From Bifidobacterium sp. ESL0745 (GTDB lineage: Bacteria; Actinomycetota; Actinomycetes; Actinomycetales; Bifidobacteriaceae), in contig NZ_JAQTHX010000001.1 in NCBI RefSeq assembly GCF_029433335.1, positions 496,001 through 560,000 of the forward strand: 64,000 nt of DNA. The letters are read 5' to 3'. Shown here piece by piece: positions 1 to 64,000 of the stretch. How positions within the stretch are numbered: position 1 is the stretch's first letter; each line of letters opens with the position of its first letter. Both the position numbers and the translations under genes were made by a program. The notes under the pieces were generated by a model that did no database searches, was not told where the DNA came from, and saw only the letters and a list, made by a program, of their open reading frames with translations.

Positions 1-516
1 CCCGATTTGTTACTTGCGGATATGTCGCTTAACGACATGACCGGGGTCGAGGTTATCGAAAAGCTCAGAGTTGCGGACAATTTTGTGCCGGCGCTCGCGT
101 TGACCTCGTTTCCGTTGGAACGTTACGCACAGCAGGTCGCTGATGCCGGAGGACAGGGCATCGTTGCGAAACGGAGTCTGAAAGGGATAGCTCAGGCAGT
201 AATCGTGGTGCTTGCTGGTGGAACATGGAACAAAGATATTGAAGAAGTGTCGTTTCCGACGATTGGGCAATGTCGGGAAAGCAATCGGAACCCGCGAGTT
301 TCCTTGAAGTCATTATCGCAATCCGATAAAAGTGTGGCGCTTACTCCACGCGAACAGACGGTGATGGGTCTGTTTTCCCATGGCCTTACCAGTGGCGAAG
401 CGGCGGAACACATGGGCATCAGTGTCAATACCGTCAAGACCTTGGCCTCGAGAGTGTACGCCAAGCTGGGTGCCGTGAACCGCAGCGAGGCCGTGTCGAT
501 CTGGTTGAAGCGATGA
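1..516 (+). CDS. LuxR/NarL-type response regulator, 5' end outside window
   Basis: The frame is open from the first base, so the true start lies upstream and about 171 codons are visible. The fragment begins inside a receiver domain: the likely phospho-acceptor Asp is residue 7 (LLADMSL) and the conserved Lys follows in VAKRSL. A LuxR-type helix-turn-helix fills the C-terminus (LTPREQTVMGLFSHG, then NTVKTL), the usual layout of NarL-family two-component regulators that bind DNA after phosphorylation. The next gene on the same strand, 174 bp downstream, is a membrane sensor kinase, its likely partner. Target genes cannot be told from the window. Confidence 0.9.
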   Translation, partial: PDLLLADMSLNDMTGVEVIEKLRVADNFVPALALTSFPLERYAQQVADAGGQGIVAKRSLKGIAQAVIVVLAGGTWNKDIEEVSFPTIGQCRESNRNPRVSLKSLSQSDKSVALTPREQTVMGLFSHGLTSGEAAEHMGISVNTVKTLASRVYAKLGAVNRSEAVSIWLKR

Positions 517-690
517 GTTTCTAAAAACGGAATACACCCGTTTGGGTGACAAATCGATTGCTCAATAATAAAGAATGACAATATGAGGATTAGACATTGC
601 CGATTGGAGTTGTCGATATCTGTTTGAGAACACTCACATCGGCATTGGCGATGATATCAAGTGATTTAGGACGAACGTGACGAGGTAATC

Positions 691-2085
691 ATGGAAACGA
701 AACGAACAGATGAAACCACGCTGGCGGACGAATTGACGCCGTTGCATGGCGAGTTCACCAGTCAACGACGTTTTCTGGTGGTGGTTTCGCCGCTCTGCGT
801 GATGTATGCGGTTTCAGCGCTGCTATATAGACATTCCCGTTCTCAGATTGTCATGTGGTGCAACGTCGCCGCTTTGCTGTTGCTTGTTGTGATGTTGGTG
901 TGGTTCATGTCCCGAAAACCGTCCAAGAACGACTCACGAGGATCCGGAACCCCGCTTCATACGCCGCGATGGGTCGACTTGTTGTTGCGTTTGGCCGGCA
1001 GTGATGTGTGGTTCTTCGGCATGACCGTGGCGCTGCCGATCGTGTTGATTGTCGTTTCCGTATTGGCCGACCAGCTACAGGTAGGCGGCGCGTGGCTAGG
1101 GTGGGTTGATTCGGTGCTGGGTGCCGTTTACTTGATGTACCTGTTGGTACTGATATTTGCCGCCGGCTACCGTGCGATTGTCGTGCTGCTGACTGCAAAC
1201 CAGCGCGAATTGCAACATGCGCAACATGAAGCTGCCATCATGCGGCGGCAGAATGAATTGGCTAGCAAAACCCATGACACCGTCGCCAACAGGCTTTCCG
1301 ACATCGCGATGCTGGCCGAGCAATTCTGCGATGAGACTAGGGCTGCCGATAGTTCTATGGGCAATGTGATAGCTAACAACGTTGATGGGTCCAACGCCAA
1401 TAGTGGAGGCGCTGATGACGCTGAAAAAAGGGCTTGGCATCTGGTACACGATGTCGCCTTGCATTCATTGGATAATCTTCACGCTGTTATTGATTTGCTG
1501 GGAGTGCCTGAGACCAGTAAATCCGAGGCAGAGACCGCTGCATCTTCGGTGAATGAAAAGGTCATAGAGGGCCAAGTAAAGATAGCCCAATCTTCCGTGA
1601 CTACAGAAGCAAGAGGAAGCAAAGCAACAAAAAATAGTGCCAATGGAGGAGTCCCAGCGTCATTGGCGGATGAGCTAGGCCAAATGATCGAGCGTGGCGA
1701 AGCATCATTGCGGCGGCAAGGATTCAGCGGTCATACCGAAACGAAAAATCTTTCGTTACTACCGGTAAGAAGTGTTAAAAATGCGGAACAATACGACGAA
1801 TTACTGAGCCTAATCGGCGAAATCTACGCAAACATCGCTTATCACGCCGACAAACCACAACCATGGAAAATGAGTGTTACCTATCGTGATGGCACAATCA
1901 CGATCAAGCAAAGCAATACCGTCGCACCGCTTTACGACCAATCCATACGCAAGCGCATCCCCTCAGCCCGTGGCCTCAACCTGCATAAGCAAACTATTCA
2001 AGATCTAAACGGTACGCTGGAAACGCAAATGAATAAGGGGATGTGGAAGCTTACAGTTCACTTGCCAATTTCAAGTAACCAATAA
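691..2085 (+). CDS. Membrane sensor histidine kinase (divergent HATPase)
   Basis: 464 aa. About four membrane segments occupy the first 175 residues, then a dimerisation/phospho-acceptor helix with His near residue 195 (SKTHDTVANRL, HisKA_3-like). The C-terminal 95 residues look like a divergent HATPase domain: an N-box-like EIYANIAYHA and a G-box-like GLNLHKQTI, without a clear DxGxG. Two low-complexity stretches, rich in Ser, Asn, Ala and Glu, lie at about 215-245 and 270-325 between the helix and the ATPase domain. A GAGG ribosome site precedes the ATG. It follows the response regulator and is presumably its kinase; the signal sensed is unknown. The weak G-box makes reduced or phosphatase-only activity possible. 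Confidence 0.85.
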   Translation: METKRTDETTLADELTPLHGEFTSQRRFLVVVSPLCVMYAVSALLYRHSRSQIVMWCNVAALLLLVVMLVWFMSRKPSKNDSRGSGTPLHTPRWVDLLLRLAGSDVWFFGMTVALPIVLIVVSVLADQLQVGGAWLGWVDSVLGAVYLMYLLVLIFAAGYRAIVVLLTANQRELQHAQHEAAIMRRQNELASKTHDTVANRLSDIAMLAEQFCDETRAADSSMGNVIANNVDGSNANSGGADDAEKRAWHLVHDVALHSLDNLHAVIDLLGVPETSKSEAETAASSVNEKVIEGQVKIAQSSVTTEARGSKATKNSANGGVPASLADELGQMIERGEASLRRQGFSGHTETKNLSLLPVRSVKNAEQYDELLSLIGEIYANIAYHADKPQPWKMSVTYRDGTITIKQSNTVAPLYDQSIRKRIPSARGLNLHKQTIQDLNGTLETQMNKGMWKLTVHLPISSNQ

Positions 2086-2111
2086 TCCATATAGTTGGAA
2101 GGTCATAGATT

Positions 2112-2155
2112 ATTGGGTACATAAACCACTGAAGAACGAGGTTCATGTACCCAAT
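2112..2155. terminator. Bidirectional hairpin between sensor kinase and purD
   Basis: Arms ATTGGGTACAT (2112-2122) and ATGTACCCAAT (2145-2155) are exact inverted repeats, and AACC/GGTT can pair further inside. The hairpin sits between two convergent genes and is followed by ATTTT on the plus strand, fitting termination from both sides. Confidence 0.65.
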
Positions 2156-2167
2156 ATTTTCGATGGA

Positions 2168-3493
2168 TTATTTGTTGTCTGGAACGACGGCTTCCAAGGC
2201 CTTGGCACCGATGTCGTGACGGTAGAAGAAGCCGGTGGTGTCCAAGGCATTCAGGGTGTCGTAAATCTTGGATTGGGCGTCCTGAAGGGTCGGGGCGACG
2301 GTTTCGTAGACCAAGACGCGGCCGGAGGACGAGACCAGGCCAGTTGACGAGGTCGAATCGGTAGTCTTCTTTTCTACAGGGTTCTTCGCGTTTTTCACAC
2401 CGGCGTAATAGATATGGGAATCAGCGTCGGCTGGGATAGTCGGGACCGGGGTCCCCTTCTTCGGCTTGTCGGGATAGCCGTCGGCCGCCAGAACGACGCC
2501 AAGTCCGGTGGCGTCCGTGCGCCAGGTGAACGTCGGCTGTTCGTCGTTGAGGATTGCGTTGATGCCTTCGCCTAGGTCGCTGGTGAGCAACGGCAACACG
2601 ACCTCCGTCTCGGGGTCTCCGAAGCGGGCATTGAACTCGATGACTTTCGGGCCCTCGTCAGTGGCGATGAGACCGGCATAAAGGATGCCCGTGAATGGCA
2701 TGCCTTCTTCGGCCAACGCTTCAACGGTTGGGCGCACGATGGTGTTGATGGCCTGTTCGACCGTGTCATCGCTGATTTGCGGAACGGGGCTATAGGCTCC
2801 CATGCCACCAGTGTTGGGGCCTTTATCGTCGTCGTAGGCACGCTTGTGGTCCTGCGAAATCGGCATGGGCCAGAATTCGGTGCCGTTGACAAAGCTCATC
2901 AGCGAAAATTCCTGACCTTCGAGGAACTCCTCGATGACGACCTTGAGTCCGGCGTTGCCGAAACGACGCTCGAAGAAGATGTTTTCAAGAGCGCCAAGTG
3001 CCGTTTGCACATCGAGTGCGACGGTTACGCCTTTGCCGGCAGCAAGTCCGTCGGCCTTGATGACGATGGGTGCACCGTGTTTGGTAACGTACGCAGCGGC
3101 GGCTTCGTAGTCGGTGAAGCTACGGTAGGAAGCGGTCGGGATGGCATGACGGGCCATCAGTTGTTTTGCGAATTCCTTGGATCCTTCGACCTGCGCCGCG
3201 GCTCGGGTGGGGCCAAAGGCCTTGAGCCCGACTTCGTGGAAGTCATCGACGATACCATGTATCAGCGGAACTTCAGGACCGATCAGAGCCCAGTCGTAGC
3301 CGCTCGACTGCATGAATTCAATCAGCGCCGCATGGTTCGACGGATCGATATGCGTGGTGCGGATGCCGTCGAGTTCCATGCCCGGATTGCCGGGAGCCAC
3401 GGTGACTTCGTCGACGCTGGCGCCCTTGAGCAGAGTAGTGGCAATGGCGTGCTCGCGTGCTCCCGATCCGATGACCAAAATCTTCATACCCAT
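2168..3493 (-). CDS. purD: Phosphoribosylamine-glycine ligase (GAR synthetase)
   Basis: 441 aa. Catalyses the ATP-dependent joining of glycine to phosphoribosylamine, the second step of purine synthesis. The N-terminus carries the signature MKILVIGSGAREHAIA, and the ATP-grasp core shows IKADGLAAGKGV, GEGxNAIL-type and EFNARFGDPE motifs. The frame extends upstream, but the ATG at 3493 is preceded by AAAGGA at good spacing and gives the family N-terminus; the ATG two codons later is an alternative. Residues about 366-388 hold an extra Lys/Thr/Ser-rich segment (VEKKTTDSTSSTG) not expected in a compact PurD. It lies downstream of purM, separated by 251 bp. Confidence 0.95.
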   Translation of the reverse strand: MGMKILVIGSGAREHAIATTLLKGASVDEVTVAPGNPGMELDGIRTTHIDPSNHAALIEFMQSSGYDWALIGPEVPLIHGIVDDFHEVGLKAFGPTRAAAQVEGSKEFAKQLMARHAIPTASYRSFTDYEAAAAYVTKHGAPIVIKADGLAAGKGVTVALDVQTALGALENIFFERRFGNAGLKVVIEEFLEGQEFSLMSFVNGTEFWPMPISQDHKRAYDDDKGPNTGGMGAYSPVPQISDDTVEQAINTIVRPTVEALAEEGMPFTGILYAGLIATDEGPKVIEFNARFGDPETEVVLPLLTSDLGEGINAILNDEQPTFTWRTDATGLGVVLAADGYPDKPKKGTPVPTIPADADSHIYYAGVKNAKNPVEKKTTDSTSSTGLVSSSGRVLVYETVAPTLQDAQSKIYDTLNALDTTGFFYRHDIGAKALEAVVPDNK

Positions 3494-3707
3494 TTCATGT
3501 CCTTTCCGCAGTTTGTGCCGGTGGAGGTTTGTCGTTGAGTGTCCTCTTGATTCGTCCGCCGGAAGTTTTCCGATACCCATACCAAGTATAGGTGAACGAT
3601 TCCAGGTACAGGCACTGTTGCCTGCTGAAACCTTTCATTTGCCAAGTCCTGATGAACGGTTTGCAACATGATTACCAGTTTGTGCCGGAAACCATTCGTT
3701 GGTGGCC

Positions 3708-3736
3708 GCTGAATGAACGGTTTCCGGACATTCAGC
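3708..3736. terminator. Inverted repeat just after purM
   Basis: GCTGAATG (3708-3715) and CATTCAGC (3729-3736) form an 8-bp hairpin immediately beyond the purM stop codon in the minus direction. No T-tract follows, so a terminator is only one possibility; it could also be an mRNA-processing or stabilising structure between purM and purD. ATGAACGGTTT also occurs twice nearby (about 3652 and 3713). Confidence 0.35.
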
Positions 3737-3744
3737 TTGCCTCA

Positions 3745-4782
3745 TCAGACGAACAAGACCCGTCCCTGTTGCGAATCCGGAACGATTGAGCCGATGGTGT
3801 GGCCGGTTTCGCCCACTGATTCGAGGGTTTTGAGTGCCTGATCCACGTTTGCCGGATCGACGGCCAAAACCATGCCGATGCCCATATTGAAGACGTTGAA
3901 CATCTCTTGATGATCAATGCCGCCGGCACGTTCGATAATGTCGAAAATCGGCGGAATGCTCCATGTGCCGATTTTGATTGATGCAGCGAGTCCTGCCGGG
4001 ATCATGCGGGGAATGTTTTCGATGAACCCGCCGCCGGTGATGTGCGCGACGCCCTTGATCAGTCCGGTGGTGAAAAGCGGCTTGAGTGCCTTGACGTAGA
4101 TTTTCGTCGGGGTAAGCAGCACATCGCCCAAGGTAGCATCGCCGAGTTCGTCAAGTTTCGTGTCGACGCTGTACCCGGCTTCATTGAACAGAGCTTCGCG
4201 TACCAGCGAAAATCCGTTGGAATGAAGCCCAGATGATTCCAGTCCGATTAGCGTGTCACCTTCGCGGATGCCCGAACCGTCCACAATCGCGGACTTTTCG
4301 GCCACGCCGACCGCGAACCCGGCCAGATCGTATTCGTCGGTCGCATACATGCCCGGCATCTCCGCCGTTTCACCGCCGATGAGCGCCGATTCGGCTTGAA
4401 CGCAACCATCGGCCACGCCGGAGACGACCTGTTCCAGAAGGGCGGGGTCGTTCTTGCCGCAGGCGATGTAGTCGAGGAAAAAGAGCGGTTGTGCACCCTG
4501 GGCGGCGATATCGTTGACACACATCGCCACACAGTCGACGCCGATGGTGTTGTGCTTGCCAGCCATTTTGGCGACCACGAGCTTGGTGCCCACGCCGTCG
4601 GTGCCGGAGACCAGCATCGGTTCCTTATAGCCGAGGCTCGCCAGGTCAAAAAGCCCACCGAATCCGCCGATGCCGCCGACAACACCGGGTCGGTTGGTTC
4701 GTGCGACGTGCGACTTGATGCGGCGAACGACCTCGTAACCGGCCTCGACGCTGACTCCCGCTTGTTCGTATGCTTGAGGCAT
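3745..4782 (-). CDS. purM: Phosphoribosylformylglycinamidine cyclo-ligase (AIR synthetase)
   Basis: 345 aa. Closes the imidazole ring of AIR using ATP, the step after PurL. The N-terminus reads [19 protein letters not shown] and is followed by the family motif GTDGVGTK and by [11 protein letters not shown]. Start chosen at the ATG at 4782: it lies one base after the purF stop codon and has GGGAGGG about six bases upstream, inside the end of purF, indicating translational coupling. A longer open frame to 4848 would overlap purF and lacks a ribosome site. Full family length, no anomalies. Confidence 0.97.
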
Positions 4783-4783
4783 G

Positions 4784-6349
4784 CTATGCCCTCCCTGTGG
4801 TGGTGTTGATGGTATTCGTGGCGTTTGCTCCGGTGACGCCGTGTGCATTCGATTCGATGCTGTGGTACTCGTTGTCCACGTACTGGCTTTCGTATTTGGC
4901 GAAATGCGGCAGGCGTTCGCGTTCTTCGGGTTTCAACGAAGCGAGGAATTCGTCTTCGTAATCATCCAGAGCGGTGGGGTAGTCGCCATTGAAATAGGCG
5001 ACGCACAGACCACTGTATGGTGCGTCGGCGTTGAGGCCAATGGATTCAATAAGGCCGTCAAGGCTCAGGAATTGCAGGGAATCCGCACCGATGTACTTGC
5101 GGATTCCCTCGACGCTCATGCGTGCGGCGATCAGTTCGCGGGTGGTGGAGATGTCGATGCCGTAGAAGCAAGGGTATTTCAGCGGCGGCGAGCTGATGCG
5201 CATGTGCACTTCCGCTGCTCCCGCTTCGCGCAGGAGCTGAACGATGCGTTTGGAAGTGGTGCCGCGCACGATGGAATCGTCGATGACGATGACCCGTTTG
5301 TCTTTGACCACGCCGCGGACCGCCGAAAGCTTCATCCGCACACCTTGTTCGCGCAGTTCCTGAGTGGGCTGGATGAAGGTGCGGGCGACGTATTGGTTCT
5401 TGATAAGTCCCATCTCATTGGGCAGGCCACTGGCCTCGGCATAGCCGGAAGCCGCGGAAAGAGAGGAATTCGGCACCCCGATAACCATGTCGGCGTCGAC
5501 CGGCGCTTCTTTGGCAAGGCGCGCGCCCATACGTTTGCGGGCGGAATGGACGTTGACACCGTAGATATTGGAGTCGGGGCGGGCGAAATAGATGAATTCC
5601 ATGGAGCAGATCGCCAGTTGGGTTTTGTCGGTATAGGTCAGAATCTGATAGCCGCTGTCGTTCACGACTACGATTTCACCAGGCTTGATGTCGCGAACCA
5701 GCTCAGCGCCCACGGTATCGAGCGCGCAGGTCTCGCTGGCGAGCACATAGGCTCCGTTGCTCATGCGTCCGAGTGAAAGCGGGCGGAAACCGTTCGGGTC
5801 GAGTGCGCCGATCATCGCATTTTTGGTCATCAGCAGGTAGGCGAACCCACCGTGGACGATATTCAGCGCTTCCTTGAGTTTTTCGATGAATGTTGGCTTG
5901 TTCGATCGGCGAATCAGGTGCATGAGCACTTCGGTATCCGAGTTCGAATGGAAAATGGCACCTTCGTCCTCGAGTTTGGCGCGTAGTGCGATGCAGTTGG
6001 TGAGATTGCCGTTGTGGGCCAGCGCTATGTCGCCGTCGTGGAAGGAGAAGATGAACGGCTGGATGTTGTCGATGCCGCTGGAACCGCTGGTGGCATAGCG
6101 AACGTGGCCGATGGCCCGGTCGCCGGTGAGCCGTTCGATTTCGTGCTCGTCGTGGAACACTTCGGTCAACAGTCCCAGCCCGCGATGGCCGATAAGCCTG
6201 CCGTGGTCGTTGGAGACCATGCCGGCGCCTTCCTGCCCGCGGTGCTGGAGGGCGTGCAGGCCGAAATAAGTCAGGCGCGAGGCGTCGGGATGGCCCCAGA
6301 CGCCGAACAGGCCGCATTCCTCGTGAATGTTTTCCAGTTCGAATGACAT
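4784..6349 (-). CDS. purF: Amidophosphoribosyltransferase
   Basis: 521 aa. Performs the committed first step of purine synthesis, making phosphoribosylamine from PRPP and glutamine. Like Bacillus PurF, it has a short leader before the catalytic Cys ([16 protein letters not shown], Cys12), which is normally exposed by propeptide cleavage. The glutaminase half shows GHVRYATSG and LAHNGNLTN; the PRTase half shows [15 protein letters not shown]. It starts one base after the purL stop and ends one base before the purM start, so the three genes are read as one coupled unit. The 3' end beyond the PRTase domain carries a short Asn/Thr-rich tail. Confidence 0.97.
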
Positions 6350-6350
6350 C

Positions 6351-9300
6351 TCAGGCCTCGCTTTCGTCGGTCGGGTTGGCAGGATCGGTCAGGTTGGCGA
6401 TGCCGTTAAGGTAGGCGGTTTCGGTTGTCTCGTCTTGTTTTGTCGTTTTGCCGGTGAAATACCGAACTCCCGCTTCGAAAATCGGCTGGAACTCGCGGCC
6501 CGGAACGTTCAAATACAGTCCGTTGCCGCGGCGTTCGGAATGTCCCATTTTCCCAAGTATGCGGCCGTCCGGGCTGGTCAGCGCTTCGACGGCGGCCATG
6601 GACCCATTGGGATTGTCAGCCAGGTCCATACTGGCGTTGCCGTTCTCATCCACGTACTGTGCAGCGATCTGTCCATTGCTCGCAAGCTGCCCGATTTGCT
6701 CTGTCGTGGCCACGAACCGGCCTTCGCCGTGTGAAATCGGAATGGTGTAGATATCACCAACATCGCTACCGGCCATCCAAGGCGAAAGGTCGCTGGAGAT
6801 GCGGGTGCGCACCAAGCGGCTTTGATGCCGTCCGATGGTGTTGAACGTCAGCGTCGGCTGATTCTCGCTCGGCTCGACGATGTCGCCGTAGGGCACGAGG
6901 CCGAGTTTGATGAGTGCCTGGAAACCGTTGCAGATGCCGAGCATCAATCCGTCGCGGTTGTTCAGCAGGTCACGCACGGCATCGGCCACGGCAGGGGCCC
7001 GGAAAAACGCGGTAATGAATTTCGCTGATCCGTCCGGTTCATCCCCACCTGAGAAACCGCCGGGAATCATCACGATCTGGCTGGCCCTGATCTCCTCGGC
7101 CAATTGGCGCGAGGATTGTGCCACGGCATCGGGGGAGAGATTGTTGACGATAAGTGTTTTTGGATCGGCGCCGGCCGCCGCGAACGCAGCCGCAGCATCA
7201 TACTCGCAGTTGTTACCGGGGAATACGGGAATCAGCACACGTGGTTTGGCCTTGATCGGGTTGCCGATGTAGAAAGCCTGCCGACCATTGCGATAGCTGA
7301 TGGTCTCCGCGTCCATTCCATTTTTGGCGGAAAGCCTTGTAGAAGAGCCGTTTGAGGCTGTTTGGAAGGTTTCTGCTCTGATGTCCCCGTCTTCGGTGTT
7401 CTCGCTGCGATAGGGGAATATCTCTTCCATCGCCGATTCCCAGACATCCTGAGCTTCACCGAGATCGATGGTCTCACCGGCTGCAGCGAATTCGTAGGTA
7501 GCAGTGGTCGTGCCGATAATTTCGACGTCGAGCTGTCCATCACTTTCCGGTACTTCGGCACTTTCGGCCAGTTCCACGATAAAGGAACCGTACGCAGGCT
7601 TGAACAAGGCATCAAGGTTGATGTCGTTGTTCAGCCTGACACCGAACTGATTGCCTAAAGTCATCTTGAACAAGGCTTCGGCAGTGGCGCCGTACCCGGG
7701 TGTCGAAATCGCGAGAGCTTCGTTGGCGGCGGTCAGTTGTTCAACGGTCGCTATGACGTCGAGCAAATCGTCAGGATTCGGGATAAGCCGGTAGGCGCTT
7801 GCGGAAGCAATATCGTTTCCGGGGATGGGAGCGTTCCCCGCCCTGCTTGTGGAGGTATCTTCGTTCCGTCTTGCGGAATCTCGCCCATTCCGATCCGTGG
7901 AGACCTGCCCACTTTGGTTTTGGGAATCACCGTCGTACCCATATCGCTTTGGTGTAATACGAATGATACGATGTCCGAAACCTTTGAATTCCGGCGATAC
8001 CGTACGCGCCGTGTCTCCGATCGACACGGCAAAGGAAATCAGCGTAGGCGGCACGTCCATCTCTTTGCCATCCTGCTCGAAGCTGCCGCTCATCGAGTCC
8101 TTGCCGCCGATGGCCCCGACCTTCAAGTCAAGCTGGGCACTCAGTGCGCCGAGCAATGCGGCGGTGGGTTTGCCCCAGCGTTCGGGGTCCTGATGAAGCT
8201 TGCCGAAATACTCCTGGAAACTCAGATAGGCGTTCTCTCTGGTGAAGCCGGTCCCGACGAGCTTGCACACCGATTCGACCACGGACAGGTAGGCTCCCGC
8301 GAACTGGTTGCGTTCCGTGATATACGGGTTGAAGCCCCAAGCCATGGCGCTCGCCGTGTGGGTCAGTCCGCCGGGAACCGGCAGTTTGGCAACCATGGCC
8401 TGACTCGGCGTGAGCTGTTCGCGTCCGCCGAACGGCATGAGCACCGTGCCTGCGCCGATAGTGGAATCGAAGCGTTCGGCAAGGCCCTTGTTGCCGGCGA
8501 TGTTGATATCGCTGACCAATGATGTCAAGCGCTGCTTGAAATCGCCGGATTTCCAAGCTTTTGGAACCGTATAATCTTTAGCCTGCACCACACGGACGTT
8601 CTGATGTTTGGCCGCACCGTTGGAGGCGAGGAACTCGCGGGAAAGGTCGACGATGCGTTTGCCGCGCCAATCCATGACCATGCGTGGCTCTTCAGTGACG
8701 GTGGCGATGACCGTGGCCTCAAGGTTTTCCTCATGTGCGTAGCGTAGGAATTTGTCTACGTCCTCGGCCGCCACGTCGACGGCCATGCGTTCCTGCGACT
8801 CGGAAATGGCCAGTTCCGTGCCGTCTAAGCCTTCGTATTTCTTGGGGACTTTGTCAAGGTCGATCTGCAAACCGTCGGCGATTTCGCCGGTCGCCACGGA
8901 AACACCGCCGGCGCCGAAATCATTGCAGCGCTTGATGAGCACGCTGGCATCACGTCGGCGGAAGAGCCGTTGCAGCTTGCGTTCGACGGTCGCGTTGCCC
9001 TTCTGTACCTCGGCACCAGATTCCACCAAGCTGTCGGTGTCCTGCGCCTTGGAAGCGCCCGTCGCCCCGCCGATGCCGTCGCGTCCGGTACGTCCGCCGA
9101 GCAGGATGATCTTGTCACCGGGTGCTGGAGTTTCGCGACGTACGTTTTTCGCCGGTGCCGCGCCGACGACGGCCCCGACTTCCATGCGTTTGGCGACATA
9201 TCCGGGATGATAGATTTCATCAACTTGTCCGGTCGCAAGCCCGATTTGGTTGCCGTATGAGGAGTAGCCCTGTGCAGCGGTGGTAACGAGTTTGCGTTGT

Positions 9301-10427
9301 GGCAGCTTGCCTTCCAGCGTCTGCGAAACGGGAACGCGCGGGTCTCCGGCTCCGGTGACGCGCATGGCCTGATAGACGTAGGCGCGCCCGCTTAGCGGGT
9401 CTCGGATGCAGCCGCCGATGCAGGTGGCGGCCCCGCCGAACGGTTCTATCTCCGTGGGATGGTTGTGGGTCTCGTTTTTGAAGAGAAAGAGCCAATCTTG
9501 GAGCTCGCCGTCGACGTCGACCTTGATTTTGACAGTGCAGGCATTGATTTCTTCGGACTTGTCGAGTCCGCTCAGTTCGCCCTTGGCTTCGAGTTCCTTG
9601 GCGCCGATGGTGCCCATGTCCATAAGTGTCACCGGTTTGTTGGTGCGGCCCAAGTCCTGACGGACTTTCAGATAACGCTCGAACGCAGTTTTGACCACAT
9701 CATCGTCGATATTGACTTGTGTCAGCTCGGTGCCGAAGGTGGTGTGACGGCAGTGGTCGGACCAATAGGTGTCGATGACCTTGATTTCCGTGATGGTCGG
9801 TTCGCGGTGTTCGCCGCGGAAATAGGCCTGGCAGCACCGCGCGTCACCCAAATCCATCGCCAACCCGCGCCGGTCGATAAAACGCTGCAATCCGGCGTCG
9901 TCAAGTTCGTTGAACCCGTCGATCACTTCGACGTCGTCCGGAACTTTGACCTCGGTTTCCAAGGTCTTGTGGATCTCAAGGCCGGTTTCGTGCGCGTCGA
10001 CAGGGTTGATGACATAGCGTTTGATGGCTGCGACATCTTCAGGCGAAAGCTCGCCGTATAACGCATAGATTTTCGCCGTGCGAACGTCCGGACGTGTTCC
10101 TTGGCCGAGCAACTGGATGCACTGGCTTGCCGATTCTGCCCGCTGGTCGAATTGTCCCGGCAGATATTCCACCGCGAAAACCTGCGCACCTTGCAAATCG
10201 GGCAGATTCCGATTCGCCGTATCGACAGGAGGCTCGCTGAAAACCGTGGGAATGGCCGCTTTAAAAAGCCGGGCTTCCAAGCCCTGTGCATCGTATCGGT
10301 TGATGATACGCATGTGATCGAGTCCGGTAAGTCCGAGTACATCCCGCAACTCGTTGGCGAGGTTGGAGGCCTCGACGTCAAAGCCGGGTTTCTTTTCTAC
10401 ATACACACGAAAAACTGTTGAAAGCAC
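6351..10427 (-). CDS. purL: Phosphoribosylformylglycinamidine synthase, single-chain form
   Basis: 1358 aa. Converts FGAR and glutamine to FGAM. The chain fuses the N-terminal domain, two AIR-synthase-like halves ([30 protein letters not shown]) and a C-terminal glutaminase ([18 protein letters not shown] start, GICNGFQAL with the Cys nucleophile, HGEGRF). GTG start at 10427 with AAGGA seven bases upstream. Two low-complexity inserts stand out: about residues 827-879 (Ser/Asn/Arg-rich) and about 1009-1039, just before the glutaminase domain. First gene of the purL-purF-purM run. Function is certain; the inserts are unusual. Confidence 0.96.
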
Positions 10428-10519
10428 TGATATTCCTTAGCACTACTGATCAAGAAGGGTGAAGTTATAAAGTCGGAAGGCACAACGTGCTGATTAAAGG
10501 CAAGGCCTGCAGGCGACAG

Positions 10520-10558
10520 CCAAAAACGCTCGCATACCTATGAGAAGGTATGCGAGCG
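10520..10558 (-). terminator. Rho-independent terminator of purC
   Basis: CGCTCGCATACCT (10527-10539) pairs perfectly with AGGTATGCGAGCG (10546-10558), with a six-base loop. On the minus strand the stem is followed by TTTTTG. It lies five bases past the purC stop and about 90 bp before purL, so purC transcription should mostly end here. Confidence 0.88.
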
Positions 10559-10563
10559 ATATG

Positions 10564-11313
10564 TCATTCGATCTTGACGCCTCGGCGATTGGCCAGGTCA
10601 AGCAGTCGTTTGTAGATTTCCTCGTAGGCGGGGATGATGTCACCAAGGTTTCGCCGGAAAAGGTCCTTGTCGAGATGTTCGACTTTGCCGGAACCATCTT
10701 TCATATCCCAGAGTCGGCAGGTGTCTGGCGTGATTTCGTCGGCCAGGACGATTTCACCGTCCTTGTTCTTGCCTTCCTCGATTTTGAAATCGACCAGTTT
10801 CACGTCGATGTCGCGGAAGATCTTGGTGAGCTTTTCGTTGATGTCGCGGGTCTGCCGTGAAACCTCAGCCATATCTTCGTCTGTTGCCAGACCGAGTGCC
10901 ACGATGCCGTCGACGTTGATGAACGGGTCGTGCAGTTCGTCGGACTTGAAGCAGAATTCGAGGATCGGGCGCTTGAGTTCGGTGCCTTCTTCAATGCCGT
11001 AACGCTTGGCGAAGGAGCCTGCAGCGGTGTTGCGCATGATGATTTCAAGCGGGAACATCGTGATTTTCTCGTTGAGCTGCTCGGTGTCGGAAACGCGGCG
11101 GATGAAATCCGTCTCGACGCCCTCGGCCTCCAAGAGCCGGAAGAGCACCGTGGTGATGCGGTTGTTGAGGCTTCCTTTTCCTTGAATCTGGGCTTTTTTC
11201 GCGCCGTCGCCGGCGGTGGCCTGATTCATATATTCGACCCAGAGTACATTCGGGTCATCCGTTGAATAGAGTTTCTTGGCCTTGCCCTTGTAGAGCATAT
11301 CCAGTTTCTCCAT
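10564..11313 (-). CDS. purC: Phosphoribosylaminoimidazole-succinocarboxamide synthase
   Basis: 249 aa. Joins aspartate to CAIR using ATP. Family signatures are visible: [16 protein letters not shown] at the N-terminus, [30 protein letters not shown] and [22 protein letters not shown]. Start chosen at the ATG at 11313, preceded by GGGAAGGG six bases upstream; the frame continues to 11430 but that extension is non-conserved. It lies upstream of purL on the same strand but has its own terminator, so it seems to be a separate transcript from purL-F-M-D. Confidence 0.96.
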
Positions 11314-11370
11314 GATTCGCCCTTCCCGTAGAGTAACGAGATTGATTGAATGAGGTGAACTTACAACAAA

Positions 11371-11379
11371 AATATACCA
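11371..11379 (-). promoter_or_regulatory. Possible extended -10 promoter of purC
   Basis: On the minus strand the sequence reads TGGTATATT, an extended -10 type element about 58 bases before the purC ATG. No convincing -35 box was seen, as often for extended -10 promoters. Assigned by eye only. Confidence 0.35.
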
Positions 11380-11688
11380 AGTGAAGCCAACAAGTCGGTA
11401 AAGTGATATTTGCGAAAATGCGACAATCAATACTTTATTTATCTGGCACAGTTTTGGTGGTTACGTTGTTTCTCAACGAATTCGGACATTGTAAATTCCT
11501 TGTTACATCTTGCCGCGGCGGATAAGGATTTCTTCGCCTACCGTTGTCAAGTTGTGATTGGAATTGTGCGAGGAAATCTAAACGGTAACCGGACGGTTTT
11601 TGAAAGCTGTCGTCACGATTGATACGTACTTCCGGCTTTTGACGTCACGTCAGATGAATGTTCGAAGTGCGGTTTCGACCCTGCGCAT
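11380..11688. other. Intergenic spacer between purT and purC, no gene seen
   Basis: About 310 bases without a credible gene. A 70-codon open frame on the plus strand (11410-11622) has no clear ribosome site and an unremarkable sequence and is not called. The region should contain the rest of the purC promoter and the end of the purT transcript. I saw no recognisable purine riboswitch aptamer. Confidence 0.4.
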
Positions 11689-12960
11689 TCAACTGATGGC
11701 GAGGTTGAGCCTTTCCGCCGTTTTTGCGGCGCTGTCTCTTGCTTCCGTCTCATCGCGGCCGATGGCCAGGGTAACGGCCATACGACGGTGGCCGTTTACC
11801 ATCGGCTTGCCGAAAATGCGCAGGTCTGTATCGGGTTGTGATAGGGCTTGAGGGATGTCGGTAAAGGTTACTTCGCCGTTTCCGGTGACCACGACGGCAT
11901 GGCTTGCTGCGACCTCACCGTTTTTGAGGCCAAGCGCAACGCTTGTTTCGGTGACGGGAATGCCGAGAATGGCTCTGGCATGCAGCGCGAATTCGCTGAG
12001 ATGCTGGGAGATCATCGTCACCATGCCGGTGTCGTGCGGGCGCGGGGAGACTTCGTTGAACAGGACTTCGCCGTTCTTCAAAACGAACAGTTCGACGCCG
12101 AAAACGCCCCAGCCGTGTTCGCCGTCCTTATGGGCGATGCCGACCAACCCGCCGACAGCCTTGCGTGCGATGTCCTGCGCTTTTTCGAGCGTGTTGGGTT
12201 CGACTTGGGCCGGTTGCCATGATTCGCGGTAATCGCCGTCTTCCTGGCGTTGACCGATGGGGGAGCAGACCACGATACCCGCACCGGAAGAGACGGTAAG
12301 CATGGTCAGTTCGTAGTCAAGCGGTGCGAACGCCTCGACGATGACCCGCGAAATTCCGCCGTCTTTGGCATCCCTGCGTCCGGTCTGCGCCTCCTTCCAA
12401 GCCTTTTCAAGATCGCTGTCCGAACGTAATACAGATTGTCCGTGTCCGGAAGAACTCATGACCGGCTTTACTACGCACGGATAGCCGACGGTTTGTGCGC
12501 CGGCTTTGAATTCGTCGAACGAACCGGCGAAACGGTATGGCGTGGTCGGCAGACCCAGCGTTTCATGCATCAAGGTTCGTAAAGCCTCGCGGTCCATGCA
12601 GATCGCCGCGATACGGGAGCTGGGCACCACCTGAACGCCGTTTGAGGCCGCTTCGGCCAATCCCGCGGTTGCGATGGCCTCGATTTCCGGAATGATGATG
12701 GAAGGGCTGACTTTTGCAATCAAATTGCTTAACGCCGTAGGATCGGTCATGTCCAGCACATGGCTTTCCTGCGCGATTTGCATGGCCGGTGCGTGCTCGT
12801 AACTGTCGGCGGCAACGACGAACGCGCCAAGTCTGGTCAGCTCGATGGCGATTTCGCGTCCCAATTCCCCCGAGCCCAGAAGCAGCACTCGCGTTTGGTG
12901 GTTTGCAGCGGGATTGCCAAGCGGATAGTTGGCGGAAGATGATGCAGTTTCAGCGCTCAT
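11689..12960 (-). CDS. purT: Formate-dependent GAR transformylase (PurT)
   Basis: 423 aa ATP-grasp enzyme. Makes formyl-GAR from GAR, formate and ATP, replacing the folate-dependent PurN reaction. It follows E. coli PurT closely: VLLLGSGELGREIAIEL, YEHAPAMQIA, VVKPVMSSSGHGQSV, GQRQEDGDYRESWQP, EVSPRPHDTGMVTMISQ and IFGKPMVNGHRRM. These distinguish it from the related PurK. Start at the ATG at 12960 gives MSAETASSS before the conserved core; the upstream ribosome site is weak. The gene ends about 375 bp before purC on the same strand. Formate for it could be a fermentation product; a formate-channel gene lies about 3 kb away. Confidence 0.95.
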   Translation of the reverse strand: MSAETASSSANYPLGNPAANHQTRVLLLGSGELGREIAIELTRLGAFVVAADSYEHAPAMQIAQESHVLDMTDPTALSNLIAKVSPSIIIPEIEAIATAGLAEAASNGVQVVPSSRIAAICMDREALRTLMHETLGLPTTPYRFAGSFDEFKAGAQTVGYPCVVKPVMSSSGHGQSVLRSDSDLEKAWKEAQTGRRDAKDGGISRVIVEAFAPLDYELTMLTVSSGAGIVVCSPIGQRQEDGDYRESWQPAQVEPNTLEKAQDIARKAVGGLVGIAHKDGEHGWGVFGVELFVLKNGEVLFNEVSPRPHDTGMVTMISQHLSEFALHARAILGIPVTETSVALGLKNGEVAASHAVVVTGNGEVTFTDIPQALSQPDTDLRIFGKPMVNGHRRMAVTLAIGRDETEARDSAAKTAERLNLAIS

Positions 12961-13196
12961 AATTTCATTGTCGCATGGGATGACCCCGAAGCAGGTCAAT
13001 GTTCGATGGATATTGATGGATTGTGAGGTTCGCAATGCTGATTTTTGAAGACGTCATTAAGATTTTGGCCATTAACGGATTGGAATGAAACCGAAAATGC
13101 ATCAATTAAATAACCAAGAATGGCATTGAGCCAACGCGAAATTCGCTTGACGTGTTTCGGTAGCCGTGAATCACTCGACAGCGTTAGGATTGAACC

Positions 13197-14582
13197 ATGC
13201 CAGATTCCCGAAACGCTGCAGGCGAGGCCGACAATCCACTGACCATTGCACTGGTCGTGGATTCGGTCGGCAACAGGGGCAATGGCACTTCCAATTCGGC
13301 GTTGCAATATGCCAAAGAGCTTGAGCGACAAGGACACCATGTCAGGCTGGTCGGCGTAGGTGCGCCGGACTATCCGGTCGAGGTCCACCATCTGCCGTTC
13401 GTTTCATGGCTTGCGGCAAAACAGCAGATGCAGTTTGCGCAGCCTGATGATGTGGTTTTCCGGCGGGCATTCGAGGACGTCGACGCGGTGCATATCTACA
13501 TGCCGTTCAAGTTCGGCAGGCGTGCGCTGGCCATTGCGCGTTCGATGGGCATTCCGGTAACCGCAGGCTTCCACCTCCAACCGGAAAACGTCACGTATTC
13601 GGCCGGTCCGTTGCGTTATATCCCCGGTATTCCGTCGCTGATCTACTACCTGTTCGATTTCTGGTTGTATCGGCATGTCGGCCATATTCACACTCCGAGC
13701 CAGATGATTGCCCGTCAGCTACGCGCCCACGGTTATCATGCGCGACTGCACGTTATCTCCAACGGATATTCGAGCCGTTTCCATCCTGCGCAAGCCGAAT
13801 CTAATAATGAAGAAGATGATGAATGCGACCAGCACAGTAGAACAAGTGCTGATATTAGAACTTTGGATGGAGGTATAAGTGAACGCCATAACAGCGATCT
13901 AGCTGGTGTCGACAAAGACGACAGCGCGGAGATCGTGGTCCAGGATTCTCATGGAACTCGACCCATGTTTTCGAAAAGGCGTGTTTCCTTGGCCGCGGCG
14001 CCTGAAGTTCAAGACTCTCATGGTTCTCAGCGTGCGTTCCGTATCATCGCTTCGGGGCGACTTACCCACGAAAAGGACCACGAGACGCTGATTCGTGCCA
14101 TCGCGTTAAGCAAGCATGCCTCTCAAATCGATCTGACCATCTGCGGCACCGGCCCGTTGCAATTCCGTCTACGGCGACTTGCCAGGCGGCTGTTGCCCCG
14201 GCCTGCGCATATCGGCTTCCATGCCAATGAAGATATGCCGAACCTGTTGCGGCAGGCCGATTTGCTGGTTCACCCTTCCATCGTCGACATCGAATCGCTC
14301 AGTGTGCTCGAAGGCATCGCCTCCGGTCTGGTGCCGGTTATCGCCGATTCGCCGCTTTCGGCCGCCAGCCAGTTCGCGCTGACCGATTCCTCGGTTTCCC
14401 CGGCTCGCAATGCCAAGGCGCTCGCGCGTCGCATCGATTGGTGGATCGAACATCCGCAAGAGCGTGCACAGTGGGGGCCAAGATACGCACAGGAAGCACG
14501 CGAGAAATACGCGTTGCCGCAGTGCGTCCGTCAATTCGTTGTGATGGAGCGTGAAGCCATCGCCGACGCCCGGCGTCAATAG
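13197..14582 (+). CDS. Glycosyltransferase, GT4-type
   Basis: 461 aa, no membrane segments. Rossmann-like N-terminal half (LTIALVVDSVGNRGNGTSN, HVRLVGVGAPDYPV) and C-terminal half with the GT-B pattern IIASGRLTHEKDHETLIRA, GTGPL and the acidic PSIVDIESLSVLEGIASG motif that contacts the sugar nucleotide. The fold suggests transfer of a sugar from a nucleotide or phosphate donor to a glycolipid or other acceptor; the substrate is not identifiable. Between the halves, residues about 200-285 are a low-complexity insert holding a repeated VQDSHG motif. It is transcribed divergently from purT and converges on the threonine aldolase gene. GT4 membership is confident, function is not. Confidence 0.85.
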   Translation: MPDSRNAAGEADNPLTIALVVDSVGNRGNGTSNSALQYAKELERQGHHVRLVGVGAPDYPVEVHHLPFVSWLAAKQQMQFAQPDDVVFRRAFEDVDAVHIYMPFKFGRRALAIARSMGIPVTAGFHLQPENVTYSAGPLRYIPGIPSLIYYLFDFWLYRHVGHIHTPSQMIARQLRAHGYHARLHVISNGYSSRFHPAQAESNNEEDDECDQHSRTSADIRTLDGGISERHNSDLAGVDKDDSAEIVVQDSHGTRPMFSKRRVSLAAAPEVQDSHGSQRAFRIIASGRLTHEKDHETLIRAIALSKHASQIDLTICGTGPLQFRLRRLARRLLPRPAHIGFHANEDMPNLLRQADLLVHPSIVDIESLSVLEGIASGLVPVIADSPLSAASQFALTDSSVSPARNAKALARRIDWWIEHPQERAQWGPRYAQEAREKYALPQCVRQFVVMEREAIADARRQ

Positions 14583-14596
14583 ACAGACATCCATGT

Positions 14597-14729
14597 TAGT
14601 GCGACGAAAAGCACGGAAAAAGATGAAAAAGCGTGCTTTTGGTCGCGGTATGGATTTCGGCGCGACGAAAAGCATGAAAAATCCTGCTTTTTGTCGCACT
14701 AGTTCATGAATCTGCGACACAAAGCAGGA
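14597..14729. repeat. Nested hairpin cluster between convergent genes
   Basis: Three related copies of GCGAC(G/A)(A/C)AAAGCA occur at 14601, 14662 and 14714. The first pairs with CGTGCTTTTGGTCGC (14632-14646), the second with CCTGCTTTTTGTCGC (14683-14697). The outermost arms, TAGTGCGACGAAAAGCA (14597-14613) and its complement at 14685-14701, differ at one base. The cluster separates the convergent glycosyltransferase and threonine aldolase genes and may terminate both, but the copy number suggests a repeat element. Confidence 0.7.
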
Positions 14730-14751
14730 TGATCAGCAGCTTCAGCAGATG

Positions 14752-15777
14752 TTACAGCAGCGCGATGAGCTGGTCGGTGTGCTCCTGGGTTGTCGCCCAG
14801 CTGGTGCAGATGCGCATCACCGAATGCGTGTCGTCGTACTTCTCGAGGAAGCCCATGGCGACCTGCGGGGAAAGACGGTTGATGGTCGGTTGATCCATCG
14901 CCACAAAGATTTGGTTGGTCATATTCGGATATACAAGCTGATAGCCCTTGGCCTTGAGCGCCGTGCGAATCTGATCAGCCATTACGTTGGCATTTCTGGC
15001 GATCTTCGTGTAAAGCCCGTCGGTAAACAGCGTGTCGAACTGCAGACCGAGTAGCCAACCCTTGGCCAATAGCGCGCCATGCTGCTTGATCTGCGTGAGG
15101 AAATGCTTGGGCGTGTTGTGCTTGGTGAAGACGACCGCCTCTCCGAACAGGGCTCCGACTTTGGTGCCGCCGATATAGAAAACGTCGGCGATGCGTGCGA
15201 TGTCTTCAAGCGTCAGGTCGTTGCCGGCGGCGGTGAGCCCGTAGCCCAGGCGCGCTCCGTCAAGGAAGAGCGGCATATCGTATTTGTGCGCGACTTCGGC
15301 GATGGCCGTGAGTTCCGCCTTGGTATACATCGTGCCGTATTCGGTGGGGTGCGAGACATAGACGCAACCGGGGAAGACCATATGGGTGTAGTTGCCATCG
15401 GCATAGAAATCCTTGCAGTATTGGTCTAAATCGGCCGCGTCGATCTTGCCTTCATGGCTTGGTAGCGTGAGCACTTTGTGCCCGGTCGATTCCACGGCTC
15501 CCGCCTCATGGACGTTGATGTGTCCGTTAGTCGCGGCGACTGCGCCGGCGTAGGCCGGGGTTATGGTGTCGATAACCGTCTGATTGGCCTGCGTGCCGCC
15601 GACGAGGAACCAGACATCGGCGTCCGGGCATCCGCAAGCCTGGCGGATCTTTTCTTTGGCGGAATCGCAATACTTGTCCGATCCATAGCCAGGCAGCTGC
15701 TCCATATTGGTCTCGGCCATTCGCTTGAGGATTTCGGGATGGGCGCCTTCCGTGTAATCACTGGTGAAATCCAGCAT
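14752..15777 (-). CDS. Low-specificity threonine aldolase (beta-eliminating lyase family)
   Basis: 341 aa PLP enzyme that cleaves threonine or allo-threonine to glycine and acetaldehyde. Visible motifs are MLDFTSDYTEGAHPEIL at the N-terminus, LVGGTQANQTV, the Asp/Arg pair LFLDGARLGYGL, and the PLP-binding Lys in YIGGTKVGALFGE (about residue 205). Start is the ATG at 15777 with AAGGAG upstream; the open frame continues far beyond, but that part is antisense to other sequence and lacks family similarity. It is followed by the nested hairpin cluster. Acting in the other direction it could supply glycine, which PurD uses, but that link is inference. Confidence 0.93.
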   Translation of the reverse strand: MLDFTSDYTEGAHPEILKRMAETNMEQLPGYGSDKYCDSAKEKIRQACGCPDADVWFLVGGTQANQTVIDTITPAYAGAVAATNGHINVHEAGAVESTGHKVLTLPSHEGKIDAADLDQYCKDFYADGNYTHMVFPGCVYVSHPTEYGTMYTKAELTAIAEVAHKYDMPLFLDGARLGYGLTAAGNDLTLEDIARIADVFYIGGTKVGALFGEAVVFTKHNTPKHFLTQIKQHGALLAKGWLLGLQFDTLFTDGLYTKIARNANVMADQIRTALKAKGYQLVYPNMTNQIFVAMDQPTINRLSPQVAMGFLEKYDDTHSVMRICTSWATTQEHTDQLIALL

Positions 15778-15986
15778 GTTGCTCCTTAATTCGCGTATGA
15801 GGATATGCCCCACCATAATCCCACCGGTGGTTATGAAGGACGGAAATGTGCGATTTGTGGAAAACCTGGTTTCGTTTTTATAAAGGTAAAAGGGATGTCG
15901 GCAATCGAAGTGCGAACACCCCTTTTGTTCAGGATTGGACTTGTCCGAACGGTAGAAGCGACGAAGGCTGCAAGTCTGAATTTGTG

Positions 15987-16880
15987 TTATTTGTTTGTTT
16001 CCGTTGCCGTGGTGATGCCGCGTTCGTCGTTCATGGTCGCGAAATTGAGTCCGATGAGGATACCGCCGCCCACGAGGTTGCCGAGGATGGCCACCACGAT
16101 CACCAGGATCGCCTTCCACGCGTTGATTACCCCATACATACCGAGGATGAGGAACATCGCGGAATCGGCCACGGAGTGTTCGAAGCCGCAGAAGGTGAAG
16201 ACCAGCACCGCCACCACCATGATGATGCACTTGGTGAAATCGTTGGAAAGCTTGCCGTTATAGACCATGAGCATGGCGATGTTGATGCAGAAGTTGCAGA
16301 AGATCGCGCGCACGAAGAGGTCGCCGATCCCGTCCGCGGAGTTGAGATAGTTGAGTTTGGTGTTGGCCGCCGCGAGCATGACGTCATAACTTGCCCCGGA
16401 AATGATGGTCGAGAAGCGCAGGATGACGGCCACGATGAGCGCGCCCAGAAGATTGCCGAGTAGGCACAGGCCGAGGAGCTTCAACGATTGTAACCAACCG
16501 ATGCGCTTGTGATAGGCACCGACGCTGACAACCATCATATTGGAGGTCAGCAGTTCCGAATTGGTGTAGTAGATGAGCACCAGCGCCCAGCCGAAAGTGG
16601 TTCCGGCCAGTACTTTGCCCGCCAGCAGCAGCCCCGGTCCGCCTTTGGAGCTTGCCCCCATGATGACCCAGAACGCGGTGAAAAAGACGCCGACCAGAAT
16701 GCCTGCCATGGTTGCGCGCTGGATGTAGCGTCCGGTCATCTTGCCGGTCATGGTCTCTTTGCTGTCAAGCGCATCGAGCACGGTCGAGATGAACGCGCGT
16801 CCTGGGAACAGTGGTCTGGTCTCGTCCTCGGTCCTTTCGACCTCGGCGATGGTGGTCTTGATTTCGGATAATTTTCCCAT
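15987..16880 (-). CDS. Formate/nitrite transporter (FocA/NirC family)
   Basis: 297 aa integral membrane protein with six hydrophobic segments. FNT hallmarks are present: TNSELLTSNMM, GNLLGALIVA and CGFEHSVADSAMFL, the last holding the pore His. Members are pentameric channels for formate, nitrite or related small anions. In a bifidobacterium that makes formate by pyruvate formate-lyase, formate export or uptake is the likely role, and PurT encoded nearby consumes formate. Start at the ATG at 16880 with AGAAAG upstream; a longer frame to 16928 lacks a site. The C-terminus is Thr/Glu-rich and ends in NK. Confidence 0.93.
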   Translation of the reverse strand: MGKLSEIKTTIAEVERTEDETRPLFPGRAFISTVLDALDSKETMTGKMTGRYIQRATMAGILVGVFFTAFWVIMGASSKGGPGLLLAGKVLAGTTFGWALVLIYYTNSELLTSNMMVVSVGAYHKRIGWLQSLKLLGLCLLGNLLGALIVAVILRFSTIISGASYDVMLAAANTKLNYLNSADGIGDLFVRAIFCNFCINIAMLMVYNGKLSNDFTKCIIMVVAVLVFTFCGFEHSVADSAMFLILGMYGVINAWKAILVIVVAILGNLVGGGILIGLNFATMNDERGITTATETNK

Positions 16881-17154
16881 GGTTCTTTCTGTGTTTTTGC
16901 TCTGTCTATTGATTGATTGGAACGCCAAAAAGTTCGTAGAACTTCATTATGGGCCTGTATGTTCGCCGATTGGTTGGAATATGGTATTTTTGTAACCAAG
17001 AACACATGGCAGTTGTGAGAGACGTCACAAATAGCTTGTCATTGCTTTCTTTACGACGCGCCGATGACCCAAGGTCTTGAGAATCATGTATAGTTCTTAT
17101 CTGTTGTGCGGATGTTGATCTGGTTCATTGAAACGATCGGTGTCCGACTTCGAT

Positions 17155-17231
17155 GGTGGCCATAGCTCAGCAGGTAGAGCATCTGATTGTGGTTCAGAAG
17201 GTCGCGCGTTCGAACCGCGTTGGCCACCCCA
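17155..17231 (+). tRNA. tRNA-His (GTG anticodon)
   Basis: The cloverleaf is complete: acceptor GTGGCCA (17156-17162) with TGGCCAC (17221-17227), D arm AGCTCAGCAGGTAGAGC, anticodon arm with GTG, and T arm with GTTCGAAC. The extra G at 17155 pairs with the C discriminator, the G-1:C73 feature diagnostic of tRNA-His. CCA is encoded (17229-17231). Confidence 0.97.
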
Positions 17232-17233
17232 TC

Positions 17234-17270
17234 AATCCTCGGAATCGCAAGGTTCCGGGGATTTTGTCTT
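17234..17270 (+). terminator. Terminator after tRNA-His
   Basis: AATCCTCGGAATC (17234-17246) pairs, with G-U wobbles, with GGTTCCGGGGATT (17251-17263) around a GCAA tetraloop, followed by TTGTCTTT. It starts three bases after the CCA end. Confidence 0.85.
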
Positions 17271-17314
17271 TGGAATTTTGAGTCCAACCCAATATTAGTT
17301 AATTTAGGATAACG

Positions 17315-18271
17315 TTAATTCTTCCAGCGCAGTCTTCCGTCGGATGCTACACGGCAGGTCAATGTATTCGAACTGCGGTCTGATTGTGCCTGTGCGCCCT
17401 CTGGTGTGCAAAATGCGCCGCCGTGTGCCTTGCCCATCGATGGTTTTTGAACCTCTTGAGGTGTAGGTTGAGGCTGTGGAACAGGTTGCGTAGCGGGCTG
17501 AGGTGCAGGTAGAGGTTGTGGCGCTGGTTTCGCAGGTTGTGCCGCCTGTTGCTGGGCCGGCTTCTGAGTAGGTTGTTGAGCTTGTTGCAGGGCCTGTTGG
17601 GAAGATTGTTGTTGATCCTGTTGAGCAGCCGCTTCTTGTTGTGCTTTCTGCTGGTCGTCTGCCTGCTGTTTCTCCTTCAGATCGGCTTGTTCTTTATCCC
17701 ACTTGTCGGCTTTTTCCTGCGCAGATTTGAGATCTTTCTTTGTTTGATTCAGATCTTTTTCATTTTTCTGGTACTGGGTTTCGAGTTGCTGATAACTGTT
17801 GTTCAGCTCTCTGTATTCGGTCGAATCCTTTGGGTTGGAACTCCCGCCTCCACCCATGGCAAAGCCAATAATAAGCGCGATGAAAGCTGCCAGTATGGTC
17901 TTCCAATGACGTTTCAGAAAGCCTGGTTTCTTATTTCCCTTTCCTTTGCCATTCTCTGGGAAGTGCTTATTCGGAGATCCGCCCACTGGTGGCAATTGCT
18001 GTGTAGGAGCGGGGTTCGCTGCATTCATAGTGTTGGCATCTGCATTTATTCCGCCTTCTGCGGTACCTGTGCTCGTGGTGGCGCTTTTCAACGGCTCGGA
18101 ATAATACAGTCCCGTGCCGGGTATGGAGGCGCCGACCGTGGCGCCGTTTTTGTTGACCGTGACATGTGGCTCCCCGTGCTTGCCAACAGTGAGCCCGGTT
18201 ATTCCTTTTTTGCCAATGTTGACGCGCAGGTCTTTGCCTAAATTGACGCTCTTCCTCAATCTCCATCCCAT
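17315..18271 (-). CDS. DUF4236-domain membrane protein with coiled coil
   Basis: 318 aa. Residues 1-58 match the DUF4236 pattern (MGWRLRKSVNLGKDLRVN, then SIPGTGLYYSEP), a small domain of unknown function at the N-terminus of many bacterial proteins. Then come a polar linker (to 120), one membrane segment (about 124-140), a charged coiled coil (about 152-205), a Gln/Ala/Pro-rich stretch (206-275) and a conserved-looking C-terminal tail with two Cys that could form a disulphide (GAFCTPEGAQ and LTCRVASDG). The C-terminal part probably faces outside the membrane. Start ATG has a GAGAAG site. Function unknown. Confidence 0.85.
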   Translation of the reverse strand: MGWRLRKSVNLGKDLRVNIGKKGITGLTVGKHGEPHVTVNKNGATVGASIPGTGLYYSEPLKSATTSTGTAEGGINADANTMNAANPAPTQQLPPVGGSPNKHFPENGKGKGNKKPGFLKRHWKTILAAFIALIIGFAMGGGGSSNPKDSTEYRELNNSYQQLETQYQKNEKDLNQTKKDLKSAQEKADKWDKEQADLKEKQQADDQQKAQQEAAAQQDQQQSSQQALQQAQQPTQKPAQQQAAQPAKPAPQPLPAPQPATQPVPQPQPTPQEVQKPSMGKAHGGAFCTPEGAQAQSDRSSNTLTCRVASDGRLRWKN

Positions 18272-18444
18272 GATCTTCTCTTTCGTTTGGCGATGGTGCC
18301 ATGTCTAGTTTACTGCAATATCTGCGAAATTTCGTCAATAAAGCGATGTCAGATAAGGTCAGAGCGTTATTTCCCGTTATGCGGCCTTACCTTGGAGGCG
18401 TTATCGAAACGTAATACGTCTTGTGATATGAAGAGAATGATGAT

Positions 18445-19170
18445 ATGAGATTGAAAAGATGGGAGTCGGCTACCGAATGGCCATTGACGATTCTTTCGGT
18501 TGTTTTTCTTGTGATTTATGCCTGGCAGATTCTCGCGGAACCAAGAGGGTTTTGGGGCAGTGTCTCAGAATGGTCGATGAATGCGCTTTGGCTGCTTTTT
18601 GCCATTGACTATGTGGTTTCTTTCCTGCTTGCCGATGGCAAATGGAATTTCTTCAAATCGCATCTGTTCGACTTGGCTGTTGTGGCATTGCCGATCATCC
18701 GACCATTGCGGGCGTTGCGCGTTCTCAGCGCACTGAATGCGCTGCACAAGACCAGCGGCATGGCACTTCGGGGCAAAATTGTGATTTACGTGGTTGCATG
18801 CGCCGTTCTTCTGGTAATCGTAGGCTCTCTCGCCGTACTTGACGAGGAGCGTTACGCGCCAGGAGCCACCATCAAAACGTGGCCGGACGCGCTATGGTGG
18901 ACGTTCGTCACCATCACCACGGTGGGGTATGGCGACTATGCCCCGGTCACAGCGACCGGAAGGGTGATAGCGTTTGTTCTTATGGTCGCCGGTATCGGCA
19001 TTATCGGTGTTGTCACAGGCACTTTTGGCTCGTGGATCGTCGACCAGGTAAGCGTCGACGAGGAAAAGAACACTGAAATAACACGTCAGCAGATCGAGGA
19101 GTTGTCACAGCGTCTCGAGCATATCGAGCAGATGCTGGAAAAGGAGAATAGCGACGTTCCTTCTAATTAG
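18445..19170 (+). CDS. Voltage-gated-type potassium channel
   Basis: 241 aa. Six hydrophobic segments; the pore loop carries the K+ selectivity filter TVGYGD (about residues 158-163), and the S4-like helix RPLRALRVLSALNAL holds regularly spaced Arg residues, so a voltage sensor may be present. A short cytoplasmic coiled coil closes the protein (about 205-235, Glu/Gln-rich), probably for tetramer assembly. Single gene, convergent with the aldehyde dehydrogenase, with less than 100 bp between. Role is likely membrane-potential or K+ homeostasis; no regulator domain is fused. Confidence 0.9.
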   Translation: MRLKRWESATEWPLTILSVVFLVIYAWQILAEPRGFWGSVSEWSMNALWLLFAIDYVVSFLLADGKWNFFKSHLFDLAVVALPIIRPLRALRVLSALNALHKTSGMALRGKIVIYVVACAVLLVIVGSLAVLDEERYAPGATIKTWPDALWWTFVTITTVGYGDYAPVTATGRVIAFVLMVAGIGIIGVVTGTFGSWIVDQVSVDEEKNTEITRQQIEELSQRLEHIEQMLEKENSDVPSN

Positions 19171-19266
19171 GGTATGTCCAATAAGATAATGTCCCTCATT
19201 TGCCGGTATAAGGTCATAGTCCAACGATGGTGTCGAGACCGGCCGAAAGACAATTCAAGTTATCGG

Positions 19267-20640
19267 CTACCGCAAAGTCGATTTTGCGTTTTTGAACCTT
19301 GGATACGGCGGATAAGTCAGTCTCAACGTATCCGGGAACGTTGGCTTGCTGGTCACGGTTTTGACGTGGCTGAACTCGAGAAAACCGGTTTTGCCGTGGT
19401 AGGAACCCATGCCGGAGGCCCCGGCGCCGCCGAAGGGCAGACGACTGGAAAGCAAGTGTCCAAGTGGCAGGTTGAATCCGAGCGCGCCTGAGCTGGTATG
19501 CCGTTCGAAGAGCTGCCGGGTGGCCTTGGAACGGGTAAATACATATAACGCCAACGGTTTCGGGCGTTTGTTGATGAACGTAACCGCCTCTTTTGCGTTG
19601 CGCACGGCAATAATCGGTAGAATTGGACCGAAGATTTCCTCTTTCATCACGGGGTCGTCAGCTCGGACATCGGTGAGGATAGTCGGGGCGATGTAGAGGC
19701 GCTCGCGATCCGTTTTGCCGCCGTCGAATGTTTTTGCGCCGTCCGGCAGCAACTTGGCAAGCCTATCGAATTGCTTGGTGTTGACGATACGTCCGTAACT
19801 GGCGGATTCAGCGGGGTTGTCACCAAAGAATTTTCGCGTGAAAGTGGCGATTTTCTGTGCCAAGGGTTTGACCAAGTCAGGAGTGGTCAGAACATAATCC
19901 GGCGCCACACAGGTCTGGCCGGCATTCGTAAAGCGGCCCCAGGCGATGCGTCCGGCCGCGACATCGAGATTGGCGCTCGCGTCTACAAACACAGGGGATT
20001 TACCGCCCAATTCAAGAGTTACCGGCGTGAGGTGTTTCGCCGCTGCCGTCATGATGATCGAGCCGACTTTGCCGTTTCCAGTATAGAAAATATGATCGAA
20101 CGGTTGTGTCAACAGCTCTGTGGTTTCGGGTACTGCGCCTTGGACGACGGCAAACGCGCGGGGATCGAGATATTCGTCGATAAGCTTTTCCAACAATGCG
20201 CTGGTGTTGGGGGAGAGCTCGGAAGGCTTGAGACATACGCAGTTGCCGGCCGCGATGGCATCGACCATCGGTTCAAGGCTCAGCATCAGCGGATAGTTCC
20301 ACGGCGAAATCACCAGAACGACGCCTTTGGGTTCGGCTATCGTCCAGCTTCTCGCCGGCTGCATCAAAAGTGGCATAGCCACATGGTGTCGCCCGCTCCA
20401 ACGTTCTAAACGCGGCTTGACGAATTTTATCTCGTCGAGAACGAGCTTGATTTCCATCAACGCTGTTTCGGCCGCCGGCTTGCCAAGATCGAGATACACT
20501 GCCCACTCGATATCCTTTCGATGAGCAGTGATCATGCGTTTCATACGTTCGAGTTGCTCGCGGCGCCATGCCAAAGACAGTGTTTGATCGGTAGTGAAAA
20601 AGTGGTGAAGCCCGGTTACGGTCTCATTCATATCCATCAT
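19267..20640 (-). CDS. Aldehyde dehydrogenase, ALDH3-like
   Basis: 457 aa NAD(P)+-dependent enzyme oxidising aldehydes to acids. Motifs: SPWNYPLMLSLEP, KPSELSPNTS (nucleotide site), TGNGKVGSIIM, general base Glu in VTLELGGKSP, catalytic Cys in NAGQTCVAPDYVL, and EEIFGPILP. The short C-terminus and the sequence pattern fit the class-3/fatty-aldehyde group rather than betaine aldehyde types. Start chosen at the ATG at 20640 (MMDMNETVTG), which has AAGGA seven bases before; the ATG at 20655 lacks a site. It is divergent from the deaminase gene. Substrate not predictable. Confidence 0.92.
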   Translation of the reverse strand: MMDMNETVTGLHHFFTTDQTLSLAWRREQLERMKRMITAHRKDIEWAVYLDLGKPAAETALMEIKLVLDEIKFVKPRLERWSGRHHVAMPLLMQPARSWTIAEPKGVVLVISPWNYPLMLSLEPMVDAIAAGNCVCLKPSELSPNTSALLEKLIDEYLDPRAFAVVQGAVPETTELLTQPFDHIFYTGNGKVGSIIMTAAAKHLTPVTLELGGKSPVFVDASANLDVAAGRIAWGRFTNAGQTCVAPDYVLTTPDLVKPLAQKIATFTRKFFGDNPAESASYGRIVNTKQFDRLAKLLPDGAKTFDGGKTDRERLYIAPTILTDVRADDPVMKEEIFGPILPIIAVRNAKEAVTFINKRPKPLALYVFTRSKATRQLFERHTSSGALGFNLPLGHLLSSRLPFGGAGASGMGSYHGKTGFLEFSHVKTVTSKPTFPDTLRLTYPPYPRFKNAKSTLR

Positions 20641-20801
20641 GTTCCTGTCCTTCATCGTGCGTTCGTCGGTATGCTCAACTCTATATGTCCATGGCGAACG
20701 ACGAACGTAACAGTTGTCATTACGATGTTGGATTTTCTGGCTCGGGAACATGCTACATTCGTGGTGTCAGCGCTGTTTATCTTTATTGGAAAGGCATGTT
20801 C

Positions 20802-21818
20802 ATGACCACCGAAGTTACACGCGAATTTATCCAGGGATTGCCCAAAGCCGAGCTTCATCTTCATATCGAAGGGACCTTGGAACCCGAACTGAAGCTCGAA
20901 TTGGCCAAGCGCAACCACGTTGATATTGGCCAAAGCACGATTGAAGAGGTCCGCAAGACCTACCAATACGACGATCTCGCCTCGTTCCTGGCTGTGTATT
21001 ATCCTGCCATGAATGTGTTGCAGAACGAACAGGATTTCTATGATCTCGCCTTTGCCTACCTCCGGCGTGCTGCCGCCAACCATGTGCGTCACGTCGAGAT
21101 ATTCTTTGATCCGCAGGCCCACACCTCCCGCGGCATCGCTTTCGAAACCGTGATTCACGGGTTGCATCGTGCCATCGTCGATGCCCGCGCTCTGAATGTC
21201 GACGCTGATCTGATTATGTGTTTCCTACGCGATTTCTCAAAAGAATCGGCACGTAAGACCTTGCTTGAGGCATTGCCGTTTAAGGATTGGATTCTGGGCA
21301 TCGGACTGGACTCCGATGAGCACAACAATCCGCCGCTCAAGTTCGCGCGTCAGTACGAGGATGCCGCCGCCGCGGGACTACATCTGACAGCCCATTGCGA
21401 TATCGACCAGGTCGGTTCCATCGACCACATTCGTCAGGCGTTGGAAATCATGGGTGTGGAGCGCATCGACCACGGCACCAATATCGTAGAAGATCCAGAC
21501 TTGGTCGATTTCGCTGTCAGCCACAACATCGGTATGACTTCCTGCCCGCTTTCGAACTCCTTCGTACGCCCAGAAATGAAGGGCGAGGAGATTGTGGAAC
21601 TGCTCGGTAAGGGTGTCAAGATATGTGTCAACTCCGATGATCCGGCGTACTTCGGCGGTTACATCAGCGACAATTACTACGCGCTGGCCGATCAGTTCGG
21701 ACTAAGCCGAGATCAGGTCGTTCAACTGGCACGAAATTCCTTCGAAGCTTCCTGGATCAGTGACGAAAAGAAGGCACTTTACCTGGCTCAATTGGATGAT
21801 TATGTCGCCAAGAATTGA
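20802..21818 (+). CDS. Adenosine/adenine deaminase-family amidohydrolase
   Basis: 338 aa metal-dependent hydrolase of the adenosine deaminase superfamily. The zinc motif HLH (residues 19-21) lies in PKAELHLHIEGTLEPEL, and DPQAHTSRG and SDDPAYFGGY (about 279-288) match the adenine-deaminase (Aah1-like) branch better than classical adenosine deaminase. The usual HAGE motif, which holds the catalytic Glu, is replaced by AHCDIDQ (about 197-203). Start ATG at 20802 has GGAAAGG seven bases upstream; the Met two codons earlier is too close to it. Likely purine-base or nucleoside salvage, next to no other salvage gene. A substrate other than adenine or adenosine is possible. Confidence 0.82.
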   Translation: MTTEVTREFIQGLPKAELHLHIEGTLEPELKLELAKRNHVDIGQSTIEEVRKTYQYDDLASFLAVYYPAMNVLQNEQDFYDLAFAYLRRAAANHVRHVEIFFDPQAHTSRGIAFETVIHGLHRAIVDARALNVDADLIMCFLRDFSKESARKTLLEALPFKDWILGIGLDSDEHNNPPLKFARQYEDAAAAGLHLTAHCDIDQVGSIDHIRQALEIMGVERIDHGTNIVEDPDLVDFAVSHNIGMTSCPLSNSFVRPEMKGEEIVELLGKGVKICVNSDDPAYFGGYISDNYYALADQFGLSRDQVVQLARNSFEASWISDEKKALYLAQLDDYVAKN

Positions 21819-21910
21819 GCAGGGGCTTATCGTTGGATGCTGAGTAAACATCGCTGCCCGGTGATTCCAAGCAAGTGATGTCGCACAGGTCGGAGTGTCT
21901 GCTTGAAAAT

Positions 21911-21958
21911 GTGGCCTAGGAAAATAATTATTTGATTTTTTCCTAGGCTACGTTTTTT
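21911..21958 (+). terminator. Terminator after the deaminase gene
   Basis: GTGGCCTAGGAAAA (21911-21924) pairs, with one G-U, with TTTTCCTAGGCTAC (21938-21951), followed by GTTTTTT. It separates the deaminase from the str operon. Confidence 0.85.
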
Positions 21959-22266
21959 ATGTTGACAAGATATTAGACGTTTGTTGAAAGCTAAAGTAGA
22001 CGAATATCTGTTATTTCCCGCAACACGGTTTGTCCGCGGGAGTGTGGTATTCTACTTACTTGTGTGTGCCAGTGGCATGCCTTATGTAACAGGCGTGGGC
22101 ACTGGGATATCCCGGAACTTGTTAGATTGCGCGCAGCAATGCGGCGGCAGGAGAGCGAAGGGCCATCGGGCCGGTGGACTGTGGCTGTCTCATTTCGATT
22201 CGTCGATTGGGGCTGCAGCGAGGCGGCTCCGCAAGAAATAAAGATCTACGAATCGGAGAACTGAAG
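21959..22266 (+). promoter_or_regulatory. Leader and promoter region of the str operon
   Basis: About 300 bases between the upstream terminator and rpsL. A TTGACA lies at 21962 and TTGTCC near 22030 is followed by TATTCT, but neither pair has ideal spacing, so the promoter is not assigned exactly. An open frame in the rpsL phase extends to 22174 but is not conserved ribosomal protein. A GGAGAA ribosome site ends the region. Confidence 0.4.
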
Positions 22267-22638
22267 TTGCCTACTATAGAACAACTTGTCCGCAAAGGAC
22301 GTAAGGCAAAGTCAAAGAAATCCAAGACTTTGGCCTTGAAGGGTAGCCCGCTGCGTCGTGGCGTGTGCACCCGTGTGTATACCACTACACCGAAGAAGCC
22401 GAATTCCGCGTTGCGTAAGGTCGCCCGTGTGCGCCTGAGCTCCGGCATCGAAGTAACCGCCTATATTCCGGGCGAGGGCCACAACTTGCAGGAGCACTCC
22501 ATCGTGCTCGTCCGCGGTGGCCGTGTGAAGGATCTTCCTGGTGTGCGTTACCACATCGTGCGCGGCGCGCTCGATACCCAGGGTGTCAAGGACCGCAAGC
22601 AGGGACGCTCCCTGTACGGCGCAAAGAAGGCGAAGTAA
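22267..22638 (+). CDS. rpsL: 30S ribosomal protein S12
   Basis: 123 aa. Decoding-centre protein; [29 protein letters not shown] and [15 protein letters not shown] are universally conserved, including the Lys residues (TPKKPNS) at which streptomycin resistance arises. The start is TTG at 22267, with GGAGA six bases upstream; the open frame runs further back without conserved sequence. First gene of rpsL-rpsG-fusA-tuf; rpsG begins five bases after its stop. Confidence 0.97.
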
Positions 22639-22643
22639 GAGAT

Positions 22644-23114
22644 ATGTCACGTAAAGGACCATCCAAGAAGCATCAGCTGCTCCCTGATCCGATCTACGGC
22701 TCGACCGTGGTCGCTCAGCTCATCAACAAGATCCTGCTCGACGGCAAGAAGTCGATCGCCGAAGACATCGTCTACTCCGCACTTGACATGGTCAAGGAGA
22801 AGACCGATCAGGAACCCGTCGCCGTTTTGAAGCGCGCACTTGATAATATCCGCCCGTCCCTCGAAGTTCGTTCCCGCCGTGTCGGCGGCGCGACCTATCA
22901 GGTCCCCGTCGAGGTCAAGCCCAACCGTGCGAACGCCCTGAGCCTTCGCTGGCTGACCGACTTCTCGCGCAAGCGTCGTGAGAAGACCATGGCCGAGCGT
23001 CTCGCCAACGAGATCCTCGATGCCTCCAACGGCCTCGGTGCTTCCGTCAAGCGCCGCGAGGATACCCACAAGATGGCCGAGGCCAACAAGGCCTTCGCTC
23101 ACTATCGCTGGTAA
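22644..23114 (+). CDS. rpsG: 30S ribosomal protein S7
   Basis: 156 aa, standard length. Starts assembly of the 30S head and contacts the E-site tRNA. The family signature [22 protein letters not shown] is near the N-terminus, followed by [18 protein letters not shown]. It sits five bases after rpsL and 33 bases before fusA, in the normal str-operon order. No anomalies. Confidence 0.98.
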
Positions 23115-23147
23115 TTTCGCTAGACGAGTTAAGGTAAGGAAACATTT

Positions 23148-25277
23148 ATGGCACTTGATGTGCTCAGTGACCTCAATGAGGTCCGCAACATCGGCATCAT
23201 GGCTCACATCGATGCCGGTAAGACAACGTGTACGGAACGTATTCTGTACTACACCGGCAAGAACTACAAGATCGGCGAGACGCACGAAGGCGCCTCGACC
23301 ATGGACTTCATGGCCCAGGAAAAGGAACGTGGCATCACCATTCAGTCTGCTGCGACCACCTGCTTCTGGAACCGTCAGACCCATGATCCCGACAAGAAGT
23401 TCCAGATCAACATCATCGACACCCCCGGCCACGTGGACTTCACGGCCGAGGTGGAGCGTTCGCTGCGCGTGCTCGATGGCGCTGTTGCCGTCTTCGATGG
23501 CAAGGAGGGCGTTGAGCCCCAGAGCGAAACCGTGTGGCGTCAGGCTGACAAGTACGGCGTGCCGCGCATCTGCTTCATCAACAAGATGGATAAGCTCGGA
23601 GCCGATTTCTACTACTCCGTCGATACCATCAAGAAGAAGCTCGGAGCTGTCCCGCTGGTCGTCCAGCTGCCAATTGGTGCCGAGAACGACTTCGTCGGCA
23701 TGGTCGATCTCATCCGTATGAAGGCCTACGTCTGGAATGATGTCACCACCGATCTCGGTGCTCACTACGATACCGTCGATATCCCTGATGATTTGAAGGA
23801 CAAGGCTGAGCAGTATCGTTCTGAGCTTCTCGACCAGGTGGCCGAGTCCGACGACGATCTAATGGAGAAGTACCTCGACTCTGGTGAGATGAGTGAAGAG
23901 GAGATCCGCGCGGGTATCCGCAAGCTCACCATCGAGCGCAAGGCCTATCCGGTCCTCTGTGGTTCCGCCTTCAAGGACAAGGGCATTCAGCCGCTGCTTG
24001 ACGCAGTGGTTGATTACCTTCCCAGCCCCGAGGACGTCCCCGCCATCGTTGGCTTCAAGCCCGGTGACGAGTCCCAGGAGATCGACCGCAAACCCACGAT
24101 GGACGATCCGTTCGCCGCGCTGGTCTTCAAGATCTCGACCCACCCCTTCTATGGCAAGCTTGTGTTCGTGCGCGTTTACTCCGGCTCCATCAAGCCCGGT
24201 GACACCGTGCTCGATTCCACGAAGGACAAGAAGGAACGTGTCGGCAAGATCTTCCAGATGCACGCCGACAAGGAGAATCCCGTTGACGCTGCCGAAGCCG
24301 GCAACATCTACACGCTCGTTGGTCTGAAGAACGTTTCCACCGGCGACACCCTGTGCGCCGAAAACGCTCCGATTTCCCTTGAGTCCATGACCTTCCCGGA
24401 CCCGGTGATCGAGGTCGCTGTGGAGCCGAAGACCAAGGCCGATCAGGAGAAGATGAGCCTCGCTCTGGCGAAGCTCGCCGACGAGGACCCGACCTTCCAG
24501 GTCAAGACCGATGAGGAAAGCGGCCAGACGCTGATTTCCGGCATGGGCGAGCTCCAGCTCGATATCATCGTTGACCGTATGCGCCGCGAGTTCAACGTCG
24601 ACTGCAACGTCGGCAACCCGCAGGTCGCCTACCGCGAGACCATCCGCAAGGCCGTTATGAACCAGGAATACACCCACAAGAAGCAGACGGGTGGTTCCGG
24701 CCAGTTCGCAAAGGTCTTGATGAACTTCGAGCCAATCGACCCCGCCGAGGGCAAGGACTACGAGTTCGTCAACGAGGTCACCGGCGGCCATATCACCAAG
24801 GAATTCATTCCTTCGATCGATGCTGGTGTGCAGGAGGCCATGGAGTCCGGCGTGCTCGCCGGGTTCCCGGTGGTCGGCGTCAAGGCGACCGTCACCGATG
24901 GCCAGATCCACGATGTCGATTCCTCCGAGCTCGCGTTCAAGATCGCCGGTTCCATGGCGTTCAAGACCGCGGCCCCGAAGGCAAAGCCCGTCATCCTCGA
25001 GCCGATCATGGCCGTCGAGGTGCGTACCCCTGAGGAGTACATGGGCGACGTTATGGGCGATCTCAACTCCCGTCGTGGCAACATCACCGAAATGAAGGAC
25101 GCCACCGGCGTCAAGGTCATCGAGGCGAAGGTCCCGCTGAGCGAGATGTTCGGCTATATCGGTGATCTGCGTTCCAAGACTCAGGGCCGCGCAATGTTCA
25201 CCATGCAAATGGATTCGTATGCAGAGGTGCCGAAGGCGGTCTCCGAGGAGATCATCAAGGCCCAGCGCGGCGAATAA
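23148..25277 (+). CDS. fusA: Elongation factor G
   Basis: 709 aa translocation GTPase. G1 AHIDAGKTT, switch region [12 protein letters not shown]3 DTPGHVDF and G4 NKMDK are intact, followed by domains II-V with [10 protein letters not shown] and the C-terminal [14 protein letters not shown]. It follows rpsG in the str operon with a ribosome site (AAGGTAAGGA) before ATG. Codon use is strongly biased to C-ending codons, as expected for a highly expressed gene. Confidence 0.98.
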
Positions 25278-25444
25278 AATACTTCGCCCAAGGCGTGTCT
25301 GTCTCCAGTCAGCATTAAAATTTTTTACTACTGACTGGGTTCGGGCACTTTGTGGCAGGTAACCCAGAAACCCAGTAAACTGTAGCGAGTATCCCGAGGT
25401 TGAAAGCTCGGGAATAACTACGAAACGTCCAGGAGGACAAAGTA

Positions 25445-26647
25445 ATGGCAGAAAAGGAAAAGTACGAGCGGACCAAGCCGCACGTTAACATCGGCACCAT
25501 TGGCCACGTTGATCACGGTAAGACGACCCTGACCGCGGCCATCTCGAAGGTGCTGCACGAAGAGTACCCCGACCTCAACCCGGAGTATGACTTCGATCAG
25601 ATTGATGCTGCTCCTGAAGAGAAGCAGCGTGGTATCACAATCAACATCGCCCACATCGAGTATCAGACGGCCAAGCGCCACTATGCTCACGTGGATTGCC
25701 CCGGCCACGCCGATTTCGTGAAGAACATGATCACCGGCGCCGCTCAGATGGATGGTGCGATCCTTGTGGTCGCCGCCACTGATGGCCCGATGGCTCAGAC
25801 CCGCGAGCACGTTCTGCTCGCCCGCCAGGTAGGCGTGCCGAAGATTCTCGTTGCGCTCAACAAGTGCGATATGGTCGACGACGAAGAGCTTATCGAGCTC
25901 GTCGAAGAAGAGGTCCGCGACCTTCTCGAAGAAAACGGCTTTGATCGTGACTGCCCGGTCATCCGCACTTCCGCTTATGGCGCTCTGCATGATGACGCAC
26001 CGGATCACGAGAAGTGGGTCCAGACCATCAAGGAACTCATGGATGCCGTCGACGATTACATCCCGACCCCTGTCCACGACCTTGACAAGCCGTTCCTGAT
26101 GCCTATCGAAGATGTCTTCACCATCTCCGGCCGTGGCACCGTGGTCACCGGCCGTGTCGAGCGTGGCCGTATCCCGGTCAACGCACCGGCAGAGATCGTT
26201 GGCCTTCGTCCGACGCAGACCACCACCGTCACCTCCATCGAGACCTTCCACAAGCAGATGGATGAGGCTCAGGCTGGCGACAACACCGGTCTGCTGCTCC
26301 GCGGCATCAACCGTGACGACGTCGAGCGTGGCCAGGTTGTGGCCAAGCCCGGCACCGTGACCCCGCATCATAAGTTCGAGGGCGAAGTCTACGTCTTGAC
26401 GAAGGATGAGGGCGGCCGTCATTCGCCGTTCTTCTCCAACTATCGTCCGCAGTTCTACTTCCGCACCACTGACGTCACCGGCGTCATCACGTTGCCGGAA
26501 GGCGTCGAGATGGTTCAGCCTGGCGATCACGCCACCTTCACCGTCGAGCTGATTCAGCCCGTCGCGATGGAGAATGGCCTGACCTTCGCAGTCCGCGAAG
26601 GCGGTCACACGGTTGGTTCAGGCCGTGTCACCAAGGTGATCGAGTAG
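25445..26647 (+). CDS. tuf: Elongation factor Tu
   Basis: 400 aa GTPase that brings aminoacyl-tRNA to the ribosome. [26 protein letters not shown] and NKCDMVDD motifs are intact. An AGGAGG site precedes the ATG. The 167-bp gap after fusA, which contains an imperfect inverted repeat (25305-25338), may hold an extra promoter. A strong terminator follows. No second tuf copy is in the window. Confidence 0.98.
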
Positions 26648-26679
26648 TTCTAAAACATAAGTTGTAGTTCGACTTAGCA

Positions 26680-26716
26680 TTGTGCCCCGCACTAAGGTTG
26701 CGGGGCACAATTGTAT
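26680..26716 (+). terminator. Terminator of the str operon
   Basis: TTGTGCCCCGC (26680-26690) and GCGGGGCACAA (26700-26710) are exact inverted repeats with a nine-base loop, followed by TTGTATTTTA. It lies 32 bases after the tuf stop. Confidence 0.93.
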
Positions 26717-26736
26717 TTTAGGCCGATTTTGCAAAT

Positions 26737-26786
26737 GTTTGGGATTATTTGAAACGTTTGGGATTATTTGAAACGTTTGGGATTAC
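26737..26786. repeat. 19-bp tandem repeat, 2.6 copies
   Basis: GTTTGGGATTATTTGAAAC occurs at 26737 and 26756 without interruption, followed by a partial third copy (GTTTGGGATTA) at 26775. It lies between the tuf terminator and the accessory locus. No function assigned. Confidence 0.9.
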
Positions 26787-26860
26787 TAAAAAGACAGTAT
26801 CTGAAGCATCCAGGCAAAAAGAATTAGTCAGTTTCCTTTTGCCAAGTGTCACAATAACGA

Positions 26861-26906
26861 ATGCCGTTTTCTTAGACCATGTGTACATGGTCTAAGAAAA
26901 CGGCAT
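26861..26906. repeat. Perfect 22-bp inverted repeat
   Basis: The left arm begins ATGCCGTTTTCTTAGACC (26861) and the right arm ends GGTCTAAGAAAACGGCAT (26906); the 22-base arms match completely around a two-base centre. It lies between the convergent tuf and ATPase genes. It can act as a bidirectional terminator, but no T-tract follows on either side and the perfection is unusual. Confidence 0.88.
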
Positions 26907-26990
26907 GAACTTCTATTTGCTGTGGTCTCTGCTAATTGCGGGAATAGCAGGAGAGAAAAATGCTTATTCCTGAAACGAAACAGGGAAAGG

Positions 26991-29900
26991 TCAGGACTCC
27001 GACTTTTCCACATTCTTCTTTTTCTCTCTAATTTTCTCCAGCATTGTGTCATCCAAATCGATAAGCGTATATAGCATATTGTCGAATTGTTTCTTTACCT
27101 GACGAACATCGTCTGGATCGTTATCGGAATTTGATTCGATCGGTGCCGATTCCGGCGTGTTGTTTCCTGCTTTTCTGTTGCTCAAGTTCTCTTCGAGCAT
27201 TGTTGACAGGGGCTTGACAAAATCGGAGAGAACGGCAGTACGATGATCGAATTTTTTTCCTGGATAAAGGAAATGGTGCTTATCGAACTCGCGTTCATCG
27301 AATGGGCCCATGACTGCCTTGCCATTTTCTTCATAAGGCTTTTCACTGCTTTCAAGTTCGATTTCCATGTCGGTTTCCTTGTTCGTCTTATCTGCATTCT
27401 CTTTCAGAGCTTCTCCTAATAGCACGGTAATGAACCGACTGCAATAGATATTGACATTGCTGTAGGTAAACCAGAAAACTTTTCCATCGATCATTCCGTT
27501 CATCAGCGGCCGCAAAGCCGTTGCAGTGGAAACGTCAAGTATGGTGTCTGAGGAGGATTCGGAATCTTGATTAGCTTCTTGGATGGTCGAATTGCCATCT
27601 TCGGCTTCAGAGGTTTCAGCCTTGGGCTTCTCTTTGTATTTTTCCAACCATTTGTCGATAAACGAATCGAGCGAAAGAAGTCTGTCCGCAGGAGCATGCC
27701 GTTTCAAAAGATTGAGATAAGTGGTATTCCATTTCTCTTGGGCATCGCCTTGTTTGCCTTGTATATCGAACACGATGGCAAGAAAATCATCGGTCCTATC
27801 TTCGTTATCTTCTTCCTGGTCCGTACCTTGGTTTGAAGTCAGGACCAGCGACAGGCTATCTGGACTTGGATTGTCTTCATCGAATGTAGACAGGCCATCA
27901 GAGATGTATTTCATGGGATCACGCAGGATGGTTCGATATATCGAATATGTTTGTTCTGTTCCGTTCTGCGTGCGAATTCTTCTGAAATGATTCAGGGACA
28001 GATCAGAACGGCCTTGCTGACTATTGGAGAGTTTGTCAGCCGCGATCATCAGGTTTTTATGTGTGATGGGGAAGAGTCCGCTTTGCAGGAGTTGGGAATC
28101 GGCGGAAGCCACGTTATAGTCTTGGGACTGATAGAATTTAATTACCGAATCCTGGTCCAATACAGCTTTGTTCTGCGAAGTCTTCGCACTTGTATCATCG
28201 GTCTTCTCATTGACGTCTTGAGAAATGATGAATCTGGCGAGTTCCAGCGTCTGGGTATATTGCGCATTTTCCGGAACAGATTTCAACGCGATGCTGATGA
28301 GCTTCAACTTGCGTTCGTTATCCTTCTGCAATGCCTGGTCATCAGGGACTTTCTTCGCAGAAGAAGCTTTCGACAAGTCCGAAGAAGTGAGGATGATATC
28401 AAACAGATGTGGTGATTGCACCAGTGTGTTGATGATCGGCTCGATACGATTGGAGTACTTGCTGAATATTTCAGGGAGAAAAATATTGCCGATCTCATCG
28501 TAATGTTTTGATGCGGTTCTGATCATTTGTTCTGCTTTATCAGGTTCATCAACATGATCTTGGTGTGCCTTGTCGAGATAACCTCTTTGAAGCAGATAAC
28601 GGAATAGCGAGAGGTTTACGAGGTACTCCTTCGTGAAATCGAAATTCTCCCACTCGTTCAGCCGGAAGATTGTGGCTTCAGCATCTTTGTCCTTCTGGTT
28701 CTTGTAAAAGTCGAAGAAGGGGTCCGCGATTCCCGGGTCGATGACGTGGCGGAAGAAAAGAGTCAGATTTGCCAGATTCGGCGTTCCTTTTATTTCTTTG
28801 CCGTCCTTATCCTTGCCGGCGTTTATTTCCGTGTCGTTTTCTTCGGTGTTTTTATTGACATAGATGACATATGATTTGTCGATGTCTCCCGCAGCCATAA
28901 GGTCCTTGGCCAGCTTTGGATTCGAGGTGGGTTTTTGCTGGTAAATGATGTCGATCATTTCGCCCAGTGAGTATGTTTTTTGCGGTTCGTCGGCGTTGTC
29001 GTCAGTGAGATGGTAACGCTGCACGATATCTTTTGGAAGAGGCGCCTTGTCGTTTTCCCCATCGGTAAGAAGATACTCGAAATCGGCGTTCCAAAGCTTG
29101 TTTTCTTTTTTCCGTAGTTTCGAGATGGCCCCTTTGACTTTATCGACGGTTGTATTTTGTACTGAACTGTCAAAAGCGCTGAGGAATGAGGTGATGTCGG
29201 CGTCCAGAGCTTGGTCGTCATTATTGCCGCGGTCGTTGATTCTATTTAAGAGATCCTGTGCCTGGCTTATCTGATCGCGTGTTATGCGCATCTGTTCAGT
29301 GATGATTTTTCTGCTGCACAGATAGACGTTGTCCAATTTGCTGTGGCCGGTGGGAATACTTTCGAAATCCTCTGAATACACGGCATGATAAATGGCCATG
29401 GCAAGCCGTTTGTCATTGTCATTGTTCTTCTCCGTGTCGGGCAACTTATACATTCGGTATTCGTCGGTTATCGCCTTCAACAAACGCATATCGCTCAAAT
29501 ACTTGGAAGTCGTCTTGAGAACGTTACGGACTTTGGTCTTGGTGGCTTTTGCGGTTCTGCGCTCAGCGTCTGGGATTTTTTCGGCATCGGATGATGCGTT
29601 ATCGCCTTCGTCTTCTGGGTAGAGAAGCCGGTCGAATTCCTGGAAGGACGTGGTGGAAGAGATGATGGGGTAGATGGGGATGATGATATCGAAGAACTTT
29701 GTCCTCGATGTTCCTGGTTGGAATGTCACATAAGACGGATCGTCGTCTGTCTTTTTGGCTTCAGCGGCCTGTTGTCGGTTATCGGATTCGAAGAGGCTGT
29801 CGCGCAAGGCATAGATAAAACGGATGCTGCGATGGTGATCCGTTCCGGTGACGGTCGGAGCATTGTTGAGTATGGAGTTGAGTTCTCTGAGACTGTTGAA

Positions 29901-30770
29901 AATCTCTGACTCATTGAATCTGTCAAGATCTTCGAAGACAATGATGTTCAGGTTTTTGTTGGTTTCGAACGAATAGACGATCTCATCAAGTAGCTTGTCG
30001 AAATAAGTCGAATTCTCCCCTAATTTTATCGAACTGTCACCAAATGAGGTTTCGATATTATTCAGGCTCATACTGATATGGGATTTTTGGATCAAAGAAT
30101 TGCAAAGGAGGCTAAGACCTACTGCGCATGCAATCGCCAAAACCGCATAGATACTGATGATGGCAGGTTCCGGCGTATCAAACTGTTTGAGGAATGTTGC
30201 AATCGGCAGGAGAAGAAGAAGCAATATCGTGAGGGCGATTCCTGAGATGAGTGCCTCTATCTTCACCTTCTTGGGATCGGGCTGGTGCAGGCGTGCGAAT
30301 TGGGAGCGTGGGGCCTGCTCGGGCTCGTTGCTGTAGATAAGTTGCTTGACAATCGAGTGCTGAATGAGTTGGCTGATGGATTCGTTTGCAGAACCATCCT
30401 CTTTTTCATCATCGTTGTCTTTGTTCTTGGTCTTCTTCTTGGTCTTGCTTGGCTCCTCCTGGGTGGGAGGCTTGATGGTCGACAGGGAGATGATTCTGGT
30501 CTGGTCGCCATAGTGAGCGTTCTTGTATGTTGCTGTTTCCTTATTGTGCAAGAGTCCATCGATAACGCTGCTTTTGCCGGAGCCGTAGATACCGGACAAA
30601 GCGATGTTGTGATTTTCGGGATCGTCCAAAGCCTGATAGAGAGCATCCAAAGTCCTTGCTTGAGACTTGGCATAATGCGGTCGGAGGTTTTCAAGTTTTG
30701 GTGCGGTATCGGCAGCGGTAAAATTATCCTCTTCGGCTGGTGGCACCGAGTCGTTTTGTGTTGTGTTCAT
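26991..30770 (-). CDS. YobI-type membrane P-loop ATPase
   Basis: 1259 aa. The N-terminal 300 residues match the YobI/KAP-like P-loop pattern: Walker A SGIYGSGKSS (residues 59-68), two membrane segments inside the domain (about 171-194 and 203-226) and Walker B VFEDLDRF (278-285) followed by SLRELNSILNN. A Lys/Asp-rich linker lies at 108-130. The remaining ~950 residues are helical, charged and unrecognised, with Asp/Glu/Thr-rich loops. ATG at 30770 has AAGG upstream. The inserted membrane segments suggest a membrane-anchored, nucleotide-driven assembly. The gene follows a 212-aa unknown on the same strand and lies close to a restriction-like nuclease, a setting that suggests defence; that role is inferred. 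Confidence 0.8.
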   Translation of the reverse strand: MNTTQNDSVPPAEEDNFTAADTAPKLENLRPHYAKSQARTLDALYQALDDPENHNIALSGIYGSGKSSVIDGLLHNKETATYKNAHYGDQTRIISLSTIKPPTQEEPSKTKKKTKNKDNDDEKEDGSANESISQLIQHSIVKQLIYSNEPEQAPRSQFARLHQPDPKKVKIEALISGIALTILLLLLLPIATFLKQFDTPEPAIISIYAVLAIACAVGLSLLCNSLIQKSHISMSLNNIETSFGDSSIKLGENSTYFDKLLDEIVYSFETNKNLNIIVFEDLDRFNESEIFNSLRELNSILNNAPTVTGTDHHRSIRFIYALRDSLFESDNRQQAAEAKKTDDDPSYVTFQPGTSRTKFFDIIIPIYPIISSTTSFQEFDRLLYPEDEGDNASSDAEKIPDAERRTAKATKTKVRNVLKTTSKYLSDMRLLKAITDEYRMYKLPDTEKNNDNDKRLAMAIYHAVYSEDFESIPTGHSKLDNVYLCSRKIITEQMRITRDQISQAQDLLNRINDRGNNDDQALDADITSFLSAFDSSVQNTTVDKVKGAISKLRKKENKLWNADFEYLLTDGENDKAPLPKDIVQRYHLTDDNADEPQKTYSLGEMIDIIYQQKPTSNPKLAKDLMAAGDIDKSYVIYVNKNTEENDTEINAGKDKDGKEIKGTPNLANLTLFFRHVIDPGIADPFFDFYKNQKDKDAEATIFRLNEWENFDFTKEYLVNLSLFRYLLQRGYLDKAHQDHVDEPDKAEQMIRTASKHYDEIGNIFLPEIFSKYSNRIEPIINTLVQSPHLFDIILTSSDLSKASSAKKVPDDQALQKDNERKLKLISIALKSVPENAQYTQTLELARFIISQDVNEKTDDTSAKTSQNKAVLDQDSVIKFYQSQDYNVASADSQLLQSGLFPITHKNLMIAADKLSNSQQGRSDLSLNHFRRIRTQNGTEQTYSIYRTILRDPMKYISDGLSTFDEDNPSPDSLSLVLTSNQGTDQEEDNEDRTDDFLAIVFDIQGKQGDAQEKWNTTYLNLLKRHAPADRLLSLDSFIDKWLEKYKEKPKAETSEAEDGNSTIQEANQDSESSSDTILDVSTATALRPLMNGMIDGKVFWFTYSNVNIYCSRFITVLLGEALKENADKTNKETDMEIELESSEKPYEENGKAVMGPFDEREFDKHHFLYPGKKFDHRTAVLSDFVKPLSTMLEENLSNRKAGNNTPESAPIESNSDNDPDDVRQVKKQFDNMLYTLIDLDDTMLEKIREKKKNVEKSES

Positions 30771-30831
30771 GGGAACCCTTATTGAAAAATAATTAAGTTA
30801 TAAATAGTATGAATTGAAATCAACGATGAAT

Positions 30832-31470
30832 TTAGAAGATAAGCTTGTCGAAGCGGTTATAGCAATCCACCAGGTCCGTCAGGTGGACGAGGCCACGGAT
30901 ATCTACAAAATCATGTCCTCTTGCCTGCAACTGGCGGGGGTAGAAAAAGGTCTTTTCCCAGTGGTCAGGTAGGGGGCGGGATTCAGAATCGTCGTTTTTG
31001 CCGCCTTTTGATGAACTTCTCCATTTTTCCGGCAAAATGGTTGTGAGCATCTCTTTTCTGGTGAAAATAAGAAAATGAGGTACATAATCCGGGTCTTCGA
31101 CGCTGAGTACGAATACTTCATTATCCTTATTATTGAGTTGGGCTCCATTTATCGAGCACCACGTGGCAATACTATAAGGATAGTAATGCTCTGTTGGCGA
31201 ATGTCCGCCTGAGGCGACGCATATCTGATGCTGGGTACGGCCATCGGTACCAATAACATACATCTGCGCTCCCCGACCCCTGTTGACGGTAACGCCAAAT
31301 GATGCCATGACCGCTGTCAGTGTGCGATAGGCTTTTGTGGCTGTCGTATCCGGTTGGACGTCGCTGTCTGCATCGGTTATGCCGCATAATCGTTTGAGTG
31401 TATCCATCTCCAAAGCGATGGCTTCTTCATCATCGAGTGGCGTTTTATCTGTATCTGTATTTTCCCTCAC
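30832..31470 (-). CDS. Unrecognised 212-aa protein upstream of the YobI-type ATPase
   Basis: 212 aa, soluble, no signal peptide. An acidic N-terminal 45 residues is followed by an alpha/beta-looking core (SFGVTVNRGRGAQMYVIGTDG, VFVLSVEDPDYVPHFLIFTR) and a charged C-terminus. I do not recognise the family. The core alternates short hydrophobic strands with conserved-looking Asp, Glu and Lys, so a nuclease-like fold is conceivable, but no motif can be assigned. Start given as the GTG at 31470; the ATG at 31407 is an alternative, and neither has a good ribosome site. It ends 61 bp before the ATPase gene on the same strand, so both are probably one transcript. Confidence 0.7.
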   Translation of the reverse strand: MRENTDTDKTPLDDEEAIALEMDTLKRLCGITDADSDVQPDTTATKAYRTLTAVMASFGVTVNRGRGAQMYVIGTDGRTQHQICVASGGHSPTEHYYPYSIATWCSINGAQLNNKDNEVFVLSVEDPDYVPHFLIFTRKEMLTTILPEKWRSSSKGGKNDDSESRPLPDHWEKTFFYPRQLQARGHDFVDIRGLVHLTDLVDCYNRFDKLIF

Positions 31471-31676
31471 AGAGAAAAATACTAATCAAAAATATGGACT
31501 ATGTTTTGAAATTCATTGAGAAATTCGTTCCTTCAAAAACATATTTGGTTTCGACAACAATCGGGTTGCCGGGACACGCTCTTTGCTATCGGGAACGCCT
31601 TTTCTGCGAAGATGTATCGCGTGTCTGTAGTACACCTCAATTAATGTATAAGAAAAGAGAAAGTGAGTATGGTGCT

Positions 31677-32639
31677 ATGGCCAGTAAAGTAGAAGAAAAT
31701 CAAAACCCAACGGTTCTTCCTGTCCCTAAGAAAACCGAATATTTGGCTCGCACCTTTTCCCGCACCAAGCGTAAGGATTTCGAGAACTATGTGCTCAATG
31801 CCGTGTGGAATCGTTTGGCGATGCCCGAAATACAACCGGTAAGTCAGCAGCTGGTCATGACAAAAGATCACCATTATTTTATCGATCTGTACTTTCCGCA
31901 AATCAACTTCGGTGTTGAATGCGACGAACCGTATCATCGAGGGCAGCTTGAACAGGATCGTCAGCGGCTTATCACTATAGAGGACACGTTCGGCGCGATC
32001 CGTGAGGATGTGGCCTATCAGTGCTATCGGGTGAATCTGAGTGTTGAAACGTCCGATGAGGTTGAGCGGCAGATTGATGAATGCGTGCGGAAGATAAGAA
32101 ACCTTGTCGAGAGCCGTAAGCAGCAGGGCAAGTTCATTCCTTGGAGATTCGATGGGCGGGAATATGAGGAATATTTTGCCGATAAGGATGTGATAACGGA
32201 TCACGACGATATCACGTTCCCTACCATCGCAGCGGCCTGCAATACAATATTCGGTACTGATTATGCCGGGATTCAAAGGGGCTGTTTCAAGCCGAACACC
32301 TTCGACAACGCCGGTTACAGTGATTATGTCGCATGGTTCCCCAAAATGGCTGTTGATGGTCAGCCGAGGAATAAAAATTGGAACAACACCGTTGATGTGT
32401 ATCATGAGTTCATCCATCAGATGCCTACGGAAAAATGGAAGAACGACCCTGATTTCAAACCGCAGACCAAACCTGATGGCCACAAGCTGATCACATTTGC
32501 GAATATGAAGGACAAGCTGACTGGCCATCCAGGGTATCGTTTTCTTGGGATATACAAGACCGTTGAATGTTTTCCTGGCGGTGGTGACCTGAAAAAACAG
32601 GATGGGAAAGTATTCCATATTATTCGTCCGCTCAATTAG
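31677..32639 (+). CDS. Probable modification-dependent restriction endonuclease (PvuRts1I/AbaSI-like)
   Basis: 320 aa. The N-terminal half reads as a Vsr-like PD-(D/E)XK nuclease: Asp70 in YFIDLYFPQINFG, then ECDEPYH with Glu81, Asp83 and His87, and a Cys-Tyr-Arg-Val strand before a helix. The linker FIPWRFDG leads to a C-terminal half with WFPK (220-223), a Trp-rich NKNWNN, FANMKD and GYRFLGIY (286-293). This layout and spacing resemble, from memory, the enzymes that cut 5-hydroxymethyl- or glucosyl-hydroxymethylcytosine DNA through an SRA-like domain. Start chosen at ATG 31677 (AAAGTGAG upstream); a frame opening further upstream is less likely. No methylase is adjacent, as expected for a modification-dependent enzyme. 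Divergent from the 212-aa gene. Confidence 0.65.
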   Translation: MASKVEENQNPTVLPVPKKTEYLARTFSRTKRKDFENYVLNAVWNRLAMPEIQPVSQQLVMTKDHHYFIDLYFPQINFGVECDEPYHRGQLEQDRQRLITIEDTFGAIREDVAYQCYRVNLSVETSDEVERQIDECVRKIRNLVESRKQQGKFIPWRFDGREYEEYFADKDVITDHDDITFPTIAAACNTIFGTDYAGIQRGCFKPNTFDNAGYSDYVAWFPKMAVDGQPRNKNWNNTVDVYHEFIHQMPTEKWKNDPDFKPQTKPDGHKLITFANMKDKLTGHPGYRFLGIYKTVECFPGGGDLKKQDGKVFHIIRPLN

Positions 32640-32800
32640 TCGTGCCGCGGCGAGAAGTTTTTACGGCTTTAAAGACCCGGAGAATCGCATTCAATCTGTA
32701 AGCATGAAGGAATTGAATCTGTACACCCGACGTGGCATAATTACCAAGGCATTTTATGAATGCAAATCGTTTGAAAAGTAAATGACTAAGGTGACGAGAC

Positions 32801-33367
32801 GTGGCACAAACTAGCAATGACATCAAAAACGGGTCGGTATTGAACCTCGACGGACAGCTTTGGACCGTCACGAAATTCCAGCACGTCAAGCCCGGCAAAG
32901 GGCCGGCTTTCGTGCGTACCACCATCAAGAACGTGCTTTCTGGCAAGATCGTCGACAGGACGTTCAACGCCGGCATGAAGATGGACTTCGAGACCGTCGA
33001 CAATCGCACGTTGCAGTATTCCTATGAGGAAGGCGATACCTTCGTTTTCATGGATATGACCACCTACGATCAGGTCAGCATCCCCAAGGAACTCGTCGGC
33101 GACCAGGCCAAGTTCCTGCTGGAAGGCACTGATTGCATCGTCAGCTTCCACGACGGCACCCCGCTGAGCGTAGAGCTTCCGGCATCCGTGATCTTGAAGG
33201 TCACTTCGACCGAGCCCGGCGTGCAGGGCAACCGCGCGAACGCTGGTACCAAGCCCGCCACCGTGGAAACCGGTGCCGAGATTCAGGTGCCGCTTTTCGT
33301 GGGCGAAGGCGAAATGGTCAAGGTGGACACCCGCGACGGTTCCTACCTCGGTCGCGAAAACAACTGA
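32801..33367 (+). CDS. efp: Elongation factor P
   Basis: 188 aa, full length, three OB-like domains. Rescues ribosomes stalled at polyproline. The modification loop reads [15 protein letters not shown], with Lys at the tip as in most actinobacterial EF-P. The start is GTG at 32801 with AAGGTGA upstream. It is followed 100 bp later by nusB, and efp-nusB-carA-carB run in one direction. Confidence 0.97.
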
Positions 33368-33467
33368 TTTTCCTCCTTTCTGGCTTGGTTTGGCTTCGTC
33401 AACCAGGTCGGAATACCATATTTATCAACGGTAAACCACGGAATTGGACTGAGAGGCAACTGGCTAT

Positions 33468-34412
33468 ATGGCACGTTCGACAGCTCGCAAAAGGGCTCTG
33501 AATACGCTTTACGAAGCGGATGAGAAAGGGCAGGACATTCCGTCGTTGCTCGCCGAACGCATTGCCGAACCCGGGGCGCAGACCCCTCTGCCTGATTACG
33601 CCATCCAGATCGTCCGCGGTGTAGCCGACGAACAGGCAGGCATCGACCGCGCACTTGAGGCGCATTCCACTAAATGGCCGCTTAAGCGCATGGCCGTGGT
33701 CGACAGGAACATTCTGCGCATCGCCGCTTGGGAGATTCTCTTCAACGACGACGTACCCGAGCGTGTGGCCATCGACGAAGCCTTGGGATTGGCGAAAAGC
33801 CTTTCCGACGACGATTCGCCGGCATTCATTCATGGTCTCTTGAGCGCCTTGTGCGATGACAAGGACACGGTTCTTGCCGATATCAAGGCTGCACATGAGG
33901 CCGAGGCCAAGGAGAAGGCGGAACGAGAAGCGGAAGAGCGTCGACTTAATTCGCCGACCGCTCCCGGGTTCTTGCCGTCTCGTGGTATTTCCGGTAAGGG
34001 CGACGGCGTACCGTTCGAGACGGAAACCGAACCCGATGCCGCACAGGACGAAGAGCCAGAATCCAAGGCTTCGAAGGAACCGGATATCAACGATTCTTCT
34101 TCGAAGGAATCGGACAATAACGAATCTTCCATGGAAGAAAATACTGATTCCGTTCCTGCCGTTACCGTTGCCGACGAGGACGGGAGTTCAGGCGAAACGG
34201 TGGTTTCCTCCGGTGCCAATGTTGATAATGACACCGATTCGTCCGGCAAGACCGATGAGGTTTCGGCTCCCGAAACTCCCAACGTTTCGGATGCGGATGA
34301 TGGCGAAACCGATTCCTCATCGTCCAATGATGACGTACCGATCCAGTCCGATTCGGCTGGTGAGGGACAAGCGTTGCCACCCGATGGCGACAATAATTCA
34401 ATAATTGTGTAA
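33468..34412 (+). CDS. nusB: Transcription antitermination protein NusB with long acidic C-terminal extension
   Basis: 314 aa, where the family is usually about 130-180. Residues 1-150 are a normal NusB (ARSTARKRALNTLYEADEKG, VVDRNILRIAAWEIL, VAIDEALGLAKSL), which with NusE binds boxA RNA in rRNA transcripts. After a charged helix (150-165) come about 150 residues rich in Asp, Glu, Ser, Thr and Asn, without predicted fold. The frame stays open through this tail with low sequence complexity, and the tail ends just before carA. The extension could be a disordered tether; its presence in the expressed protein needs RNA or peptide support. Confidence 0.92.
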   Translation: MARSTARKRALNTLYEADEKGQDIPSLLAERIAEPGAQTPLPDYAIQIVRGVADEQAGIDRALEAHSTKWPLKRMAVVDRNILRIAAWEILFNDDVPERVAIDEALGLAKSLSDDDSPAFIHGLLSALCDDKDTVLADIKAAHEAEAKEKAEREAEERRLNSPTAPGFLPSRGISGKGDGVPFETETEPDAAQDEEPESKASKEPDINDSSSKESDNNESSMEENTDSVPAVTVADEDGSSGETVVSSGANVDNDTDSSGKTDEVSAPETPNVSDADDGETDSSSSNDDVPIQSDSAGEGQALPPDGDNNSIIV

Positions 34413-34423
34413 TTAGTTCTGAC

Positions 34424-34456
34424 CGCGGTACGGTGGCCGGGCCGCGAATTTGTTTT
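34424..34456 (+). terminator. Possible terminator or leader hairpin between nusB and carA
   Basis: CGCGG and CCGCG bracket a GC-rich 23-base segment (34424-34446), followed by AATTTGTTTTT. It lies 50-80 bases before the carA start. It could terminate nusB or act as an attenuator of carA; it has only five strong base pairs. Confidence 0.35.
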
Positions 34457-34508
34457 TCCGGTCCAGTTATTTCCGAGTCCGCGCACGGGCCCGGAGCAAG
34501 GGGGACTC

Positions 34509-35816
34509 GTGGTGAGTCAGCAAACAGCTTCGGCAGCACAGTACTCTGAGGATGATGCTGTTCTGTTGTTGGAAGACGGACAGCTTTACGTAGGCGAGCC
34601 TTACGGCAAGCTTGGCTCGACATTCGGCGAAATCGTGTTCGCCACGGCCATGACCGGCTATCAGGAGACGATTACCGATCCAAGCTACGATCAGCAAATC
34701 GTGGTGCAGACTTTCCCTCATATCGGTGACACCGGTGTCAACGATGAGGATCCAGAGTCCAAACGGATCTGGGTGGCCGGTTACGTCGTACGCCAGCCCA
34801 GTCCGAACGTCAGCAACTGGCGTGCGGACGACAGCCTTGATGACGACCTCAACAAAGACGGCATCGTCGGCATCAGCAATATCGACACCCGTAAGCTTGT
34901 ACGCCACCTGCGCAGTGCAGGCGTGATGCGGGCCGGTATCTTTTCCGGCGACGCTCTGGTGGACAAGGCCACCGGTTTGTTGCGTTCGGTTGATTCCTTG
35001 CTCCAGGAAGTCTTGGATTCGCCGAAGATGCAAGGTGCCAGGCTTTATGACCATGTCAGTACGGACGAGACCTACACTGTCGAGCCTTGTGGCGATTTCG
35101 AAGGCAAAGAGCCGCTGTTCACCGTCGCCGCCGTCGACTTGGGAATCAAGGGCATGACACCGCACCGTCTTGCCGAACGCGGATGCCGTGTGCACGTCGT
35201 ACCGTCCACTGTCACCTTCGATGAACTCAAGACACTGAACCCCGATGGTGTCTTCTTCTCCAATGGCCCGGGCGACCCGGAAGAGGCCGCTCCCGAAGTC
35301 GATTTGCTGCGCGAAGTGCTCGATGCCGGATACCCCTTCTTCGGCATCTGCTTCGGCAACCAGCTGTTCGGACGTGCGCTAGGTTTTGATACCTACAAGC
35401 TCAAGTTTGGCCATCACGGCGTCAACCAGCCGGTCAAGGACATGACCACCGGCAAGGTCGAAATCACCGCCCACAACCACGGTTTCGCGGTCGATGCGCC
35501 GATTGGCAAGATTGTCGAATCTCCGTATAGCAATGGTAAATACGGCAAGGTGTTCGTTTCCCATATCGACCTGAACGACGATGTGGTCGAAGGCCTGCAA
35601 TGTGTTGATATCCCGGCTTTCTCGGTGCAATACCATCCCGAAGCCGCCGCAGGCCCGCACGATGCCGCCTATCTCTTCGACCGTTTTGTAGCCCTTATGC
35701 GTGTCCACAAAGCAGGAGAGCCGGTCTCGTCCGTGCTTGCGACGCCGACATCATTATCACAACCGAATAGCACCGAAACTGGCCAATCCGCCGCTTTTGA
35801 CAAGGAGAACAAGTAA
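34509..35816 (+). CDS. carA: Carbamoyl-phosphate synthase small (glutaminase) subunit
   Basis: 435 aa. Releases ammonia from glutamine for CarB in arginine and pyrimidine synthesis. The N-terminal domain holds [16 protein letters not shown] and GDTGVNDED; the class I glutaminase has the Cys nucleophile in [10 protein letters not shown] (about residue 281) and the His/Glu of VQYHPEA. The start is GTG at 34509, with a second GTG directly after; AAGGGGG precedes both. It overlaps carB by one base (TAATG), a tight coupling. A Ser/Thr-rich tail of about 25 residues follows the catalytic domain. Confidence 0.97.
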
Positions 35817-38800
35817 TGCCGAAACGTCAGGACATCAAATCCGTCATGGTCATCGGGTCCGGCCCCATCGTCATCGGCCAGGCCGCAGAATTCGACTATT
35901 CCGGTACCCAGGCCTGCCGCGTGCTGCGTGAGGAAGGCATCCGCGTCATCCTCGTCAATTCCAACCCGGCCACCATTATGACCGACCCGGAAATGGCCGA
36001 CGCGACCTATATCGAGCCTATCGACGTGCCGATTCTCGAACGGATCATCGCCAAGGAACGCCCGGACGCCCTACTGCCAACGCTTGGCGGTCAGACCGCG
36101 TTGAACGCGGCCGAAGCGTTAGGCAAGGCCGGCGTGCTCGACAAATACCATGTCGAACTCATCGGCGCCTCGCTTGAGGCCATCGACCGCGGTGAGGACC
36201 GCGAGCAGTTCAAGAAGGTCGTGGATTCCGTCGGGGGAGAATCCGCGAAAAGCGATGTGGCCCATACGCTTGAAGAAGTCGACGCCGTTGTCGCCAAACT
36301 CGGTTTCCCGGTGGTTGTACGCCCGAGTTTCACCATGGGAGGTCTCGGTTCCGGCATAGCCCACAACGAGGAGGAGCTGCACCGCATCGCCGGCGCGGGC
36401 CTCCACGATTCGCCGACCGACGAGGTCCTGATCGAAGAGGGCATCGAAGGCTGGAAGGAATACGAGCTCGAGCTCATGCGCGACCGCAACGACAACGTCG
36501 TGGTCGTCTGCCCGATCGAGAACGTCGACCCTGTCGGCGTGCACACCGGCGATTCCATCACCGTCGCCCCCACCTTCACACTGACCGACCGGGAATACCA
36601 GAAGATGCGTGACCTCGGCATCGCCATCATCCGCGGCGTCGGCGTCGACACCGGCGGCTGCAACATCCAGTTCGCCGTCAACCCGAAGAACGGCCGTATC
36701 ATCATCATCGAGATGAACCCGCGTGTCTCCCGTTCCTCCGCGCTGGCTTCGAAAGCCACCGGCTTCCCGATCGCCAAGATCGCCACGAAACTCGCGCTCG
36801 GCTACACGCTCGACGAGATCCGCAACGACATCACCCAGTCCACTCCGGCCTGCTTCGAGCCGACCATCGACTACGTGGTCACCAAGGTTCCGCGTTTCAC
36901 CTTCGAAAAGTTCCCGAACGCCGACCCGACGCTGACCACCTCGATGAAATCGGTGGGCGAGGCGATGGCTCTCGGCGGCAACTTCCAGGAGTCGCTGGGC
37001 AAGGCCATGCGCTCCATCGACAAGCGGCACATGGGCTTCAGCTGGGACGGCACCAAGCCGAGCCAGGCCGAGGTCGACCAGTTGCTTCAAGATATGCGTA
37101 CTCCTACGGAGAACCGCTACTTGCAAGTGCAACGCGCGCTCTGGGGCGGGGCCACACTTGAGCAGCTTTACGACGCCACCAAGATCGACTCGTGGTTCCT
37201 GAAGCAGTTCGCACTGATCAACCAGACCGCGATGGAAGTGCGGTTCACGGAAATCCTTTCGCCGAAGCTCCTGAAAAAGGCCAAGCTGGCTGGACTTTCC
37301 GACCTGCAGATCGCGCACTTGCGTCACTTGGGTGACGAAGGCGAGAACACGATTCGCGAGCTGCGCCACAACTACGGCCTGCGTCCGGTCTACAAGACCG
37401 TCGACACCTGCGCTGCCGAATTTGACGCGGTCACGCCGTATTACTATTCCTGCTATGCCGACGAATCCGAATTGAAGCCGCGCGACCGCGAGGCCGTCAT
37501 CATCCTCGGCTCCGGCCCCAACCGGATCGGCCAGGGCATCGAATTCGACTACACCTGCGTGCACGCCGTGCAGGAACTGGGCAAGGACTATGACACCATC
37601 ATGGTCAACTGCAACCCCGAAACCGTCTCCACCGACTACGACATGTCCGACCGGCTTTATTTCGAGCCGCTGACCTTCGAAGACGTCATGGAGATCTACG
37701 ACGCCGAGAAGAAGCTCGGCCCGATCAAGGGCGTCATCGTCCAGCTCGGCGGCCAGACCCCGCTTTCGCTCGCCGCACGGCTCAAGGCCGCCGGCGTTCC
37801 GATTCTTGGCACTTCGCCTGAGTCCATCGACCTGGCCGAAAACCGCGAGCTGTTTGGTGAGGTGCTGCGTCGCGAGAAGCTCAACGCCCCTCGTTACGGC
37901 ACTGCGCTCAACATGGACGAGGCTCGCGAGGCTGCCCATTCCATCGGTTACCCGGTGCTGGTACGCCCGAGCTATGTGCTCGGCGGGCGCGGCATGGAAA
38001 TTGTCTACGACGATGCCCAGCTTGAAAAATACGTCGACCGCGCGCTCGACGAGGCCAAGGCCGACACGGTGGTTTCCGGACGTCTGCCCTCGCCGCTCTT
38101 GATCGACAAGTTCCTTCAGGACGCCATCGAAATCGACGTGGACGCGCTCTACGACGGTAAGGAACTTTATATCGGCGGCATTATGGAGCACGTCGAGGAA
38201 GCCGGTGTCCATTCCGGCGACGCGGCCTGCACCCTGCCACCCTCCACGCTTTCCGACGACCAGATCCAGCGCCTGCGCAAGGCGACGCTGGCCATCGCGG
38301 AAGGCTGTGGTGTACGTGGCGTCATGAACGTCCAGTTCGCCTACATGGCCAACACGCTCTACGTCATCGAAGCCAACCCGCGCGCCTCCCGCACCATTCC
38401 CTTCGCCTCCAAGGCGACTGGTGTGGCGCTCGCCAAGGCCGCAGCGCGCATTATGGTGGGGGAGACCATCGCCGACCAGCGCAAGTGTGGGCTGCTGCTT
38501 CCCAAAGGCGACGGCGGCACCATCCGCCCCGGCCAGCAGGTCGCCGTCAAGGAATCCGTCCTGCCGTTCAAGCGTTTCAGGACCGTCGCCGGCAAGTCCG
38601 TCGACACGTTGCTCGGCCCGGAAATGCACTCGACCGGCGAGGTCATGGGCTTCGACCGCGATTTCCCGCATGCCTTCGCCAAGTCCCAGCTTGCCGCCTA
38701 CAAGGGAGGGCTCCCCACACACGGCAACGTGTTCCTATCGGTTTCCGATACCGACAAGCGCCAGTTGCCGCTGATCGCCACACGCTTGAAGGAACTGGGC

Positions 38801-39187
38801 TTCACGGTCTGCGCCACCGAAGGTACCGCTTCGGTCCTGCGTCGTTACGGCATCGATTCCAAGGTCGTCAGCAAGATTTCGGAGACGCCGGATCACGAGC
38901 AGGAGCTGAAGGCGGAATACGGCGACGATTACATCAGCAAGAACCCTGTCCAGATGATCGAAGACGGCGAGATCGACATGGTCTTGAATACCCCGTCCTC
39001 TCGCGGTGCACGTAGCGATGGCTACGCGATCCGCGCCTCGGCCATCATCGCCGACATCCCCGAATTCACCACCATCACCGAGTTTTACGCGGTGCTCCTG
39101 GCCATCGAAGCCGTACAGGCCAACGATTACCAGGTGATGAGCATCCAGGAGCATGCCAAGCAGCTTTTCGCTTCTGAAATCGAATAA
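35816..39187 (+). CDS. carB: Carbamoyl-phosphate synthase large subunit
   Basis: 1123 aa. Uses bicarbonate, ammonia and two ATP to make carbamoyl phosphate. It contains two homologous ATP-grasp halves, each opening with a GSGP motif ([38 protein letters not shown]), and a C-terminal MGS-like domain ([22 protein letters not shown]) that binds allosteric ligands. The start overlaps the carA stop by one base. Strong C/G third-position bias agrees with chromosomal housekeeping genes. Confidence 0.98.
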
Positions 39188-39247
39188 ATCGGTGAAATGG
39201 AAGACAACCCGGAATGGGGAGTCTGCCAACAATCGGATATTTTATCG

Positions 39248-39290
39248 TCTCACGAAGGTTATCTCAGCTTTCGTGGGACAATTTTGTTAT
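39248..39290. terminator. Terminator between carB and the XRE regulator
   Basis: TCTCACGAA (39248-39256) pairs with TTCGTGGGA (39270-39278), with one G-U, in a stem of nine pairs, followed by CAATTTTGTTATTT. It sits between convergent genes and its 3' flank overlaps the last codons of the regulator. Confidence 0.7.
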
Positions 39291-39565
39291 TTGGCCCGTA
39301 AATCCGGCCAAGGCGAAGGGAGAAGCTTCTGCAGGGAAACCCCGAGAACCTGCGCGATGGCCATGATGTTGTGGAGGCTGGGGTTGGCCGGTGTTCCGGG
39401 CATGGACTCACCTTTCTCGAATTTCTGATAGGTATAGCGGGAAAGTCCTGCATCGTATGCAACCCGTTCCTGGCTGAGGTTTCGTTCCAATCGTAGACGT
39501 TGCAAATTCAAACCCAATTCTTTGACATAGTCGTTCCAAGTTCCTGATGGAGTATTTTTTGACAT
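39287..39565 (-). CDS. XRE-family helix-turn-helix regulator
   Basis: 92 aa, essentially one HTH domain: LGLNLQRLRLERNLSQERVAY, DAGLSRYTYQKFEKGES and IAQVLGVSLQKLL, the cI/Cro-like pattern. Start taken as the ATG at 39565; the TTG at 39574 is possible and neither has a good ribosome site. It is divergent from the first gene of the lipoprotein array (39808), so it probably controls that array and itself. Direct repeats TATATGGC at 39595 and 39609 lie in the shared promoter region. Confidence 0.85.
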   Translation of the reverse strand: MSKNTPSGTWNDYVKELGLNLQRLRLERNLSQERVAYDAGLSRYTYQKFEKGESMPGTPANPSLHNIMAIAQVLGVSLQKLLPSPWPDLRAK

Positions 39566-39594
39566 AAAACTCAAACTATGAAGCTCTTTTACTG

Positions 39595-39616
39595 TATATG
39601 GCCTCCCTTATATGGC
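39595..39616. promoter_or_regulatory. Possible XRE operator, direct repeat TATATGGC
   Basis: TATATGGC occurs at 39595-39602 and again at 39609-39616, 14 bp apart, between the divergent regulator and lipoprotein array. The spacing and position suit an operator, but this is inferred from position only. Confidence 0.35.
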
Positions 39617-39807
39617 ATCTGTGATATTATGCTAAAAGCAATTCCGGATGCATCCCTCGTGCTAAGGGCAGCTGGGAGAGATTCGGAAGGGCCAAAACGT
39701 GCGCGTCGTGGTGCTTCCAAGCTGGATTCTAGGTAGGAAACGATGGCGTTTCGCATGAGTTTTACAGAGAGGTAAAGAAGTTATCAGTATTTGAGAGAAA
39801 GGTAACG

Positions 39808-40209
39808 ATGTCTGGAACAATCAGTGGGAATACCAGTTGTAAAGCCAAAACCGACGTACACGGCAATAAAATTCTGGCACTGCTGGCGATGCTTGTCTGT
39901 GTGGTCACGCTTTTCAGCGGCTGTGGAAAGCCGTTCAGCATTGTGGGTTCATGGGAAAACGAGGGGCCGGGCACCTATGGCCAGGCGTATGAGCAGGGAA
40001 AACTCATCCAATTTGGTTCGAATGGGAAATGTAACCTCTGGAGCCCTAGCGACAAATATGCGTTGAAAAAGGAATCCAATGGTTCCTACAAATTGGTTAT
40101 CAACGGGCTGCTCGGAGGCGGTGGCGTGTTTGATGTGCAGGTTAAGGACAACGACCATATCACGCTCACCAAAGGCAATATCACACTGAATTTCGAACGT
40201 GCCGGATAG
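39808..40209 (+). CDS. Small lipoprotein, family S copy 1
   Basis: 133 aa. A basic 21-residue N-terminus, hydrophobic stretch (22-36) and lipobox LFSGC with Cys39 mark a lipoprotein anchored on the outer face of the membrane. The mature part begins with SIVGSWENEGPG and ends with VKDNDHITLTKGNITLNFE, a short beta-rich unit similar to the 'SIxGxWxNxGP' small lipoprotein type. AGAAAGG precedes the ATG. The next gene is a paralogue with the same two motifs. It heads the nine-gene array; function unknown. Confidence 0.78.
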   Translation: MSGTISGNTSCKAKTDVHGNKILALLAMLVCVVTLFSGCGKPFSIVGSWENEGPGTYGQAYEQGKLIQFGSNGKCNLWSPSDKYALKKESNGSYKLVINGLLGGGGVFDVQVKDNDHITLTKGNITLNFERAG

Positions 40210-40265
40210 ATATCGCTGCTGAAGCGCTTTGGTTATTGAAACAAACATAGAGAAAGAAGACAAGG

Positions 40266-40673
40266 ATGCCGGGTAACAACATATCGGCTGCTGTTTCAAA
40301 GTGCGATGTTCAACGCAATCGTATTGGTATGTGTAGGTTCACGGCGGTGCTGGCGGTGATGGCATGTGTGCTGACCATACTTAGTGGCTGCGGCTCTTTC
40401 AGCATTATCGGAACATGGAAGAACAACGGCCCCGACAGCTGGAGCTCAACGCATTCGGACACCATCACGTTCACTGAGGACAACTGCAATGTTTATAGTC
40501 CCAAAGACACCTATGAGTTGAATAAAGAGTACGGAGATAAGCAATACGACTACGATCTGGAAATCGCTGGTCGTTCGGGTGGCGGTGTATCGCTTGGCGT
40601 GAAGGTTAAAGACAACAATCATATTGTGCTTTCTAATCGTGCCACCACTTTGAACTTGGAACGTATCAAATGA
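40266..40673 (+). CDS. Small lipoprotein, family S copy 2
   Basis: 135 aa. Paralogue of the preceding gene: lipobox ILSGC (Cys42), then SIIGTWKNNGPD and VKDNNHIVLSNRATTLNLE. A Met at residue 22 just before the hydrophobic segment could be the true start. The two copies share the ends of the mature domain and differ in the middle, as expected from an older duplication. The preceding 56-bp gap holds an AGAAAGAAGACAAGG site. Function unknown. Confidence 0.78.
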   Translation: MPGNNISAAVSKCDVQRNRIGMCRFTAVLAVMACVLTILSGCGSFSIIGTWKNNGPDSWSSTHSDTITFTEDNCNVYSPKDTYELNKEYGDKQYDYDLEIAGRSGGGVSLGVKVKDNNHIVLSNRATTLNLERIK

Positions 40674-40741
40674 TCCATGAAACGGTGCTTATCTCGCTTC
40701 GGTTTACCAATTATCAATGAATTAACAAAAGGAAAATAATC

Positions 40742-41059
40742 ATGGACACTATCGAGAATCCCTCTTCGGCAAGTAACAACAAAATTAGTGACGTTGATGT
40801 GTCATTATCTTCACGAGCGGAGAAAAGCAAAGAATCTGGGAGTTCAGTGACGAAGAAGAAGCACCATTCCGTAGGCGCGATTATTCTCTATGTTCTCTAC
40901 GGCCTGATTGCTTCCGCGATTGGCATTGCCTTAATGGTTTACAGCAATGGCGATACCACAGGAATTGTTGTTGGATTGGCTCTTCTCGCTTATGGGCTTT
41001 GGGTGTTCAGTGGGGCATTTACCGGTGGCTGGCGACCTATTTTCTATATTGTCGGATAG
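40742..41059 (+). CDS. Small two-helix membrane protein
   Basis: 105 aa. A polar, Ser/Lys-rich N-terminal 45 residues precede two hydrophobic segments (about 46-67 and 72-95) separated by an Asn/Gly/Asp loop, ending in GWRPIFYIVG. An AGGAAA site precedes the ATG. It is the only member of the array without a paralogue in the window and lies between the small lipoproteins and the first ~250-aa membrane protein. Not recognised. Confidence 0.7.
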   Translation: MDTIENPSSASNNKISDVDVSLSSRAEKSKESGSSVTKKKHHSVGAIILYVLYGLIASAIGIALMVYSNGDTTGIVVGLALLAYGLWVFSGAFTGGWRPIFYIVG

Positions 41060-41105
41060 CGCGATGAACTGTCGGGAATATTAAGGCACAGAGAAAGAGA
41101 GAACA

Positions 41106-41864
41106 ATGCAAGCAACGGCGATTCTGCTGATGGTGATTGCGCTGGCTGGTTTATGTGTTTGTGGCTACGTGATATATCACACTCGAGAGGTTCGCCCGAG
41201 TTGGGGCGGTGAATGGACTTCACTTATTCGGCCGATACTCTATCTTAAATATGGCTGGACACTTGCGATACCATTGACGATTTCAGTGATTGGCATATTG
41301 GTTAGCGGCTTCAGCAATGCTGGTTCATATGTGGGCTATACCGCAGGTTCGGTGTTCAATCCTGATAATTATGAGGAAAATCCCGCCGTGTTTATCCATG
41401 GTTCCAATATCGGCATCAGTGCGCAGAGCCTTAACAAGCACTTGGATAAACTGCGGGCCAGAAATCTGTTGTTAGTAGCTGTGTTTTTGTTGTTACTTGT
41501 CGCAGTCATCCTTCTTCTCGTCACATTGAGTTGGACAATGGCCTCTACTGTCGGGTATATGCGTGACGAAATCGCCAGTAGCGATAAACTCAACCGTTTC
41601 ATGGCCGCTCAATATCAACAAAAATTCGGCAAATACGAACCAACGGGTCTGGAAAAGCTCTATCCCTTTAAGTACTACCAGTTTACTGTCGAATGCGTGC
41701 TCTCGCCGCAATGGGTAAAAAGCATAATCAAAGCGGATGAGTCTGAACCGGCCAAACAGATGTGGAAACATTTGGCGGTGGAGTTCGGACTGCCGTGGGG
41801 CAAGCCCTATCTCTGGTTCCAAGGATTGAAGCAGGATGAGGGCGGATGTCTCGTTTCCGCATAA
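41106..41864 (+). CDS. Membrane protein, family M copy 1
   Basis: 252 aa. Membrane segments at about 2-24, 50-68 and 120-148. Between segments 2 and 3 lies the family signature SNAGSYVGYTAGSVFNP, then GSNIGISAQSLNKHLDKLRAR; after segment 3 a soluble tail carries AAQYQQKFGKYEPTG and PYLWFQGLK. Two further copies occur at 43977 (broken) and 45168, with the same order of motifs. An AGAGAGAAC stretch precedes the ATG. Not recognised; the loop between segments 2 and 3 is the best-conserved part and may be the functional face. Confidence 0.75.
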   Translation: MQATAILLMVIALAGLCVCGYVIYHTREVRPSWGGEWTSLIRPILYLKYGWTLAIPLTISVIGILVSGFSNAGSYVGYTAGSVFNPDNYEENPAVFIHGSNIGISAQSLNKHLDKLRARNLLLVAVFLLLLVAVILLLVTLSWTMASTVGYMRDEIASSDKLNRFMAAQYQQKFGKYEPTGLEKLYPFKYYQFTVECVLSPQWVKSIIKADESEPAKQMWKHLAVEFGLPWGKPYLWFQGLKQDEGGCLVSA

Positions 41865-41947
41865 ATCTGCGACTAACCAGGGTGAACAGCGTTAATAAGG
41901 TTTCTGCAATTGAACCAACCGAACAAAAGTTTTAAAAGGAGACAATA

Positions 41948-42832
41948 ATGAAAAATTCAAAATTGGTGAGAGCTGCGGCAGCGATGTTATGTGCGGCGAT
42001 GGCACTCGCAGGCCTATCGGCTTGTGGATCGAGTAGCAGCAGCGCTGAAGGGTCTTCGACCAGTTCTGATGGACAAAGAACCGAGCCTAAGTCAGAGTCG
42101 AATACGAATGGTTCCGACAACAGTCAGCAGAAAACGAAGCCAACTGAGCCAGAACCAAGAACATTTTCAGAAATTTTTAATGGTAAACAGTCGATTTGGT
42201 TCGCAAGTAATGAGATAACAAAGGATGCTCATTTCAGGTATGTATTGGTGTTTGATCATGGCAAAGTAACAACGTATCCATTCAGTTGGGGCACTCTAGG
42301 TGATCAACTCAAGCTTGTTGGTGGTTACGGATTTGCTGATTTGCGCGGAGTGCCAATGAACCAAGTACTCGCCAAAGTACAGGAAATGGATCGCGGCAGT
42401 TTTGATAAGCAAGTTGAGTTAGGGAAAAATCTAAATCAAAAAGAGCATAATGATAAAGCTGTAGCAGAGTTTCAAGCTATGGAAGGCCATTATCCGGTTC
42501 CGGTTCCAACAGATTTTAAATTGAGTGTGCAGACTGATTCAACCGGAAATAATGTTATCAGTGAAAAATTGGTTTGGAAACGTACTCGTTGTGAATGGCA
42601 TACAAATGTTGAAGGGGTACATATGGAGCAAGAAGAAACTGAGGAACCTGTAGAATTTAAAGGTTACGGTTCATCTTCTGGTCCTGGTGGTGGCACTCAG
42701 ACGGTGTATGATAAAAATTTCACTGGCACTAGTGGACTTGTCAGAATGAGTTCGACAGGTGAACAACTTCCGACTATTCCTGAATTCGATCGTGTTGGCG
42801 CTCCAGGAGTAATTGAAGATAGCGCAAACTGA
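41948..42832 (+). CDS. Lipoprotein, family L copy 1
   Basis: 294 aa. Signal peptide with lipobox LSAC (Cys26), then a Ser/Asn/Thr-rich linker to about residue 70 that would span the cell wall. The mature domain starts TFSEIFNGKQSIWF and continues with FADLRGVPMNQVLAKVQEM, and ends TVYDKNFTG... then PEFDRVGAPGV. Copies at 43079 and 46177 share the first 26 residues almost exactly and these motifs. AAAAGGAGA precedes ATG. Paired with the membrane protein just upstream. Not recognised. Confidence 0.78.
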   Translation: MKNSKLVRAAAAMLCAAMALAGLSACGSSSSSAEGSSTSSDGQRTEPKSESNTNGSDNSQQKTKPTEPEPRTFSEIFNGKQSIWFASNEITKDAHFRYVLVFDHGKVTTYPFSWGTLGDQLKLVGGYGFADLRGVPMNQVLAKVQEMDRGSFDKQVELGKNLNQKEHNDKAVAEFQAMEGHYPVPVPTDFKLSVQTDSTGNNVISEKLVWKRTRCEWHTNVEGVHMEQEETEEPVEFKGYGSSSGPGGGTQTVYDKNFTGTSGLVRMSSTGEQLPTIPEFDRVGAPGVIEDSAN

Positions 42833-43078
42833 GGAAATATATATTTGTACTTCAAAATCTTATAGTCAAGATAATCGTCAAAGAATGCCTTTTTCGCCGA
42901 GGATTTTGAGGACAAAAATAGGAATATCAATGAAGACATTAACAAATATTGTTGATAATTCTTGCTGGCTAATTGTATTTCTCAAGTATGGATGTATGGA
43001 TGGATTCAAAGCGATATGAGTTTTGGCTTTGGATTCATTAGAAATTCAAAAAATCCTGATTATGAAAGAGAAAAAGTA

Positions 43079-43909
43079 ATGAAGAGTTCAATGTTGACGA
43101 GAGCGACAACGGCGATTTTGTGTGTCGTGGTGGCATTTGCAGGCTTATCTGCTTGTGGATCTTCCTCGTCGAGTGATTCGAATGAGGAATCTTCAAGTGA
43201 AGCAAAGACTGATGATACAAAGTTCAAGATGACGACTTTCTCCGAATTGTTGAACGGGAAACCGACGATCTGGTTCCGGAATGGCATGGTCACCGCCGCA
43301 TGGGATGATGTACATATCCCGGAAGTGTTGGTGTTCGAGAACAAAAAAGTTACTATCTATTCAAACGGTGAGGGATGCGAGAGCGATCCTGAATGCGGCA
43401 TCTTCTATCGTGATTTTAAGGGTGTCAGTGATGACCAGATGCTTGAAAAAATAAAAGAATTGAACCACGTCGCTTTTGACAAATATGTAGCAAAAAACAT
43501 ACAAACATTGCAGAAGTCTTTAACTAAAGCCAGTCCTGCTAACGTCGATAAACTGAAAAATAAACTAGCAAGTTATCAGGCCTTGCAAAGCCATTATCAA
43601 GAACCTCAGCCGTATGATTATTCGTTGAGCGTTAAGACCAATAATGACGGGAAGGTTAATGGCGAAACACTTCATACAAAATATTACAGCCAGGTTGATG
43701 CCAGTGAAAAAGGTAATGGTAACTACGGTTACACCATGGAACTCAATGATGAATCAATACAGCATCCAAACAATAGTGTGACGACCGTCTACGGTACAAA
43801 GCTTATTTACGAAGGGCGTCTCTACAGAAGGATTCCAAAGGATGAAGAACCGCTTCTGGTCCCAAAGTTCGATAGCCTTGGCACTCCTGGGGTGACCAAA
43901 GAGAAATAA
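43079..43909 (+). CDS. Lipoprotein, family L copy 2
   Basis: 276 aa. Lipobox LSAC (Cys26), Ser/Glu-rich linker, then TFSELLNGKPTIWF, FYRDFKGVSDDQMLEKIKEL and, near the end, TVYGTKLIYEG and PKFDSLGTPGV, matching copies 1 and 3. Start chosen at ATG 43079 (AAAGAGAAAAAG upstream), although the frame opens earlier. The middle (about 145-190) contains a Lys-rich helical stretch absent from copy 3. It is followed 67 bp later by a family M membrane gene, so here the order of the pair is reversed. Confidence 0.78.
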   Translation: MKSSMLTRATTAILCVVVAFAGLSACGSSSSSDSNEESSSEAKTDDTKFKMTTFSELLNGKPTIWFRNGMVTAAWDDVHIPEVLVFENKKVTIYSNGEGCESDPECGIFYRDFKGVSDDQMLEKIKELNHVAFDKYVAKNIQTLQKSLTKASPANVDKLKNKLASYQALQSHYQEPQPYDYSLSVKTNNDGKVNGETLHTKYYSQVDASEKGNGNYGYTMELNDESIQHPNNSVTTVYGTKLIYEGRLYRRIPKDEEPLLVPKFDSLGTPGVTKEK

Positions 43910-43976
43910 AACCGGCTCAAATTTCAGTAACCCAATTTGATGTCATATTCATTCGTTCGAGAGAAAGAGAAAATCT

Positions 43977-44724
43977 ATGCAAGTGTTGTCGGCATTGTTC
44001 TTCATTATTGCAATCATCCTGTTGGTTGCAATTGTCTATGTGTTTTACCGGTTTAAGAAGACCCATTCGGATATGCCGATTAAGTTGGTGGATCTTATTT
44101 TGCCGGTGGTGTCCGTTAAGTACGCAAAACTGCTTGCGATACTTGCTGTCGTGTTTGTAATTGGCGCGTTGATCGCCGGTTTTAGCAACGCAGGTTCCTA
44201 CGCTGGCTATGATGCAGGTTCGGTTTTTGACCCCAAGACCTACCATGAAACCGGGGTTACCAAGATGTTCGGCTCGGACATCGGAATGAGCGCGCAATCG
44301 CTTAACGACCACCTTGATCAGCTAAGGGCCGGCCGGTCCCGCTCTGGCTTGGTTGTTCATCGCACTGTTGATGCTGGTTCTGCTGGTTTTAGCGATATTG
44401 GTTTGGGCTTTGTTTGATACCGTGCTTTATATGGACGATCAGCTCGAAGATGCTTCCACTCGTGATTTCTTCGTTCAGCAATACCAAGCCGAACGCGGGG
44501 AGTACAGGGAGACGGGCCTCGAATCGTTGATTCGTTTTAGGCTGTCACAATTCGCCATCGAATTCGTTCTTTCGCCGGCTTGGAAAGATGCTCAGGCCAA
44601 GACTGAGGCAATGGGTAGCATGTGGAATCAACTGCTTTCCGCGCTGGAAACGCCGCAAGGCAAACTCTATCTTGTTTTCCAAGGCCTGAGACTGACGAGC
44701 GACTCATATCTGACGAACCGGTGA
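43977..44724 (+). pseudogene. Membrane protein, family M copy 2, frameshifted
   Basis: The frame runs from ATG 43977 through segments 1 and 2 and the signature AGSVFDPKTYHE...GSDIGMSAQSL, then breaks after LDQLRAG at a tandem GGCC duplication (44327-44336, GGCCGGCCGG) and closes at 44417. The other frame continues from about 44338 to 44724 with segment 3 and QYQAERGEYRETG and YLVFQGLR. Removing four bases restores 247 aa in register with the paralogues (LDKLRA followed by the third segment). It may be a recent mutation, a phase-variable tract, or a sequencing error. Confidence 0.8.
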
Positions 44725-45167
44725 AAGGATGTGAGATATGGGCTTTGCCTATGGATTGACTGATTGATATTGACATGGACGGTCACGACTATCCCCAATC
44801 AGTCCTTAGCAATCAAGATGCTGACGGCCGGTCTTTTTGACAACAGTTAATGATGTATTGTTACCTTCTGGCTTTAGAGGGTAACAGCGAAGCAATCACG
44901 TATTCGTATGTCTATGAGAACGCTTTGTCCGATTTTGAACAACATCTGAAGTCACCGTCGAAAAAAGAATTGTTCTACATTATCGAGCTGAGCCTTTATT
45001 CGTAAGAGATATGCAATCGCAGTTGAATGCATATTCTGATTGGTGTCTTAACTGAACAGAAAGTTCCGCAGACCCCACCGGATCGGAAGGATGCTGTCAC
45101 TTGTTAATTGATGTGTGTTTCGTATGTATAGCTGTTCGAAAGCAATAAATTATTAAGGAGAACAAAG
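44725..45167 (+). other. Spacer between family M copies, one possible 51-codon ORF
   Basis: 443 bases. An open frame at 44850-45005 (ATGATG start) encodes 51 aa, acidic and Tyr/Leu-rich (SYVYENALSDFEQHL), without a ribosome site; it may be a small gene or the remnant of a larger one. The rest shows no conserved feature, except AAGGAG before the next gene. The gap is larger than others in the array, consistent with decay or rearrangement. Confidence 0.35.
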
Positions 45168-45920
45168 TTGTTATCATTTGGAATTGCAGTTCTTGTGGCG
45201 ACCGTTATTCTTGCCGCTGTCGTCGTATACAAATCATCGAAAAGCTACAAAGATTCCGGTTTCGGATCGGCACTACCTGCCTTGATTGTAATGCCGTTGG
45301 TAACGATGAGATATCGTGCCGTGCTCTGGGTATTGGTGGCGATTCCGATTATCGGTGTGTTGTTCTTTGGTTATAAAAGTTCCGGGTACTATCAAGGCTA
45401 TGCCGCGGGATCGGTTTTTGATCCCAAGACTTACGAAGAGACCGCAGTGACTCGTACGTTTGGTTCGGATATCGGACTTTCCGCAAACGAACTGAACAAA
45501 CGTGTGGGAATGCTGCGCTCCAAAAATTTGGGTATGATTTTCGTATTCCTGGCCGTTTTGCTACTGGTTGCGATTCTTCTGTTGGTGTTGGCATTGGTGA
45601 TGACCGATGTCGTCGCAGAGGTTTGTGCAAAGTTCGCTGTTCAGCCCCAGCTCAAGACTTTTTTCATTGAGCAATATGAAAAGGACAACGGACCTTACTC
45701 TCCGAACGATGTCGAAAGTAAAGTCCCGATCAAGCTGAGTCTTTTCGCCAGTGAATACCTTCTTTCGAAGGAAAGGTGGTCGGTTGAGAACAAACCGCCG
45801 TTGGAGACGGAATTGGAACAGAAACTGAGCGCGATTATGGAAACGGTCAAAGGCAAGGTCTTTCTGCTTTTCCAAGGTCGAAAACTTTCTGGCTCAGGTT
45901 ATCTCGAACCGTTGTTCTGA
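45168..45920 (+). CDS. Membrane protein, family M copy 3
   Basis: 250 aa, starting with TTG at 45168 (AAGGAG eight bases upstream). Same layout as copies 1 and 2: segments near 2-21, 52-68 and 123-146, signature YYQGYAAGSVFDPKTYEET...GSDIGLSA, soluble tail EQYEKDNGPYS and VFLLFQGRK. It is intact, unlike copy 2. Followed 256 bp later by lipoprotein copy 3, giving another membrane-lipoprotein pair. Not recognised. Confidence 0.75.
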   Translation: MLSFGIAVLVATVILAAVVVYKSSKSYKDSGFGSALPALIVMPLVTMRYRAVLWVLVAIPIIGVLFFGYKSSGYYQGYAAGSVFDPKTYEETAVTRTFGSDIGLSANELNKRVGMLRSKNLGMIFVFLAVLLLVAILLLVLALVMTDVVAEVCAKFAVQPQLKTFFIEQYEKDNGPYSPNDVESKVPIKLSLFASEYLLSKERWSVENKPPLETELEQKLSAIMETVKGKVFLLFQGRKLSGSGYLEPLF

Positions 45921-45943
45921 AATCATATTGTGATGAGCCCCTG

Positions 45944-45978
45944 CACACTTTTCATTGTCGAACCTACTCGAGTGTGCG
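45944..45978 (+). terminator. Weak hairpin after family M copy 3
   Basis: GCACACT (45944-45950) and AGTGTGC (45972-45978) can pair across a 21-base loop, followed by GGTGTTTGTT. It is a weak terminator at best. Confidence 0.3.
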
Positions 45979-46176
45979 GTGTTTGTTCCGAAATGACAAT
46001 AAAGAGATTGTAAAAATGAGGGTGCGGGTACGAACTTTAGAACGATTACAAGGTTGCTGACTCGATGCTGACGGCAATCTGATGTATAGAAGTTAAACAG
46101 TCATTTATGGCATGCATCTGCACATTCTTATCTGTTTGCGATTAGCAATAAATAAAAATATCTAAAAGGAATTACA

Positions 46177-47010
46177 ATGAAGAATTCAACTATACAAAGA
46201 GTGGCGGCATCGGTGTTGTGTGCTGTGATCGCGCTCGCAGGTCTGTCTGCTTGTGGATCGAATAGCGGCAGTGCTGACGGGTCTTCGGCTAGTCCCGATG
46301 GACAAAGAACCGAGCCTGAGTCCAGTTCTAATTCTGATAATAAGCAGAAAAATGAGTCTGAAACAGCGAAATCTCAGACTTTTTCGCAAATGTTCAATGG
46401 CAAGCAGACTATCTGGTTTTACTCATCTGAAAGTGCGTATATTGGCAAAGACTTTCATCCCGATGCGATTTTTGTCTTTGAACATGGAAAGGTAACAACA
46501 TATAAAAATTGGCAGGATCGAGCTTCTGGAACCGCTTTTACCTTTGGTGATTTTAAAGGAGTTTCTGAAGACCAGCTTCTAACTAAGGTGAAAGAACTGT
46601 CGAAGGGTTCTTTTGACAAGGCGACACACGGGGCGAAAGGACAATATATTGAGCCAAAGCCTTATGACGTTACATTTAATGTAAGAACCGATTCTTCTGG
46701 TAACGCAGTAGCTAGTGAATTGATAAACATTAAATACTGGTCGCAATCCAAAAACAAAGAAGATGAAATCCGGCTAGAACTTGAACAGAACGGGACTACT
46801 TACAGTGGGTCCGAGATTAAAAGCAGAACCATTTACGACAAGCAATTCACAGGATTTACTGGGGATGGTCGTTTCTTCTTTGGAAGAATGAGCACGGCAG
46901 GAAGTCCTGAACCCACAATGCCGACGTTTGACTCCATAGGTACAGCTGGAATTACCGAAGAAAAGGGTATGCCGTTGAATGTGAGTGGTGAAATAATAGA
47001 AAGAATGTGA
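46177..47010 (+). CDS. Lipoprotein, family L copy 3
   Basis: 277 aa. Signal peptide and lipobox LSAC (Cys26) as in copies 1 and 2, followed by the same SxDGQRTEPxS linker as copy 1. The mature part has TFSQMFNGKQTIWF, FGDFKGVSEDQLLTKVKEL, TIYDKQFTG and PTFDSIGTAGI. Closest to copy 1 in the linker. AAAAGGAAT precedes ATG. It is the last gene of the array, before a 476-bp spacer and gmk. Confidence 0.78.
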   Translation: MKNSTIQRVAASVLCAVIALAGLSACGSNSGSADGSSASPDGQRTEPESSSNSDNKQKNESETAKSQTFSQMFNGKQTIWFYSSESAYIGKDFHPDAIFVFEHGKVTTYKNWQDRASGTAFTFGDFKGVSEDQLLTKVKELSKGSFDKATHGAKGQYIEPKPYDVTFNVRTDSSGNAVASELINIKYWSQSKNKEDEIRLELEQNGTTYSGSEIKSRTIYDKQFTGFTGDGRFFFGRMSTAGSPEPTMPTFDSIGTAGITEEKGMPLNVSGEIIERM

Positions 47011-47486
47011 TTATCAGGGATAGGTTTTTAGAAGAATTCTATGGGAAGCCGGTTGTTGCATAGATGCAATAGCTAGGTAACAACCGGATAGGGGACATTA
47101 GGTTAGGAGTTGTGTGAGCAACAATGACGGATTTGCTCTAGATGTCACAGAAATAACGAATAGTAGCCGTTATCGTAAGCAGAAAGTTGATTCTTGCTTT
47201 TTGACCTTATTGATTTGTTCAACCGTGACGTCAACGAATGTGCTGCAGATGAACTCAATATCGGAATCGCAGTCGGAACTGGGCTGGTTTAAGAAGTAAA
47301 GCCAGTGGTATTTTTGTTTTATTACACTGACTATGCGGCTTAGAGACTTTACGCCTTTCGTTTGCAATTATGACTTGATACTGATTCTCAATAATTGTAA
47401 TGAAGGTCAGTTTGGAACTACTAATTGTTCTTGCAAGCTCATTCCGCGGGCTTAAGTAGACTGGAGTCCATCGAGAGGAGCATATC
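47011..47486. other. Spacer between array and gmk; hairpin and weak ORF
   Basis: CCGGTTGTT (47049-47057) and AACAACCGG (47079-47087) form an inverted repeat with TTGCAT/ATGCAA nested inside, probably the end of the array transcript, though no T-tract follows. A 61-codon frame (47114-47299, GTG start, AGGAG upstream) is possible but has no recognisable sequence. The rest should include the gmk promoter. Confidence 0.4.
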
Positions 47487-48107
47487 TTGAGCGAGCATGT
47501 CAGAAACGAGAAAACGAAACAGTCGCATAAAGGACGCCTTATTGTCTTGACCGGACCTACTGCCGTCGGCAAAGGAACTGTCGAGGCAAATCTGCTCAGC
47601 AAACATCCCGAAGTTTGGGTTTCTGTGTCTGCCACCACACGTGAGCCGCGGCCGGGGGAAGTTAACGGGAAGAATTACTGGTTCATGAGCGAGGATGAGT
47701 TTGTCGCTCGCGAGAAGCGCAACTGGTTCCTTGAGACCGCCGTCGTGCATGGCATGGCCCATTACGGCACACCGCTGCAGCCAGTGCTTGATCATCTCGC
47801 CAAGAACATCCCGACGATTCTTGAGATTGATTTGCAGGGCGCCCGTCGCGTCAAGCAACGTGCCGCCGAACTCAACCTTGAAATCGTTTCGGTGTTCATC
47901 GCGCCGCCGAGCTACGACGAGCTGGTCAAGCGTCTGATTGGACGTGGCACGGAGAACGAGGAGCAGCGCAGAAAGCGCCTTAAAACCGCGAAAGTCGAGC
48001 TGGCCGCCGAGCCGGAATTCGACGTCAAAATCGTCAACGACACCGTGGACCGCGCCGCCGACGAGCTCTGGGGCGTCATCGCCAAGGAATACGGCATCGC
48101 AAAGTAA
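47487..48107 (+). CDS. gmk: Guanylate kinase
   Basis: 206 aa. Phosphorylates GMP to GDP. P-loop GPTAVGKGT (canonical GPSGVGKGT), SVSATTREPRPGEVNGKNYWF (GMP-binding), and the late RRKRLKTAKVEL motif. Start TTG at 47487 with GAGGAG eight bases before. In many actinobacteria gmk is followed by rpoZ; here about 6 kb (hicAB, small membrane gene, UvrA-like, ilvD) separate them. Confidence 0.96.
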   Translation: MSEHVRNEKTKQSHKGRLIVLTGPTAVGKGTVEANLLSKHPEVWVSVSATTREPRPGEVNGKNYWFMSEDEFVAREKRNWFLETAVVHGMAHYGTPLQPVLDHLAKNIPTILEIDLQGARRVKQRAAELNLEIVSVFIAPPSYDELVKRLIGRGTENEEQRRKRLKTAKVELAAEPEFDVKIVNDTVDRAADELWGVIAKEYGIAK

Positions 48108-48184
48108 ACGGCTTACTAAACCGGCTTAGTCTGTTTATCTGTTTTGCGCGGTTTATCCGGTTTATCTAGCATCAGGTTTCTAAA

Positions 48185-48562
48185 TCAAGCCTTGACCAAC
48201 TGGTGAACCCGCTGGTACGAGATACCGAGCATTTTGCCGATGTCGCGTAGGGTAAGACCCATTTCGTGAAGTGTTTTGGCAGCAAGACCTGTTTTGAGTT
48301 TGGCTTGGCGTTCTGTTTCCTCCGCCAGAGCCCGTTCGCGGTTGGCATCAGTTACGCAGGCTTGTGCGGCCTCAGGAAGCTCAATGTGGACGTCCAGTTT
48401 GATGTCTTTTAATGGTTCATTAGTCATGATATGGATGAGGTCGCGGGCCATGGTATCCACTTCCTGCAGATTAAGGGCCTGCGTGACACGCTCAATTTGA
48501 GGTACGTCAACGAGCCATGCATCTTCATCCCTGGTCACGTTGACCTGATAGACCGTGCTCAT
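48185..48562 (-). CDS. hicB: HicB-like antitoxin with C-terminal HTH
   Basis: 125 aa. The N-terminal part (YQVNVTRDEDAWLVDVPQI) has the HicB ferredoxin-like beginning and the C-terminus a helix-turn-helix (TLRDIGKMLGISYQRVHQLV) expected to bind the operator. The ATG at 48562 overlaps the stop of hicA as ATGA, with GGTGG upstream; a frame opening at 48571 is less likely. The antitoxin should bind HicA and repress the operon. The gene order, toxin then antitoxin, is the common hicAB order. Confidence 0.88.
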   Translation of the reverse strand: MSTVYQVNVTRDEDAWLVDVPQIERVTQALNLQEVDTMARDLIHIMTNEPLKDIKLDVHIELPEAAQACVTDANRERALAEETERQAKLKTGLAAKTLHEMGLTLRDIGKMLGISYQRVHQLVKA

Positions 48563-48771
48563 TTCCACCAATCCTTACCGAGTTTTTCTTCGCATTCCTT
48601 GCGAATTCGTAAAGCTGTATTTTCTCGAATTTCATTGTGCCGAGGTATAGGTATGACTTGATCTCCTAAATGCAATAGTTCATGATTGCCACCCTGACTT
48701 GAACTGAAAGGCACGCCAGATTTCCGGGCCTGTGCCCGTATCTCCTTGATGAGTGCCTGACGTTTTGTCAT
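48559..48771 (-). CDS. hicA: HicA-like mRNA interferase toxin
   Basis: 70 aa, normal HicA size. The dsRBD-like fold is indicated by GGNHELLHLGDQVIPIPRHNEI, with the catalytic His in GGNHE and the PRHNEI motif typical of the family. HicA cleaves mRNA and arrests growth when not bound by HicB. It overlaps hicB by four bases and has no upstream ribosome site; a promoter directly abuts the ATG, so translation may be leaderless. Full length, no lesion seen. Confidence 0.88.
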   Translation of the reverse strand: MTKRQALIKEIRAQARKSGVPFSSSQGGNHELLHLGDQVIPIPRHNEIRENTALRIRKECEEKLGKDWWK

Positions 48772-48777
48772 AGAGTT

Positions 48778-48807
48778 AGTATAGCAAGATAGACAAGCTT
48801 ATGTCAA
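48778..48807 (-). promoter_or_regulatory. hicAB promoter
   Basis: On the minus strand TTGACA (48807-48802) and TATACT (48783-48778) are separated by 18 bp. The -10 box ends six bases before the hicA ATG, which places the start of transcription on or next to the start codon. Confidence 0.75.
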
Positions 48808-48829
48808 TTTGGGTTGACAAATCTATGTC
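48792..48829. promoter_or_regulatory. Operator-like pair GACAA-N4-ATGTC
   Basis: GACAAGCTTATGTC (48792-48805) and GACAAATCTATGTC (48816-48829) share both ends and lie exactly 24 bp apart. The first overlaps the -35 box, so a bound HicB would block RNA polymerase. The sites are inferred HicB operators. Confidence 0.7.
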
Positions 48830-48983
48830 TAGGATAGTAGACGGAATTTTGTGACGGTAAAACATCAACGCATAACTATTCAAAAGAATTGGCTTTTTCT
48901 CTATTCTTCGTTTATGCTTGATTTATTCGGTTTGGCAGTGTTGCGGTGATTGGATTCGACATCGACGGTTGAAGGTTGCCTTT

Positions 48984-49226
48984 ATGAAAGACATTGACTG
49001 GAAAGAGAACGCGATATATTTCCTCATCACCCTTGTCACTTATTTTGTTTTGGGCATTTTCTGGTTTGATCATGGCAATCTCATGGCGGCATTGGCGGAT
49101 GCGAAGCTCTGGTTCGAGGCCGTAGGTCTTGCTGTGGTCGTGGTGATTGTGCATGTCGCAGAAGACTTGTGGAAAGGCAAAAAGAAGCACGAAGCCGAGC
49201 ATTCAGCGAGTACGAGTGAAGGATAG
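48984..49226 (+). CDS. Small two-helix membrane protein
   Basis: 80 aa. Two membrane segments (about 8-26 and 42-62) and a Lys/His/Glu-rich cytoplasmic tail. ATG at 48984 has AAGG upstream; the frame opens earlier but without a site. It stands alone between hicAB and the UvrA-like gene. Not recognised. Confidence 0.6.
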   Translation: MKDIDWKENAIYFLITLVTYFVLGIFWFDHGNLMAALADAKLWFEAVGLAVVVVIVHVAEDLWKGKKKHEAEHSASTSEG

Positions 49227-49280
49227 TTTTGGTCTGTTCGCAGATATCTGCATTTGATAGTTTGATACGAACGATAACCT

Positions 49281-49395
49281 ATCAATATTTCTGTATAAAG
49301 TGGTTCCGTATATGGATTAAATCATATATGGGACCACTTGCAATTAGCAGATTGCCAAACAATTAGCACATCACGAAAGTTCGGAGAGCTTGTTG
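49281..49395. repeat. Left ~115-bp direct repeat flanking the UvrA-like gene
   Basis: It aligns with 51770-51883 by eye at roughly 80% identity. It holds a 17-bp-arm hairpin (49298-49339) and, on the minus strand, an open tail ending ...NKLSELS followed by TGA, resembling the end of IlvD. Confidence 0.8.
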
Positions 49396-49456
49396 TGCTC
49401 GCCAAGCAACTTATCGAGCGGTTGGAACGTCGACGCATGGAAAGTGACCAGGAGTA

Positions 49457-51745
49457 ATGAACAAGTACGAGTCTATGAACCAGAATCTGGGCAACGACGT
49501 CATTGTCGTGCACGGTGCGACGCAGAATAATCTGAAACATGTCAACCTTACATTGCGCAAGCATGCAATCACCGTGTTTGTCGGACTGTCTGGTTCCGGC
49601 AAATCCTCGCTGGTTTTCGACACTGTCGCGGCGCTCTCTCGGCGAGAACTGAATGAGACGTTTCCGAGTTTCACTCAGCAATACCTGCCGAAGTTCGGCC
49701 AGCCGTCGGTTGAGCGCATCGACAATCTTCCGGTTGCCATCGTCATCGAACAACGGCGGCTCGGCTCGAATGCGCGCTCGACGCTGGCAACATACACCGG
49801 AATCTATTCGCTGTTGCGACTGCTGTTTTCCCGCATCGGCAAACCGTTCATCGGTTATTCCGACACCTATTCGTTCAATCTCCCACAAGGCATGTGTCCG
49901 AAGTGTCAGGGGCTGGGCTATATCGACGATATCGATGAAAGCAAGATCATCGACAAGAACAAGTCGCTCAATGAAGGGGCCATGACTTTCGTGAGTTTCG
50001 GGCCGGACACATGGCGGTGGCGGCGTTATGTCAACAGCGGTCTGTTCGACAACGACAAGCCGATCAAGGACTACACTCCTGAAGAGTATGACCTGCTGAT
50101 GCACGCCCCACAGCAGAAACTCAAGAATCCGCCCGCCAACTGGTACAAGACCGCACTCTACGAGGGTATTGTGCCGCGTATCCGTCGCTCGATTCTGCAT
50201 AAGAAGGAGGCGAGCAAGCATAAGGATGCCATTGCCGCAGTGGTGGCACATGTGCCGTGCCCGGCCTGCCATGGCACAAGGCTTAAACCGGAAGTGCTCG
50301 GCGTCACCATCAATGGTTCCAATATCGCCGAAGTAAGTCACATGGACCTGATTCATGTCGTGGAATTCTTGGACAACGTCACCGATCCTTTGGCTGCCGA
50401 AGTGGTGCGGGAACTGAAGACCAAGGTGCAATCGCTGGTCGATATCGGTTTGGGGTATCTCACGCTCGACCGAGGGACCGGCACGTTGTCGGGCGGCGAA
50501 GCGCAGCGCATTAAAATCGCCAAGTATCTGACCAGTTCGCTCTCCGATATGCTCTATGTGCTCGACGAGCCTAGCGTCGGGTTGCATCCGCATGACATTA
50601 AGCTGATTGTGCAGGCGTTGCGTCGGCTTAAAGATAAAGGCAATACAATTTTCATTGTCGAGCACAACCCGGAGGTCATCGCCCTCGCGGACAACGTGGT
50701 AGAGATTGGGCCTGGAGCCGGGGCCGAAGGCGGAACGGTGACTTTTCAGGGGACTTATGCTGAGCTGATGGATTCTGACGCGATGACTGCGCAATATCTC
50801 AGGCAGAAACCTGCATGGCCCCAGGTGCGTCAGCCTCAGGGCTGGTTCGAGATTGACCACGCCAAAACCAATAATCTGAAAGAGGTCAGCGTTCGCATAC
50901 CCAAAGGTGTGATGACAGTGGTCTCTGGCGTTGCCGGCAGTGGCAAAAGCTCGCTAGTCGCCGCATTCAGGCAGCAACTTGACAAAAACGGCACCGAATA
51001 CGTCGACCTTTCGCAAGGGGCGATCGGCGTCAACATTCGCTCGACGCCGGCCACCTATCTCGATATCCTCGATTCGATCCGAAAACTGTTTGGCGCGGCC
51101 AATCATGTTTCCACCCAGCTGTTCAGCTATAACGGCAAAGGCGCATGTCCGCGCTGCAAAGGCAAGGGCGTGACCATCACCAATATGGCGTTCATGGACC
51201 CGGTGGTGCAGACCTGCGAAGTGTGTGGCGGGCAGCGGTACAATCCCGACGTTTTGCGCTACCGTTACCACGGGAAGAACATCGCCGAAGTGCTTCGTCT
51301 TTCGGTTGCGAACGCCGATGCCTTTTTCGCCGGAGAGCCTCAGATCGCGACGAAACTGGATAACCTTCGTAAAGTCGGGCTTGACTATCTTTCGCTTGAC
51401 CAACCGTTGACCACATTGTCTGGTGGGGAACTGCAACGCCTGAAGTTGGCCTTCGAACTGAACAAGAGTGGCGCGGTCTATCTGTTCGACGAGCCGACTG
51501 CCGGCTTGCACCTGAAGGACACGGACAAGTTGCTTGACCTATTCAGGCAGTTGGTTTCCCAAGGAAACACGTTGGTTGTCATCGAGCATAATCTCGCCGT
51601 CATCAGTCAGGCCGATTGGCTTATTGATGTGGGTCCAGATGCCGGCCGCTATGGCGGCGAAATCATGTACGAGGGCACACCTGCCGGTTCATGTTCGGTT
51701 CCACGCTCCAAAACCGGCCAAGCGCTGTCAGCTTTGTTCTTCTAG
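49457..51745 (+). CDS. UvrA-like double ABC ATPase (short paralogue)
   Basis: 762 aa, compared with about 950 for UvrA. Two ABC modules are complete: GLSGSGKSS and LSGGEAQRIKIAKYL with LDEPSVGLHPHD; VAGSGKSS and LSGGELQRLKLAFEL with FDEPTAGLHLKD. Zinc-finger Cys pairs occur in CPKCQGLGYIDD, CPACHGTRL and CPRCKGKG/CEVCGG. The shorter length suggests loss of the UvrB-binding or other insertion domain, as in UvrA2/DrrC-type proteins linked to DNA-drug resistance. ATG at 49457 lies close to AGGAG; the ATG at 49475 is possible. Flanked by direct repeats, so it may have been acquired. Not the repair UvrA proper. Confidence 0.87.
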   Translation: MNKYESMNQNLGNDVIVVHGATQNNLKHVNLTLRKHAITVFVGLSGSGKSSLVFDTVAALSRRELNETFPSFTQQYLPKFGQPSVERIDNLPVAIVIEQRRLGSNARSTLATYTGIYSLLRLLFSRIGKPFIGYSDTYSFNLPQGMCPKCQGLGYIDDIDESKIIDKNKSLNEGAMTFVSFGPDTWRWRRYVNSGLFDNDKPIKDYTPEEYDLLMHAPQQKLKNPPANWYKTALYEGIVPRIRRSILHKKEASKHKDAIAAVVAHVPCPACHGTRLKPEVLGVTINGSNIAEVSHMDLIHVVEFLDNVTDPLAAEVVRELKTKVQSLVDIGLGYLTLDRGTGTLSGGEAQRIKIAKYLTSSLSDMLYVLDEPSVGLHPHDIKLIVQALRRLKDKGNTIFIVEHNPEVIALADNVVEIGPGAGAEGGTVTFQGTYAELMDSDAMTAQYLRQKPAWPQVRQPQGWFEIDHAKTNNLKEVSVRIPKGVMTVVSGVAGSGKSSLVAAFRQQLDKNGTEYVDLSQGAIGVNIRSTPATYLDILDSIRKLFGAANHVSTQLFSYNGKGACPRCKGKGVTITNMAFMDPVVQTCEVCGGQRYNPDVLRYRYHGKNIAEVLRLSVANADAFFAGEPQIATKLDNLRKVGLDYLSLDQPLTTLSGGELQRLKLAFELNKSGAVYLFDEPTAGLHLKDTDKLLDLFRQLVSQGNTLVVIEHNLAVISQADWLIDVGPDAGRYGGEIMYEGTPAGSCSVPRSKTGQALSALFF

Positions 51746-51769
51746 GGCGTTTATACGAATAAAAATGTA

Positions 51770-51883
51770 GTTGATATTTCCGTAAAAGTGGTCCCGTATA
51801 TGAATCAAGTCATATACGGGACCACTTGCGATTAGTTGATTGCTAAACTGCTAGTGCATCACGCAAGTCCTGAAAGCTTGTTG
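51770..51883. repeat. Right direct repeat with duplicated ilvD tail
   Basis: Matches 49281-49395. It contains a perfect 17-bp inverted repeat (51786-51827). Immediately beyond it, on the minus strand, the frame [14 protein letters not shown] ends in TGA at 51859, nearly repeating the true IlvD end [14 protein letters not shown]. Confidence 0.85.
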
Positions 51884-51908
51884 ATGAGATCAGGATTTCG
51901 GGCCGAAC
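51859..51908 (-). pseudogene. Fragment of an ilvD 3' end
   Basis: About 16 codons reading [16 protein letters not shown] plus stop, on the minus strand, differing from the real ilvD end at several codons. It lies beyond the ilvD terminator hairpin and overlaps the right direct repeat. It is too short to be functional and looks like a recombination trace. Confidence 0.7.
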
Positions 51909-51915
51909 CGTGAAG

Positions 51916-51938
51916 CGGGGAGTCCTGTGGACTCCCCG
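51916..51938 (-). terminator. Hairpin after ilvD
   Basis: CGGGGAGTCC (51916-51925) and GGACTCCCCG (51929-51938) are exact inverted repeats with a three-base loop, about 35 bp past the ilvD stop. It lacks a T-tract on the minus strand, but the stem is very stable. Confidence 0.6.
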
Positions 51939-51972
51939 TAGGTGAGGTGAGCGACCGTTAAAGTCGCGAAGG

Positions 51973-53832
51973 CTACTTGAGACCGCTGAGCTTATTGATA
52001 AGATCGGGGTCTCGAGTAGCACCCTTGTCCGCGGAACGGGCGAAGGCGGCGTAGGCCTTGAGGGCCAACGAAACTTTGCGGTCGCGGTGGGCGACGTAGC
52101 CATCTCCGGCTTCGAGTTCCTTGCGGCGCTCCTCGAACTGCTCGGGGGTGAGCTCCACATTGATGGTGCGGTTCGGGATGTCGATGTCGATCATGTCGCC
52201 ATCCTTGATCAGGGCAATTGGCCCCTTGTTCGCCGCCTCGGGGGCGACGTGGCCAATGGCGAGACCTGACGAACCGCCGGAATAGCGGCCATCGGTGATC
52301 AGCGCGACGTCCTTGCCAATGCCCTTGCCCTTGACGAACGAGGTGGGGTAAAGCATTTCCTGCATGCCCGGGCCGCCCTTCGGTCCTTCGTAACGAATGA
52401 CCAGTGCTTCGCCTTTCTTGAGCTTGTCGCCCAAGATGACTTCGACGGCCTGCTCCTGGGACTCGACGATGTGGGCTGGGCCGCGGAACTTCCAGATGTT
52501 TTCAGGCACGCCTGCGGTCTTCACGACGCAGCCGTCAGGGGCGAGGTTGCCACGCAGAATCGCAAGGCCGCCTTCCTTGACTGCCGGATGGTTGATGTCA
52601 TGAATGGCGCCGTTGACGCGGTCGGTGTCCAACGAATCGGACAGCGTTTCGTGCGTGAACGGTTCGGGGGACTTGATATGGCCCGGAGCCGCACGGTAGA
52701 GTTCCTTGGCCTTGGCAAGGCAGGTGGGACGCATGATGTCCCAATCGTCAAGCTTGGATTCAAGGTCGGGGTAATCGACGGAATGCACGTCACGATGCAG
52801 CTTGCCGGCGCGGTCGAGCTCGCCCAAGATGCCGCAGATGCCGCCGGCGCGGTGTACGTCGGAAATCTCCCAGTCGCCAGAGGGGCTGGCCTTGCAAATG
52901 CAAGGCACGGTGTGGCTGATGCGTTCGATGTCGTCGAGCGTGAAATCGACATCGGCGCTCTGGGCGGCGGCGAGGATGTGCAGCACGGTGTTGGTGGAAC
53001 CGCCCATGGCCACGTCCATGGTCATGGCGTTCTCGAAGGCGTGCTTGGTGGCGATGGCGCGCGGCAGCACGCTCTCATCGTCCTTGTCATAGTAACGGTG
53101 CGCGAGGTCGACGATCTTCTTGCCGGCCTCGATGAAGAGCTGCTTGCGATAGCCGTGTGAGGCCAGCGTGGTGCCGTTGCCGGGCAGGGCAAGGCCGAGC
53201 GCTTCAGTCAGGCAGTTCATCGAGTTGGCGGTGAACATGCCGGCGCAGGAACCGCAGGTGGGGCAGACGGTCTTCTCATAGGCGAGCAGGTCTTCGTCGG
53301 AGACGTTGTCGTCGGCGGAAGCATACATCACGTCGATCAGATCAGTGGTTTCGGTCTTGCCGTTGGACAGCGTCGTTTCGCCGGCTTCCATCGGGCCGCC
53401 GGAGACGAAGATGGTGGGGATGTTCAGGCGCAACGCGGCCATCAGCATGCCGGGGGTAATCTTGTCGCAGTTGGAGATGCAGATCAGGGCGTCGGCGCAG
53501 TGCGCGTTGACGGAGTATTCAATGGCGTCGGCGATGATGTCGCGGCTCGGCAGCGAGTAGAGCATGCCGGTGTGACCCATGGCGATACCGTCGTCAACGG
53601 CGATAGTGTTGAACTCGCGGGGGATACCGCCGGCTTCTTCGACGGCTTTCGAGACGAGACGTCCGACCTTGTTGAGGTGGACGTGGCCAGGCACGAACTC
53701 GGAGAACGAGTTGGCGATGGCGACGATCGGTTTTCTACCCAAGTCTTTCCCTGGCACGCCAGCGGCGCGATAGAGTGCTCGGGCACCGGCGAACATGCGG
53801 CCGGTCATGATGTTATGTGAGCGCATTTGCAT
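51973..53832 (-). CDS. ilvD: Dihydroxy-acid dehydratase
   Basis: 619 aa. Dehydrates 2,3-dihydroxy-isovalerate and the isoleucine precursor in branched-chain amino acid synthesis. The Fe-S cluster Cys residues lie in [11 protein letters not shown] and [17 protein letters not shown], and [17 protein letters not shown] lies near the end. Start taken as ATG 53832; ATG 53826 and 53850 are alternatives and none has a clear ribosome site. TATAGA lies about four bases before ATG 53832, so the mRNA could be leaderless. No other ilv gene is near. Divergent from rpoZ. Confidence 0.93.
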
Positions 53833-53998
53833 GATTCTATATAAGTTCATCCGTTTCGTATTTGCCGAATAGCGACCAAATGATGAACGTATTTTTTGTA
53901 TTTTTCTCGGCCGATCACATAAAACCATGGTGAAATCGCAGTATCCGCGTATACTTGACTATTTGAGTAGCTTTATTCTTCTTTAGGGAGCAAACAAT

Positions 53999-54292
53999 AT
54001 GGCATTTGGCACCGAGCCTACACCGAGCGGTCTTGCCGATCCGACGATCGACCAGTTGATGGAGCATTCCGATCACAACAAGTATTCGCTGTCGATTTTC
54101 GCCGCGAAGCGCGCCCGTCAGATCAATTCCTATTTCACCCAGCTCAACGAAGGCCTTCTGCAGAACGTCGGCCCGCTGGTGGAGTACCAGAACAATGAGA
54201 AGCCGCTTTCCATCGCCTTCCGTGAGATCAATGAAGGCCTCCTGGAAGAGACCCTCGGCGAGGACGACCTGAGCGAAGGCAGCATCGACTAG
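53999..54292 (+). CDS. rpoZ: RNA polymerase omega subunit
   Basis: 97 aa. Assists assembly of the RNA polymerase beta' subunit. The core motif [19 protein letters not shown] is the omega signature, and [19 protein letters not shown] follows. AGGGAGC precedes ATG at 53999. A terminator follows 13 bases later, so metK is transcribed from its own leader. No anomalies. Confidence 0.95.
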
Positions 54293-54304
54293 TTTCCGTT
54301 CTTT

Positions 54305-54343
54305 AAAAGCCCGATTCCGTTCAAGGAGTCGGGTTTTTGTTTA
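54305..54343 (+). terminator. Terminator of rpoZ
   Basis: CCCGATTCC (54310-54318) pairs with GGAGTCGGG (54325-54333), with one G-U, a six-base loop and TTTTTGTTT after it. Confidence 0.88.
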
Positions 54344-54401
54344 TTTGCTACCGATATTCATATTTATATTGCGATAGTCTTGTTGATATAGGGACATGCG
54401 C

Positions 54402-54475
54402 GTACAGTGAATTTTCGTATGTATACACGTCAGCCGCTATGCGGCTCTGGCATGGAAGAAAGAAGTTCACTGTGT
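54402..54475 (+). promoter_or_regulatory. metK leader structure covering the start codon (riboswitch candidate)
   Basis: GTACAGTGAATTTT (54402-54415) can pair, over 14 positions with four G-U, with 54462-54475, which contains the metK GTG and its GAAAGAAG region. Inside lie CGT/ACG (54416-54429) and AGCCGC-TAT-GCGGCT (54432-54446), giving a three-stem junction that would hide the start. Bifidobacterial metK genes are known to carry SAM-VI riboswitches; I could not verify the consensus here. Confidence 0.5.
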
Positions 54476-55707
54476 CTACAGAAGTGACAAAAGAGCGTCG
54501 CCTGATTTCAGCGGAATCGGTTACCGAAGGGCATCCGGACAAGGTCTGTGATCAGATTTCAGATGCAATCCTTGACGATATGCTTCGTCAGGATCCCCAT
54601 TCCCATGTGGCGGTGGAAACGTCGGCCGCCATCGGGCAATTTCTTATTTTCGGTGAGGTGACCAGCTCCGGCTATTCCGACATCCAGCATATCGTGCGCG
54701 ATGTCGTCAAGAACATTGGTTACACTTCTTCCGAAGTCGGCCTTGACGCCGATTCATGCGGTGTGCTGGTCTCGCTGACCGAGCAGAGCGCCGAAATCAA
54801 CCAGGGTGTCGACCGGCTCAACCCCGAGCAGGAATCAGCGGTTTCGCGCGAGGAACGCTACGAGGCGCAGGGTGCCGGCGACCAGGGCATCATGTTCGGT
54901 TACGCCTGCGACGAGACGGACGTGCTGATGCCGCTTCCGATTTATCTTTCCCACCGATTGGCATATCGTCTGGCCCAGGTCCGCAAGGAGGGCATCGTTC
55001 CACATCTTCGTCCGGACGGCAAGACGCAGGTCACCATCGAATACGATGACGACGACCGCCCGGTTCGCGTCGATACCGTATTGATTTCCACACAGCACGA
55101 CCCCGAGGTCGGCCATGATTGGCTCATGGAGCAGCTGCAGGAGCACGTCATCAAGCCGGTGCTCGAAGAGGTGTGCGGCACTTCGATCCGCCACGACGAT
55201 TACCGTGTGCTGGTCAACCCGACCGGTTCCTTTATCCTTGGCGGACCTGCCGCCGATGCGGGACTCACCGGCCGCAAGATCATCGTCGACACCTATGGCG
55301 GGGCGGCCCACCACGGCGGCGGCGCCTTCTCCGGCAAGGACCCGAGCAAGGTCGACCGTTCCGCGGCCTACGCCACGCGTTGGGTGGCCAAGAACATCGT
55401 CGCCGCAGGGCTTGCGCACAAGGTCGAGGTGCAGGTGGCCTACGCCATCGGCGTCGCCGATCCGGTGAGCGTCAACGTCAACACCTTCGGCACCGAAATC
55501 GGCGGCGTGACCCGCGAGCAGATTCAGGCAGCGGTGCGCAAGGTCTTCGACCTGCGACCGGCGGCGATCATCGACGAGCTTGATCTGCTCCGCCCGATCT
55601 ATCTGAAGACGGCGGCATACGGCCATTTCGGCCGCACCGATCCCGACTTCACATGGGAGGCCACCGACAAGGTCGACGAGCTCAAGGCGGCCATCGCCGA
55701 GAGCTGA
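54472..55707 (+). CDS. metK: S-adenosylmethionine synthetase
   Basis: 411 aa. Makes SAM from methionine and [41 protein letters not shown] and [20 protein letters not shown] are the family fingerprints. The start is GTG at 54472; the frame opens at 54337, but the upstream part overlaps the rpoZ terminator and is not conserved. It is probably controlled through the leader structure that includes this GTG. Followed by the 62-bp palindrome region before cfa. Confidence 0.96.
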
Positions 55708-55812
55708 AAGACGTAAACTGATTCTATTCTTTTTTGAATGTCCGATTTTGGCCATATTCTGCAGCTCCTGCTATGTAGGATATGGCCAAATTTCATTTCT
55801 GAAGAGTAATGG

Positions 55813-55998
55813 CGATGGATTTCCGATTCCACTCGGCTATATCTCATTTTTTGACCCTCTTGGCGCGCCAAGAGACCCGTTTTTTACGGATTTCGGTTCG
55901 ATTCTTCAATTTTTGATCCTCTTGGCACGCCAAGAGGATCCATTCCCATAGATTTGAGTTGATATCTTTGATTTTTGGTTCTCTTGGCGCGCCAACAG
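55813..55998. repeat. 62-bp tandem repeat with three palindromes CTCTTGGCGCGCCAAGAG
   Basis: Copies at 55857, 55919 (CTCTTGGCACGCCAAGAG) and 55981 (last arm CAACAG) are exactly 62 bp apart. The 44-bp segments between them are partly alike (GGATTT/AGATTT, CTTcaATTTTTG). The segment before copy 1 (from 55813) resembles them too. They fill most of the spacer between metK and cfa. Confidence 0.92.
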
Positions 55999-56130
55999 GG
56001 ACGGAACCATGATAAAAGAAGTAAATTTTCACGCGCAGCAAAACCGTTACAGTGTCGTAACTGGGCAATAGGCTGAATATGATTTTGCATCAGGAAAATG
56101 CATCAATTGCACTTATTTTGGAGGTTGCGC

Positions 56131-57441
56131 ATGGCCGCTATGACCGTAGCCGATATGGTCTCAATGTTCCTCGAGGACAATGGGAAAATCAACATCACCG
56201 CATTTGACGGTTCTTCGTTCGGGCCCCAGGACGCCCCGCTGCACATCACCGTGAACAATTCGCGCGCCGTCTATTATATGGTCGATCATCCCAATGATCT
56301 CGGCCTTGCACGTGCCTATCTGCAAGGCGATATCGCTTCTCCGGAACTTATCCCCGGCGATCCGTATGAGGTGTTCAAGAAGCTTGTAGCGCTGAAGCCG
56401 GATACGAGGAAACCGAGTCCCGCCGATCTGGCGCGTATCGTCGCTTCCGTCTATTCGCATGGCATCCGTCATCCTGAAGCCCCTTCAATCGAAGGCCCAA
56501 GCCGCTGGAAGCGACGCACCGAAGGCCTGATGCCCCACTCCAAGGCAGGCGATGAGGCCACCGTGAGCTATCACTATGACCAGTCCAACGAGTTCTACCG
56601 TCTCTTCCTTGGTTCCTCGATGACCTACACCTGCGGCGTATTCACCTCGCCCGAGGATTCGCTCGAGGATGCCGAATGGCGCAAGCTCGACCTCGTGCTC
56701 GACAAGCTCAACCTGAAGCCCGGCGACCGTCTGCTTGATATCGGCTGCGGCTGGGGCTCCATGGAAGTCCGCGCCGCTCAGCGCGGCATCAAGGTCCTTG
56801 GCGTCACCCTGGCCGGCGAACAGGTCAAGTGGGCACAGGAATGGATCAAGCGCGAAGGCCTCGAAGACCTCGCCGAAGTCCGTCAGATGGATTACCGCGA
56901 TGTGCCCGAAGGCGATTTTGACGGCATCTGCTCGATCGGCATGATGGAGCACGTCGGCTTCAAGCACTATCCCTCCTACTTCAAGGAGATCTTCGACAAG
57001 CTCAAGCCCAACGGCCGCCTCCTGAACCACCAGATCACCCGCGTCAACTCGATGACCGGCAAGTCCGCCGGCGAGTTCATCGACCGCTACATCTTCCCCG
57101 ACGGCCAGCTGGCCTCCCCAGGAGAGATCGAGACGGTCATCCAGGACACCGGCTTCGAAGTCGTCAACCAGGAGAACCTGCGTCAGCACTACGCGCTGAC
57201 CCTGCACAACTGGAACAAGAACCTCGTTGCCGGCTGGGACCGCGCCGTCGAGCTTATGGGCGAGCCCAAGGCGCGTCTGTGGGGCCTCTACATGGCCGGT
57301 TGCGCGCTGAACTTCGAGCTCAACAACATCCAGATCCACCAGTTCCTCTGCGTGCGTCCGGACGACGAGAAGATGACCGACACCTATCCGCTGCGTCCGT
57401 GGTGGGTCGAGGATTCGACCGTCAAGCCGACCAAGATCTGA
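56131..57441 (+). CDS. cfa: Cyclopropane-fatty-acyl-phospholipid synthase
   Basis: 436 aa. SAM-dependent methyltransferase that adds a methylene group to unsaturated fatty acids in membrane phospholipids. SAM site LLDIGCGWGSMEVRAAQ, YHYDQSNEFYRLFLGSSMTYTCG and VGFKHYPSYFKEIF match the family. Start at ATG 56131 with GGAGG six bases before; the open frame to 56098 lacks a site. It follows metK, whose product it uses, and is preceded by the 62-bp palindrome array, a likely place for its regulation. C-terminal region complete. Confidence 0.95.
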   Translation: MAAMTVADMVSMFLEDNGKINITAFDGSSFGPQDAPLHITVNNSRAVYYMVDHPNDLGLARAYLQGDIASPELIPGDPYEVFKKLVALKPDTRKPSPADLARIVASVYSHGIRHPEAPSIEGPSRWKRRTEGLMPHSKAGDEATVSYHYDQSNEFYRLFLGSSMTYTCGVFTSPEDSLEDAEWRKLDLVLDKLNLKPGDRLLDIGCGWGSMEVRAAQRGIKVLGVTLAGEQVKWAQEWIKREGLEDLAEVRQMDYRDVPEGDFDGICSIGMMEHVGFKHYPSYFKEIFDKLKPNGRLLNHQITRVNSMTGKSAGEFIDRYIFPDGQLASPGEIETVIQDTGFEVVNQENLRQHYALTLHNWNKNLVAGWDRAVELMGEPKARLWGLYMAGCALNFELNNIQIHQFLCVRPDDEKMTDTYPLRPWWVEDSTVKPTKI

Positions 57442-57464
57442 GGTCTGACGGATTCGGTGTGATG

Positions 57465-57497
57465 GGGTCGCATGCTTTTGGCATGTGGCCCTTTTCG
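57465..57497 (+). terminator. Terminator of cfa
   Basis: GGGTCGCATGC (57465-57475) pairs, through 11 positions with two G-U, with GCATGTGGCCC (57481-57491), followed by TTTTCGTTT. Confidence 0.85.
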
Positions 57498-57566
57498 TTT
57501 CCTGTTGTCCGTCGGCTCCGACCCAATTCCGTGGCACATCGCTAGTAGTCGTCACCTAGTCTTCAA

Positions 57567-57676
57567 CGGCATACAATGCACGTTTTTCGACCAAATTTCG
57601 TGCATTTTATGCCGTCATCTCAAAGTAACGGCAGGAAATGCGCGTTTCGGAGTGGTATTTCGTTCATTCTCTGCCG
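57567..57676. repeat. Two related hairpins at 62-bp pitch before priA
   Basis: Hairpin 1: CGGCATACAATGCACG (57567-57582) with CGTGCATTTTATGCCG (57599-57614). Hairpin 2: CGGCAGGAAATGCGCG (57629-57644) with CGTTCATTCTCTGCCG (57661-57676). Corresponding arms are 62 bp apart. They lie between the cfa terminator and priA. The remainder of this 307-bp spacer shows nothing else. Confidence 0.88.
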
Positions 57677-57748
57677 TCAGACATCAGGAATGATAGTATG
57701 GTGTCAGCTTTTGTTTTCAACAATCCGAGGCCTTGCTATCCTTGAATC

Positions 57749-60442
57749 ATGAGTGAACCACAGGCGCAGCAACCGGCGCTCGCAGGGCTGGCCCCGCGAA
57801 AGCGCCGCAAGGCAGTCACCCATACTCCGGCTACAGTCAATCCCATCGTGCAAGTCGTCTTGGACGTGCAGGCCACTCATCTGGGACAGACCTTCGACTA
57901 CCTCATCGACGAGAAATTCTCGGAAACAGCGCAGCCTGGTGTCATGGTACGGGTTCGCTTTGGCGGCAGACGGGTCAACGGCATCATCTGGGCTCGTGTC
58001 GCCAAAAGCCATACCGCAGCATCGGCATTGCGTTATATCGAACGGGTCATGACACCCGATGTGCTTGTGTCTGGCTCGATGCGCCGCGATATTACGGCGA
58101 TTGCGGAAGCATACGGTGGTACGCGAGCCAATATCCTTCGTCTGGCCGTTCCGCCTCGGGTTGCCAAAGTGGACAAGGAACAGCATTTGGCCATGTCCGG
58201 GACATGGGTCGGTAGCCGTGGCCGCGTGAGGCTGGATAAAGGGGAACTTGAACGGGGTTCACAGCGGATGAGGGCGAGTTATGACCAGGCTGTGGCTGTT
58301 GAGAATGCGCTGCGCGGCGGGGGATTCACGTCATTTGTGGTCGATGCCCTGCCCGGAGTCGGGCGTTGGGCCGATGACCTGGCGTATATGGCGTCACTTT
58401 CCCTTGATTCGGGGCGCACGGCCGTGTTGGTCCTGCCGACCATGCGCGAAGTCAATGATGTCGCCGTGGCCCTGCGACGATTTGGTTTGAAACCGTTCAG
58501 GCAGATAAACGCCGCCAATGGTGGCTTTGAGGGTGATTTCGACCTGCTGTCCGCAGCTATGGCACCGTCCGAACGCTATCGCTCGTATCTTGCGGCCGCG
58601 AGCGGACAGGTGCGTTGCGTTATCGGCACGAGGGCTGCGATGTACGCACCCGTCGAGGGGCCGGGACTATTCGCCATCCTTGAAGATGCCGCTTACCAGA
58701 ACGCCGACGGTATGATGCCGTATGCTGCGGCTCGTGGTGTGTTGCGGCTTCGCGCCAAGCTGCATGGCGGTACGTTCATGGCCATCGCCAATGCCCGCAG
58801 CGTCATCAGCGAATGGGAGGTGAGCGCGGATTTCGGCAGGATGAATGAAGTCGCACCTGATGGTGATCCGTCATTGGATTCTTCTCGGATGAATAACACT
58901 GCCGATTCCGAGTCATCATCACGATTTGACAGTGCGCAAACGTCCGGAAACGCTATTGCCGATATGACAAAGACCATCGGAAACGCGGATGACGTTGTTG
59001 ACGCTGCTGAAAACAGGTTTGCAAACGTTGAGGTCACCGACGCGAATATGTCTGCCTTTGTAAGCGATACGGCGAAAAACGTCATTGCCAAAGGAAACGC
59101 AACCGGTGACGAGGAAGCTTCTATTGCCACTGATTCCTCATTGGCTTCGGCTCAGACCCAGCATGAACCGATATTGGAGACCGGCGAAATGTATCCGCTG
59201 GGCGCGAGTCACGCAAAATACCCGATAAACGGAGAAGAAACAAGCACGCAGGCTAAGGCGGATGACGCGATATTTTCCGTTGTGCCGACGTATCGCGTAG
59301 AGGTGTGTGAAACGCCGGTCAGCGGCTTCAGTACGGCGGTGCATCCACTGCCGGCCGTAGTCCAAGAGGCCTCGCCATGGATTCGTTGGCTTAACCTCGA
59401 CGAACTGGCCCGCTTGACCGACCCTTCCATCGGTGCCCGCGTACCGCACACCGCCGTTCGTGTACTCTCGGAAGCCTTGGAAAACGGCCCCATTCTATTT
59501 TCCATTCCGCACGACGGCATTGCCGAAGTCCTCAGCTGTTCGCACTGTCATCAGCAGGCCAGATGCCCGCGTTGCACAGGCCCTTTGCAACAAGTACGTG
59601 CTGGAGCGCCGCGTTGTCGGTGGTGCGGGGCTCCGGCCAGCAACTGGTCTTGTCCGAATTGCCATTGCAAGCACATGAGCGTGGTGCGTGTCGGCGCCGC
59701 CGGGACGGCAGCTCAGCTGCAGCATCTGTTCCGTGATATCCCGATGGTGCTTTCCAGCCCCTCTCAGCCGAACGGCATCGTCGAATGGGTACCTGACCGG
59801 CCGTTGATTGTCATCGCCACGCCGGAGGCCGAACCGCACGTGAAGGCGGGGGATGGGAAAGCCGGTCATTATCAGGCGGTGGCCATTCTCGACGCATGGA
59901 CGAGCTTGTACGCGCCCGGTGTCGATGCCCGTGTCGACGCACTCACTGCCTGGATGCGCGCGGCTTCGATGTGCGCTTGCCGTGAAGACGGCGGACAGGT
60001 GCTCCTCATTGGGGAGACTGACCCAATCATCGCGCAATCGCTCATTCAGTGGGATTCGCGCATTCTCGCTGCAGACGAGCTGGATGAACGCGCGGAAACG
60101 GGACTTTCACCGGTTTTCGCCGTTGCCTGCGTTTGGGGGCGTCGCGATGCGGTGATGACCACACTGGAGCGTATCGGCGCCTTGACAGGCGATTGGAGCC
60201 AGATCAAAACCGAGGTCGGCGAGTTTCCGGCCGTGTTGGGTCCGGTGCCCATTGCACAGCCCAAAACGGTCGATGCGCGCGAACTGGAAGCGACCCATGA
60301 CCGCGTTAAGGCGGTGGTGCGCGTGCCGCAGCGTTTGCGCGCGGAACTGGCGCAACGGCTTCATAGCGAAGTAGCGCGTCATGTCGCGACGCGCGCGCCG
60401 GGTGAGTTGCGTTTCCAGCTTGATCCCAAGGATTTGATCTGA
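57749..60442 (+). CDS. priA: Primosomal protein N' (PriA), helicase motifs degenerate
   Basis: 897 aa. Replication-restart protein. The N-terminal DNA-binding domain (VVLDVQATHLGQTFDYLI, VRVRFGGRRVNGIIW) and the zinc region (CSHCHQQARCPRC, CRWCGAPASNWSCPNC) are present. In place of Walker A there is LPGVGRWADDL without the P-loop Lys, and EDAAYQN in place of the DEEH box, so ATP-driven unwinding is unlikely, as proposed for actinobacterial PriA. Residues about 365-500 form a Ser/Asp/Asn-rich insert. It starts at ATG 57749. The protein may act as a loader or scaffold rather than a helicase. Confidence 0.9.
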   Translation: MSEPQAQQPALAGLAPRKRRKAVTHTPATVNPIVQVVLDVQATHLGQTFDYLIDEKFSETAQPGVMVRVRFGGRRVNGIIWARVAKSHTAASALRYIERVMTPDVLVSGSMRRDITAIAEAYGGTRANILRLAVPPRVAKVDKEQHLAMSGTWVGSRGRVRLDKGELERGSQRMRASYDQAVAVENALRGGGFTSFVVDALPGVGRWADDLAYMASLSLDSGRTAVLVLPTMREVNDVAVALRRFGLKPFRQINAANGGFEGDFDLLSAAMAPSERYRSYLAAASGQVRCVIGTRAAMYAPVEGPGLFAILEDAAYQNADGMMPYAAARGVLRLRAKLHGGTFMAIANARSVISEWEVSADFGRMNEVAPDGDPSLDSSRMNNTADSESSSRFDSAQTSGNAIADMTKTIGNADDVVDAAENRFANVEVTDANMSAFVSDTAKNVIAKGNATGDEEASIATDSSLASAQTQHEPILETGEMYPLGASHAKYPINGEETSTQAKADDAIFSVVPTYRVEVCETPVSGFSTAVHPLPAVVQEASPWIRWLNLDELARLTDPSIGARVPHTAVRVLSEALENGPILFSIPHDGIAEVLSCSHCHQQARCPRCTGPLQQVRAGAPRCRWCGAPASNWSCPNCHCKHMSVVRVGAAGTAAQLQHLFRDIPMVLSSPSQPNGIVEWVPDRPLIVIATPEAEPHVKAGDGKAGHYQAVAILDAWTSLYAPGVDARVDALTAWMRAASMCACREDGGQVLLIGETDPIIAQSLIQWDSRILAADELDERAETGLSPVFAVACVWGRRDAVMTTLERIGALTGDWSQIKTEVGEFPAVLGPVPIAQPKTVDARELEATHDRVKAVVRVPQRLRAELAQRLHSEVARHVATRAPGELRFQLDPKDLI

Positions 60443-60533
60443 CAAGTTTCTGCCGGGTTAGGCCTCGCTTACGTCGCCGTTGCGTGGGAGCATGGAATTC
60501 ACGGCGGAATTGAACAGTCTTCAAGGAGGAATT

Positions 60534-61244
60534 ATGAAAAGCAGCTGGCCGGGCGATGTGGAAATGGAAAGCAACGTGATTGTGTCTGGTGACGAGGCAA
60601 AAGGTGCTGCCGGTAAGCCGATCGAGAACGTGATTTTCGATTTTGGCAATGTGTTGGTCGATTGGGAGCCACAGGCCGCCCTGCTGCCCAGGTATTCGAA
60701 GGAACTGACCGACAAGTTCCTTGATAATGACAATTCCGGTTTTTGCGACATCAGTGACGCCATGGATATGGGAGGCACCAAGGCTGAAGCCATTGCCGCC
60801 ATGCGAGAGCAATATGGTGAGCCTTGGACCAGTATGTTCGAGTATTATCTTGAGAACTTCCTTGATTCTCTGGTGGGCACGGTCGAGGGGATGCGTGTCA
60901 TGGTCAACGATCTGAAAGCCGCAGGTATCGGTGTATGGGGGCTTTCCAATTGGTCTGCTGATTTGTTCCCGCCAGCTAAGGAAGTGTACCCGATTCTAAG
61001 CAGCTTGGATGATGCAGTGATCTCTGGTTTTGTCAAGCTGCGCAAGCCGCACTGTGACATCTTCAAGTTTGCGCTGAAACGGTTTGATATTCCCTCCGAT
61101 ACCGCACTTTTCGTCGATGACAAAGGCATGAATATCGTCGGTTCCAATTCCGCCGGTATTCGTGGTGTGAAATTCACCGATGCTTGCAACCTGAGAAAAC
61201 TGCTTAAAGGACAAGGTATTGTTATTCCCGGCATTATCGGCTGA
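60534..61244 (+). CDS. HAD-superfamily hydrolase
   Basis: 236 aa. HAD motifs are in order: VIFDFGNVLVDWEP (nucleophile Asp), LSNWSAD, Lys in GFVKLRKPHCDIF and LFVDDKGMNIVG. The cap is of the helical type (C1), as in haloacid dehalogenase and phosphatase-like members; the substrate cannot be told. Start ATG 60534 has AAGGAGG eight bases upstream; the frame opens at 60480 without a site. It follows priA and precedes fmt on the same strand, with about 90-140 bp gaps. Confidence 0.85.
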   Translation: MKSSWPGDVEMESNVIVSGDEAKGAAGKPIENVIFDFGNVLVDWEPQAALLPRYSKELTDKFLDNDNSGFCDISDAMDMGGTKAEAIAAMREQYGEPWTSMFEYYLENFLDSLVGTVEGMRVMVNDLKAAGIGVWGLSNWSADLFPPAKEVYPILSSLDDAVISGFVKLRKPHCDIFKFALKRFDIPSDTALFVDDKGMNIVGSNSAGIRGVKFTDACNLRKLLKGQGIVIPGIIG

Positions 61245-61388
61245 GTATCCCCGATTGTTTCCCGCCTTTCAGGGAATGATTTCGGTTCCTTCTTATTGCT
61301 GTTTTGGTATTTGTCGGTTTCTGTTACGATAATGACGCCGTTGATATAGTATTCGCTCGAGTTTGTCGAAAAGAAGTGGGGAGTCTCC

Positions 61389-62420
61389 ATGTTGAAAGTT
61401 TTGTTTGCTGGAACGCCTGATGTGGCGGTTCCCGCGTTGCGTGAACTGGCGGGTGACAAGGAGCATTTTCAAGTCGTCGCAGTGCTCACCAGGCCGGACG
61501 CCCCCCAAGGCCGTGGACGCCGGCTTATGCCAAGCCCTGTCAAAGAGGCCGCGCTGGACCTGGACATCCCCGTTCTGGAATGTGACCCCAAGGAACCGTC
61601 CTTCATCACTGAGCTCAAGGCCACGGGTGCCGAAGCAGGGGCGGTGGTCGCCTACGGAAAGATTCTGAAAGAAGCTGTGTTGGGCGCACTACCAATGGGC
61701 TGGTACAATCTCCATTTCTCCTTGCTGCCACAGTGGCGCGGCGCGGCCCCGGTGCAGCGTTCCGTCTGGAGAGGCGACACCATCACCGGCGCAACCGTAT
61801 TCAAGATCACCAAGGGCATGGACAGCGGCCCGATTCTGGCCCAATCAACTTGTCAGATTGGTGCGCACGATACATCCGGGGATATTCTCTCACGTCTTGC
61901 CGAGGATGGCTCGCACCTGTTTGCTTCCGCCTTGACCGCGATGGCCGAGGGCAGGATTCTTCTCCGGGAACAGCCTCAGGGAGCCTATGAGGTAGCCAGG
62001 AAAATCACCCATGAGGACGCGCGCATCCGCTTCGATGTACCGGTTTTCGCCGTCGACCGCCAGATCAGAGCCTGTACGCCCGAACCAGGGGCTTGGTGCA
62101 TGCTGCATCCGAAAGGTTCGGATGAGGGCAATGGAAAAACAGAAGGTGACAATTCCGAGGTTTCATCCAGCGCCGAACGTGATATGGGTGACACCGAACC
62201 ATTCCATGTCTTGAAGGCTCGCCCTGCCTCCGCCGATGACCCACAAGTGCCAAATGGGCTGAAACCGGGTATGCTGGCATCCAGCAAAAAACACGTATGG
62301 ATCGGCACGGCCACGGCTCCGATCGAGCTCGAAGAGGTCAAAGCCCAAGGGAAAAAGGCGATGCGGGCTGCCGACTGGGCCCGTGGCGCGCGCTTGTCGG
62401 CTGATGCCTATGCCGATTGA
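61389..62420 (+). CDS. fmt: Methionyl-tRNA formyltransferase
   Basis: 343 aa. Formylates initiator Met-tRNA with 10-formyl-THF. LFAGTPDVAVPALREL opens the domain; the catalytic NLHFSLLPQWRGAAPVQ and ATVFKITKGMDSGPIL are intact. GGGGAG precedes ATG. Residues about 238-270 in the C-terminal tRNA-binding domain carry an extra Gly/Asn/Glu/Ser-rich segment. With PurT, it is one of the two formylation enzymes of the window, but it uses folate rather than formate. Confidence 0.95.
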   Translation: MLKVLFAGTPDVAVPALRELAGDKEHFQVVAVLTRPDAPQGRGRRLMPSPVKEAALDLDIPVLECDPKEPSFITELKATGAEAGAVVAYGKILKEAVLGALPMGWYNLHFSLLPQWRGAAPVQRSVWRGDTITGATVFKITKGMDSGPILAQSTCQIGAHDTSGDILSRLAEDGSHLFASALTAMAEGRILLREQPQGAYEVARKITHEDARIRFDVPVFAVDRQIRACTPEPGAWCMLHPKGSDEGNGKTEGDNSEVSSSAERDMGDTEPFHVLKARPASADDPQVPNGLKPGMLASSKKHVWIGTATAPIELEEVKAQGKKAMRAADWARGARLSADAYAD

Positions 62421-62642
62421 CCGCTTATTGGGATAGCCTTGCTTCCGGATTCGGTAGTGCGGTGTGCGCAATCTGTCGCTTCCGGTTTTTCTTTCGATTG
62501 TGCCGGTTGATGCCGTATATTCGATTGTGTGCAATCTTGTTATTTCGTAAATATGATTTCATGTTAAGAAGTGCCCGTAAACTTGCTTGATGAAGGCAAC
62601 GGGACCACGCTTGAGAAGCGTGGATATGCACAAAGGAGGCAT

Positions 62643-63497
62643 ATGGTGAGGGAAATCAATATCGCAGGGCAATCGGTGCCGGCGGTAGGCATCGGTACAT
62701 GGCACATGGGCAGCGAGCCGGGGAAGCACGATGAAGAGCTCAAGGCAATCCAAGCTGGTATCGAAGCCGGGGCAAGGGCAGTCGACACTGCCGAGGTTTA
62801 CGGTCAGGGCAAGTCCGAAATGCTGGTGGGCGAGGCATTGCAACCGTTCGACCGCGACGATATCTTCCTCATCTCGAAAGTAAAGCCGGAGAATGCTTCC
62901 AAGACGGTGATGGAACACCATCTCGATGCCAGCCTGAAACGTCTGCAGACCGATCATCTCGACCTGTATCTTTATCATTGGCGCGGCCCTATTCCGCTGG
63001 AAGAGACGGTGGCCGAACTCGACCGTCTGCGTTCCATCGGCAAGATCGGCGCTTGGGGCGTTTCAAATTTCGATATCCCGGATATGCAGGAATTGGTGGC
63101 GCTTCCGGCCGGCGGCAATGTTGCAGCCAATGAAGACCTCTACAACATCGAGTCGCGTGGCATTGAATACGACCTGCTGCCGTGGCAGCATGAACAGCAT
63201 ATTCCGCTGATTGCCTACAGCCCCGTCGGCGGACTTTCCAACAATCTCGACACCAGTATGTTGACCGATCCCGATGTCCGTAAAGTAGCGGCCAGGCACG
63301 GCGTTTCGACGTATGAGCTGTTGATTGCGTGGGCTGTGCGCGATGGCAACACGTTGGCCATTCCACAGACCTCCAACCCTGAACATATGTGTGCCAATAT
63401 CGCTGCTGCCGGCATCGAGCTGACCGACGAAGACCTTGCACAGCTTGACAAGCGCTATCCGGCACCGACTCACCGTATCCCGCTCGACGTGGACTGA
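62643..63497 (+). CDS. Aldo/keto reductase
   Basis: 284 aa NADPH-dependent reductase. Catalytic tetrad: Asp and Tyr in VDTAEVYGQGKSE, Lys in FLISKVKPEN and His in YLYHWRGPI; GKIGAWGVSNF and IPQTSNPEHM are the cofactor-binding motifs. Start at ATG 62643 with AAAGGAGG; the next codon is GTG. The open frame begins at 62571 but without a site. It lies between fmt and arc on the same strand. Substrate not predictable. Confidence 0.92.
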   Translation: MVREINIAGQSVPAVGIGTWHMGSEPGKHDEELKAIQAGIEAGARAVDTAEVYGQGKSEMLVGEALQPFDRDDIFLISKVKPENASKTVMEHHLDASLKRLQTDHLDLYLYHWRGPIPLEETVAELDRLRSIGKIGAWGVSNFDIPDMQELVALPAGGNVAANEDLYNIESRGIEYDLLPWQHEQHIPLIAYSPVGGLSNNLDTSMLTDPDVRKVAARHGVSTYELLIAWAVRDGNTLAIPQTSNPEHMCANIAAAGIELTDEDLAQLDKRYPAPTHRIPLDVD

Positions 63498-63532
63498 GTC
63501 GGAACGGATTGCAGAAGAGAAGTGGATTTGTG

Positions 63533-64000
63533 ATGAGCAACGGTGAGCAAGGCGGCAATGGGCAGGCATCCGATCAAAACAGGACGAATGATCTGTCTGA
63601 TGCAGGCAAGCCGGGCAGTACAGGCAACACGGATATGAATGGCCACTTCGATTCGGATTCTATGCACGCAGACACGTTCGACGATCTTGCGCGTGAAAAC
63701 GACAACCTGCGGGCCAAGAACCACGCACTGGCGGTGGCGTTGACACGAGCCGGCAAAGAATTGCAGAAAGCCAAATCCCAGCTCGGTCTGATGGCCGCGC
63801 CGCCGTTGAACTTCGCCACCATGGTGCGCGTGGATTCGTGCAGCACCGATGAGCAGGGTGTACAGCACGCCAAGGCTGAAGTGCTTTCTGGCAACCGTCG
63901 GCTTATTGTGCCTGTTGCCTCGAACGTGTCCGCATCACGCCTGGGCGGTGGCAGAACGGTGCTTCTGAACGAAAACATGGTGTTGGTCGAGCAACGAGGG
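63533..64000 (+). CDS. arc: AAA ATPase ARC (Mpa-like), 5' part only
   Basis: 156 codons, open to the right edge of the window. A polar, Gly/Asn/Asp-rich N-terminus (about 1-45) is followed by a coiled coil (DLARENDNLRAKNHALAVAL, to about 85) and the first OB domain (MVRVDSCSTDEQGVQHAKAE, VLSGNRRLIVPVASNVSAS). This matches the ring-forming ATPase of the actinobacterial Pup system. The ATPase domain lies beyond the window. Start ATG 63533; GTG at 63530 is directly before it. Several bifidobacteria are reported to have pupylation genes without the 20S proteasome, so its partner may differ. Confidence 0.85.
   Translation, partial: MSNGEQGGNGQASDQNRTNDLSDAGKPGSTGNTDMNGHFDSDSMHADTFDDLARENDNLRAKNHALAVALTRAGKELQKAKSQLGLMAAPPLNFATMVRVDSCSTDEQGVQHAKAEVLSGNRRLIVPVASNVSASRLGGGRTVLLNENMVLVEQRG

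Follow-up and report, generated by a model that had tools for sequence, protein, structure and literature searches.

Insertion between tuf and efp in Bifidobacterium sp. ESL0745 of a modification-dependent nuclease and a Tmn-like ATPase with a putative accessory protein

Between the highly conserved genes tuf and efp, Bifidobacterium sp. ESL0745 carries three genes that raise a double question: whether they constitute a phage defence locus, and whether a large membrane ATPase and the small protein encoded ahead of it form a system in themselves. Both had been proposed in a first-pass annotation of the 64,000-nucleotide stretch of contig NZ_JAQTHX010000001.1 (positions 496,001–560,000) that was analysed here and that we refer to as the window. 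The three reading frames described in that annotation are indeed open at the places it gave, with an ATPase of 1259 amino acids (aa), a 212-aa frame directly upstream of it and the nuclease divergent. The features discussed below are collected in Table 1.

Table 1. Features of the tuf–efp region in window coordinates, with strand and basis of assignment
Feature	Coordinates	Strand	Basis or remark
Flanking tuf	25445–26647		
Inserted block	26719..32716	.	Homology to nearest bifidobacterial tuf–efp sites breaks at both ends; G+C drop
Perfect 22-nt inverted repeat	26861..26906	-	Downstream of ATPase; possibly its terminator
KAP-type membrane ATPase, YobI/Tmn-like, 1259 aa	26991..30770	-	PF20693, PADLOC Tmn, Walker motifs
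212-aa partner protein	30832..31470	-	GTG start; directly upstream of ATPase; relatives and a relative's model
PvuRts1I/AbaSI-like modification-dependent restriction endonuclease	31677..32639	+	320 aa from likely ATG; PF21598, PF18491, AbaSI
Flanking efp	32801–33367		

The block is foreign to the tuf–efp locus and constitutes an insertion. As the first-pass annotation had proposed, the spacing of tuf and efp was compared across related bifidobacteria: it amounts to 6156 bp in ESL0745 and to 193–211 bp in nine of the ten genomes nearest by EF-P identity, and in these nine the similarity to the window ends at about 26714–26718 and restarts at about 32716–32719. These breaks bear out the earlier view that the genes do not belong to the surrounding housekeeping order, and the G+C content of the block, 0.458 against 0.585 and 0.593 on its two sides, agrees with the impression, gained by eye, that it is more A+T-rich than its neighbours. 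Among the 112 Bifidobacterium genomes examined, efp was located in all and tuf in 111; spacing was computed for the 25 other genomes with the best tuf matches and is at most 300 bp in 17 of them. None of 18 fetched tuf–efp stretches, compared on both strands, has DNA in common with the interior of the block. The tenth near genome (G117) has a gap of 3189 bp, which holds genes for a GDSL hydrolase and for a sugar transporter (L125); elsewhere the cargo comprises an FMN-dependent dehydrogenase (L132) and further unassigned open reading frames (ORFs; L133). The tuf–efp interval is thus a site at which unrelated genes now and then insert.

No integrase or boundary repeat was recognised within the block. 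A 19-nt unit is repeated three times in tandem at positions 26733–26789, between a terminator-like hairpin of tuf and the end of the ATPase gene. Its own inverted repeat aside, the stretch 26718–26985 has no second match in the ESL0745 genome or in the 111 other genus genomes, and thus no mobile-element end is recognised beside the end of the ATPase gene.

The divergent gene probably encodes, judging from its sequence, an ordinary and active modification-dependent restriction enzyme. It was listed as a 413-aa ORF opening with GTG inside the 212-aa gene and ending at 32639, and homology together with gene layout lead us to prefer the ATG at 31677 as its likely true start; in the resulting protein the AbaSI alignment begins at residue 20. 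Pfam recognises an N-terminal PvuRts1I-like domain (PF21598, E 1.5e-28) and a C-terminal SRA domain (PF18491, E 1.4e-22), the PDB returns AbaSI (4par, E 1e-19) and PvuRts1I (E 1e-16), and the PADLOC model for methyl-directed restriction endonucleases matches at E 9e-61, all of which accords with the restriction-like nuclease recognised at first pass. For PvuRts1I, PMC4027163 places E20, D57, E68 and E71 in the active site, with an effect of K17 and with E68 not amenable to the mutation test. Counted along the PDB alignment, all five residues are conserved in the ESL0745 nuclease. A W-x-P and a W-x-N motif in the region of the SRA pocket are common to the nuclease and AbaSI and, by pattern, would correspond to W205, P207, W215 and N217 of PvuRts1I.

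The ATPase matches the YobI-ATPase family PF20693 over profile positions 3–362 of 363 (E 6.4e-86; 289.6 bits at a curated cut-off of 27) and the PADLOC Tmn model at E 1.8e-37; two stretches of the protein pass the latter, the best of them covering residues 40–330 of 1259. Walker A lies at residue 60 and Walker B (IIVFEDLDRF) at residue 276, and between them hydropathy alone points to two hydrophobic stretches, at about residues 168–198 and 199–228, so that the YobI-type protein with membrane segments inside its P-loop domain, as described at first pass, is recovered. In PMC11846954, E. coli Tmn is presented as a KAP NTPase that has two unusual transmembrane domains and inhibits several phages, its precise defence mechanism being called unexplored; phages escaping Tmn were altered in nmad5, a DNA-modification gene, although deletion of nmad5 did not abolish Tmn sensitivity (PMC11846954). 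The Tmn model is also matched by all five other bifidobacterial YobI proteins compared with it. In an alignment and tree of 50 rows, the nearest row to the window ATPase is that of locus L029 in Bifidobacterium sp. ESL0690 (G119), at 42% over 432 columns, and the two are sisters (90/58).

In L029, and likewise in L031 and L032, the YobI/Tmn ATPase is distributed over two ORFs, one for the N-terminal ATPase/membrane part and one for the C-terminal part (7043–8590 and 8587–10392 in L029), which overlap by 1–4 nt; this looks like gene fission, not damage. Loci L067, L071 and L086, from Timonella, Leucobacter and Micrococcus, have a long ORF (about 3810–6953) that runs into or up to the start of the YobI ATPase, and the product of this ORF in L067 is, according to Pfam, the R subunit of a type I restriction system.

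Across the 112 genus genomes, YobI-family ATPases exceed the cut-off in 13 (15 loci, that of the window included) and the nuclease family does so in six, and only ESL0745 is found in both lists. We therefore rejected nuclease, ATPase and 212-aa protein as one three-gene system, and regard the nuclease as an independent neighbour of the other two. The first-pass view of a typical defence make-up accordingly stands as far as ATPase and nuclease are concerned, both of which fall in PADLOC defence families, and fails for the trio as a single system.

The 212-aa protein is acidic (pI 5.2), reaches no Pfam cut-off and has no match in PADLOC or NCBIfam. When 5.8 billion proteins were searched with the single sequence, only a 191-aa form of the protein itself was returned, and no relative was found in 58 other genomes searched. 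Titles and abstracts on YobI, Tmn, KAP NTPases and phage, pMP7017, PvuRts1I/SRA and I-Ssp6803I do not describe the partner, the excerpts consulted from PMC10832533 (on pMP7017) and PMC10907252 contain nothing on its gene, and no paper linking Bifidobacterium, anti-phage defence and Tmn was found. That the gene is a true orphan was nevertheless ruled out by a relative upstream of another ATPase and by relatives on plasmids. The former, a 187-aa protein in L029, is 28% identical over 135 residues and scores 42.7 bits against 24.6 for the best of 2000 shuffles; its gene follows a tRNA-Thr gene and precedes, by 58 bp, an ATPase ORF of the same strand. Homologues with 27–28% identity are encoded on pMP7017-type megaplasmids of B. 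longum and B. breve (WP_052791148 and WP_007055017; four records). P0003, a protein cluster of this megaplasmid type with 461 member sequences, retrieves two near-copies from viral_contigs, on contigs 86 and 140 kb long, and weaker relatives in the Staphylococcus phages AH12 and Machias (E 2e-6 and 9e-5). A relative on the Staphylococcus plasmid pSBR1 matched the L029 protein at E 0.2 in the plasmid search, and matches the megaplasmid proteins at about 1e-14 when eight proteins are compared directly. The staphylococcal genes lie at 2653–3282 (L154, AH12), 2659–3258 (L155, Machias) and 2674–3309 (L156, pSBR1); the two phage genomes measure 264 and 274 kb, and in both an interrupted gyrB lies upstream of the gene. 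Neither the ATPase profile nor the partner profile nor the Machias protein found anything useful among PDB sequences, and a Pfam search of the partner's relatives was equally unproductive; the best PHROGs match to the family is at E 0.011, viral_contigs searched with A1 gave no match, and the viral structure library gave none below E 0.001.

A model of P0003 adopts a PD-(D/E)XK nuclease-like fold, and a PD-(D/E)XK-like fold is therefore predicted for the family of the 212-aa protein. The best match of the model is I-Ssp6803I, which we take to be a homing endonuclease of the PD-(D/E)XK type. When the strand positions are taken from this model, the catalytic D of strand 2 and the (D/E)xK of strand 3 are absent from the four Bifidobacterium rows of alignment A3, and the 212-aa protein, as far as the model of a relative can tell, looks like a disarmed DNA-cutting enzyme. 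It might instead be an active nuclease effector whose active site has been relocated and which is switched on by the ATPase, as the fold itself would allow and as would fit five acidic residues (E125, D126, E140, D169 and D190) that are invariant in the four Bifidobacterium rows. We hold this to be very improbable, however, given the loss of both strand motifs in these rows and given that, once the three Staphylococcus relatives are added, only D169 and D190 remain invariant, with E140 becoming D in Staphylococcus.

As to how far the pairing of ATPase and partner extends, the partner profile matches two of the 112 genus genomes, one of 396 order genomes (ESL0745 itself) and two of 396 genomes in the phylum sample, the second of these at E 0.0038 and with an internal stop, for which reason we treated it as chance and not as a true relative. 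The partner stands beside two of the 15 genus YobI loci. It is found at none of 80 YobI loci of a wider collection (genome_contigs; best 80 of 252), where ORFs of at least 50 aa were searched with two profiles whose best E values were 1.6 and 2. Four of these 80 loci are bifidobacterial, two of them being genus loci again; in L113 and L117 the sequence breaks off no more than 350 bp ahead of the ATPase, and L065, L070 and L094 are without an intact ATPase ORF. On these counts a general YobI-plus-partner two-gene system was rejected, and what is supported is the pair as a rare, lineage-specific variant only. The suggestion that the pair may be a system in itself thus survives in so far as it recurs in a second genome and at another locus, and not for the majority of YobI loci, which lack the partner. 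Independent occurrence of the two genes in most genomes, which the first-pass annotation had named as speaking against their pairing, is largely what is seen, because the ATPase is mostly without the partner and the partner family is also carried by megaplasmids without YobI. The window and L029 partner proteins are sisters in an 8-row tree (86/91), in agreement with the ATPase tree; as the rows concerned are marked in each tree as long or compositionally unusual, the agreement fits a single origin of the pairing and does not prove it.

This distribution bears directly on the reading of the 212-aa gene as mobile-element cargo without functional tie to the ATPase, its neighbourhoods being coincidence or hitch-hiking in defence islands. 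The idea is favoured by relatives on megaplasmids, where YobI ATPase genes are lacking (none in the three records fetched), by those of two phages and one plasmid, and by the 13 genus YobI loci without partner; against it, the two genus members among the 112 genomes match in placement and orientation next to related ATPases, and do so at different sites. We consider this reading rather unlikely. Instead of sensing, the protein could also act as an antitoxin-like or regulatory neighbour, holding the ATPase in check or governing its expression, in keeping with its acidic nature and with the small genes seen upstream of other YobI ATPases: a RelB/YafQ pair directly upstream in L030 (6375–6906), YafQ in L032 (9612–9911) and small gene pairs in L027 and L028 (about 7083–7800), that of L027 without Pfam match. 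Yet L027, L028, L030, L031 and L032 appear to occupy one chromosomal site, next to what is presumably zwf, and this apparent common site means that the small upstream genes are not independent cases. The partner, moreover, matches no antitoxin family in Pfam or NCBIfam and belongs to a family whose fold, in the relative's model, is nuclease-like, and we judge an antitoxin-like role unlikely.

The explanation that we tentatively prefer, and whose probability we put a little short of even, is that the tuf–efp gap holds horizontally acquired defence cargo with two separate modules, and that the partner serves as adaptor or sensor for the ATPase. In the first module, the SRA domain of the nuclease would read modified cytosine and its PD-(D/E)XK domain would cut the DNA nearby. 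The second would consist of the Tmn-like KAP membrane ATPase together with the small accessory protein, whose gene precedes that of the ATPase and may be co-transcribed with it. Since a nuclease-like fold is combined with loss of the metal-binding catalytic residues, the accessory would most likely bind rather than cut, its target being phage DNA, a phage product or the ATPase itself; its acidic charge weakens the DNA-binding version. Through putative contact with the ATPase it could then couple infection to the latter as adaptor or sensor, upon which an ATP-driven change of the ATPase at the membrane would stop phage growth. The 212-aa protein is thus perhaps a lineage-specific accessory, sensor or adaptor, to a Tmn-like ATPase. 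Nuclease and ATPase on their own are ordinary defence genes, and it is their family membership that speaks for a defence locus, anti-phage activity being what we infer from sequence. That the nuclease and the escape from Tmn by way of a DNA-modification gene share the theme of phages with modified DNA is suggestive only.

A bolder form of the preferred explanation, which we regard as rather unlikely, is a two-component Tmn in which a dead homing-endonuclease-like protein, derived from mobile elements, is the nucleic-acid sensor that triggers the KAP ATPase. If true, this would identify a sensor in a defence family and provide a case of selfish-DNA proteins turned immune receptors. In a natural variant whose small subunit is separate, the sensing and membrane steps could be tested apart, and the partner family ties together a chromosomal defence locus of a bifidobacterium, megaplasmids of bifidobacteria and large phages of staphylococci.

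Set against known systems, the nuclease has both domains of PvuRts1I and AbaSI and the catalytic residues of PvuRts1I, at moderate sequence similarity; its preferred substrate may be 5hmC or another modification. The partner family differs from I-Ssp6803I by the missing PD-(D/E)XK catalytic motif and by an N-terminal helical extension in the P0003 model; the 212-aa protein is homologous to proteins of the pMP7017-type megaplasmids, which, unlike the window, carry no YobI ATPase. The ATPase contains a near-complete PF20693 domain, whereas the Pfam family denotes a domain and no two-gene system. With Tmn it shares the hydrophobic pair, as judged by hydropathy, between Walker A and Walker B in the P-loop domain, and a comparable length (1259 aa for a model of 1273 positions), and it differs from Tmn in that its best-matching stretch lies in the N-terminal third and that a second gene stands ahead of the ATPase.
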